Of a stretch of 36,479 nucleotides of DNA, positions 1 to 36,479 are shown in pieces; positions within the stretch are counted from its first letter, which is position 1, and every line of letters starts with the position of its first letter. Below the pieces are notes generated by a model. That model had not been told where the DNA came from. It made no database searches and saw only the letters and a list, made by a program, of their open reading frames with translations. The stretch spans positions 1 to 36,479 of the forward strand of contig CADBYC010000040.1 of assembly GCA_902798755.1 (NCBI GenBank), in the 5' to 3' direction. The position numbers and the translations under genes were made by a program. This stretch comes from an uncultured Ruminococcus sp. GTDB lineage: Bacteria; Bacillota; Clostridia; Oscillospirales; Acutalibacteraceae.

Positions 1-58
1 CGCAGATGCTTTTTCTCTCTATCTAAGGTTTCCGCCTGATTCTACGCCCGTCATTCTC

Positions 59-82
59 GGACGACCAATGGTCGTCCCTACG
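59..82 (-). repeat. REP-like palindrome with GTAG head, copy 1
   Basis: On the minus strand this reads CGTAG followed by the palindrome GGACGACCATTGGTCGTCC. The same design recurs at 7065-7088, 7234-7257, 16417-16441 and 16504-16525. A GTAG tetranucleotide 5' of a short palindrome is the known layout of REP elements moved by RAYT transposases, and one such transposase is encoded at 6937-7431. Confidence 0.7.
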
Positions 83-106
83 GAAATGTGGGATTCCCTA
101 TTTGGG

Positions 107-139
107 GGGATTGCCACAGGCTAAAGCCCTCGCAATGAC
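107..139 (+). repeat. Dispersed 'GGGATTGCCAC..CGCAATGAC' repeat, copy 1
   Basis: The element begins gggattgccac, has a small internal inverted repeat (ggctaaagcc) and ends cgcaatgac. Related copies are at 3192-3230, 10418-10453 (opposite orientation) and 10701-10736. All four are intergenic. They look like small non-autonomous palindromic elements; no protein is encoded. Confidence 0.65.
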
Positions 140-153
140 TATTTTAATAAAAT

Positions 154-189
154 AGCGCTTACGGCTCGACCTTGAGCATCGTAAGCGCT
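154..189 (-). terminator. Rho-independent terminator of the hydrogenase maturation operon
   Basis: AGCGCTTACG and CGTAAGCGCT form a perfect 10-bp stem with a 16-nt loop. On the minus strand it is followed by ATTTTATT. It lies about 100 bp beyond the hydF stop codon and is the natural end of the minus-strand operon. Confidence 0.7.
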
Positions 190-290
190 GTTCTGTATTG
201 ATAAAACCATGGTACCGAGAGATTGGACTGTAAAACAACGATGAAGGAGCACAAAGAATCAAAAAACTCCTCACTCCTAACTCCTCACTC

Positions 291-1475
291 CTAACTGATC
301 ACAGGCTTCAGCGCTCTGTCCAGTATCCCGTTCATCGCGGCGATGGCGATGCCGTAGTTGACCATCGGGACTTCCGCTTCCTTTGCCGTGCGCTGGCGGT
401 GCTGCATCTCCTTTTCGTTGAGCATACAGCCGCCGCAGTGGATGACGACCTTATACGCGGAAAGATCGTCGGGGAACGTCCCGCCTGAGGTAAAATCATA
501 GCTGATAGCCGCTTTAGAATAGTCCTTTATCCACGCGGGAAGCTTGACGGTACCGATATCCCCGCACTGACGGTGATGGGTACAGCCCTCTGAGATCAGC
601 ACCCGGTCGCCGTCTTTCAGGCTTTTCAGAGCGTTTGCGCCTTTGATCAGCGTACCGAGGTCGCCCTTGTAGCGGGCAAAGAGGATAGAGAACGAGGTCA
701 TCGGGATATCCTCGGGCGTGTCGGCGGATACCTTTTTGAACGCCTGTGAATCCGTGATGATCAACGCGGGCTTTTCGGTCAGCCTGCCGAGGGTCGCCGT
801 CAGTTCTTCGGGCTGACAGCAGATAACGGAGCAGTGGTGGTCGAGCAATTCGCGCAAGGTCTGCTGTTGAGGCAGGATAATGCGCCCCTTGGGAGCGGAT
901 TCGTCGATCGGAATGACCAGTATCACGGTATCGCCCTGTCGGATTAAATCGGCGACGATCTGCTTCTCCTTGGTATCGGCATGAATGATATGCGCGAGGC
1001 GTTCTTTGAGCTCCCCTATCCCCTCGCCTGTCAGGGCGCTGATCAGCATTTCATGCTCGTTCAGATGCGGGAGCTTCGGCATAATATCGCTTTTATTATA
1101 CGCGATCACGTACGGCAATTTACGGGAAACGAACTCATTGAGCAGTTTTTCGTCCGCCTGTGACAGACCGACGGTACCATCCACGACCAGCACGGCGATA
1201 TCCGTCTTGCGCAGGACTTCCTTTGTCCGCTCTACTCTGAGCTCGCCCAGCGCGCCCTCGTCGTCAAAGCCGGGGGTGTCGATAATCACGACAGGACCGA
1301 GGGGCAACAGCTCCATCGTCTTTTTGACAGGGTCGGTGGTGGTGCCGAGAGTATCGGACACCACGGATATCCTCTGATTGGTGACAGCGTTCACGACGCT
1401 GGATTTGCCCGCGTTGCGCCGTCCGAAAAAGGCGATATGCGGACGGAGCGCGGAAGCAGTGGAATTAAGTGACAT
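291..1475 (-). CDS. hydF: [FeFe]-hydrogenase H-cluster maturation GTPase HydF
   Basis: HydF is the scaffold and carrier GTPase on which the 2Fe subcluster of [FeFe] hydrogenase is assembled and from which it is delivered; it acts in the cytosol. The 394-residue protein has an Era-like GTPase domain with a P-loop GRRNAGKSS (18-26), DTPG (66-69), NKSD (127-130) and a SALTGEG G5 motif. The C-terminal part carries the family's cluster ligands: C298-x-H300, then about 45 residues to HCGGC (346-350). The length is normal for the family. The ATG has an AGGAG site 5 nt upstream. It is last in a minus-strand operon after the TM1266-like gene and hydG. The TAG stop lies inside a short repeat (see findings). 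hydE is not in this window and must lie elsewhere if the pathway is complete. Confidence 0.95.
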   Translation of the reverse strand: MSLNSTASALRPHIAFFGRRNAGKSSVVNAVTNQRISVVSDTLGTTTDPVKKTMELLPLGPVVIIDTPGFDDEGALGELRVERTKEVLRKTDIAVLVVDGTVGLSQADEKLLNEFVSRKLPYVIAYNKSDIMPKLPHLNEHEMLISALTGEGIGELKERLAHIIHADTKEKQIVADLIRQGDTVILVIPIDESAPKGRIILPQQQTLRELLDHHCSVICCQPEELTATLGRLTEKPALIITDSQAFKKVSADTPEDIPMTSFSILFARYKGDLGTLIKGANALKSLKDGDRVLISEGCTHHRQCGDIGTVKLPAWIKDYSKAAISYDFTSGGTFPDDLSAYKVVIHCGGCMLNEKEMQHRQRTAKEAEVPMVNYGIAIAAMNGILDRALKPVIS

Positions 1476-1598
1476 AGTAACTCCTGCATAGCCTTCCCCT
1501 TGAGGGGAAGGTGGGCAATTCGCCGAACAAGGCGAATTGATCGGATAAGGTGGAAACGTTTTCTCCTCATCCCTTGAATCGATAGAACGGAAAGGCTT

Positions 1599-3047
1599 TT
1601 AGAATCTGAAATCTCTGTGGTTGGAGCTCTTGATATCGAGGATATTCTGCTCAGCGATCGCGCGCACCTTATCCTTCGGGATGCGCTTGAGCTCTTTCTC
1701 GATCATCTCAAAGCCGATCTTCTTCGTCTCGGGAGAAGCGTAGTCGACCAGATACTCGGCAAGGGTCATCAGCGCGTTCGGATGACAGCAGTTGAGGATC
1801 TGACCCGACTTGCACAGCGACATGAAGCGGTCGCCTGTTCTGCCCTCGCGGTAGCAGGCGGTACAGAACGACGGAATGTGTCCGCTCTTCATCAGCCAAG
1901 CGACGACCTCGTCAAGCGTACGCTGGTCGGAAACGTCGAACTGCTCGGTGTCATGCGGGCGATCTTTCTCTGCATAGCCGCCGACAGAGGTACGCGAGCC
2001 GCCGGATACCTGAGAGATACCCAGCCGCAGGAGCTTGGAGCGCACCTGCTCACTCTCTCGGGTAGAAATGATCATGCCCGTGTAAGGCACCGCCAGACGG
2101 ATACAGGCGGTGATCTTCTCAAAGGTCTCGTCGTCGATACCACCGTCGAACTCGTCGGGGTCGATATCGTCGGCACGCTTGACGCGCGGCACGGAGATCG
2201 TGTGCGGACCTACGCCGTGAACGGCTTCGAGATGCTCCGCGTGCATGAGCAGTCCCGCAAATTCATATTTGTACATTTCCAGACCGAACAGAACGCCTAA
2301 GCCCACGTCGTCGATACCGCCCTCCATCGCACGGTCCATCGCCTCGGTGTGATAGTCATAATCATGCTTGGGACCTGTGGGGTGAAGCTGGAGATAGCTC
2401 TCCTTGTGATAGGTCTCCTGGAAGAGGATATAGGTGCCGATACCCGCGTCCTTGAGCTTGCGGTAATTCTCGACGGTGGTCGCGGCGATATTGACGTTGA
2501 CGCGGCGGATCGCGCCGTTCTTATGCTTGATCGAGTAGATCGTGTCGATGCACTCGAGGATATACTCGATCGGGTTCATCACGGGGTCCTCGCCGCTCTC
2601 GATGGCAAGGCGCTTGTGACCCATATCCTGCAGAGCGATAACCTCCGCTTTGACCTCTTCCTGGGTCAGCTTCTTGCGCGGAATGGTCTTATTCTTCAGA
2701 TGATAGGGGCAGTACAGACAGCCGTTGACGCAGTAGTTCGACAGGTACAGCGGCGCGAAAATGACAATACGGTTGCCGTAGAAGGCGAGCTTGATCTCCT
2801 CGGCGATCTCATAGATACGCTTTGTAACCTCGGGATCCTCACAGGCGAGCAGGACGGACGCCTCGCGGTGGGTCAGTCCGTTACAGCGGCAGCCGCCCGC
2901 GGTCGGGATCGGACGCGACTTTTCGAGGATCTCGTTGATCAGCTCCATATTGTTCTTGTTCTTTTCGGCATAAGCCAAGGTCTCACGGATCTCTTCATCG
3001 TTGATGAATTCTTCCGCATGCAGTGATTTCGGGTTATAGATAGCCAT
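1599..3047 (-). CDS. hydG: [FeFe]-hydrogenase maturation radical SAM tyrosine lyase HydG
   Basis: HydG cleaves tyrosine to p-cresol and dehydroglycine and turns the latter into the CO and CN ligands of the H-cluster. The radical SAM motif CxxxCxxC is seen at C106, C110 and C113 (SNYCVNGCLYCPYH). The C-terminal auxiliary cluster motif CX2CX22C fits C395, C398 and C421 within CTACYREGRTGDRF. The 482-residue length is typical. The ATG follows GGAG by 7 nt. It sits between the TM1266-like regulator and hydF on the same strand, the usual maturation arrangement in Clostridia. Confidence 0.96.
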   Translation of the reverse strand: MAIYNPKSLHAEEFINDEEIRETLAYAEKNKNNMELINEILEKSRPIPTAGGCRCNGLTHREASVLLACEDPEVTKRIYEIAEEIKLAFYGNRIVIFAPLYLSNYCVNGCLYCPYHLKNKTIPRKKLTQEEVKAEVIALQDMGHKRLAIESGEDPVMNPIEYILECIDTIYSIKHKNGAIRRVNVNIAATTVENYRKLKDAGIGTYILFQETYHKESYLQLHPTGPKHDYDYHTEAMDRAMEGGIDDVGLGVLFGLEMYKYEFAGLLMHAEHLEAVHGVGPHTISVPRVKRADDIDPDEFDGGIDDETFEKITACIRLAVPYTGMIISTRESEQVRSKLLRLGISQVSGGSRTSVGGYAEKDRPHDTEQFDVSDQRTLDEVVAWLMKSGHIPSFCTACYREGRTGDRFMSLCKSGQILNCCHPNALMTLAEYLVDYASPETKKIGFEMIEKELKRIPKDKVRAIAEQNILDIKSSNHRDFRF

Positions 3048-3065
3048 TGTAATTCTCCTTTTGAT

Positions 3066-3152
3066 TTGAATGTCATTCCGAGGAGGGCAAATATCGCGTT
3101 TTTATAAGCGATTGCTGCTGAAATTGCCCGACGTGGGAATCCCCTAGTCATT
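3066..3152. repeat. Imperfect inverted element 'GTCATTCCGAGG ... GTGGGAATCCCC'
   Basis: In the hydG leader region gtcattccgagg and gtgggaatcccc bracket about 60 bp containing inverted gcgatt/aatcgc-like segments. A related arrangement (tgtgggattcccatgg...tcggaatgac) is at 10482-10525. It is a second flavour of dispersed intergenic element and is non-coding. Confidence 0.45.
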
Positions 3153-3191
3153 AATGCCGTTTTGTTTATTCAGAATAGAACAGCGCTGCTT

Positions 3192-3230
3192 TGTGGGATT
3201 GCCACAGCCCCTAAGGGGCTTCGCAATGAC
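3192..3230 (+). repeat. Dispersed 'GGGATTGCCAC..CGCAATGAC' repeat, copy 2
   Basis: tgtgggattgccacag is followed by the palindrome cccctaagggg and then cttcgcaatgac. It has the same ends as copies 1, 3 and 4, with the palindromic centre CCCCTAAGGGG shared with copy 4. It lies just downstream of the TM1266-like gene. Confidence 0.65.
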
Positions 3231-3247
3231 GTTTTATGAAAAAAATA

Positions 3248-3493
3248 TTAAATAGACGCGTACGCCGTCTTGACGCTCACGCCGCTCAGCGAGCCGATCT
3301 TTCCGCTCAAGGCGGCGATCTTGTCCTGCGGCGCGTCGACCGCTACGCTGATCAGCCGCACGTTGCGCTCCTTATACGGAACGCCCATACGCCCTATGAC
3401 GTAGTCGGAAAAGCCCGACAACAGCTCGTTGATCTGAGCGGTAGAGCTGTCGTCCTCTACGATAATGCTGATCACAGCGACTCTTGTATCCAA
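3248..3493 (-). CDS. TM1266-family iron-only hydrogenase system regulator
   Basis: This is an 81-residue small ACT/NikR-C-like alpha-beta protein. It begins MDTRVAVISIIVEDDSS and contains GRMGVPYKERNVRLISVAVDAP, the pattern of the TM1266 (putative iron-only hydrogenase system regulator) family, which is encoded next to hydE/hydF/hydG in many anaerobes. The family is believed to bind a small ligand; the ligand is unknown. The frame has no ATG: it opens with TTG at 3493, about 9 nt after AAGGA. It is first in the minus-strand operon before hydG. Confidence 0.85.
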   Translation of the reverse strand: MDTRVAVISIIVEDDSSTAQINELLSGFSDYVIGRMGVPYKERNVRLISVAVDAPQDKIAALSGKIGSLSGVSVKTAYASI

Positions 3494-3535
3494 TATTTCA
3501 CATCCTTCGCCGCTTATTCAGAGATAACGCCGACA

Positions 3536-3563
3536 TCAAAAAAAACCGCACCAAAAGGCGCGG
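3536..3563 (-). terminator. Intrinsic terminator or attenuator upstream of the hydrogenase maturation operon
   Basis: On the minus strand CCGCGCC-TTTT-GGTGCGG forms a 7-bp stem (one G-U pair) followed directly by eight T residues. It lies about 45 nt before the TTG start of the TM1266-like gene and points into that operon. It therefore either ends an upstream minus-strand transcript or attenuates the operon itself. No convincing promoter was seen between it and the gene. Confidence 0.5.
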
Positions 3564-3690
3564 CAGATACAATGATCCCGTAAACAGAAACCGTATTGTC
3601 AACGCCTTTCACTCAGGTCAGCCCTTTATGTCAGGTCATCAGTATGAATCCATATTATCACATTATATCCATTTCGTCAACGCTTATTTA

Positions 3691-3857
3691 TACTAATCCT
3701 TGATAAAAAGATTTAATCAGATATTAGTGATATATTTCGGATAGCGCGACGGGAGACGCAGACAGGCTGGCGCCTGTCAAGCGCCTGTCAAGGAGCCCAA
3801 CAAAGCTATACGAAATATAGCGCAATAGATGATAAAGGTTTTTATTAAGGATTAGTA
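3691..3857 (+). mobile_element. MITE, copy 1 (167 bp)
   Basis: The element starts TACTAATCCTTGATAAA and ends TTTATTAAGGATTAGTA, inverted repeats that match at all but one of about 17 positions. It is flanked by a 3-bp direct repeat TTA (3688-3690 and 3858-3860). The centre carries the hairpin GACAGGCTGGCGCCTGTC. The second copy at 18532-18709 is the same apart from an 11-bp internal indel and one visible substitution. It has no coding capacity. The 3-bp T-W-A target and short ends resemble IS5/IS1031-type targets, but the mobilising transposase is not in the window. Confidence 0.85.
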
Positions 3858-3860
3858 TTA

Positions 3861-3889
3861 TTGACTTTTTTCGACAGATTCAGTATAAT
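3861..3889 (+). promoter_or_regulatory. Sigma-A promoter of the acyltransferase gene
   Basis: TTGACT (3861-3866), a 17-bp spacer, then TATAAT (3884-3889), about 39 bp before the GTG start. The -35 box begins at the base after the MITE's TTA target duplication, so the insertion stopped just short of disrupting it. Confidence 0.75.
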
Positions 3890-3927
3890 CCGATTAGATA
3901 TGTCATATACATAAGAGAGGAAGCGAG

Positions 3928-5016
3928 GTGAGGAGATTGAACGAGGTCGACAGACCGCGCATATTCAAATTTGATACGGTAAAGCTGCTGGTCGTCGTAC
4001 TGGTGGTGGTCGGCTCCTTCGCGGAGGAATTCACCGACCGCAGCGATATGTTCCGCTCATGGTTCATCTTCGTCAACTCCTTCACGGCTCCCCTGTACAT
4101 CTTTTTGAGCGGACTGTTCCAAAAGCAATTCCAAAAAGGTCAGCGACCGAACCTGCACAAGATCAGTTTTTACCTGATCCTCGGATATATCCTGAAAATC
4201 ACGATATTCCTCCTACGTCGCTGGAACGGCGAGGACGTCGGACTGGATATGTTCGGCGGCGCTACCATCGAATGGTACTTCTTTGTCATCGTGATGTACA
4301 CCGTGACGGTATGGCTGCTCAAGGGCGTTCACCGCTATATCCTGCTGATCGGCTCTGTGATACTGGGCGTCGTCGCGGGATTCCTGCCGCTGAGCGACGA
4401 ATTCTACCTCATGCGCTACTTCGTCTTTCTGCCGTTCTATGTCGCGGGCTACAACCTGACCCCCGCAAGAGTGCGCCGCTTCTCTCACAAGGTCAATGTC
4501 AAATTAGCGGGAGCGGCTTTCCTTATCATTTACTTTGTCCTGTGCTTCCGTGAGCGCGAGATCATCTATCCCCTGCGCATGCTCTTTACGGGGCGCAACG
4601 CCTATGCGATCGTCCCCATCGAGGGCTGTACCTTCTACCACCGTATGCTGTGCTACGGCATCTCGGCGGTCATGATCATCTCCATCATCGCCTGTATCCC
4701 CAACCGCAAGGTACCGATCCTCACGTACATGGGGCGCAATACGCTGGGCGTTCTGTTCTGGCACTATCCATTGGTACTGCTCCTATGGCACGTAGGCGCG
4801 TTTGATCTGCTGCTGCCGCTGGGCGATCCGCTGTGGAAGATCACGGTGCTGACGATCGCGGTGATCGTCGCGCTGATTTTAGCGGTCAGGATCTTCAGCT
4901 GGCCGCTGAATAAGCTGCAAAGCCTGATCGACAAGATCCCGTTGATCCCTTGTATCGTCATGGACAGCGTGATCATGATCGCGGCGATCGTGACTAATAT
5001 CCTGATACCATATTAA
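3928..5016 (+). CDS. Acyltransferase-3 family integral membrane protein
   Basis: This is a 362-residue polytopic membrane protein with roughly ten hydrophobic segments, laid out like the acyltransferase-3 family (O-acetylation of cell-surface sugars and related substrates, fucose 4-O-acetylase-like). Features include an N-terminal KFDTVKLLVVVLVVVGSF segment, a PLYIFLSGLF loop and a late GRNTLGVLFWHYPLVLLLWH segment. In active relatives the first segment usually reads VxxGH; here it reads VVGSF, so the conserved histidine appears to be replaced by serine. The GTG start follows a purine-rich GAGAGGAAGCGA. No other gene is clearly in its operon. Substrate unknown. Confidence 0.75.
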   Translation: MRRLNEVDRPRIFKFDTVKLLVVVLVVVGSFAEEFTDRSDMFRSWFIFVNSFTAPLYIFLSGLFQKQFQKGQRPNLHKISFYLILGYILKITIFLLRRWNGEDVGLDMFGGATIEWYFFVIVMYTVTVWLLKGVHRYILLIGSVILGVVAGFLPLSDEFYLMRYFVFLPFYVAGYNLTPARVRRFSHKVNVKLAGAAFLIIYFVLCFREREIIYPLRMLFTGRNAYAIVPIEGCTFYHRMLCYGISAVMIISIIACIPNRKVPILTYMGRNTLGVLFWHYPLVLLLWHVGAFDLLLPLGDPLWKITVLTIAVIVALILAVRIFSWPLNKLQSLIDKIPLIPCIVMDSVIMIAAIVTNILIPY

Positions 5017-5064
5017 TAAGATAAGCAAGCGCTGTACACACAGCGCTTGTTTCTTTTTGAAAAG

Positions 5065-5152
5065 TATTTAAAATATTTTTGAAATACCTATTGACAAACA
5101 GCTTTCCGCTGTATATACTTACTTCAAACAGCTATTTAAAAATATTTTGAAA
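5065..5152 (+). promoter_or_regulatory. Promoter with flanking paired operators, sdpR-like gene
   Basis: A near-perfect promoter, TTGACA (5091-5096), 17 bp, TATACT (5114-5119), is bracketed by two almost identical A/T-rich boxes: TATTTAAAATATTTTTGAAA (5065-5084) and TATTTAAAAATATTTTGAAA (5133-5152). The downstream box lies within a wider inverted repeat, TTCAAA (5123-5128) / TTTGAA (5146-5151). The likely ligand is the ArsR-type repressor encoded immediately downstream, acting on its own promoter. Confidence 0.7.
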
Positions 5153-5205
5153 CAGTTGTTTTGTAAACAATCATCACCGCAGCGGCGTTATCGGGAGGTG
5201 AACGA

Positions 5206-5463
5206 ATGACGCTCGGAAAAACCTTTAAAGCTCTCTCCGACCCCCAGCGCAGGGAGATCTTAGAGCTGATCAAGAAAAACTACCGCATGTCGGCGGGCGA
5301 GATCGCCGATCACTTAGGCGTTACGCCTCAATCGCTGAGCTATCATCTCAAGCTCCTCAAAGAATGCGATCTGCTGATCGAAAGCAAGGAGAAGAACTTT
5401 GTATTCTACGAGCTCAACGCCTCGCTCTTTGACGAGCTGATCCTCTGGCTCAAGCAATTTTGA
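5206..5463 (+). CDS. sdpR: ArsR-type winged-helix repressor, SdpR-like
   Basis: This 85-residue winged-helix DNA-binding protein begins MTLGKTFKALSDPQRREIL, contains the recognition-helix region GEIADHLGVTPQSLSYHLKLL and a beta-wing IESKEKNFVFYELN. No metal-binding cysteines are present, which fits the SdpR/autorepressor branch better than metal sensors. In Bacillus subtilis SdpR represses the sdpRI operon and is sequestered by the membrane protein SdpI when the toxin SdpC is present. Here an SdpI-like gene starts 77 bp downstream. The ATG has a strong GGGAGGTG site. Its own promoter lies between two matching boxes, suggesting autoregulation. Confidence 0.85.
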   Translation: MTLGKTFKALSDPQRREILELIKKNYRMSAGEIADHLGVTPQSLSYHLKLLKECDLLIESKEKNFVFYELNASLFDELILWLKQF

Positions 5464-5539
5464 ATCAAGCATTATTTGTCCATTGGGGATTACCGATTAT
5501 CTCCCCTATCTTCACATGAATCCTTGAAAGGAGTTCACC

Positions 5540-6226
5540 ATGAAAAAGTTCAAAAGAATCCTGATCATCTTATTAGGCGTATTACCGATGGTCTGCACAG
5601 CGGTCGCCGTATTCTTTATTCTGCCCGATACTGTCGCGGCGCATTTCGGCATCAACGGTACGCCCGACCGCTACGGTTCGAAGTATGAAGCCTTTATCTT
5701 CCCCGCTGTTATCCTCGGCATCGCCCTGTTTTATTTCCTTTTCAGAAAATTCGCCAAGAGATCGTCTACTGATGACAACTCCCGCACCGAGCGCAATCTC
5801 GATATCATCGACACCGTTATCATGATGATAATGGTGCTGTTCAACGCGCTGTGCGTATTCCTGCTGACCGTCATGGGCGATCCCTCAACAATGAAGGACA
5901 AAGTGAGCATGATCTTCGTCATCATCTCCACCATCATAGGCGTGCTGTTCATCTTTCTCGGCAATATTCTGCCCAAGACCAAGCCCAACTCCTTTGTCGG
6001 CGTGCGCATGAGCTGGAGCATGGACAGCGACAAACACTGGTATATCACCAACCGCAACTGCGGTATCGCGATGGTGCTCTCAGGCATCTGCACCGTGATC
6101 GCGGGGCTGATCGTCCGCAACGGCACCTATATCATTTACATGATTATTTCCCTGATCCTGTTTTTAACGGTTGCAACTATTTATTCTTATGTTATAATAA
6201 AGCGTGAGAAGAAACAACAGGAGTAA
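5540..6226 (+). CDS. sdpI: SdpI-family membrane protein with DUF1648 domain
   Basis: This is a 228-residue membrane protein with about six hydrophobic segments. The N-terminal part has the DUF1648 pattern (LPDTVAAHFGINGTPDRYGSK, residues 29-49). The C-terminal part has the SdpI signature GNILPKTKPNSFVGVRMSWSMDSDKHWYITNR. SdpI proteins give immunity to the SDP killing peptide and act as signal receptors that sequester SdpR. AAAGGAG lies 6 nt before the ATG. Together with the upstream repressor it forms an sdpRI-like unit. No toxin gene (sdpC-like) is seen in the window, so it may sense something else or be an orphan immunity set. Confidence 0.85.
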   Translation: MKKFKRILIILLGVLPMVCTAVAVFFILPDTVAAHFGINGTPDRYGSKYEAFIFPAVILGIALFYFLFRKFAKRSSTDDNSRTERNLDIIDTVIMMIMVLFNALCVFLLTVMGDPSTMKDKVSMIFVIISTIIGVLFIFLGNILPKTKPNSFVGVRMSWSMDSDKHWYITNRNCGIAMVLSGICTVIAGLIVRNGTYIIYMIISLILFLTVATIYSYVIIKREKKQQE

Positions 6227-6230
6227 CCAT

Positions 6231-6944
6231 ATGAAAATCTATCGCATCGCTGAGATGAACATCGCCGTCAAGGCAAAATACGAGGACACCTACCGCTATA
6301 TGCAGGATTTCCTGACCGACAGTCAGGACTATGAGCTGTACATCGAGCCGACCGACGAGATGATACGGTATGAAGCGGAACTGGGCGAAGAGATCCACGG
6401 AGACGCGGGCAGTCCGTACATCTGTGAGGCAGTCGCAATCCTGCGCGTGATCTGCGACTACATCATCGACAAGGGCGGGTTCTTCCTGCACTGCTCCTGT
6501 CTGAAATACAAGGATGAAGCGATCATCTTCACCGCTCCCTCGGGCACGGGCAAAAGCACCCACTCCGCCTTATGGCGCAGGCATTTCGGCGACGACGTCG
6601 TGATGATCAACGACGACAAGCCCCTCGTCCGCGAGAAGGACGGCAGGTTCTACATCTACGGTACGCCGTGGAACGGCAAGCACAGCATCGGCAATAACAC
6701 CAGCGCGCCGATACGCTCGGTCGTGTTCCTCTCGCAGGCGCCCGAGAACAAGGCAACGCCGATCTCCCCCATCGACGCCATGGCGCTGCTATTACAGCAG
6801 ACCGTCCTGCCCTCAAACAAGGCGGCGCTGTCAAAACTCCTCGATATGCTCGGCAGGCTGGTAGAGACCGTCCCCATGTACCGTTTGGGCTGTACCATCA
6901 GCGACGAAGCTGTGACAACGATATATCAAGAGATATATGGATAA
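6231..6944 (+). CDS. HPr-kinase-like P-loop protein of unknown role
   Basis: This is a 237-residue protein from the ATG at 6231 (CAGGAG 7 nt upstream; an earlier in-frame GTG at 6204 overlaps sdpI and has no site). It has a Walker A motif APSGTGKST (102-110), an acidic NDDKPLV (127-133) and GTPWNGK (144-150). This is the layout of HprK/PEP-carboxykinase-like kinases found as stand-alone 'HPr kinase-like' proteins, often near peptide-modification genes. It lacks the HprK N-terminal domain and is not the true HPr kinase. It follows sdpI by 4 bp and is probably co-transcribed. Substrate unknown. Confidence 0.7.
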   Translation: MKIYRIAEMNIAVKAKYEDTYRYMQDFLTDSQDYELYIEPTDEMIRYEAELGEEIHGDAGSPYICEAVAILRVICDYIIDKGGFFLHCSCLKYKDEAIIFTAPSGTGKSTHSALWRRHFGDDVVMINDDKPLVREKDGRFYIYGTPWNGKHSIGNNTSAPIRSVVFLSQAPENKATPISPIDAMALLLQQTVLPSNKAALSKLLDMLGRLVETVPMYRLGCTISDEAVTTIYQEIYG

Positions 6945-7431
6945 AGATAATCCTCGTGCCGAAAGAAAACAGATCCGTTTGACGGAATTTGATTACAATT
7001 CAAACGGTGCGTATTTCATCACTATATGTACAAAGGACAGGAAACCTTTACTGTCAAAGATTTCCGTAGGGACGACCATTGGTCGTCCGCCCGATGTCGT
7101 TTTGACACAATACGGACGTATCGTTGAAGAATCCATTCATCAAATCAATAACGTATATCCGCCTGTACACGTCGACCACTACGTCATCATGCCGAATCAT
7201 ATCCATCTTTTGCTCTTTCTCTACTGTGACGACGGACGAGCAATGCTCGTCCCTACGATATCGCGCGTTATCCAACATCTAAAAGGAACTGTTACCAAAC
7301 GTATCGGTCAACCTATTTGGCAATCACGCTTTTACGATCATGTTATCCGATCGGAACGGGATTATCGCGATATATACGACTACATCGACAACAATCCCGC
7401 TCATTGGGTACAGGACAAATACTATCAATGA
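6937..7431 (+). CDS. REP-associated tyrosine transposase (RAYT, Y1 HUH family)
   Basis: This is a 164-residue single-domain Y1 transposase. The HUH motif is MPNHIHLL (H88 and H90), and the C-terminal helix SRFYDHVIRSERDYRDIYDYIDNNP carries the presumed catalytic tyrosine (probably Y149). RAYTs nick and move short palindromic REP sequences. The gene overlaps the 3' end of the P-loop gene by 8 bp. Two REP-like palindromes lie within the coding sequence in opposite orientation (7065-7088 encoding residues 43-51; 7234-7257 encoding 100-107) and stay in frame. They fall in loops that vary between RAYTs. The enzyme may still be active. Confidence 0.88.
   Translation: MDKDNPRAERKQIRLTEFDYNSNGAYFITICTKDRKPLLSKISVGTTIGRPPDVVLTQYGRIVEESIHQINNVYPPVHVDHYVIMPNHIHLLLFLYCDDGRAMLVPTISRVIQHLKGTVTKRIGQPIWQSRFYDHVIRSERDYRDIYDYIDNNPAHWVQDKYYQ
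7065..7088 (+). repeat. REP-like palindrome inside the RAYT gene, copy 2
   Basis: CGTAG is followed by GGACGACCATTGGTCGTCC, translated as SVGTTIGRP within the transposase. It is identical in its palindrome to the copy at 59-82. Confidence 0.8.
7234..7257 (-). repeat. REP-like palindrome inside the RAYT gene, copy 3
   Basis: On the minus strand it reads CGTAG then GGACGAGCATTGCTCGTCC, inverted relative to the copy 145 bp upstream. On the plus strand it is translated as GRAMLVPT. The inverted pair has the layout of a REPIN-type doublet. Confidence 0.78.
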
Positions 7432-7481
7432 AAAACCACCTGCTCGCATTGAACAGGTGGTTTAATATTTCTAAAAAAGAA

Positions 7482-8342
7482 TTATTTTGTCATAAACAGT
7501 ACGCCGAGGGTATTCGGACCGCAATGGCTCGAAATGGTGCAGGACGCGCGGGTGATGTGGACCTCTTTGAAAAGATTCTTTGCCTTTACCGCTTCGTACA
7601 CCGAATCGACATACTCCTTGTTTGCGCCCGCGTGGGTGACGAAAACGCGGTCGGTGTCGATATTGTCGTACTTCTTGATGGTATCCTCCATGTACTGGAG
7701 CAGCACCTTTTCATACTTGCCGCGGTACTTCTTGCCTACGCCCATCGAGCCGCCGTCGTCGTTGTGGACTTCGATCGAGGGCTTGAGGCTCAAGAGATTC
7801 GCGCCCAGCATAGCGACCGCGGAGCATCTGCCGCCCGCGTGCATGAAGTCGAGGCGGTCGAGGACGAAGGACGCGTGCGCGTGGGGCACCATCGCGGTGA
7901 CCTTCTCGGCGATCTCAGCGGCGGATAAGCCCTGATCGCGCAGCTCGCACGCCTTGATGACCAGCAGTCCCGAGCCGGTGCTCAGGTTCTGGGTATCGAC
8001 GGAGAAAACCCTGCCGGGGAACTCCTGAGACGCGAGCACGCTGCTCTGATGGGTCACACTCAGCTTGGAGCCGAGGCTCAGATGCACGACGTCACAGCCC
8101 TTGTCGACAAACTGCTTGAAGAAATCGGTATATTCGCCTACGCTGCCCGCTGTGGTATGCGGAAGCTCCTTTGTCTTATAGAAGATCTTGTACAGCTCCT
8201 CGGGAGTGATATTCACCCAGTCCTCGTAGCTTTTGCCGCCGATCACGATATGCAGCGGCATCGTGGTCACGCCGTAGCGCTGTTCCAGATCCCAGTTCAG
8301 GTCACAGGTAATGTCCGAGGTAATAACAACCTTATTGCTCAT
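7482..8342 (-). CDS. DegV-family fatty-acid-binding protein
   Basis: DegV (FakB-type) proteins bind a fatty acid and present it to the FakA kinase, or act as lipid-binding proteins of unknown use. The 286-residue protein begins MSNKVVITSDITCDLNWDL. It shows TTAGSVGEYTDFF, VVHLSLGSKLSVTHQSS and a C-terminal half RLDFMHAGGRCSAVAMLGANLLSLKPSIEV, all typical of the family. The start chosen is the ATG at 8342, 5 nt after GGAGG; an in-frame extension of seven codons has no site. It is divergent from the GH31 gene. No fakA gene is in the window. Confidence 0.9.
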   Translation of the reverse strand: MSNKVVITSDITCDLNWDLEQRYGVTTMPLHIVIGGKSYEDWVNITPEELYKIFYKTKELPHTTAGSVGEYTDFFKQFVDKGCDVVHLSLGSKLSVTHQSSVLASQEFPGRVFSVDTQNLSTGSGLLVIKACELRDQGLSAAEIAEKVTAMVPHAHASFVLDRLDFMHAGGRCSAVAMLGANLLSLKPSIEVHNDDGGSMGVGKKYRGKYEKVLLQYMEDTIKKYDNIDTDRVFVTHAGANKEYVDSVYEAVKAKNLFKEVHITRASCTISSHCGPNTLGVLFMTK

Positions 8343-8387
8343 GGTAGCCTCCGTCCGCGGCATTTGACAAAAACCGCAAAATAATGA

Positions 8388-8416
8388 TTGTAAGTCGCAA
8401 AAAACAATGTTATACT
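8388..8416 (+). promoter_or_regulatory. Promoter of the GH31 gene
   Basis: TTGTAA (8388-8393), 17 bp, TATACT (8411-8416), about 94 bp before the ATG of the glucosidase. A second, less certain TTGACA at 8364-8369 lies just upstream. Confidence 0.55.
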
Positions 8417-8509
8417 GAGTACAACAGAGGCGGTATATTCCGCCAATTGCATACCCTAACTTATTAATTATACACGATTCATCAAAAAAATCAAGTACGA
8501 GGTGTCGCC

Positions 8510-10399
8510 ATGATCAAAAGATTTGACTTTTCCCCCATTATCCGCACGGGAGCGGTCGTCAGAGACCTGCCCTATACCGACGGCATGCCCGCGCCTTTTA
8601 TCCTGAAAGACAACAGCTTTGTCCTGCAAATGGACGACAAGACCCGCGTCTACGGACTGGGCGAGACCATGCGCGGCATCAACAAGCGCGGCTGGATCTA
8701 TGAGAGCTTCTGCACCGACGAGCCGTTCCATACGGAAGAGAAGCGCTCCGTCTACGGTGCGCACAACTTCCTGATCATCGACGGTGAGGAACGCTTCGGC
8801 GCTTTCTTCGATATCCCCGGCAAGATCACCTTTGACATCGGCTACACCGACAGTGATACCATCACGATCACGCCCGAGAAATTTGCGCTCGACCTGTACA
8901 TCATCACCGCCGACAGTCTGAAAGCCATCGTTGGCGAATTCCGCGCGCTGATCGGCAAGAGCTATATCCCGCCGAAGTGGGCGTTCGGCTACGGACAGAG
9001 CCGCTGGGGATACGTCACCGAAGAAGATATCCAAAAATGTGCCGACAGCTACCGCGACGCGGGTATCCCGCTGGATATGCTCTATCTCGACATCGACTAC
9101 ATGGACAGCTTCAAGGATTTTACCGTTCACCCCGAGCGTTTTCCCGACCTCAAGGCGTTCTCCGCCAAGATGAAAGAGCGCGGTGTGCGGCTGATCCCCA
9201 TTATCGACGCCGCCGTGAAGAAGGAAGAGGGCTACAGCGTATATGACGAGGGTCACGAGAAGGGTTACTTCTGCAAGGACGAAAACGGCGAGGACTTTGT
9301 CGTAGGCGTATGGCCCGGCAAGAGCCTGCTGCCCGACTTCCTGAATCCCGAAGCCGCCGCGTGGTTCGGCAAGAAGTACAAGGCGCTGACCGATTTAGGT
9401 ATCGAGGGCTTTTGGAACGATATGAACGAGCCCGCCCTCTTCTACAGCGAGAGGGGCTTCAATAACGCCGCGGAGCAGATCAAGAACCTCGGCAGCGCCA
9501 GACTGGACGCGCTGAGCTTTTTCGGCGTGCGTGATACGCTCGCAAAGCTCCAGAACAATCCCGATGATTACAAGAGCTTTTACCACAACACCCCCGAGGG
9601 AAAGATCAACCACTACGACGTCCACAACCTCTACGGCTATCATATGACCAAGAGCGCCTACGACGCGCTGTGCGAGTTGCGCGACGAGCCGAGCCTGCTG
9701 TTCTCCCGCGCTTCCTATATCGGCGCGCATCGCTGCGGCGGCATCTGGACGGGCGACAATCACAGCTGGTGGAGTCATATTTTGCAGAGCTTACAGCAAA
9801 TGCCCGGACTGAATATGTGCGGTTTTCTGTACAGCGGCAGCGATATCGGCGGCTTCAACGGCAACTGCACCCGCGACCTGCTGATTCGTTGGCTCAGCTT
9901 CGCGCTGTTCACGCCGCTCATGCGCAATCACGCCGCCTTCGGCACACGCAGTCAGGAGGCGTTCGCGTTCGGCGATACGGAAGTATTCCGCCATATCATC
10001 ACCCTGAGATACCGCCTGATCCCCTATCTGTACAGCGAGTTCGTCAAGGCGGTCGAGAACGACGCGATGTACTTCCGTCCGCTGAGCTTCGACTATGAAA
10101 GCGACGAGACCGCCGCGACTGTGGAGGATCAGCTGATGGTCGGCGACAGCCTGATGATCGCGCCCGTGTATGTGCAGAACACCGTTTCAAGGCACATCTA
10201 TCTGCCTGAAAAGATGACGATGATCCGTATGCATGAGGGTGATATTTCTACAGAAGAATTATCGCAGGGCCGGCACAACGTGTCCGTCCCCTTGGGCGAC
10301 GTCGTATTTTTCGCAAAGTCCCCCATCCCCTTCGCAAAGCCCGCGATGAACACCACCGAGCTTGACTGGGAAAACTTAGAACAGTTAGGAGTTAGGTAA
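8510..10399 (+). CDS. Glycoside hydrolase family 31 alpha-glucosidase
   Basis: This retaining glycosidase probably releases glucose (or a related alpha-linked sugar) from short oligosaccharides. The 629-residue protein has no signal peptide, so it works in the cytosol. The GH31 landmarks are DIDYMDSFKDFTVHPERFPD (substrate-binding region), the nucleophile D304 in GFWNDMNEP, and the acid/base D416 in WTGDNHS, followed by GSDIGGFNG and an RNHAAFGTRSQEAF segment. It is short at the C-terminal end compared with many GH31 enzymes (about 700-800). GAGGTG lies 6 nt before the ATG. The last codons and stop (EQLGVR*) are made by an AGTTAGGAGTTAGG repeat, so the original C-terminus may have been replaced. 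Confidence 0.92.
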   Translation: MIKRFDFSPIIRTGAVVRDLPYTDGMPAPFILKDNSFVLQMDDKTRVYGLGETMRGINKRGWIYESFCTDEPFHTEEKRSVYGAHNFLIIDGEERFGAFFDIPGKITFDIGYTDSDTITITPEKFALDLYIITADSLKAIVGEFRALIGKSYIPPKWAFGYGQSRWGYVTEEDIQKCADSYRDAGIPLDMLYLDIDYMDSFKDFTVHPERFPDLKAFSAKMKERGVRLIPIIDAAVKKEEGYSVYDEGHEKGYFCKDENGEDFVVGVWPGKSLLPDFLNPEAAAWFGKKYKALTDLGIEGFWNDMNEPALFYSERGFNNAAEQIKNLGSARLDALSFFGVRDTLAKLQNNPDDYKSFYHNTPEGKINHYDVHNLYGYHMTKSAYDALCELRDEPSLLFSRASYIGAHRCGGIWTGDNHSWWSHILQSLQQMPGLNMCGFLYSGSDIGGFNGNCTRDLLIRWLSFALFTPLMRNHAAFGTRSQEAFAFGDTEVFRHIITLRYRLIPYLYSEFVKAVENDAMYFRPLSFDYESDETAATVEDQLMVGDSLMIAPVYVQNTVSRHIYLPEKMTMIRMHEGDISTEELSQGRHNVSVPLGDVVFFAKSPIPFAKPAMNTTELDWENLEQLGVR

Positions 10400-10417
10400 G
10401 CGCTGATTGATTACGAT

Positions 10418-10453
10418 GTCATTGCGAGGGCTTTAGCCCGTGGCAATCCCACA
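10418..10453 (-). repeat. Dispersed 'GGGATTGCCAC..CGCAATGAC' repeat, copy 3
   Basis: It reads gtcattgcgagggctttagcccgtggcaatccc on the plus strand, the reverse of the copy at 107-139, with the same ends and a ggcta/tagcc-type centre. It sits 19 bp after the GH31 stop. Confidence 0.65.
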
Positions 10454-10700
10454 AAGAGGAAAAACGACGTTTCTGTCCCTATGTGTGGGATTCCCATGGT
10501 CGCTTAATCACTCCCTCGGAATGACTGCAAAATGAAAATTGCATTAATAAGTACTTACTTAGGAATTAGGAGTGCTGGAGTTAATGGCGGGCTTTGCCCG
10601 CACCTATTGATATGTCAATAAAAACGTATCATTTTCAATAATCTTCCCCGGTGCAAGCACTAAATTGTCCGCCGGACACTTTACCCTTTTTAATCGGTTG

Positions 10701-10736
10701 AGATTGCCACAGCCCCTAAAGGGGCTTCGAAATGAC
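10701..10736 (+). repeat. Dispersed 'GATTGCCAC..AATGAC' repeat, copy 4
   Basis: agattgccacag is followed by a palindromic cccctaaagggg centre and cttcgaaatgac. It resembles copy 2 with two substitutions. Confidence 0.6.
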
Positions 10737-10800
10737 TATTGAAAAAAAGCCAAAGGCTTTCCCGAAACTCCTCACTCCTCACTTCTCACTTCTAACTAAA

Positions 10801-10826
10801 AAGCTCCCCCGTCAAGGAGGAGCTTC
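10801..10826 (-). terminator. Terminator of pduL
   Basis: AAGCTCCTCCTTGACGGGGGAGCTT on the minus strand forms a stable hairpin followed by TTTTAG. It lies 20 bp beyond the pduL stop. Confidence 0.7.
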
Positions 10827-10846
10827 AACGTCAATTGATTCAGCGC

Positions 10847-11422
10847 TTACAGAATGATCTCGCCGTCTACGGTGCCCATCAGACCTGCCGCGTTCGCTTC
10901 ATCGGTATCGAGATGAACAGCGGGAGCGTACTTCGGAGATACACGGACGATCACGTCGTCAAAGATGACCTTTCTGCCGTTGTCGCCGACCGCGACCTTC
11001 ACGATCTGCTTGTCCTCTACGCCGTACTCGACAGCGGTCTCGGGAGTGAGATGGATATGGCGCTGAGCGACGATCACGCCGTGGTCGATCTCGACCTCGC
11101 CCTCGGGTCCGCGCAGGATACAGCCGGGAGTACCCGCCAGATCGCCTGATTCACGGATCACGCCGACTACGCCGAGCTTACGGGTCTCGGTCATGGAGAT
11201 CTCTACCTGATCCTCAGGACGGAACGGTCCTAAGATGGACATGGTGATCTCGCCGCGGGGACCGACGACGGTCACCTTCTCAACGCAGGCGAACTGACCG
11301 GGCTGAGAGAGGTCCTTCTTGTTGGTCAGGGTCTTGCCCTCGCCGAACAGGGTCTTAAAGGTCTCTGCGGTAACGTGGAGATGGTGAGCGGAAGTCTCTA
11401 CCATAATTGTACTTTTCATCAT
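10847..11422 (-). CDS. pduL: Phosphate propanoyltransferase (PduL-type phosphotransacylase)
   Basis: PduL interconverts acyl-CoA and acyl-phosphate (acetyl or propionyl), feeding acetate/propionate kinase. The 191-residue protein shows the two-barrel PduL pattern with metal-binding histidines in ETSAHHLHVT and AQRHIHLT, plus GPFRPEDQVEIS and SGDLAGTPGC. No N-terminal microcompartment-targeting helix is evident and no shell genes are nearby, so it is probably a cytosolic housekeeping enzyme. Two adjacent ATGs (11422 and 11419) follow GGTGG; either could be used. Its promoter (TTGCAA, 17 bp, TAAAAT) overlaps the start region of the divergent uracil-DNA glycosylase. Confidence 0.9.
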   Translation of the reverse strand: MMKSTIMVETSAHHLHVTAETFKTLFGEGKTLTNKKDLSQPGQFACVEKVTVVGPRGEITMSILGPFRPEDQVEISMTETRKLGVVGVIRESGDLAGTPGCILRGPEGEVEIDHGVIVAQRHIHLTPETAVEYGVEDKQIVKVAVGDNGRKVIFDDVIVRVSPKYAPAVHLDTDEANAAGLMGTVDGEIIL

Positions 11423-11440
11423 AATAACCACCAATCATAA

Positions 11441-11499
11441 TTGTAGTACCATGCGTTCATGGATATATCTATTTTACAACATAACAATACAGATTGCAA
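11441..11499. promoter_or_regulatory. Overlapping divergent promoters of pduL and the uracil-DNA glycosylase
   Basis: Minus strand: TTGCAA (11494-11499), 17 bp, TAAAAT (11471-11476), reading into pduL. Plus strand: TTGTAG (11441-11446), 17 bp, TATATC (11464-11469), reading into the glycosylase gene. The two promoters interleave, so only one polymerase can occupy the site at a time. Confidence 0.55.
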
Positions 11500-11526
11500 C
11501 AGCAAATAAGAATTAAGGTGAAGAAA

Positions 11527-12102
11527 ATGTCTACTTGGCAGGAAATCGAGAACAAGTGCCTGAGCTGCAAAAGCTGCCGCCTGTGTGAAAAGCGGAAAAA
11601 CGTCGTTTTCGGCGTAGGCAACCGACAGGCGAAGGTCATGTTCATCGGCGAGGGTCCGGGCGAGCAGGAGGATATTCAGGGCGAGCCGTTCGTCGGCAGA
11701 GCGGGACAGCTGCTCGATAAGATGCTGTACGCCGTCGATCTCGACCGTCACAAGAATGTCTATATCACGAATATCGTCAAATGCCGACCGCCCATGAACC
11801 GCGACCCGCAGGAGGACGAGCAGGACTGCTGTATCGGCTATCTCAGGGAGCAGACGCGCCTGATCCGCCCGAGGATCATCGTCACGCTCGGCAGGATCGC
11901 GGGCATGAAGCTGATCAAGCCCGATCTCAGGATCACCCGCGAGCACGGCACGATCATCGAGCGCAAGGGGGTATTCATGATGCCGATGCTCCACCCCGCG
12001 GCGCTGCTGCGAAATCAAAGCCAGATGGAAGGCGCTTTCAATGACTTTTTGATTCTCAGAGAGAAAATAAAAGAGGTCTGTCCCGAAGTCTATGGTTTAT
12101 AA
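11527..12102 (+). CDS. Uracil-DNA glycosylase, family 4 (iron-sulfur type)
   Basis: This enzyme removes uracil from DNA as the first step of base excision repair. The 191-residue protein carries the family-4 features: N-terminal cluster cysteines CLSCKSCRLC, motif GEGPGEQEDIQGEPFVGRAGQLLD, NIVKCRPPMNRDP, and a late HPAALLRNQ. The remaining cluster ligands probably come from ECCxxY-like EQDCCIGYL. The start is the ATG at 11527 preceded by AAGGTGAAG; an in-frame TTG 33 bp upstream has no site. It is divergent from pduL. Confidence 0.9.
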   Translation: MSTWQEIENKCLSCKSCRLCEKRKNVVFGVGNRQAKVMFIGEGPGEQEDIQGEPFVGRAGQLLDKMLYAVDLDRHKNVYITNIVKCRPPMNRDPQEDEQDCCIGYLREQTRLIRPRIIVTLGRIAGMKLIKPDLRITREHGTIIERKGVFMMPMLHPAALLRNQSQMEGAFNDFLILREKIKEVCPEVYGL

Positions 12103-12262
12103 TGCCGCAGGCAAATCATGCACGAAGTGCAATTCATGGCAACGCCAAATCATGCCGCAGGCAAATCAGCTATTAATTGACAGCGATGCTGTCATGAATT
12201 GCGCAATAAGCGCATGAATTGATTTCATCATGATTTGAATCGCTTGGCGATTCATTGCATAA
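12103..12262 (+). repeat. Array of seven mini-hairpins with AATCA/TGAAT spacers
   Basis: The 160 bp after the glycosylase stop are a run of short palindromes. These are TGCCGCAGGCA, TGCACGAAGTGCA, TGGCAACGCCA, TGCCGCAGGCA again, GACAGCGATGCTGTC, TGCGCAATAAGCGCA and ATCGCTTGGCGAT. In the left half each is followed by AATCA or ATTCA; in the right half each is preceded or followed by the complement (TGAATT, TGATTT). The whole array can therefore also fold as one large imperfect inverted repeat. It encodes no protein. The unit origin is unknown. Confidence 0.7.
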
Positions 12263-12263
12263 A

Positions 12264-12289
12264 AAAGCCTATCCGATCGGATAGGCTTT
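12264..12289. terminator. Bidirectional terminator
   Basis: AAAGCCTATCC-GATC-GGATAGGCTTT is a perfect 11-bp stem with T-rich sequence on both sides (AAAAAA upstream, TTTCTCATTTT downstream). It serves the plus-strand glycosylase and the minus-strand gene ending at 12296. Confidence 0.8.
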
Positions 12290-12295
12290 CTCATT

Positions 12296-12589
12296 TTATG
12301 CTTTCAGCGCTCTTTCCAGCCAGACGTCGGCGATATCGAGAGCGACATACAAGCCCTGCTTCTCGCTGGACTTGACGAGCTGTTTGCGGGGGCTTAAGTC
12401 AGGGTCGGTGCAAAGCAGCTGGATCGTTACCTTGTCGGCGATCTCGGTGTCCCCTACCGTCTTCTTGCTCTTTATCTGCATCCTGATGACAAACCGATCC
12501 GCCATGCTGCCGTAATAGATCTCATCGCCGCAACGGACCAAAGGCTTGCCCTTATAGGTCGAAAATTCCTTTTCAGCCAATGGAATCAA
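12296..12589 (-). CDS. Small conserved-looking hypothetical protein downstream of ireB
   Basis: Its 97 residues are not assigned to a family with confidence. It is a soluble, charged protein (YKGKPLVRCGDEIYYGSMADRFVIRMQ ... DPDLSPRKQLVKSS) with one cysteine and no membrane segment. It has the look of a small alpha-beta domain. No ATG opens the frame: TTG at 12589 or TTG at 12580 must be used, the latter 9 nt after AAGGGA and so the better placed. It lies 29 bp downstream of ireB. In many Firmicutes ireB is followed by ruvX and a DUF1292 gene; this is neither by eye. Confidence 0.6.
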   Translation of the reverse strand: MIPLAEKEFSTYKGKPLVRCGDEIYYGSMADRFVIRMQIKSKKTVGDTEIADKVTIQLLCTDPDLSPRKQLVKSSEKQGLYVALDIADVWLERALKA

Positions 12590-12618
12590 TCCCTTCGTTT
12601 AAAATATGTACCTTGGAC

Positions 12619-12867
12619 TCAGGTAATGTTCAGATAAGATTTCACCATCGCTTCGAGCAGGTCGTCGCGGTCGATCTTACTGATGATATTACGAGCGTTG
12701 CCGTATGTCGTAATATAGGTAGGATCCTCGCTGAGAATGTAGCCGACGATCTGATTGATGGGGTTGTAGCCCTTCTTTTTCAGCGCGTTGTATACGGTAG
12801 TCAGCGCGTCCTTCATCTCGTCGTCACGGTTACCGCCGAGAGAGAATACCATAGTCTTATCTAACAT
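12619..12867 (-). CDS. ireB: IreB-family regulatory phosphoprotein (UPF0297)
   Basis: IreB is a small phosphoprotein substrate of the IreK/PrkC-type Ser/Thr kinase and affects cell-wall stress and cephalosporin tolerance in enterococci. The 82-residue protein matches the family closely: MLDKTMVFSLGGNRDDEMKD, NPINQIVGYILSEDPTYIT, and the C-terminal RDDLLEAMVKSYLN. GGAGGTG lies 5 nt before the ATG. It is a single-domain protein of normal length. Confidence 0.92.
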   Translation of the reverse strand: MLDKTMVFSLGGNRDDEMKDALTTVYNALKKKGYNPINQIVGYILSEDPTYITTYGNARNIISKIDRDDLLEAMVKSYLNIT

Positions 12868-12946
12868 ACAAACACCTCCGTAGATACTTAGTCGAAGATA
12901 TTATACACTATTATCAACAATAATGCAAGTCTAAAAAGAGAACAGA

Positions 12947-15307
12947 TTATTTCTTGAGCAGGATTCCGACTTTTTCAAGGTCATTGATGATACCGTCGGT
13001 AACGGCGGTGACCTCTTCCTTGGTCAAGGTGCGGGTGTTATCGGAGAAGGTCAGGCGCACGGCGATGGATGAATTATCCTCCGCCTCATAGATATCGATG
13101 ACGTCTACGTTCTTGATCAGCTCGCAGGCGGCGTTCTCGATGGCTTTCTTGATCGGCGCGAAGCGGGAAGAAAGGAAGCTCAAGTCGATCTCGATCGCGG
13201 GGAACTTGGATGGTCCGACATAGTGGATGGAGTAGTTTTCGATCGCGGCGAACTTGTCCATGTCGATCTCGGCAAAGACGACGGTCGCGCGCTTGTCGAG
13301 CTTCTTCATCACGGACGGGTGGATCAGACCGATCTTGCCGATCACGTTGCCGTCTACGATGACCGCGTTCAGGTTCACGGGATGCTCAAAGTCGAACGCA
13401 GGCTCGAGCTTCTCGAAGCTGACCGCCTTATGCTTTAATTCATCGACGAGCGTTTCGATGATGGCTTTCATCTCAAAGTACTGCTCTCTGACGTTCTGAC
13501 CCTTGCGGTACAGGGTGATGCCGAGGTGCTTTTCTTCGATACAGAGGTTGTCGCTTGTCATGCCTGTCACAACTCTGCCGACTTCAAAGATACCGAATTC
13601 GGGAGCGTAACCGAGGTTTGCTCTGACCTGACAGAGCTGGGTCGGGATCATGGTCTTGCGGATGGTCTCGATATTGGGGTTGGAGGCGTTCGCGAGCTTG
13701 ATCACGCCTTCGTTCTTGATGCCCAGCTCCTTGAGCTCGTCCACATAGTTCCAGACATAGGAGTGCAGCTCGTGCAAATTGAAGTGCTTGACGAGGATAT
13801 CCTTGAGGTTGTCCTCGTCCTTCTTGACAGGCTCGGGACGGGTCGGGAACAAGGGAGCATTCGCGGTGTGGATCTCAAAATTATCATAACCGTAGATTCG
13901 GGTGATCTCTTCAATGATGTCCGCCTTGATGGTGACGTCCTTGGTGGCGCGCCATGAGGGGACCTTTACGGAGAAGTCGTCGTTCTCGCAGCTCACCTCA
14001 AAGCCTAAGCGCTGTAAGGTGCCGACGATAGTATCGTTGTCGATCTTGATACCTGTGTACTTATCGACGTACGCCTTGTCAAAGCTCAGCTCGACCTCGG
14101 GATAGTGATAAGCGTACTCGTCGGTCAGGGAGGATACGACCTTGATACCGCCGTCATATTTCTCTAAAAGAAATACGAATCTTGCGATCGCCGCGGTAGT
14201 CAGCTCGGGATCGAGCGACTTCTCATAGCGCATGGAAGCGTCGGTACGGTGAGAAAGACGGACGGTGGACTTGCGGATAGAAGCCGCGTCAAAGGTCGCG
14301 GACTCGAGGGTCAGGGTGTGGGTATCCTCGACGATCTCGCTGTCGAGACCGCCCATGATGCCCGCGATCGCGACAGGATCGTCGCCGTTGCAGATCATCA
14401 GCGTATCGGTGTCGATGTGGCGCTCTACGCCGTCAAGGGTCTTGAAGTCGAATTCCTTGTCAAAGCGCTTGATACGGATATTCTCCACCTTGCGGGAGTC
14501 GAACGCGTGCATCGGCTGACCCATCTCGAGCATGAGGTAGTTGGTCATGTCGGCAAGGAAGTTGATGGCGCGCATACCGCAGTAGAACAGGCGGATACGC
14601 ATATCGACAGGGCTGACGCTACGGGAAATGTTCTCGAACTGTAAGCAGGAGTAGCGATAGCACAGCGGATCCTCGATCTTCATATCGACCTTCGGCAGGC
14701 TGTCATACGCCGCAAGGTCCGCGAAGTCGAGCGCTTTCAGGGGTCTTTGGGCGATGGCGGCGAACTCGCGCGCGATACCGTAGTGGCTCCACAGGTCGGG
14801 ACGGTTGGTCAGCGACTTGTTGTCTACTTCAAAGATGATATCCTCAATAGCGTAGATATCCTTGAGGTCGGTACCGAGAGCGACGTCGTCGGTGATGTCC
14901 ATGATACCCGCGTGATCGTCGGAAATGCCGATCTCCTTCTCGGAGCAGCACATACCGTAGCTCATGTAGCCCGCCAAGGGTCTCGGAGCGATCTCGATCT
15001 CGCCGATCTTCGCGCCTACCTTGGCGAAAGCGGTCTTCATGCCGACGCGGACGTTCGGCGCGCCGCAGACGACGTCTACTAATTCATCTTCGCCGATATC
15101 CACCTTCAGAAGATGGAGCTTTTTAGACTCGGGGTGATCTTCAATGCTCTTGATCTGAGCGACGACGATGCCGCTGATATCAGAGCCCTTGAACTGTATG
15201 TCGTTCTCTACCTCCGCGGTAGAGAGAGAAAACTGGTTGATCAGTTTCAGATCGTCGAGACCGCTCAGGTCAACGAAATCCTTGATCCAATTCATTGATA
15301 AAAACAT
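12947..15307 (-). CDS. pheT: Phenylalanine-tRNA ligase beta subunit
   Basis: This is the beta subunit of the (alpha-beta)2 enzyme that charges tRNA-Phe; it carries tRNA binding and editing. The 786 residues show the usual order: an EMAP/OB tRNA-binding domain (about 40-150), B3/B4 editing domain, B5 domain with paired helices, the catalytic-like core and a C-terminal FDX-ACB anticodon-binding domain (starting near FPAIEIDLSFL). The ATG follows GGAGG by 7 nt. It starts 12 bp after pheS and shares its T-box. Confidence 0.96.
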   Translation of the reverse strand: MFLSMNWIKDFVDLSGLDDLKLINQFSLSTAEVENDIQFKGSDISGIVVAQIKSIEDHPESKKLHLLKVDIGEDELVDVVCGAPNVRVGMKTAFAKVGAKIGEIEIAPRPLAGYMSYGMCCSEKEIGISDDHAGIMDITDDVALGTDLKDIYAIEDIIFEVDNKSLTNRPDLWSHYGIAREFAAIAQRPLKALDFADLAAYDSLPKVDMKIEDPLCYRYSCLQFENISRSVSPVDMRIRLFYCGMRAINFLADMTNYLMLEMGQPMHAFDSRKVENIRIKRFDKEFDFKTLDGVERHIDTDTLMICNGDDPVAIAGIMGGLDSEIVEDTHTLTLESATFDAASIRKSTVRLSHRTDASMRYEKSLDPELTTAAIARFVFLLEKYDGGIKVVSSLTDEYAYHYPEVELSFDKAYVDKYTGIKIDNDTIVGTLQRLGFEVSCENDDFSVKVPSWRATKDVTIKADIIEEITRIYGYDNFEIHTANAPLFPTRPEPVKKDEDNLKDILVKHFNLHELHSYVWNYVDELKELGIKNEGVIKLANASNPNIETIRKTMIPTQLCQVRANLGYAPEFGIFEVGRVVTGMTSDNLCIEEKHLGITLYRKGQNVREQYFEMKAIIETLVDELKHKAVSFEKLEPAFDFEHPVNLNAVIVDGNVIGKIGLIHPSVMKKLDKRATVVFAEIDMDKFAAIENYSIHYVGPSKFPAIEIDLSFLSSRFAPIKKAIENAACELIKNVDVIDIYEAEDNSSIAVRLTFSDNTRTLTKEEVTAVTDGIINDLEKVGILLKK

Positions 15308-15319
15308 CGTGCGACCTCC

Positions 15320-16375
15320 TTACTTATCGTCCGTGAACTGGCTCATTACTTTCAGCGAGCCGCTGTTCAGGTCACGGATATCCTTGATACCGTACTTCAT
15401 CATCGCGAGTCTGGTAAGACCGAGACCAAACGCGAAGCCGGTGTACTTTTCGGGGTCGATGCCGCCCTCCTTGAGCACCTCGGGGTGGATCATACCGCAG
15501 GGGCACAGCTCGAGCCAGCCGGAGTGGTTGCAGGACGGACAGCCCGTCTCGCCGCCGCAGATCAGGCAGGAGATATCCAGCTCAAAGCCCGGTTCGACGA
15601 ACGGGAAGAAGCCCGGACGCAGGCGCACCTTGATATCTCTCTGGAACACCTCGCTGAGCATGGTTTTCATGAAATAGATCAGGTTGGAGATCGAGATATC
15701 CTTGTCCACCATCACGCCCTCCATCTGGAAGAAGGTGTTCTCATGCGTGGCGTCGGTGGCTTCGTTTCGAAAGCATCTGCCCGGGAAGATGGCGCGGATC
15801 GGCATACCGTCCTCCATGAGCTGTTTGCCGTATTTTTTGAGGATCGCGTTCTGCGCGGCGGAGGTCTGCGATTTCAGCAGCTCGCCGTTCTCGAGATAAT
15901 AGGTATCCTGCATATCGCGGGCGGGGTGGTTCTTCGGGACGTTGACCGCCTCAAAGCACTCATAGTCGGTGACGACCTCGGGATAATCCTCTACGTTGAA
16001 GCCCATCGTGGTGAAGATACGCTCGCACTCACGCTGGACGAGGGTGATCGGGTGATAAGAGCCCCTGTCCTCTTTGGTGGGGATCGTCAGGTCGAACTCG
16101 GGCATCTCGTCGATCTCGCGCTGGATCTCGAGCGCCTTCAATTCCTCCGCGCGGCTCTGGATCTTCTCCGCCGCCTGCTGTTTGAGGACGTTGATCTTCT
16201 GACCGAATTCCTTCTTCTCCTCGTTGGAGAGCGCCTTCATGCCCTTGAGCAGGTCGGTGATGGAGCCCTTCTTACCGAGATACTTGACGCGCAGGTTCTC
16301 GAGCGCCTGCGGATCGGCGGCTGCCGAGAGATCCTCGCGCAGCTGCGCTTTCAGTTGTTCCAGTTTTTCTATCAT
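15320..16375 (-). CDS. pheS: Phenylalanine-tRNA ligase alpha subunit
   Basis: This is the catalytic subunit of phenylalanyl-tRNA synthetase. The 351-residue protein has an N-terminal coiled coil (1-90) and the class II core with the motif 2 region PGRCFRNEATDATHENTFFQMEG. A zinc-knuckle-like insert CLICGGETGCPSCNHSGW is common in Firmicutes and Thermotoga PheS. Motif 3 is GFAFGLGLTRLAMMKYGI. GGAGG precedes the ATG by 6 nt. Expression is controlled by the T-box leader upstream. Confidence 0.96.
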   Translation of the reverse strand: MIEKLEQLKAQLREDLSAAADPQALENLRVKYLGKKGSITDLLKGMKALSNEEKKEFGQKINVLKQQAAEKIQSRAEELKALEIQREIDEMPEFDLTIPTKEDRGSYHPITLVQRECERIFTTMGFNVEDYPEVVTDYECFEAVNVPKNHPARDMQDTYYLENGELLKSQTSAAQNAILKKYGKQLMEDGMPIRAIFPGRCFRNEATDATHENTFFQMEGVMVDKDISISNLIYFMKTMLSEVFQRDIKVRLRPGFFPFVEPGFELDISCLICGGETGCPSCNHSGWLELCPCGMIHPEVLKEGGIDPEKYTGFAFGLGLTRLAMMKYGIKDIRDLNSGSLKVMSQFTDDK

Positions 16376-16416
16376 ATTTACCTCCGAAATAATAGTAAAG
16401 ATTTAGGAGTATTCTC

Positions 16417-16441
16417 CGTAGGGACGACCATCGGTCGTCCG
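16417..16441 (+). repeat. REP-like palindrome, copy 4
   Basis: CGTAG followed by GGACGACCATCGGTCGTCC, one base different from the copies at 59-82 and 7065-7088. It lies between pheS and its T-box terminator, i.e. inside the transcribed leader. Confidence 0.7.
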
Positions 16442-16503
16442 TCGGCAGGAACGTTTCACCCCTATCTCACGTTTTACAGTCAATAAAGCCCGTCATTCTG
16501 CGA

Positions 16504-16525
16504 ACGAGCATTGCTCGTCCCTACG
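16504..16525 (-). repeat. REP-like palindrome, copy 5
   Basis: On the minus strand it reads CGTAGGGACGAGCAATGCTCGT, like the copy at 7234-7257. With the copy at 16417 it makes a second inverted GTAG pair about 85 bp apart, again in a REPIN-like layout. Confidence 0.7.
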
Positions 16526-16545
16526 GTCAACGATACCGTAAAACT

Positions 16546-16865
16546 AAAAAAGTCCTCCCATCCCAAGGGACGGAAGAACCGCGGTACCACCCAAATTTCC
16601 GAGAACAAGTATTGTTAAGGGTCGTTAGGCAACCCTCCGGCACGCGACACACGTGTCTCGTGCCACCTCCCTTAGGAAAGGGAGGCTAAGCCTCGGACGC
16701 TCGTCGACCTGTAACGGGGTCAGCCGTCAGAGCCTACTGTGCGTGTTCAGCTCTGCCGCTCGGGAGTGAACTTCGCTCAGGCTCTCTCCGTCCGTACTTC
16801 CAGCCGATGATACAGACTCTCTGTCGAGGTTACAAGAGTTACTCTCTCCGTCACAGCGTTATCAA
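16546..16865 (-). promoter_or_regulatory. T-box riboswitch of pheST
   Basis: The minus strand carries the conserved T-box GGGTGGTACCGCGG (16579-16592). It overlaps a terminator/antiterminator region that ends in a hairpin (TCTTCCGTCCC / GGATGGGAGGA) followed by TTTTTT (16546-16551). Upstream is a structured Stem I region with AGAGAG motifs. A TTC at 16768-16770 in GCGAAGTTCACTCCC fits the position and sequence of a phenylalanine specifier. Uncharged tRNA-Phe would stabilise the antiterminator and allow pheST transcription. Confidence 0.9.
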
Positions 16866-16870
16866 AAGTT

Positions 16871-16899
16871 ATCATAACACCAACGGAAGAATTTTGCAA
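16871..16899 (-). promoter_or_regulatory. Promoter of the pheST T-box leader
   Basis: TTGCAA (16894-16899), 17-bp spacer, TATGAT (16871-16876) on the minus strand, placing the transcript start near 16864. Confidence 0.7.
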
Positions 16900-16906
16900 G
16901 ACTTTA

Positions 16907-16935
16907 TTGAAAAATATCTGATTATATGGTAAAGT
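16907..16935 (+). promoter_or_regulatory. Promoter of the membrane protein-nnrD operon
   Basis: TTGAAA (16907-16912), 17 bp, TAAAGT (16930-16935), reading toward the gene at 17011 and divergent from the pheST promoter. Confidence 0.55.
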
Positions 16936-17010
16936 AGTACCTGTCGGCGGTCTCACCGCCTGAACGATAGAGCGTCGCCGACCGAATGAAAGATACACGA
17001 GGTGTTTACT

Positions 17011-17553
17011 ATGGATACTTTGATCGAACAAGTCGTACCCAAGGCGAAGAACGCGGGCTACGGCGTCAAGATCGCCCTGATCATCCTGATCGCCATCGCG
17101 ATCCCTGCTATCTTTATCATCATAGCGAAGATCACGGGCATCGCCTATCTTGCCATGATCGGCATGTTCTTACTGCTGTTCACCGCCTACGGCGCGTGGT
17201 ACTTCATCACGTCCTTGAAGGTCGAGTATGAATACTCCTTCCTCTCTTCTACCCTGCGCATCGACAAGATCATCGCCAAACGCAGACGCAGAGCCATCGT
17301 CAAGGTGGACGTCAGAAAGTTCGACGACTTCTTCCCCTACTCCGACAAGGAGATGAACAGCCACAAGTTCAACAAGGTCTACCGCGCTTCGACTAAGGAA
17401 TTCTCCGAGGAGAACTACGTCGCGGCTTATCACGACGAAGCCAAGGGCAAGTGCGCGATCCTGTTCACTCCCAACGATAAATTACTTGCGGAGATGAAGC
17501 CGTATTTCAACAACGAGCTCCGCAAAAAGCTCTTTGTCAACAAGCAGTTATGA
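17011..17553 (+). CDS. Small membrane protein with two N-terminal TM segments (DUF6106-like)
   Basis: Its 180 residues comprise two adjacent hydrophobic segments (about 20-70) and then a cytosolic domain containing VEYEYSFLSSTLRIDKIIAKRRRR, CAILFTPNDKLLAEMKPYF and a basic C-terminus. By eye it resembles the DUF6106 group of clostridial membrane proteins; this is recollection and has not been searched. The ATG at 17011 follows GAGGTG by 6 nt. Its stop overlaps the nnrD start (ATGA), so translation is coupled. Function unknown. Confidence 0.7.
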   Translation: MDTLIEQVVPKAKNAGYGVKIALIILIAIAIPAIFIIIAKITGIAYLAMIGMFLLLFTAYGAWYFITSLKVEYEYSFLSSTLRIDKIIAKRRRRAIVKVDVRKFDDFFPYSDKEMNSHKFNKVYRASTKEFSEENYVAAYHDEAKGKCAILFTPNDKLLAEMKPYFNNELRKKLFVNKQL

Positions 17554-18431
17554 TCCGCATAGACTTCGACTATCTCGAACGGCATTTCCCCCGCCGACCC
17601 TGTGACGCGCATAAGGGCACGATGGGGACGCTGGTCTCCCTGACAGGCAGCTTCGGCTTTGCGGGAGCGGCGGTACTCAGCGCCAAGGCGGCGCTCAGAT
17701 CGGGCGTCGGGCTTCACTATCAGGTCTTGCCCGAGAGCATCTATCCCCTGTTCGGCGGCACGGTACACGAGAGCGTATGCGTACCCGTCAAGGGCAATGA
17801 TATCGGCACATTATGCAAGGCGGATATTCCCGCGATCTCAGCGAGCCTTGAGAAAGCGACAGCGATACTGATCGGCTGCGGCATGGGCAATAATGACGCT
17901 ACTGCCGAGGTGCTCAAAGCGGTCTTATCGACGGCGAAATGCCCCGTCATCATCGACGCGGACGGCATAAACGTCCTGTCACAGCATATACATGAAATAG
18001 ATGACTGCAAAGCGCCGATCATTCTCACCCCGCACGTCAAGGAATTCTCACGTCTTAGCGGTCTGAGCGTGGCGGATATTCTCAAAGCCCCCGCAAAGGT
18101 CGCGGAGGAATACAGCAAGGCGCGCAGGGGTATCACCCTCGTCCTCAAAGGTCACCGCACCTATATCGCCCAAAACGGCGAGGTCTACGAGAACATCGCG
18201 GGCAACAGCGGCATGGCGAAGGGCGGCTCGGGCGACGTGCTGGCGGGCGTGATCGCTTCGCTCACGGCGCAGGGCGCAGAGCCGCTTGAAGCGGCGGTGA
18301 TGGGCGTACATATCCACGCGCTCGCGGGAGATATCGCGGCGGCAAGGCTCAGCCAGACCGCCATGCTCCCCTCCGACATCATCGACTCGCTCAGCGAGGT
18401 ATATACCAAGCTCGAGGACGCGATCGGCTGA
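17550..18431 (+). CDS. nnrD: ADP-dependent NAD(P)H-hydrate dehydratase
   Basis: This enzyme repairs hydrated NADH/NADPH (NADHX) using ADP or ATP. The 293-residue ribokinase-like protein has the family motifs KGTMGTLVSLTGS near the N-terminus, IDADGIN, LTPHVKEFSRL and NSGMAKGGSGDVLAG (anion hole and catalytic Asp). Only the kinase-type domain is present; the epimerase half (NnrE), often fused, is absent here. It overlaps the upstream membrane protein gene by 4 bp (ATGA) and has no clear ribosome binding site of its own, which fits translational coupling. Confidence 0.92.
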   Translation: MIRIDFDYLERHFPRRPCDAHKGTMGTLVSLTGSFGFAGAAVLSAKAALRSGVGLHYQVLPESIYPLFGGTVHESVCVPVKGNDIGTLCKADIPAISASLEKATAILIGCGMGNNDATAEVLKAVLSTAKCPVIIDADGINVLSQHIHEIDDCKAPIILTPHVKEFSRLSGLSVADILKAPAKVAEEYSKARRGITLVLKGHRTYIAQNGEVYENIAGNSGMAKGGSGDVLAGVIASLTAQGAEPLEAAVMGVHIHALAGDIAAARLSQTAMLPSDIIDSLSEVYTKLEDAIG

Positions 18432-18468
18432 TCATAAGCTCGCTATACCAACTCAGACAGACGTACAA

Positions 18469-18508
18469 AACCGACGGAAGTAACCATTGCTCCGTCGGTT
18501 ATTTTTTT
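18469..18508 (+). terminator. Terminator of nnrD operon
   Basis: AACCGACGGA and TCCGTCGGTT form a perfect 10-bp stem with a 12-nt loop, followed by ATTTTTTT. It lies 38 bp after the nnrD stop. Confidence 0.85.
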
Positions 18509-18531
18509 GAGAATCATCGAGAAATCATTAA

Positions 18532-18709
18532 TACTAATCCTTGATAAAAAGATTTAATCAGATATTAGTGATATATTTCGGATAGCGCGACGGGAGACGC
18601 AGACAGGCTGGCGCCTGTCAAGAGACAGGCTGGCGCCTGTCAAGGAGCCCAACAAAGCTATACGAAATATAGCGCAATAGATGATATAGGTTTTTATTAA
18701 GGATTAGTA
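18532..18709 (+). mobile_element. MITE, copy 2 (178 bp)
   Basis: It has the same inverted ends as copy 1 (TACTAATCCTTGATAAA / TTTATTAAGGATTAGTA). It is flanked by the 3-bp direct repeat TAA (18529-18531 and 18710-18712). The internal hairpin unit AGACAGGCTGGCGCCTGTCA is present twice in full; copy 1 lacks 11 bp of the second unit. Otherwise only one substitution was seen, so the two insertions are recent. It is in the same orientation as copy 1. Confidence 0.88.
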
Positions 18710-18726
18710 TAAAATTTGGAGGTACT

Positions 18727-19203
18727 ATGAAACGAATCTTTCTGTTATTCATGACGCTCCCGCTGTTCCTGCTGTCTGCCTGCGGCGAACCGCCGACGGT
18801 AGAGAGCGACTGCCGTCTTGCGTTCACGGCGGAGAACGCGGAGCTCCCCTATGCGGGCACGGTAGAGAAAAACGGCGATACCCTGACCGTCACCATGAGC
18901 GAACCGTACACGGTGCAGGATATGGCGTTCACCTATGAGGACAGCGCGCTGTCGATCAACTACGGCGGTCACTCCACACAGTCGAGCGCCGATTATCTGC
19001 CCACCGACAGCGTCCCCGCCATGCTGTACAGCACCCTCTCTTATCTTCCGCAGGCGGCGTACAGCGGCACACAGGACGGCGCTGACCGCTTCATTCTCCC
19101 TACCCCCTACGGCGACAGTGAGCTGACGGCACGGGACGGTATCCCTGTATCCCTGACCGTTCCGAAAAGCGCGCTGACCTTCTCCTTTGAGCCGATCGGC
19201 TGA
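18727..19203 (+). CDS. Lipoprotein of unknown function
   Basis: Its 158 residues comprise a lipoprotein signal (MKRIFLLFMTLPLFLLSAC, lipidated C19) followed by a small domain that looks mostly beta-stranded (LPYAGTVEKNGDTLTVTMSEPY, LTFSFEPIG). It would be tethered to the outer face of the cytoplasmic membrane. I do not recognise the family. GGAGG lies 5 nt before the ATG. The MITE ends 17 bp upstream of the start and a terminator lies on its far side. Its promoter must therefore be inside the MITE or in the 23 bp before it. Confidence 0.75.
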   Translation: MKRIFLLFMTLPLFLLSACGEPPTVESDCRLAFTAENAELPYAGTVEKNGDTLTVTMSEPYTVQDMAFTYEDSALSINYGGHSTQSSADYLPTDSVPAMLYSTLSYLPQAAYSGTQDGADRFILPTPYGDSELTARDGIPVSLTVPKSALTFSFEPIG

Positions 19204-19271
19204 CAGCAATGGAGCATTTACCGTTATACCGTCGAATATCTTCTCACATAATCGCGGACACAGACATAAAA

Positions 19272-19297
19272 CAGGGCGCTCCGATGGGAACGCCCTG
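19272..19297 (-). terminator. Terminator of the secreted propeller protein gene
   Basis: CAGGGCG and CGCCCTG enclose a 12-nt loop. On the minus strand the stem is followed by TTTTATG. It sits 15 bp beyond the stop at 19312 and may also serve the convergent lipoprotein gene. Confidence 0.65.
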
Positions 19298-19311
19298 CTC
19301 TGTTATCTCAT

Positions 19312-21108
19312 TCAGTTTTCATTGAATTTTGTCTGAAAATCCTTTTCGAGATTCTCCGCATGCAGTCTAAGCAACGGCACACTGATACGCCCTGTCAAAA
19401 AGCCTACGCAGAACGGCTGACCGCCGCGGATCTCATACACGACAGGCGCTTCCTGTCCGACGTAGCACTCGCCGTCGATCTCGTCAGGTAAATTTCCTTC
19501 AAAGAAAATATTTCTCAGCTTGGGGCAATTCGAGATCGACTGCTTCTGCATGCTGTTCACACCCGCGGGAATGTACAGGTCCTTCATGATCTCGTTATCC
19601 TTGATCGCGCCCTCGGCAAGCGTTTTCAGCTCGCCGTCGTTGCTCGGGATATTGACCTTTTCGTCCACGCCGACGTACTCGACCAGCGTACTGCCGTCCT
19701 CGCCGAAGGTGTAGGCGAATTTATACTGCGCCGTCATATCCACAGCGCCCTCAACGGTCATTGCGGAGAAGGTATCGCCCGCGCGGAACAGATACCGCTC
19801 ATGTACGTCCTCGGGGCTGAGCCACTCCGCCTTATCGCTGCCCTTGCGGTAGCCGTACACCCTGCCGTCATAGTCGCGCTGAGCGGTGTAGCCGTCGAGG
19901 ATATAACCTTCACGCGCGTAGTCGAGCTCGGGTACGGTCTGCTCCTCGTGATACTCCGCGCTCAGGCTGAGCGGTTCGCCCACGCCCTCGCCGCTGTTGT
20001 AATTGACCTCATATCTCTCGGCGATCCACTGCGCGTACAGCTTTAAGTTGCCGAACCTGACGGTCTCGGACACAGGCTCTTCATCATCATACAGCACATA
20101 GTTGTATACGTCGGAGCTGTCGAGCCATTCATAGTCGGAGGCGCCGTTTTCAAAGCCGATATATTTGCCGTCGCAGGTGCGCTGTGCCTGCCAGCCCGCG
20201 AAGAAATAGCCGTCCTTTGTAAAGGCGTTCTTCGCAAGCGGGGTGCTCTCGCCGTAGGTCACGGTGGTAGGCTTCATCTCTCCCTCGCCGCCGCTTGAGT
20301 CATATGACACATTGTAGGCAATCTTGCTGGCGTTATTGAAGCCGACGCGGTAGAGCTTGTTGCCGTAATAGAACAGCGAGGTGTAGAAGGTCTTGCCCAC
20401 GTGGAAGAGGTTCTCGACCTCGTCGGAGCTCGCCATCGGGATATCCTTGATGTGCTTGCCGTCGTAGTCATAGACGACAAGGATATTGTTGCCGCCGCTC
20501 TGGACAAAGTAGATGTAATCGTCGTCACAGTCGCAGCCCTGGCGGGTGTAGCCTGTCTTGACGCCGGTAAACTTTTCTTTTACCTTGAAATCGGAGTCGA
20601 GGATCGCGAAATCATATGTACCCGATAAGCCCACGACATAGCACTTGTGCTTTGCGTTGTAGGCGATGGCATAGATATCCTCCTTGATCTGCACGTCCTT
20701 GATGGGCGCGAGGGTATCGGGGTCGATCAGGGTGACGACGTCGTAGTAAGGCGCGTTGTTGGCGACGACCAGATAGCCCTTGTCGGAGTTGTAGGTCATG
20801 TCGTTGGAGTGACCCATATTGATGATCTGTTCCTTTGCGACGTACTCCCATGTATTGACGTCGAACTTCGCGAGCGTACACACGCCGCCCGATACAAAGC
20901 CGAAGTACGCGTACTTGCCGTCGGTACACGCGCCCTGGACGGGAGCGGTATTGCCCAGCCCAACGTAGCCCTCGAGGTGGCTGTCGATAAACAGCATATC
21001 CACCTTGGAGAAGAACTCATCGGAAGCGGCATTGCCGACAACGATATTCGCGCACAGCACCGTCAGACACAGCGCGACGCATATCAGAAAACGAAAAATT
21101 CGCTTCAT
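19312..21108 (-). CDS. Secreted beta-propeller / InlB-repeat / leucine-rich-repeat protein
   Basis: This is a 598-residue exported protein. The signal peptide (residues 1-28) ends at NAAS. Residues about 45-280 are beta-propeller-like repeats (KYAYFGFVSGGVCTLAKFDVN, GYLVVANNAPYYDVVTLIDPD, ILVVYDYDGKHIKDI). They are followed by two InlB B-repeat-like modules, each holding a FFAGWQAQR / ILDGYTAQR core. Near the C-terminus is a BspA-type leucine-rich motif (LKTLAEGAIKDNEIMKDLYIPAGV). No LPxTG or dockerin was seen, so how it is retained is unclear. Such modules usually serve adhesion or binding. No role is assigned. Confidence 0.75.
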   Translation of the reverse strand: MKRIFRFLICVALCLTVLCANIVVGNAASDEFFSKVDMLFIDSHLEGYVGLGNTAPVQGACTDGKYAYFGFVSGGVCTLAKFDVNTWEYVAKEQIINMGHSNDMTYNSDKGYLVVANNAPYYDVVTLIDPDTLAPIKDVQIKEDIYAIAYNAKHKCYVVGLSGTYDFAILDSDFKVKEKFTGVKTGYTRQGCDCDDDYIYFVQSGGNNILVVYDYDGKHIKDIPMASSDEVENLFHVGKTFYTSLFYYGNKLYRVGFNNASKIAYNVSYDSSGGEGEMKPTTVTYGESTPLAKNAFTKDGYFFAGWQAQRTCDGKYIGFENGASDYEWLDSSDVYNYVLYDDEEPVSETVRFGNLKLYAQWIAERYEVNYNSGEGVGEPLSLSAEYHEEQTVPELDYAREGYILDGYTAQRDYDGRVYGYRKGSDKAEWLSPEDVHERYLFRAGDTFSAMTVEGAVDMTAQYKFAYTFGEDGSTLVEYVGVDEKVNIPSNDGELKTLAEGAIKDNEIMKDLYIPAGVNSMQKQSISNCPKLRNIFFEGNLPDEIDGECYVGQEAPVVYEIRGGQPFCVGFLTGRISVPLLRLHAENLEKDFQTKFNEN

Positions 21109-21332
21109 ATTTTCTCCTATAGAATTATAATTGCATTGAGATTCAAGAAATCGGTAATTCGCACAAAAACAGCCGTTCTGCTTTGTGCGATATTCACAGC
21201 AAAGCGAGTGCCTTGCCCCTTATATTTATCTATTTTACCATCGTTTTCCCATTGCTTAATTCTAATAGAGAATATTAAAGAAATGTAGTACTTTGTTAAA
21301 AATCTATTCACACTAACGTCGCCCTATACGTC

Positions 21333-21365
21333 AAAAAAGCGCAGGAGAGTTCTCCCGCGCTTTTA
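21333..21365. terminator. Bidirectional terminator-like hairpin
   Basis: AAAAAAGCGCaGGAGA-GT-TCTCCcGCGCTTTT: a long stem with one mismatch, and A/T runs on both sides. Confidence 0.6.
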
Positions 21366-21468
21366 TCATTTAGAGCTTATCGTTCGATCAATGACAGACC
21401 AATCATTTCAGATACAGGGTCGACTGTGACAGCATACAAAGCATGGGTAACCATATTCAGCGCTCGGA

Positions 21469-21586
21469 ACACGGATATCGGCATACCGTATTCATAACAC
21501 GGATATCGGCATACCGTATTCATAACACGGATATCGGCAGACAGCAACCCGTATTCATAACATGGATACCGTATATAAAACACGGT
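21469..21586. repeat. 28-bp tandem repeat beside the recombinase gene
   Basis: The 28-bp unit ACACGGATATCGGCATACCG + TATTCATA occurs twice in tandem (21469-21496, 21497-21524). A third unit has a 7-bp insertion (21525-21559), and a degenerate fourth ends in a last ACACGG (21580-21585). The units are adjacent with no spacers, so this is not CRISPR. It may be a recombinase-binding or regulatory repeat. Confidence 0.7.
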
Positions 21587-21613
21587 TTCAAATAGTACTC
21601 GCATACAGCAAAA

Positions 21614-21638
21614 CCCGCCGGGGGTAGTCCCCGACGGG
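21614..21638 (-). terminator. Terminator of the serine recombinase gene
   Basis: CCCGtCGGGGA-CTAC-CCCCGgCGGG on the minus strand, followed by TTTTGC, about 17 bp beyond the recombinase stop. Confidence 0.7.
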
Positions 21639-21654
21639 CTCTCTGACAGCTTAA

Positions 21655-23349
21655 TTACTTAAGACCGTTTTCGTAGGACTCGATCATTTTCTTAGACCGC
21701 TGACCTCTATGGATAAGCGTTTTTATCAGGGATTTTTCGAGTGATTTTCCTGTGTTCAATTCGATCTCAAGCCGCATTTTTACTGGGTTTTCGTGGGCTT
21801 CGGGGTTCTCGATATGCACCGTGATGCGTTTGATGAACTGATCGACGAACGAGCGGTCGATATTCTCTTTCGACAGGCTTTTCTGCGCGAGGAGCAGGAT
21901 CTTGCGGATCTGCTCCATCTGATCGTTGACGTCCTTTTTCTGCTTGATGGAGTCGGTCAGCCTGTCGATATCCTCCTGCGCTTTGGCAATTTCGGCGTCG
22001 CATTCCGCAGTCATGCGAATGAATTCCGAGTCGGGGAATTTGCCCTCGATGTTGAGCTGAAGGAGCTTCTGCTTTTTCTTTTGCTCGGTCGCGACGGTAT
22101 CGTTGAGCTGTTTGATGACGTCGCTCATATTATCCTTTTGCAGCAGCTCACGCGAGAGGCTTTGAATCAGTTCGCTCAGCGAGGCGATGTTGTCCTGGGC
22201 GGAGCGGAACACATCATCGAGGATCGGCACGATCTCGCTCTCGTAGATCGAGCAGGACGGACAGGAATCCGCGCCGTTTTTGATCCTGTTCGAGCATTTC
22301 CAGATCGAGCATCGCGTCCCTTTGGGGCTGACGGAATCCTTGCGGTAATACGGTTTTCCGCAGTGAGCGCACCAGAGCTTGCCTGTCAGCAGGTTCTGAT
22401 GGACGGTCTTATGCTGTTTGGTCTTGACGTCGATGCTCCGCATCTCAAGCACTCTGTTCGCCAGCTCCCACATCTCTTCGCTAACGATCGCGGGCACGAT
22501 CTCGCCGCTCTCGTCCTTGTACATCACCCACTCGCTCTCGGGCAGGAACGCCTGCTTCTTCGTGAACATATCCACCACCTTGACCTTGTTGCCAACGTAG
22601 TAGCCCTTGTACTTCGGATTGCGGATCATGTTCGCCATCGTGGTGTGCGAGAGCTTGTTGCCCTTGGTGTTACGGATACCTTTGTCATAGAAGTAGTTTT
22701 CCAATCCCTTCATCGTCCATTTTCCCGTCGAATACAGGGTGAAGAGCTCCCTGACGATCTCAGCCTGTTCCTCGTCGATATAGAGCCTGCGGTCGGCTTT
22801 TCGGTAGCCGAAGATGTTGCTGCTGCCGAGGACGACGCCGTTCTTGATTGCCTGCTGATGACCCCACTTGACGCGGGAGCTGATCTTTCTCGATTCGTCC
22901 TGCGCCATCGAAGCCATGATCGTCAGGCGCAGTTCGCTGTCCTCGTCGATGGTGTTGATGTTGTCGTTCTGGAAGAATACCGCTACGCCGTTTTGGAGAA
23001 GCTCACGGGTGTAACGAATGCTGTCGAGCGTGTTGCGGGCAAATCGGGAGACCTCTTTGGTAACGATGAGGTCAAAGTTGTCGTTAAGGGCGTCCTCGAT
23101 CATCTCGTTGAAGCGCTCACGCTTCTTGGTGGTAATACCCGAGAGACCCTCGTCGATGTACCCGCCCGCGAACTCCCAGTTCGGCATATTACCGATGTAG
23201 TCGGTGAAAAACTTCTTTTGGTTCTCGAGGGAATTGAGCTGTTCCATGAACTCGGTGCTGACGCGGGCGTAGTAGGCGACGCGCAGGGGCAGGTCATAGA
23301 AGCTGATCCCCTCGGATTTGATTTGATGACGGACTTTCAATATATTCAT
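21655..23349 (-). CDS. Large serine recombinase (integrase of the mobile element)
   Basis: This is a 564-residue TnpX/TndX-like site-specific recombinase that would excise and integrate the element. The N-terminal resolvase domain has the catalytic serine S31 in YYARVSTEF and the SRFARNTLDS and ASMAQDESRKIS motifs. A recombinase domain (about 175-300, FGYRKADRRLYIDEEQAEIVRELF) follows. Then comes a zinc beta-ribbon (C327, C330, C347, C352, C363, C366), a long coiled coil (about 385-480) and a basic C-terminus. The length is typical. AGGAG lies 8 nt before the ATG. It is the last gene of a minus-strand set with relaxase and mobC. Confidence 0.92.
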   Translation of the reverse strand: MNILKVRHQIKSEGISFYDLPLRVAYYARVSTEFMEQLNSLENQKKFFTDYIGNMPNWEFAGGYIDEGLSGITTKKRERFNEMIEDALNDNFDLIVTKEVSRFARNTLDSIRYTRELLQNGVAVFFQNDNINTIDEDSELRLTIMASMAQDESRKISSRVKWGHQQAIKNGVVLGSSNIFGYRKADRRLYIDEEQAEIVRELFTLYSTGKWTMKGLENYFYDKGIRNTKGNKLSHTTMANMIRNPKYKGYYVGNKVKVVDMFTKKQAFLPESEWVMYKDESGEIVPAIVSEEMWELANRVLEMRSIDVKTKQHKTVHQNLLTGKLWCAHCGKPYYRKDSVSPKGTRCSIWKCSNRIKNGADSCPSCSIYESEIVPILDDVFRSAQDNIASLSELIQSLSRELLQKDNMSDVIKQLNDTVATEQKKKQKLLQLNIEGKFPDSEFIRMTAECDAEIAKAQEDIDRLTDSIKQKKDVNDQMEQIRKILLLAQKSLSKENIDRSFVDQFIKRITVHIENPEAHENPVKMRLEIELNTGKSLEKSLIKTLIHRGQRSKKMIESYENGLK

Positions 23350-23390
23350 TCGATCGTCTCCTTTCTTTCAGCAAAATACAATACCACTCG

Positions 23391-23503
23391 TCGTCATCCG
23401 CCGTACTCGGCAGGCGTATCCGGTTGGTACGCCTTGACCTCGTGTGGCGATTCCTCCTCTCCCCACGAAGCAGGCTTCGCGGGGACCCCGCTTGTTATTG
23501 CGA
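23391..23503 (-). repeat. Element-internal imperfect direct repeat, copy A
   Basis: This stretch of about 113 bp matches 25957-26076. It shares an invariant core (atccggttggtacgccttga + cctcgtg) and the ending ggggaccccg. On the minus strand both copies keep an open frame containing HEVKAYQPD, so the pair may derive from a duplicated coding segment. Copy A lies just upstream of the recombinase start. Confidence 0.65.
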
Positions 23504-23577
23504 GGCGGAGGTAAATTATAAAGGATAACAGTCTCCCGCGCATTAGGAGACTGTTTCCATTTACGGTAATATTTTCC

Positions 23578-23766
23578 TTACGCCGCTTTGCGGTACATTC
23601 GCGAAAGCTCGCGCTCGATCATGTTCAGCATTTCCTTGTACTGCTTCTCGTCAAAGTAACCTGCTTTAAAAATGGCTGTGGCGAAATGTCTGAGCCACCA
23701 GCGGTCGTATTCGATATTACCCGAACGTACTGTTTGTTTTTTCGTTGCCATTAAGTGAGATTTCAT
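23578..23766 (-). CDS. Small helical protein upstream of the recombinase
   Basis: It has 62 residues. The C-terminal half (AGYFDEKQYKEMLNMIERELSRMYRK) resembles a SHOCT-like two-helix module; the N-terminal half has a conserved-looking YDRWWLRHFATAIF. Small proteins like this are common between relaxase and integrase in mobilizable elements; function unknown. The GGAGG abuts the ATG at 23766 and is 15 nt from an internal ATG at 23751, so the true start is unsure. Confidence 0.6.
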   Translation of the reverse strand: MKSHLMATKKQTVRSGNIEYDRWWLRHFATAIFKAGYFDEKQYKEMLNMIERELSRMYRKAA

Positions 23767-23821
23767 CCTCCGTTTATGCGATCTGTACTATTCTTATTTT
23801 TGGTAAAATTCCTGTGAGTAT

Positions 23822-25309
23822 TCACATATTATGAGCGATTGTGAAGCTTTCATCTTCTGCGGGGTATTCTCCTTCGGTATCCCCTTCGTCGCTCTCTGTA
23901 TTATTATTATTATCAGAATCGCTTGATAGTATTTCCGTGACCAGTCCCGCTGTGAGACCGATCAGCGCGCCGAGGTCGGCGCCGTTTTGCTCTGCCTGAA
24001 TACGTTTTCTGCGTTCTTCCTCGTCCTCGCTGTCGTCATCTATGATCCCAGAACGCGGCAGACCAGATAAGATACCAGCGCCGAGAGCGCAATTGCCGTG
24101 ATTGAGACTGCGATCAGGAGTCGTCGAGTTCGTTTCCTGAGACTGTCCAGCTGAGCCGTCAGCTTGTCCCGTTCCGTTTGAAGCGCCTGTGTGCAGTCCG
24201 AAATAAACTTCTCGCGACGCTTCCCATCCTGTTGCAACAGCTCCGAAATCTCTTTCGTCATCACCTGAGCTTTCTCCGAGAAGCTGTTCGCCATCTTCCG
24301 CATATACTCTTCTTCCGTCGCGACGGTCTGATTCAAAGACCGTTCCATATCCTTCTGCGTTGCCAGCTGTTTGATCAGCATATACAGCGTCGGCTGGAAC
24401 TGCACTGCTGTCCGCAGGAGCTCGATCTCCTCCTGTCTGCGGTCGTAAGGCATCGTCACGATCTTCAGCTCCTGCGCCGTCTCTATCTTTTCGAGATGTG
24501 CCGAATTCTTCGTGATCAAATCTTCGACCGTTTTGTTTGTCTGTCCTGTATTGGAACTCATGCTCCATCATCTCCTTTCGGTACTTTTCTTCGTGTAATT
24601 TGATGTCTCTGCATTTCATTCCGTTGGGGCAGGTGTAGGTGATGTATTTTCTTTCAGCCGTCCACCTGACTTGATACCCCAAACCTTCCATTTCCCTGAT
24701 AAAATCTTCTCTGGTCCCGCTTCTCTCCATCGCGTGATTGATCGTAGCCATCAGTCTGAACTTCCAACTCTCCCCTTTCATTGCGGCGCGGTATTCGCGC
24801 GTGGAGATATGCATACCGCCTCCGGTGTATGGTTCGAGTATACTCAACCCATGCGCTTGACAGATCTCGTCGTTCAAGGCTCGCAGCTTCTCCAATGTTT
24901 TCGGCGATTGTCGGAGCTTTGAGCCGTCCCGATAGGACACCGAGTTGATCACAAAATGCGTGTGCAGATGGTGGCGGTCAACGTGCGTTGTCACCAGTAC
25001 CTCATGACCCTGCCACGCGCGTTCGGCAAACTCTAACGCGACTGTGTGGGCTGTCTCGGGAGTGATCTTTTCATCGGGCGAAAAGCTCTGTTCATACTGA
25101 TAGAAAAACACGCCGCTCGCCTTACCGAAGCACTTCTTTGTCGCCATAAACTCCGTATATGAATTCTCTCCGTCGCACCCGATTCCCGATACATAACGCC
25201 GCCCCGAATCGGGATCAGTCACCTTGTAATCCTGCATACAGTAGTTGATCACACGCTTCATCACCGAGGCGCTTTGCCTGGTCTCGCGAATGTAATTGAG
25301 CGTAGCCAT
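23822..25309 (-). CDS. MOB-family relaxase
   Basis: The relaxase nicks the element at oriT and leads the strand during conjugative transfer. The 495-residue protein has the histidine triad HVDRHHLHTHFVINS (H113, H114, H116, H118) in an N-terminal domain of about 240 residues. It also has a likely early catalytic tyrosine (Y6, Y23 or Y28) and a C-terminal low-complexity acidic tail rich in D, E, G, S and N. About 520 bp of that tail also encode a second protein in another frame (24040-24561). The ATG overlaps the mobC stop (TGATG), so the two are coupled. A transmembrane-like ALIGLTAGLVTEIL lies near the end. Confidence 0.9.
   Translation of the reverse strand: MATLNYIRETRQSASVMKRVINYCMQDYKVTDPDSGRRYVSGIGCDGENSYTEFMATKKCFGKASGVFFYQYEQSFSPDEKITPETAHTVALEFAERAWQGHEVLVTTHVDRHHLHTHFVINSVSYRDGSKLRQSPKTLEKLRALNDEICQAHGLSILEPYTGGGMHISTREYRAAMKGESWKFRLMATINHAMERSGTREDFIREMEGLGYQVRWTAERKYITYTCPNGMKCRDIKLHEEKYRKEMMEHEFQYRTDKQNGRRFDHEEFGTSRKDRDGAGAEDRDDALRPQTGGDRAPADSSAVPADAVYADQTAGNAEGYGTVFESDRRDGRRVYAEDGEQLLGESSGDDERDFGAVATGWEASREVYFGLHTGASNGTGQADGSAGQSQETNSTTPDRSLNHGNCALGAGILSGLPRSGIIDDDSEDEEERRKRIQAEQNGADLGALIGLTAGLVTEILSSDSDNNNNTESDEGDTEGEYPAEDESFTIAHNM
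24040..24561 (-). CDS. Coiled-coil membrane-anchored protein nested in the relaxase gene
   Basis: It has 173 residues in a different frame from, and wholly inside, the relaxase gene. It is mostly helical with long coiled coils (ETAQELKIVTMPYDRRQEEIELL and FISDCTQALQTERDKLTAQLDSL) and one C-terminal TM helix (LLIAVSITAIALSALVSYLVC). An AAAGGAG site lies 10 nt before its ATG. Here the relaxase frame is low-complexity and acidic while this frame is well structured, which argues that this frame is real. The layout recalls ColE1-type mob loci, where mbeB and mbeD lie inside mbeA. It may act as a mobilization helper anchoring the relaxosome to the membrane. Confidence 0.78.
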   Translation of the reverse strand: MSSNTGQTNKTVEDLITKNSAHLEKIETAQELKIVTMPYDRRQEEIELLRTAVQFQPTLYMLIKQLATQKDMERSLNQTVATEEEYMRKMANSFSEKAQVMTKEISELLQQDGKRREKFISDCTQALQTERDKLTAQLDSLRKRTRRLLIAVSITAIALSALVSYLVCRVLGS

Positions 25310-25614
25310 CAGCGCATATTCTCCAATATCAAATCATAGATTTTGCGCTGACCTTCCATGACTTCGGTGAAATCAGGCGGCAGATGACCGCCCGAATTCA
25401 GTCGCCGCGCGATCTGATTGAGGTTGTTGCCGATGCGTTTCAGTTCTGTAATCACGGGAGTGTAATCGGTACAGTCAATCTGTAACCGCTGTGAGCAGGT
25501 GATGATAAATTCATTTACAGATAGGCCCGCTTCCTTTGCTTTCCGGATAATCATGTTCTTTTCCTTTGGTGTAAGCCTGATAGATAATGTGATATTCCTT
25601 TTTCGTTTTGCGAT
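25309..25614 (-). CDS. mobC: MobC-type relaxosome accessory protein
   Basis: MobC proteins help the relaxase melt and nick oriT. From AKRKRNITLSIRLTPKEKN the protein matches the ribbon-helix-helix N-terminus, followed by the MobC core ITELKRIGNNLNQIARRLNSGG. No ATG, GTG or TTG stands at the expected start. A perfect GGAGGT lies 6 nt before an ATC codon (25614-25612) exactly where relatives have Met. ATT one codon earlier, or a TTG at 25668 without any site, are alternatives. From ATC the product is 101 residues. It overlaps the relaxase start by 1 nt. Confidence 0.85.
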   Translation of the reverse strand: MAKRKRNITLSIRLTPKEKNMIIRKAKEAGLSVNEFIITCSQRLQIDCTDYTPVITELKRIGNNLNQIARRLNSGGHLPPDFTEVMEGQRKIYDLILENMR

Positions 25615-25669
25615 AATAACACCTCCATAATGGTTGTATAAGTGGGTGCGGGCTTCTGCCCGCAACAAA

Positions 25670-26183
25670 CGTGTTCGGCGGACAGCCGGACGCTCTGCTT
25701 GCCTCCGCTCCCTTATAGATGGATACTATAGGGATGCAGAAAGAAAAGTCACTTTTTGAGAACAACTCATAAGCAGAAACTGAAAAATGCTTTCTGTAAG
25801 AAGCTCTGAATCTAATCGGCAGAAAGAAAAAAATCTTTTCTTATATATGCGTGAATTTATCTGATGCATCTGCGGCACTTGCGCGATACCTCAGTGTTCA
25901 TACCGTTTCTTGAACTTTTCTATCTGCTGCACACCTGAGGCAATCTGCTGCTTTGCCACGCGTCGTCGCTCGCTGTACTCGGTAGGCGCATCCGGTTGGT
26001 ACGCCTTGACCTCGTGGCGCGGCTCCTCCTTCCCCCAAACTGATTGCATCAGTTCGGGGACCCCGATTGATGACTGCGCATCAGAAAAGTGACGGTTGAA
26101 ACAGATAACGCCACAGGTGAATCGCAACTGAAATGCGCTTAATATCTATGCTCTTTCAGCTTTGCTACAGTTGCATCAGATAA
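25670..26183. other. Gap between DUF927 gene and mobC
   Basis: It holds the second copy of the internal repeat (25957-26076) and a short GCGGGCAGAAGCCCGC hairpin just upstream of mobC. A 78-codon open frame at 25891-26127 (minus) contains the HEVKAYQPD peptide but opens only with TTG and lacks a clear ribosome binding site. oriT would be expected near mobC; I could not define a nick site by eye. Confidence 0.5.
25957..26076 (-). repeat. Element-internal imperfect direct repeat, copy B
   Basis: This is the partner of 23391-23503. The two differ mainly in the hairpin-like centre (CCACGAAGCAGGCTTCGCGG in A, aactgattgcatcagtt in B), while the flanks are conserved. On the minus strand it is read as GVPELMQSVWGKEEPRHEV followed by KAYQPDAPTEY. 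Confidence 0.65.
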
Positions 26184-27944
26184 TTATTCACTACCTATCA
26201 CAGCGTCGGCTTTGCTTTTTTCCAGCGCGATGAAGCGCATATTCTTTCCGCAGTAGCGAACGGAAACCGTGTTGCCTGACGCGGTCGTTTTGATCAGATT
26301 TTCTTCTGCCAGCGCTTTGACTAAAGCCTTTGCCGAAAAAGGAAAACTCTCGCCCTGCTCACCGCACAGCTTCTTCACCGCCGAATGTGCCAGCTCCTTA
26401 TTGAGGTAATAGTAATCGTCATCCTGACAGCCGATATATCCGGGCGGGAACGGATCGAATTCCTTGGGGCGGTTGCGCTCGGTGATCAGCACCTTACCGC
26501 CCTCTATCAGCGACCAGAGCTTGCGGATAAACACATGCGCAGGCTTGTCCTGCTCCACCTTCTCTGATTGGATATCCGCGAGAGCGTACAGCAGTTTTCG
26601 GAACTCATCCAAATTGAAATCTTGTTCCTCCTGTTTGATGACGCCGATCTCTTTAAGAAATTGCAGAAAGAACCGCATGCCGATCATCAGGCTCGCGACG
26701 GTCTCGGGCAGGCGACCGTGGCAGGTCAGGTTGTGGCAGTGATAATCGGAACGGAACTGCTTGTACAGCTTTTCGAGCTCTTCCCGAAGCATTGCGACGT
26801 GATCATCGTCTTGCAAATACCGACGTTTCAGCCACTGTGTGTAGGCGTACATGGTACGGCGATACGCGCCGTTTTGCGCGTCGTTCTGGCACAAGGTCAG
26901 ATAAGAAAGGTCAACGTCGCCCTCTTTCAGCTCCAGCGCGAAGTACCGCGCCGAACCACTCTCACCGATATCGGGGCTCAGCTCGCCTGTGATGATGGCG
27001 TTGCTCTGGGGCGGTCTGCTTTCCATTAATGTAGAATCGGAGCGCAGTCGCGCGCGTCCCGTACGGTCACCGTAGGCGCGCATGATTTTCTGCGCGGTCG
27101 TGGTGAGCTTCTTCATCTCGAGGTTGTCGCTCGGGTAGAAATCGTCGATACAGGTCAACACATCCTTGAGTGCGAACGAATTGGTTGTAATACTGTTCGC
27201 CGTATCCTGGAACGACATTGGCAGATCAGTGGAGGTGAACTTACCGAAGAAGCTGAGGATCAGCGCGGCGATCGTACTCTTTCTGGTACCTGTCCGACCT
27301 GTGAGGAAGAGGACAAACTTCGGCATACAGCCCGCCTGTTTGAGGAACTCATTGAGAGGCGTGAGAAACGCAAACGCCAGAAGCGGATGGATCACGCTGG
27401 AGGGCGCAGGCGGTTTCTCAAACAGATTGTACGCGTCGATCGGATCGTACAGATCGTAATAACTTTCTCCGCAATAATGCTGCAACTTGCCTTTCAAGGT
27501 TACATTGAGACTGTCGTCGCCCGGCAGAAGATAATGCCACTCGCCATCGATTTTCTTCCAGCCGGTCACATGATACTCTGTGAGCTGTTCGGCGTTCTCG
27601 GAGGTCGTCTGGATGTAGTAGCGCAGTTGATCCTTGCACCGCTGACCGACCTCGATGATGCACTTCGCGCCCCACTTGTCGAGAAGCCAGTTGAAGTTGC
27701 TCAGATCGGCGCCGTTTACCTCGACAGGCGGGAGCGTACTGCCGTCTGCATGAATACCGCTGAGCACCAGCGTCTTTTCCGTCACCGCGCCGTCGTCGAC
27801 CGTTTTCTCGCTGACGATACGCGGGACGAAGTTACAGACCTTCGTGGTGCTGCTCCCTCGCTTTGAGACCGTTGTAACGTAGAGACAGTTATCCCTGATT
27901 TCATAGGGATAGCTGTCCTGATTTGAATTCTTTTCTTTGGACAT
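26184..27944 (-). CDS. DUF927-type P-loop ATPase of the mobile element
   Basis: This is a 586-residue protein from the ATG at 27944 (GGGAGG 7 nt upstream; a 10-codon extension has no site). A Walker A motif TGRTGTRKST (215-224) and a Walker B-like TCIDDFYPSD (D267, D268) lie in a helicase-like core of the DUF927 family. Such cores often follow a primase in phage and mobile-element replication proteins. No primase (DnaG/AEP) domain is seen in its N-terminal 180 residues, which are beta-rich. It probably drives element replication or unwinding. It is first in the minus-strand set and is preceded by a long structured leader. Confidence 0.8.
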   Translation of the reverse strand: MSKEKNSNQDSYPYEIRDNCLYVTTVSKRGSSTTKVCNFVPRIVSEKTVDDGAVTEKTLVLSGIHADGSTLPPVEVNGADLSNFNWLLDKWGAKCIIEVGQRCKDQLRYYIQTTSENAEQLTEYHVTGWKKIDGEWHYLLPGDDSLNVTLKGKLQHYCGESYYDLYDPIDAYNLFEKPPAPSSVIHPLLAFAFLTPLNEFLKQAGCMPKFVLFLTGRTGTRKSTIAALILSFFGKFTSTDLPMSFQDTANSITTNSFALKDVLTCIDDFYPSDNLEMKKLTTTAQKIMRAYGDRTGRARLRSDSTLMESRPPQSNAIITGELSPDIGESGSARYFALELKEGDVDLSYLTLCQNDAQNGAYRRTMYAYTQWLKRRYLQDDDHVAMLREELEKLYKQFRSDYHCHNLTCHGRLPETVASLMIGMRFFLQFLKEIGVIKQEEQDFNLDEFRKLLYALADIQSEKVEQDKPAHVFIRKLWSLIEGGKVLITERNRPKEFDPFPPGYIGCQDDDYYYLNKELAHSAVKKLCGEQGESFPFSAKALVKALAEENLIKTTASGNTVSVRYCGKNMRFIALEKSKADAVIGSE

Positions 27945-28200
27945 AGAAGTCCTCCCTTCAAATATAGATTTCACTTATGATGAAATATCGTAAAAAGTTG
28001 CATAAAAGTATGCAACCAACACCCTTTATCCGTGTCTGTTATCTAAGCCCAATCCTGCTCGACCAAAGCTCGTATGTCATCAGCCCTCACCCCGCTCAGC
28101 ATAAGCGTCATGGCAGGGCGGTACTGAAGTACAGCACGGTAGGTTATTCGATTTTCAAGGTGCGGCTATTGACCCAACATCCAAAATCCGTTATTCAGCA

Positions 28201-28298
28201 AAACAAAAAAGCCGCTTTGATGGTAAACATCATGTCACTGATAGACTTCTCCCTTGGTCTTGCGATTAACTTCGCAAGGGAGTGAATAATCAAGCGGC
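28201..28298 (-). terminator. Intrinsic terminator with long internal loop
   Basis: GCCGCTTGAT and ATCAAAGCGGC close a loop that itself folds (CTCCCTTG/CAAGGGAG). The T-rich tail TTTTTTGTTTTG follows. It lies about 260 nt upstream of the DUF927 ATG and so must be read through, or bypassed by another promoter. Confidence 0.65.
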
Positions 28299-28583
28299 AG
28301 ATAGGATGTCTACGCATTAAAGCGGCTCCAAGTTGCTCTCGTCCTTGGTTGTAGGGACTATTGAATTGTCTTTGATTGTCTTGCTCTCTCGCTCATATCC
28401 CTTCGCGATATAACGAAATCAGGCGGCCATCCGAGATCTACGCTGTCCACACGGTCTCAAAGCTCTCACGTTGATTTACCTACCGTCCCAGGCTCCAATC
28501 ATATTTCAAAAGGAGTGGCGTACTGGTTATATCAGGATATTTCGTAAAATTACAGCAATCAGATTGAAACATTAAGTTTCGGT
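28201..28583 (-). ncRNA. Candidate structured RNA or attenuator leader in the mobile element
   Basis: A transcript from the promoter at 28590-28618 would run about 370 nt to an intrinsic terminator. Its 3' arm is ATCAAAGCGGC (28211-28221), followed by TTTTTTGTTT (28201-28210). Two upstream segments can pair with that arm: GCCGCTTGAT (28289-28298, 10 bp with one bulge) and AGCCGCTTT (28319-28327, 9 bp perfect). Between them lie further stems, such as CTCCCTTG/CAAGGGAG and CTTGCG/CGCAAG. This is either a stand-alone RNA or a regulated leader of the DUF927 gene. I do not recognise the family. Confidence 0.6.
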
Positions 28584-28589
28584 AGTATG

Positions 28590-28618
28590 ATCTTAACACA
28601 TCCAAACTTTGTTGTCAA
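28590..28618 (-). promoter_or_regulatory. Consensus sigma-A promoter
   Basis: TTGACA (28613-28618), 17-bp spacer, TAAGAT (28590-28595) on the minus strand. It is the strongest promoter visible in the mobile element and points into the structured region. Transcript start near 28583. Confidence 0.75.
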
Positions 28619-28829
28619 TACTGTTTTTGAATTTTTTCGAAATTATTTTCGATTTCCAATCAGGTGTTTTCTTTGATTGACGGCGCAAATTTTGACGCCT
28701 GAGAAATGCCGAGAAATCCTCTGTACAGAGGGAAAAAGATATCCGATCACGGATTCGGTTTGGTTTTATAAAGAGAAACAGCGGGTCAGACGCGCCTGTA
28801 CGCGCCCGATCTGCTGTTCATTGTATTAT

Positions 28830-29096
28830 TCAGTTCTTTTCTGCCATGAGTTCAGCCATTAGCTTCGCGCCGAGACGGAAGCCTTGCAGGAATCCATCAC
28901 GCTCGGTCAGCGTGATTAGCTTATTGTATCGCTCCGAAAGCTCCGCTATTTTTTCTTTCTGACCTTTATCAATCAGGCTATCACCTAATGCTTCTTCTAT
29001 TTCTGTAACTTCTGACAAGGCTTTTCTTACCTCAACACTCTGCGGTTCATCGGTCGGTCTAATGTTTCCATAGTATAATTCCTCAAGTATACTCAT
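28830..29096 (-). CDS. Small DUF6809-like protein
   Basis: It has 88 residues from the ATG at 29096 (AAGGAG 9 nt upstream; the in-frame extension upstream has no site). It begins MSILEELYYGNIRPTDEP and is otherwise helical with a heptad-like LSEVTEIEEALGDSLIDKGQKEKIAELSERYN and a C-terminal FLQGFRLGAKLMAELM. This matches my recollection of the DUF6809 group, which is frequent on clostridial mobile elements; not searched. It has its own promoter, TTGACT (29145-29150), 16 bp, TATTGT (29123-29128). Function unknown; a small dimeric helical regulator is plausible. Confidence 0.7.
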   Translation of the reverse strand: MSILEELYYGNIRPTDEPQSVEVRKALSEVTEIEEALGDSLIDKGQKEKIAELSERYNKLITLTERDGFLQGFRLGAKLMAELMAEKN

Positions 29097-29432
29097 GTGC
29101 TCACGCTCCTTACAAGCACAACACAATACCATATAAATCGAATAAGTCAAGCGAAAAGAAATATTCCTCCATAGCTCGACTGCCCTCCTTAGTGTCACAC
29201 TCAACACCCGACTGTATCACCCAAGTGATTGTTGGACAACTATTACGAATTCACTATCAACAATGATTATTCTAATTAATTATAAGCCTTAAGCAAGTAG
29301 TTGTTCTGCTTCAAACTCTACAATGTCTGCAACATATTGGCAAACTTCTGATTGAAGCTTTGAAAACCTCCATTTCATTAGGAATATAAATCAGAATTTG
29401 CCGGGAGCCCCGGCAGCCAAACGAGAGCATGC
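29097..29432. other. Gap at the probable right edge of the mobile element
   Basis: It holds the promoter of the DUF6809-like gene and an A/T-rich stretch. A 29-codon open frame on the minus strand (29289-29378, beginning MKWRFSKLQSEVCQYVADIV) has no ribosome binding site and could be the tail of a lost gene. I found no repeat matching the 21.4-21.6 kb side, so the element's ends are not fixed. Confidence 0.4.
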
Positions 29433-29687
29433 TTATTGCTTATCGTCCGTGCCATCCTCATTATCATTTTCACTGTTATGACGCAGCACCAAACCGAGAC
29501 ACAACCCAACAGATAGTCCGATGGGCATCCACAATCCGATATTGTGCGTTGCCACTCCAATAGCTGTCCCGATCGAAATTCCTATACACATACCAATCGC
29601 AAGTCTGGATGAATTATTGCCGTTCTTCTTGTTCTTGTTATAAGTAAAAATGCGATCGATCTTTTCATGGGAATTCTCCTTGTTCAA
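29433..29687 (-). CDS. Glycine-zipper small membrane protein with replaced 5' end
   Basis: It has 84 residues: a charged N-terminus, then two hydrophobic segments rich in small residues (LAIGMCIGISIGTAIGVA and GLWMPIGLSVGLCLGLVL), then an acidic tail. Proteins of this type are usually short and begin just before the first segment. Here the first 16 or so codons are the 3' part of a duplicated block (29640-30072) read out of frame. The good AAGGAG + ATG in that block would instead give a 28-residue peptide starting MKRSIAFLL. The 84-residue frame can only open with TTG at 29687, so this gene is probably broken. Confidence 0.5.
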   Translation of the reverse strand: MNKENSHEKIDRIFTYNKNKKNGNNSSRLAIGMCIGISIGTAIGVATHNIGLWMPIGLSVGLCLGLVLRHNSENDNEDGTDDKQ

Positions 29688-30072
29688 AACAGAAAGGCGC
29701 CCTCAAAGAGCGATGAGGGCGCCGGGGATATATGCGTTTGATAATTCTCAGCAGGAATTATAATGCCGAGATCAGTTCTTTGAGCTTTGCCATGACGGAG
29801 CCCGCGTCGGCGCGGCCTCTGCTCTGCTTCATGACGTTGCCCAGCACCGCCATCAGAGCCTTTCCCTTGTCGTTCTTATAGTCCGCGACTGCCGCCGGCA
29901 TAGCCGCTATCGCGTTATTGCAATACTCTGTCAGGGTCGCGTCATCCAGCCCCGCCATATCGGACTCGCTGACGAATTCGGTCACCGGCTTGCCGGAATC
30001 CAGCATCTTATCAAGCGCGGTCTTTGCGAGGTTGTTCTTCAGCTTTCCGCTCTCCAGCAGCTTACAGAGCTC
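29640..30072 (-). repeat. Duplicated gatB-tail block, copy A
   Basis: This block of about 433 bp is very similar to 32157-32579. It contains, in minus-strand order, the last 100 or so codons of gatB, a terminator, an AAGGAG site and the first 27-30 bp of a signal-peptide gene. Copies A and B lie 2.5 kb apart in the same orientation and flank the dockerin gene. Confidence 0.85.
29696..29723 (-). terminator. gatB-type terminator, copy A
   Basis: GGCGCCCTCA / TGAGGGCGCC, perfect 10-bp stem, followed on the minus strand by TTTCTGTTTTG. In copy B (32206-32227) about 10 bp are missing, leaving only GCCCTCA / TGAGGGC. Confidence 0.7.
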
Positions 30073-30083
30073 CCCGTCGCAGT
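29758..30083 (-). pseudogene. gatB: gatB 3' fragment (YqeY-like C-terminal domain)
   Basis: The frame reads CKLLESGKLKNNLAKTALDK, then MLDSGKPVTEFVSESDMAGL, and ends AKLKELISAL, the C-terminal helical domain of the GatB amidotransferase subunit. No catalytic part and no start codon with a ribosome binding site are present. An internal ATG at 30006 opens 82 codons. The 5' junction lies at the dockerin gene's terminator hairpin (AGCTCCC/GGGAGCT). Confidence 0.8.
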
Positions 30084-30112
30084 TGACAGGGAGCTGTTTG
30101 TTTGATTTTATG

Positions 30113-32185
30113 CTATTTTACCTTTGTGACCTCTCCGATCCTGTAGGCTGTCCGCATATCAGCAAGATAATACTGGATGGCGGTGGCGTCGGTGATATCG
30201 GTTCTGCCGTCATTGTCAACATCGCCGTGGGTGATCTCGTCAGCGGCGAGCGGGGTGTCGAGCGAAGCAGCTACGCGGCAGATGAAGGAGGCGTCTACCG
30301 CGTCGACCTCTCCGTTCGTGTCGACGTCGCCGAGGATATATGCGAAGCCGAAGGGCGTTCCCGGAACCGCCGTACCGTCAAAGATATAGCCCTGAGAGGG
30401 GATGGTATCGGTGTTCCTGTCTACGTTCAGCGCCTTCACCTGATCGCGCGTCAGAGAGAGCATTCCAAGATACGAAGCGTCCAGAGCGCCGTTTTCCACA
30501 AGGGTTTTTGCAATGGCATAAGAAGCGCAGCCGCCGGCGATCTCATCCACCGCAGCGTACCACATATCGTCGTCGCTGTTATACACATAACGGATGTTCT
30601 TTTTCTCTGTTTTGATCTCATCCACTGTATAACTCAGCTCATACTTTTTCTCGTCATAATTATAAGGATACCCAGTCACGTAGCTGATCAGCGGGATCTC
30701 GCGATCGGGCAGGTAGATGTCGCAGTTCGGGTGATCCTCGAATTTCGCGCCCTTCTCAAACATTCTCCACTCGTTGACGAATCTTCCGTCGACCCATCCG
30801 CCGCGGAAGTAGCCCATCTTACCGCCCCGGTAGTTGAGGTTGGCTACGCCCCACTTGTCATAGCTGATATAATCCGTGGTAATATCCGTGGAGCTTTTCG
30901 AGTAGACATAGGTGTAGACCGCTTTTGAGGTGTCATGATGACCGCCGGAGGACATATTGCTTCCCACCATCCTGACCCACGCGCCGTCGCCGACAGTGTC
31001 GCAGATAAAGCGGAAGGTAAGCTCGTCATCGCGCGGGATATCGTCCTCGATTTTCAGAGCGGCATAGTCCTTCAACAGCTGAGCGATATTATCAAGTGTG
31101 ATCGGCTCGTCGTCATTTGTGAAGGTGAACACACGCTTTATATCCTTTTCATCAATGCCCTGACCCCCGATCTTTCCCGCGCCGCCGTAGCTTTTCGTCA
31201 CGCCGTCGAGAGTGATATTGACCAACCAGTGGTTATCCGTCCTTTCATAGGTAGCATTGCTGTTCAGCCGCAGAGCGACAGCAGCCATCATCCCCGGAAA
31301 GCCGAGGGAGTCATAGCGGAAGGGATAGATAGCCGAGGCAAACAATGATCGGTCGTCCTCACGGTCAAAGGGGCTGTAGATATAGTAGCTCTGGTCGAGG
31401 TGACCGGCTCTGGCGAGCATCCAGTAAGGCTCCTTGCGCTTGACCACGCCGCGGATATACGACCCGCTGTAGAAGCAAATGCTCTCAAAGCCTCTCTGCA
31501 CCGCGTCCAAATTCTCAAAGAAGGAGCCTTTCGTCGCGAAGGTGTCGATCAGGTAATCAACGTCATCCTTGACCTTGGGGACAGTACAGGTGATATTGGT
31601 ATCGTTCCATTTTTCATTCGGCCAGTATTGTCCGGTCTTGTACTGGAGCTTTAGCTTGCCGCCGTCGGTGGTTTCTTTACCGCACATGAAGATATAGCCG
31701 CCCGCGACCCTGCAGTTGCTCTCGTCCTCATACTGCACATCGGCAAATATGACCGGCTCCTCATACATATAGTCCTGATAGAAAATGAGAGCGGCGGTCT
31801 CATTCTCCTTCTCAAAATAAACGGATTCGCTGTCGAGGAATCGGAAAGACCTCGGGTCGGGGTTGTCTGTTTTGACAAAGAAGAAGTAGTTGAACGGAGC
31901 AAGGAGCGGCTTTATCTCATAGGTGTAATCCGTGACGGACTTTCCCGCTCCGGTCGCGGCGATATCGCTCTTATCCGGCGTAAAGGCGCGGCAGGGCGAG
32001 CAATTTTCCTCAGCACCGGGCACATGAGAAAAAACATCCGCGCCGGAAAGGGCGCTCCGCGAGCCTTCACCGTATACATCTGCGGCTGCGGCTTTCTGTT
32101 CACCCGCTTCTGCTCCCGCGGGAACGCAGGCAAAAGCGGTCATTAATAATCCTATCATAAGTAAAAAAGCGATCGATCTTTTCAT
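30113..32185 (-). CDS. Secreted dockerin-containing protein of unknown catalytic class
   Basis: This is a 690-residue exported protein. The signal peptide MKRSIAFLLMIGLLMTAFAC ends near residue 25-28. A large central region (about 60-610) matches no family I recognise; it is rich in aromatic and acidic residues (NYFFFVKTDNPDPRSFRF, SYIRGVVKRKEPYWMLARAG, MGYFRGGWVDGRFVNEWRMF). The C-terminus (from 619) is a type I-like dockerin with two calcium-binding repeats, GDVDTNGEVDAVDASFICR and GDVDNDGRTDITDATAIQYY. Dockerins bind cohesins of cellulosomes or amylosomes on the cell surface. The ATG follows AAGGAGG by 7 nt. It sits between two gatB-tail blocks. Confidence 0.85.
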   Translation of the reverse strand: MKRSIAFLLMIGLLMTAFACVPAGAEAGEQKAAAADVYGEGSRSALSGADVFSHVPGAEENCSPCRAFTPDKSDIAATGAGKSVTDYTYEIKPLLAPFNYFFFVKTDNPDPRSFRFLDSESVYFEKENETAALIFYQDYMYEEPVIFADVQYEDESNCRVAGGYIFMCGKETTDGGKLKLQYKTGQYWPNEKWNDTNITCTVPKVKDDVDYLIDTFATKGSFFENLDAVQRGFESICFYSGSYIRGVVKRKEPYWMLARAGHLDQSYYIYSPFDREDDRSLFASAIYPFRYDSLGFPGMMAAVALRLNSNATYERTDNHWLVNITLDGVTKSYGGAGKIGGQGIDEKDIKRVFTFTNDDEPITLDNIAQLLKDYAALKIEDDIPRDDELTFRFICDTVGDGAWVRMVGSNMSSGGHHDTSKAVYTYVYSKSSTDITTDYISYDKWGVANLNYRGGKMGYFRGGWVDGRFVNEWRMFEKGAKFEDHPNCDIYLPDREIPLISYVTGYPYNYDEKKYELSYTVDEIKTEKKNIRYVYNSDDDMWYAAVDEIAGGCASYAIAKTLVENGALDASYLGMLSLTRDQVKALNVDRNTDTIPSQGYIFDGTAVPGTPFGFAYILGDVDTNGEVDAVDASFICRVAASLDTPLAADEITHGDVDNDGRTDITDATAIQYYLADMRTAYRIGEVTKVK

Positions 32186-32579
32186 GGGTAACCTCCTTGT
32201 TCAAAGCCCTCAAACAGCGATGAGGGCGCCGGGGATATATGCGTTCGATAATTCTCAGTAGGAATTATAATGCCGAGATCAGCTCCTTGAGCTTTGCCAT
32301 GACGGAGCCTGCGTCCGCTCTGCCTCTGCTCTGCTTCATAACGTTGCCGAGCACCGCCATAAGAGCCTTTTCCTTGCCGCTCTTATAGTCTGCTACAGCC
32401 GCGGGCATAGCGCTGATCGCGTTCTGACAATACTCTGTCAGGGTCGCGTCGTCAAGGCCTGCCATATCGCTCTCGCTGACGAACTTGGTCACGGGCTTGC
32501 CGGTATCCAGCATCTTTTCAAGAGCCGTCTTGGCGAGGTTGTTCTTCAGCTTTCCGCTCTCCAGCAGCTTACAGAGCTC
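32157..32579 (-). repeat. Duplicated gatB-tail block, copy B
   Basis: Partner of 29640-30072. Its downstream end is the intact start of the dockerin gene (MKRSIAFLL...). Its upstream end continues into more gatB sequence and then the kinase fusion. The order (gatB tail, terminator, signal peptide) is probably ancestral in this copy. Confidence 0.85.
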
Positions 32580-33797
32580 TCCAAGCTGTTCGGGAGTTGT
32601 CCTGATATCCAGAGCCTCCTTGTCGGCCTCTGTCTCCAGCCTGCGGAAGATGGAACCGATGATGAAGTTTGAAGCGGTCTTAGGAGACTTCAAGCCCTCT
32701 GAGGCCTTGTCAAAATACTCTGAGATACTGCGGTACTTGGTGAGCTGGGCGGCGTCCTTCTCCGGGATGCCGTACTCCGCCGTATACCTCTCAAACTTCT
32801 GCTCAGGCAGCTCAGGGAGGCGGGAGCGCAGCTCCTCTTTCTTTTCTCTCGGAACATGAATTGTAACCAAGTCCGGCTCGCGGAAATAGCGGTAATCGTG
32901 AGCGTCCTCTTTGCTTCTCATTGAGGAGGTCGTACCGGTCGCGTCGTCATACCTGAGGGTCTCCTGAACGACCTCCCCGCCGCACATATCCTTGATTCGC
33001 TTGCGGGTGTTCTCCATACCGATGTGCGAGCGTCCGTCGTTCTTCGTTTCATTCACGTCAAAGCCCACGCCGTCGTCCTGTATGATGACTTCATAGGCGT
33101 CGTCTGTCTCTCTTGTGCTTATCGTCACGGTTCCGCCCTTTTTCTTCATCCCCACGCCATGCTTGACAGCGTTCTCAACAAGCGGCTGTACGGACAGCTG
33201 CGGCAGGACGAAATCGGTAGTTTGGATGTCATACTCGATATTCAGCTTATCGGCAAATCTCAGCTTTTCGATGTACAGATACTTCTTTAGATGCTCGAGC
33301 TCCTGTGTGAACGGCACGGGAGCCGTCTGCTTGAGCGAATCCATATTGCCGCGCAAATAGTCCGAGAAGGTGATCGTCGCGTCATATGCGGTCTCGGGAT
33401 TTAGCTTGCACAGTATCGCGATAGAGCTCAACGCATTGTACATAAAGTGCGGACGTATCTGGCTGACCATCACGTTCACCTTGGCTTCATACAGCTCGCG
33501 CTGTACCCGCTGATAGCGGATCGCTTCCTTGTACTGTCGGCTGAAGTCCATGCCGAACCGTACCATCTGATAAATGATCGTGATCGCAAGACCGATTTGC
33601 AGATATTTGGATCCGGAGATATGCAGATAGAAGTCAAACATATCGATCATCAGAAAAATGCCCAGCGGCAGCCATGAAATCAAATAATCAATGAGAACAA
33701 AACCCTTTTTGCCGCGGATCTCGATACACAGCAGCACGGTCATGATCGCAGCAAGCACGATCACGGCAAGATATCTGATCCCTGCGGTCGCCATCAT
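32265..33797 (-). CDS. Chimeric ORF: truncated LytS/YesM-type histidine kinase fused to the C-terminal half of GatB
   Basis: It has 510 residues. Residues 1-275 are a membrane histidine kinase: three or so TM segments, the phospho-acceptor H117 in SQIRPHFMYNALSS, the N box VQPLVENAVKHGV, and DDGVGFD (241-247). From about residue 275 the sequence is the C-terminal half of GatB: EVVQETLRYDDATGTTSSMR, SKEDAHDYRYF, then the helical/YqeY-like domain to the end. The kinase lacks its last strands and GatB lacks its catalytic N-terminus. In-frame kinase sequence continues upstream to about 33955 with no start codon before a stop, so the kinase is truncated at both ends. Probably a pseudogene product. 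Confidence 0.8.
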   Translation of the reverse strand: MMATAGIRYLAVIVLAAIMTVLLCIEIRGKKGFVLIDYLISWLPLGIFLMIDMFDFYLHISGSKYLQIGLAITIIYQMVRFGMDFSRQYKEAIRYQRVQRELYEAKVNVMVSQIRPHFMYNALSSIAILCKLNPETAYDATITFSDYLRGNMDSLKQTAPVPFTQELEHLKKYLYIEKLRFADKLNIEYDIQTTDFVLPQLSVQPLVENAVKHGVGMKKKGGTVTISTRETDDAYEVIIQDDGVGFDVNETKNDGRSHIGMENTRKRIKDMCGGEVVQETLRYDDATGTTSSMRSKEDAHDYRYFREPDLVTIHVPREKKEELRSRLPELPEQKFERYTAEYGIPEKDAAQLTKYRSISEYFDKASEGLKSPKTASNFIIGSIFRRLETEADKEALDIRTTPEQLGELCKLLESGKLKNNLAKTALEKMLDTGKPVTKFVSESDMAGLDDATLTEYCQNAISAMPAAVADYKSGKEKALMAVLGNVMKQSRGRADAGSVMAKLKELISAL

Positions 33798-34271
33798 ATC
33801 CGCCGTATTTGCAGCATGCAGGATAACACAGAGAACCGTAAGTGCAAAAAATGCCGTAATAACGAAGTTCGCAATTATTTTGACGGCCTTTCCGCGCAGC
33901 AGCGAGCGCAGATAGATCAGTACGGCGATCGCAAAGAAACAGCCTCTTCAGACTTATTATATTTCAATATTACAACTCTATCAAGTACTTTTTAATAACA
34001 CCGGTGAAACATCACTGAAATTATAATTATGGCAAAGCGATTGCTCGTTTATCGGTGCTTACCACCGTAAAGTGCAGACTTGACCGATGCATTTAGTATA
34101 TAAGGGTGCGTATAAAACAGCACGGCAAAACGCCGGGCTTGAGGTTTATTCAGTAACATAATTATCCTTTTGAAATCTAATTGCTGGTTTTTCACGACTG
34201 TAACGTTACTATAGATGATTTTACTCCATTCCCCAAAGCAGAATATTTCTTTCGGGCTTTCAGCGCTTCTG
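33798..34271. other. Kinase remnant and non-coding gap
   Basis: Positions 33798-33955 continue the kinase reading frame (FFAIAVLIYLRSLLRGKAVK, then NFVITAFFALTVLCVIL) without a usable start and end at a TGA. The rest (33956-34271) is A/T-rich with a small CGGTGCTTACCACCG hairpin; I see no gene in it. Confidence 0.5.
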
Positions 34272-36227
34272 CTATTTGTATTTTAATTCTTTGATTGTCT
34301 GGGCTATTTTTTCTTTATTTCCCTTTTTAACGCCGCTTTGTATTAGCATATTGGTTTCTTTATCATACCAGAAAAGTCCCGTCCATGCCCACGAGAACAT
34401 GGTGAGCACAAGACTTACCTTGATACAGGAATAGGTTTTTCCGTTAACGGTGACCTCCTCGTCGCCGATCTTCTTAGCCGCAAACTCGCCCAAAGACATC
34501 GCTCCGCGGTTGTCGCCTGTTCCGATAGGATAGAAGAGTATCTCATCGAGCTTGGAGGCGGCGAACGCCGGCAGGCTCATATCCATCATCTGATACCACA
34601 ATCCGTCGCCGATCTTATAGCTCTTGTCCTGTTCCTTACCCTTGAAGGTTCCCTTCAGATAAATTATGCCGTTTTCTCTGAAGACGTCAAGCTTTGTATT
34701 GTCCGACGGGCGTGAATAATGCCACTTTACTGCTGACAGATTGTTTTCAAGCGTAAACTCTTCCTGTGCCCAATCTTCGCCGTTTCGCAAAATGGTCTGT
34801 GTGATGATTCCTTCGCTCTCGAAGCGCTCGACATTGACGATACGGCTTTCGTTAGTGTCGGAATTAAAATACTCCGCTGTTTTGAGATTCTCGGGGAACG
34901 CGAAATCGGGAACGTCATAGGATTGAATCGTCTTTTGGGAGTAAACGATCTCGCCTTTGCGGAATACGCGGTCGATCGAAGAAATGTTGGAAATGTTCTC
35001 TGCGGGGTTTTTGTCGAGCAGGATCAGATCGGCTTCCATACCGACTTTGACCTGTCCCTTTCTGTCTGCTATGCCTAGGTGCTCGGCGCCGTTTTTGGTC
35101 GCAAGCATGATCGCCTGCATCGGAGTCAGTCCCGCTTCTACATAATACTCGAGCTCTTTATGCTCTACGTTGCCCGCCATCGTTTCGAACATATTGTCCG
35201 TACCCATTGCAATCGGGATACCCGCGTCATAAATGACCTTGAGATTATGGATGCTGTGAGCCATTCTGGTCGGATCTTTTTCATAGGTCATAGCGTTGAC
35301 GGTCGGGACAAAGTGAGCTCCCGATTTCTTCCACAGCTCGATGATCGGGTCGTCGGGCTCGATATCTCTGTCAAGAATACCGTGCTCTATACCGTAAATA
35401 CCCGCTTCCAGAAGCTCCCAAACATCGTCGTAATAGAAAACGTGCGCGGTGGATTTCAACCCGTTTTCCTCACCCTCGCGGATGATCTGCTTCATCAGTT
35501 CTTTATCAATTTTCTGAATCGTGATCTTCTTATCAAAATACCAATAATCCCCGCCCTGATATGTAAATTTCAGAAAATCGACTCCTGCCTCCTTCAGCTC
35601 TTTGATACCGGCAGAAACCTCTTCGGGAGTAGTGACGGTGATCGCCATTTCATTTCTTGCCCACTCGCTGTTTGTACCGAGCGTGTTGGCAGGATGACCC
35701 TCGGGTGTGGTAAAGTTCGGACCGACGATCAAAAGCTCGGGACCGGTGATCTCGCCCGATCTCAGCTTGTCGCGGAGCTTACAGATAAAATGCTTCGGCG
35801 CATCAAGGTCTTTGATGGTCGTGATACCGTAGGGGAGTACGTCTTCGGAAAAAATACGCGGCATTTCTTCGTTGAGGAAAACGTCGCTTTCCTCCTCGCT
35901 ATGACATTTGAAGCCGCCCTGGATATGAATGTGGCTGTCGATAAGACCGGGCATCAATGTTTTGTCCTCGCCGTCGATGACCTGCACATTCTTCTTTTCA
36001 ATCGGCTGATCGGAAAGCTCCATGATCTTGCCGCCTTTGATATAGACGTACTGATGCTCTTTCTCGGTACCGTCGCCGACGATGATATGGACATCATTGA
36101 TGAGATACTCGCCCTTTTTGTTCTTTTTCGGACGGGTGAGAAATTTGATCAGCAGAAAAACAATAATTACGGTTCCGAGAACCATCTGAATGAATCCTAT
36201 CAGCGGGATTCCAAACACGTTAGGCAT
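34272..36227 (-). CDS. Membrane-anchored amidohydrolase with C-terminal extra domain
   Basis: It has 651 residues from the ATG at 36227 (AGGAG 8 nt upstream; the GTG three codons earlier overlaps that site). An N-terminal TM helix (about 8-30) is followed by an amidohydrolase domain of the imidazolonepropionase/prolidase-like group. Features are HxH metal ligands H99 and H101 in GLIDSHIHIQGG, FLKFTYQGG, later metal histidines in STAHVFYYDD and GIEHGIL, and D in AMGTDNM. After about residue 430 comes a second, beta-rich domain of about 220 residues (LDVFRENGIIYLKGTFKGKE, YSCIKVSLVL) that I do not recognise. Substrate unknown. Confidence 0.82.
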   Translation of the reverse strand: MPNVFGIPLIGFIQMVLGTVIIVFLLIKFLTRPKKNKKGEYLINDVHIIVGDGTEKEHQYVYIKGGKIMELSDQPIEKKNVQVIDGEDKTLMPGLIDSHIHIQGGFKCHSEEESDVFLNEEMPRIFSEDVLPYGITTIKDLDAPKHFICKLRDKLRSGEITGPELLIVGPNFTTPEGHPANTLGTNSEWARNEMAITVTTPEEVSAGIKELKEAGVDFLKFTYQGGDYWYFDKKITIQKIDKELMKQIIREGEENGLKSTAHVFYYDDVWELLEAGIYGIEHGILDRDIEPDDPIIELWKKSGAHFVPTVNAMTYEKDPTRMAHSIHNLKVIYDAGIPIAMGTDNMFETMAGNVEHKELEYYVEAGLTPMQAIMLATKNGAEHLGIADRKGQVKVGMEADLILLDKNPAENISNISSIDRVFRKGEIVYSQKTIQSYDVPDFAFPENLKTAEYFNSDTNESRIVNVERFESEGIITQTILRNGEDWAQEEFTLENNLSAVKWHYSRPSDNTKLDVFRENGIIYLKGTFKGKEQDKSYKIGDGLWYQMMDMSLPAFAASKLDEILFYPIGTGDNRGAMSLGEFAAKKIGDEEVTVNGKTYSCIKVSLVLTMFSWAWTGLFWYDKETNMLIQSGVKKGNKEKIAQTIKELKYK

Positions 36228-36239
36228 ATAAATCACTCC

Positions 36240-36371
36240 TTACTTTTTGCCGAAAACTCTGCCGAAAAATGATGAAAACTGACTTTTCGGCGGTATCGCC
36301 ATCCCCTGCTCCTTATCACCGAGAATGATCAGTGTATCGCCGGGACGGATATCAAATACATTTTCTCTCTC
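36240..36371 (-). pseudogene. 3' fragment of a TrkA-C/RCK-like gene
   Basis: The frame reads ENVFDIRPGDTLIILGDKEQ and on to GRVFGKK, then a TAA that overlaps the amidohydrolase ribosome binding region. 'xxxIRPGDTLIILGDK' is the usual C-terminal strand pattern of a TrkA-C regulatory domain. A TAG closes the frame upstream at 36372-36374 and no start codon with a site is present, so this is a 5'-truncated remnant in the position of the gene before the amidohydrolase. Confidence 0.5.
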
Positions 36372-36410
36372 CTACAAATTCCGATTTTTCTTTTGATTAT
36401 TATATCATTT

Positions 36411-36479
36411 TCATTCAATGATTTCCTCCAGAACCTGAACGGCAAGCGCTACCATATCTCTACAGGTCGTGGTGAATAA
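36411..36479 (-). CDS. C-terminal end of a gene running off the window
   Basis: An open frame entering from the right edge encodes FTTTCRDMVALAVQVLEEIIE before a TGA. It is amphipathic and helical, and too short to assign. It is followed 40 bp later by the TrkA-C-like remnant on the same strand. Confidence 0.4.
   Translation of the reverse strand, partial: LFTTTCRDMVALAVQVLEEIIE

Follow-up and report, generated by a model that had tools for sequence, protein, structure and literature searches.

A conserved rod-forming terminator RNA is probably a previously undescribed on/off switch of mobile elements

What is the role of some 370 nt that hold no convincing gene and separate a promoter-like site from an intrinsic terminator ahead of a mobilization operon? 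The window analysed here, 36,479 nt of contig CADBYC010000040.1 (GCA_902798755.1) from an uncultured Ruminococcus sp., carries such a stretch, with all parts of the RNA on its minus strand. A preliminary description of this DNA had proposed a structured RNA with an attenuator-like layout, in which the 3' arm of the terminator (Y) could pair with either of two upstream segments (X1 or X2). Our analysis supports a structured RNA of this layout, which belongs to a real, conserved family without an Rfam match and is probably a previously undescribed on/off switch of mobile elements. The features referred to below are as follows (L numbers designate loci).

28590..28618, minus strand: promoter-like site TTGACA-17-TAAGAT with extended -10 (consensus scan)
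28340..28536, minus strand: 5' domain common to the window, L008 and, divergently, L063 (comparison; limits by eye)
28418..28475, minus strand: hairpin proposed within the 5' domain, with loop UGGACA (three sequences show compensatory changes)
28315..28329, minus strand: X1, outer 5' strand of the rod, GGAGCCGCTTTAATG (folds, pairing scores)
28305..28313, minus strand: 5' strand of helix P2, GTAGACATC, whose partner GATGTTTAC lies ahead of Y (folds)
28289..28298, minus strand: X2, GCCGCTTGAT, paired with Z in the rod and alternative partner of Y (folds, pairing scores)
28249..28282, minus strand: P4, the apical hairpin (folds)
28236..28242, minus strand: Z, which pairs with X2 inside the rod, weakly in the window copy (folds, pairing scores)
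28211..28221, minus strand: Y, 3' arm of the terminator, ATCAAAGCGGC (sequence and folds)
28205..28210, minus strand: T run of the terminator, six T directly after Y (sequence)
27992..28016, minus strand: second terminator-like hairpin, GTTGCATA-CTTT-TATGCAAC-TTTTT, ahead of the DUF927-like gene (fold)
26184..27944, minus strand: DUF927-like gene, first after the RNA, with ATG at 27944 after AAGGGAGG by eye (below Pfam cut-off)
23822..25668, minus strand: NikA/MobC and MobA/VirD2-like relaxase genes, downstream on the same strand as the RNA (domain matches)

The outline of a consensus promoter, non-coding sequence and terminator was borne out. In a scan with a sigma-70-like consensus, the promoter-like site (28618-28590) matches 10 of 12 positions and has the extended TG; both strands of 27900-28900 contain 4 such sites, against 1.5 expected from shuffles, and the sequence evidence for this site as a promoter is only moderate. 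As judged by sequence and fold, the class feature of transcription attenuators, an intrinsic terminator between promoter and gene, is present. The second terminator-like hairpin (z -3.1, with 2 of 200 shuffles equally low) had been missed by the terminator pattern scan. On the minus strand, the scan showed no sigma-70-like promoter downstream of the terminator and ahead of the DUF927-like gene, and RNA polymerase would thus most obviously enter the operon by read-through.

Y is complementary to both X2 and the X1 core (AGCCGCTTT, 28327-28319) where the preliminary description had placed them. It had also suggested comparing folds with and without the X1 segment. The X1:Y fold of 28331-28209 (123 nt) reaches -48.2 kcal/mol (z -6.44, 0 of 200 shuffles as low), while removal of X1 (28300-28209) gives an X2:Y fold of -31.6 kcal/mol (z -4.34, 0 of 200 shuffles as low); for the entire 383 nt, z is -2.37, with 2 of 100 shuffles as low. 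Given a z of -6.4 and the existence of relatives, the terminator part is more than chance. Both segments can indeed pair with Y, but they are not equal competitors in the window, where X1:Y is favoured by about 16 kcal/mol in the fold comparison and where, when own and swapped partners are compared, X2:Y ranks 11th among 14 (11th in L008 and 14th in L063). Because X2:Y is unsupported in the window's branch, the proposed competition suits other branches better than the window copy. Furthermore, X1:Y and X2:Y both end at the same T run, so that exchanging them alone would not relieve termination.

Conservation beyond the window's own element, one of the tests put forward at the outset, is present. 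The family comprises 19 members including the window (L008, L015, L017, L025, L030, L039-L049, L061 and L063), among which L030/L039, L040/L041 and L042/L043 are near-duplicates; five further near-copies (L033-L037) stand outside the 19. The window stretch has a single match in its own genome and, among 98 genomes including its own, one other good match (L003/L008, 84% over 275 nt); matches in two of the 98 (L004, L005), limited to the promoter region, were attributed to chance. In the genus, where 4 of 161 genomes matched, the search brought in L015, through its core only, and one chance match. L015 as query led to L017 in a phage collection. From there, a search with the L017 IrrE-like protein reached L025 as well as L030, which comes from a plasmid record of Vescimonas fastidiosa, and a pattern built from these relatives retrieved five IMG/VR contigs nearly identical to L030 (L033-L037). 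At E up to 0.1, a covariance model (R1) built from six sequences found matches in 21 of the 295 genomes searched from the order. One was the window copy, ten others (L039-L048) scored below 1e-9, L049 was a weak match (E 0.0017) taken as a member by sequence and neighbours, and the remaining nine (L050-L058) may include some distant members. In the genus, R1 matched 5 of the 161 genomes, yielding the new members L063 and L061, and L062, a plain terminator matched by chance. Also set aside were L007, L016 and L021 (chance matches, coding or unrelated sequence by eye) and L064, which is the L015 rod on the opposite strand.

Other searches extended the family no further. Nothing useful came from a distant-mode search of plasmids and phages with the window stretch or from pattern scans of viral sequences. 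The order-wide DNA search returned the own copy and one chance match (2 of 394), the class-wide pattern search the own copy only (1 of 391), and the L015 stretch only short matches in 23 plasmid records. Against phages, the window core found the L017 record again, other matches among those listed having E of 2 or worse; against the 161 genus genomes, the L015 core gave copies already known plus one chance match. A scan of genome contigs produced five stretches, one of them the G037 contig (L012), and inspection by eye revealed no similarity in L031 and L032.

The members share a structure. In 18 of the 19 (16 of the first 17, then L063 and L061), the stretch from X1 to Y takes the form of a long rod in its lowest-energy fold, with X1:Y outside, helix P2, X2:Z inside and the apical hairpin; the exception, L049, forms X2:Y instead. 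The 16 rods among the first 17 members range from -48.5 to -63.5 kcal/mol. With X1 held open in these 17, the best folds range from -32.3 to -46.8 kcal/mol (-28.7 in L049). Judged by eye, X2:Y appears in 4 of the 17 X1-open folds (window, L008, L025, L049), and is thus found in the window but in few relatives, while X2 remains with Z in 13; among those 13, Y pairs with the segment just before X1 in 8 and is essentially open in 5 (L040, L041, L045, L046, L048). Blocking of X1 would, by these folds, open the terminator only in some members. Covariation, likewise named as a test of the stems, was found: own partners outscore swapped partners for both X1:Y and X2:Y, with X2:Y coevolution supported jointly over 14 of the 19 members and not within the window's own branch.

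Could the rod be an ordinary intrinsic terminator, merely unusually long, that ends upstream transcription without any regulation? Both alternative pairings of Y terminate, and Y acquires some terminator-like partner in 12 of the 17 folds with X1 open, as such a terminator would. We nevertheless consider this unlikely, since in ten relatives the genes on either side of the RNA run in the same direction and are closely spaced, and the ability to form X2:Y has been kept, with compensatory changes, outside the window's branch. A terminator within an operon would need regulated or partial read-through. A candidate partner of X1 beyond the terminator, D, gave a Fisher p of 1.3e-5 for 11 selected copies of 16 (controls 0.009 and 0.70), with an individual p below 0.05 in 5 of the 16 copies. 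D captures X1 in only one of seven folds, and no such partner is supported in the window, L008, L063, L061 or L049; X1:D as the antiterminator of the window was rejected (p 0.71), and D as an antiterminator partner is, on these models, not convincing. The Shine-Dalgarno region of the following gene is also paired in all seven relatives folded into the gene.

The genes around the RNA recur as well. In tblastn searches with reference proteins, some of which were supplied by loci counted here, a zinc-ribbon-like gene lies upstream of the RNA in 17 of the 19 loci (all but the window and L061), an IrrE-like gene is matched in 15 (L025 and L030 having been found via that gene), and a sigma-70-region-4-like gene follows the RNA in 15; both the zinc-ribbon and the IrrE-like proteins score below the Pfam cut-off. 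The distance from the end of the RNA match to the sigma-like match is 37-52 nt in 10 of these 15 loci and 91-348 nt in the other five, and the two relatives scanned have no promoter-like site after the rod. The idea that the RNA is a mobile palindrome was rejected because of the zinc-ribbon-like neighbour in 17 of 19 loci. The gene module also exists without the RNA, in L023, L028 and L029. L028 and L029 have related genes, a simple terminator in the gap and no X1. L023 was one of three matches (L022, L023, L024) of the zinc-ribbon alignment among 245 genomes of the class, L022 and L024 looking unrelated; at L023 1398-1462 (minus strand), the order by eye is IrrE-like/zinc-ribbon-like/sigma-like, with about 64 nt at the RNA's place and no room for it. 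The same alignment gave 44 stretches in viral contigs, none confirmed, and the zinc-ribbon protein found nothing useful in plasmids.

Two further observations concern the sequence near the sigma-like gene. A second conserved stretch (GAGUGCGCAAUCAGGCAAGGAUACAUAUA...) lies in the interval from rod to sigma-like gene in L008 (about 11455-11570) and L063 (about 1735-1840); its ends pair, a T run follows it in L008, and in L063 a nearby Rfam match is sub-threshold only. In addition, a short frame ending Y-P-stop, in most cases with the consensus W-x-x-x-[IVF]-A-[KER]-Y-P by eye, precedes the sigma-like gene in L017 (about 2360-2420), L029 (about 5063-5104) and L063, and follows the RNA in L046; an inverted repeat next to it in L017 covers the following Shine-Dalgarno sequence. 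It is possibly an arrest peptide.

The window has different neighbours. Upstream of the RNA is a DUF6809 gene, and no relatives of eight reference proteins were found in the window (best E 0.033); a weakly sensitive three-row profile found no zinc-ribbon relative in the available part of the window's own genome (about 90% complete). A gene does follow the RNA where a DUF927 ATPase had been proposed, but its DUF927 score is sub-threshold (19.4 bits against a cut-off of 22.6), with no NCBIfam match. Elsewhere in the window, a single 510-aa frame (32265-33797, minus strand) matches both histidine kinase and GatB domains and is either an odd fusion or an assembly join.

The layout of the window could also be that of a stand-alone small RNA, a 380-nt transcript with its own promoter and strong terminator that acts in trans or as a scaffold, with the 5' domain as its working part. 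The promoter-like site and the two terminator-like hairpins ahead of the next gene fit such an RNA, as do the compensatory changes with which the 5' domain has been kept in three loci, and L061, where a rod of the L030 kind has no zinc-ribbon-like, IrrE-like or sigma-like neighbour within 2.2 kb. However, the 5' domain is seen in only 3 of the 19 members, its hairpin is unstable in a separate fold of the window stretch (z +1.15), and in L008 and L063 it sits between the zinc-ribbon-like gene before it and the sigma-like gene after it, and we give this explanation a low probability. The 5' domain, seen in those three sequences only, may also be a riboswitch-type aptamer ahead of an expression platform.

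Translation offers another route to Y. If a short frame began after the GGAG of X1, a ribosome could cover X1 and X2 and free Y, and 17 of the 19 members do have an ATG, GTG or TTG 5-14 nt downstream of the four bases with which X1 begins. In 10 of the 19 (L008, L015, L017, L025, L040-L043, L045, L046), such a frame is 6-9 codons long and stops at the TGA in X2. Since X2 carries TGA, one frame in three would end there without selection, and the other nine members differ: the frame has 40 codons in the window, is long in L063 and L048 and reads VKSS in L030, L039 and L047; L044 has a start and then a stop, and L049 and L061 have no start. The GGAG itself is GGGG in L046 and GAAG in L063, where the frame from an ATG 12 nt after GAAG is open for at least 45 codons; in L008 the frame stops after 8. 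Ribosome-mediated attenuation thus appears very unlikely. The frame MMFTIKAAFLFC, once suggested as a leader peptide, exists as the end of the window's 40-codon frame (28317-28198, minus strand; ATG at 28317, 8 nt after GGAG), which continues across the rod and its T run; L008 has a counterpart of MMFTIKAAFLFC (MMSTIKAALFCFL), the other 17 members have none, and the suggestion is not supported. Some relatives may have a leader peptide; as a family-wide feature it was rejected, the frames varying in length and end and the window not being among the ten.

The replication genes of pT181 and pIP501 are governed by antisense-controlled attenuators, and the long leader with terminators ahead of the DUF927-like gene recalls these systems. 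This type of control seems extremely improbable here: the plus-strand promoter-like sites (28564-28591 and 28593-28622) face away from the rod, no sigma-70-like consensus promoter facing the leader was found within 27900-28900, and in 15 of the 19 members it is a sigma-like gene that follows.

We give an even chance to the reading that the family is a cis-acting attenuator of Clostridia mobile elements, with the rod terminator as its default state. Under this attenuator model, transcription would start near 28590 and yield the 5' domain, then a rod of roughly 120 nt, then the T run. The default rod would halt RNA polymerase ahead of the DUF927-like/mobilization operon, and the second terminator-like hairpin would act just ahead of the DUF927-like gene. 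Were some factor to occupy X1, the gate could open, X2 held by Z leaving Y without a good partner (as in 5 of 17 folds). As a trigger we would guess at the small zinc-ribbon-like protein encoded upstream of the RNA in most loci. A more specific and quite unlikely version concerns the window, where no gene for that protein was found: its element may have acquired this attenuator RNA from a different class of mobile element and put its own DUF927-like/mobilization operon behind it, so that a helper element residing in the same cell would switch the operon on through its antitermination factor (perhaps the zinc-ribbon-like protein), a form of eavesdropping at transcription termination.

This work adds an RNA family that has defined helices, lacks an Rfam match and occurs in the mobile elements of several bacterial families within one order. 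Should the attenuator reading hold, such gut elements would control entry into their regulatory or mobilization genes at the level of transcription termination, often combined with pairing of the Shine-Dalgarno region, and the small zinc-ribbon-like protein would be a testable candidate regulator.

How does this RNA compare with known ones? The titles and abstract openings of the best-matching papers contain no description of it, and the main text of a study of candidate structured RNAs in human microbiomes (PMC8040213) contains no matching term; the RNA may be among the candidates in the supplements of that study. The covariance-model search suggested in the preliminary description, run with Rfam 15 at gathering score, matched no family at 28201-28618 of the window or at the RNA in the 10 of the 18 other members scanned, and E-value searches of the window stretch and of parts of L063 and L040 gave sub-threshold matches only. 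T-box and pemK RNA were matched elsewhere only, the former as a T-box leader at 16563-16863 of the window (minus strand, 100.5 bits). The T-box leader (RF00230) is a cis leader with a terminator, as is proposed here, though no T-box matches at 28201-28618. The pemK RNA (RF02913) is a structured RNA of the same kind of mobile-element module, but it lies elsewhere (downstream of the present RNA in 8 of the 10 scanned loci) and does not match the RNA studied here. Protein- or ligand-controlled transcription attenuators include the trp/TRAP system, the targets of ANTAR proteins and riboswitch expression platforms. While the present RNA differs from these in its long nested rod, in that both Y pairings terminate and in having no firm antiterminator and no known sensor, it shares with them a promoter-like site, a leader and an intrinsic terminator ahead of an operon, and its alternative pairings may likewise be mutually exclusive.
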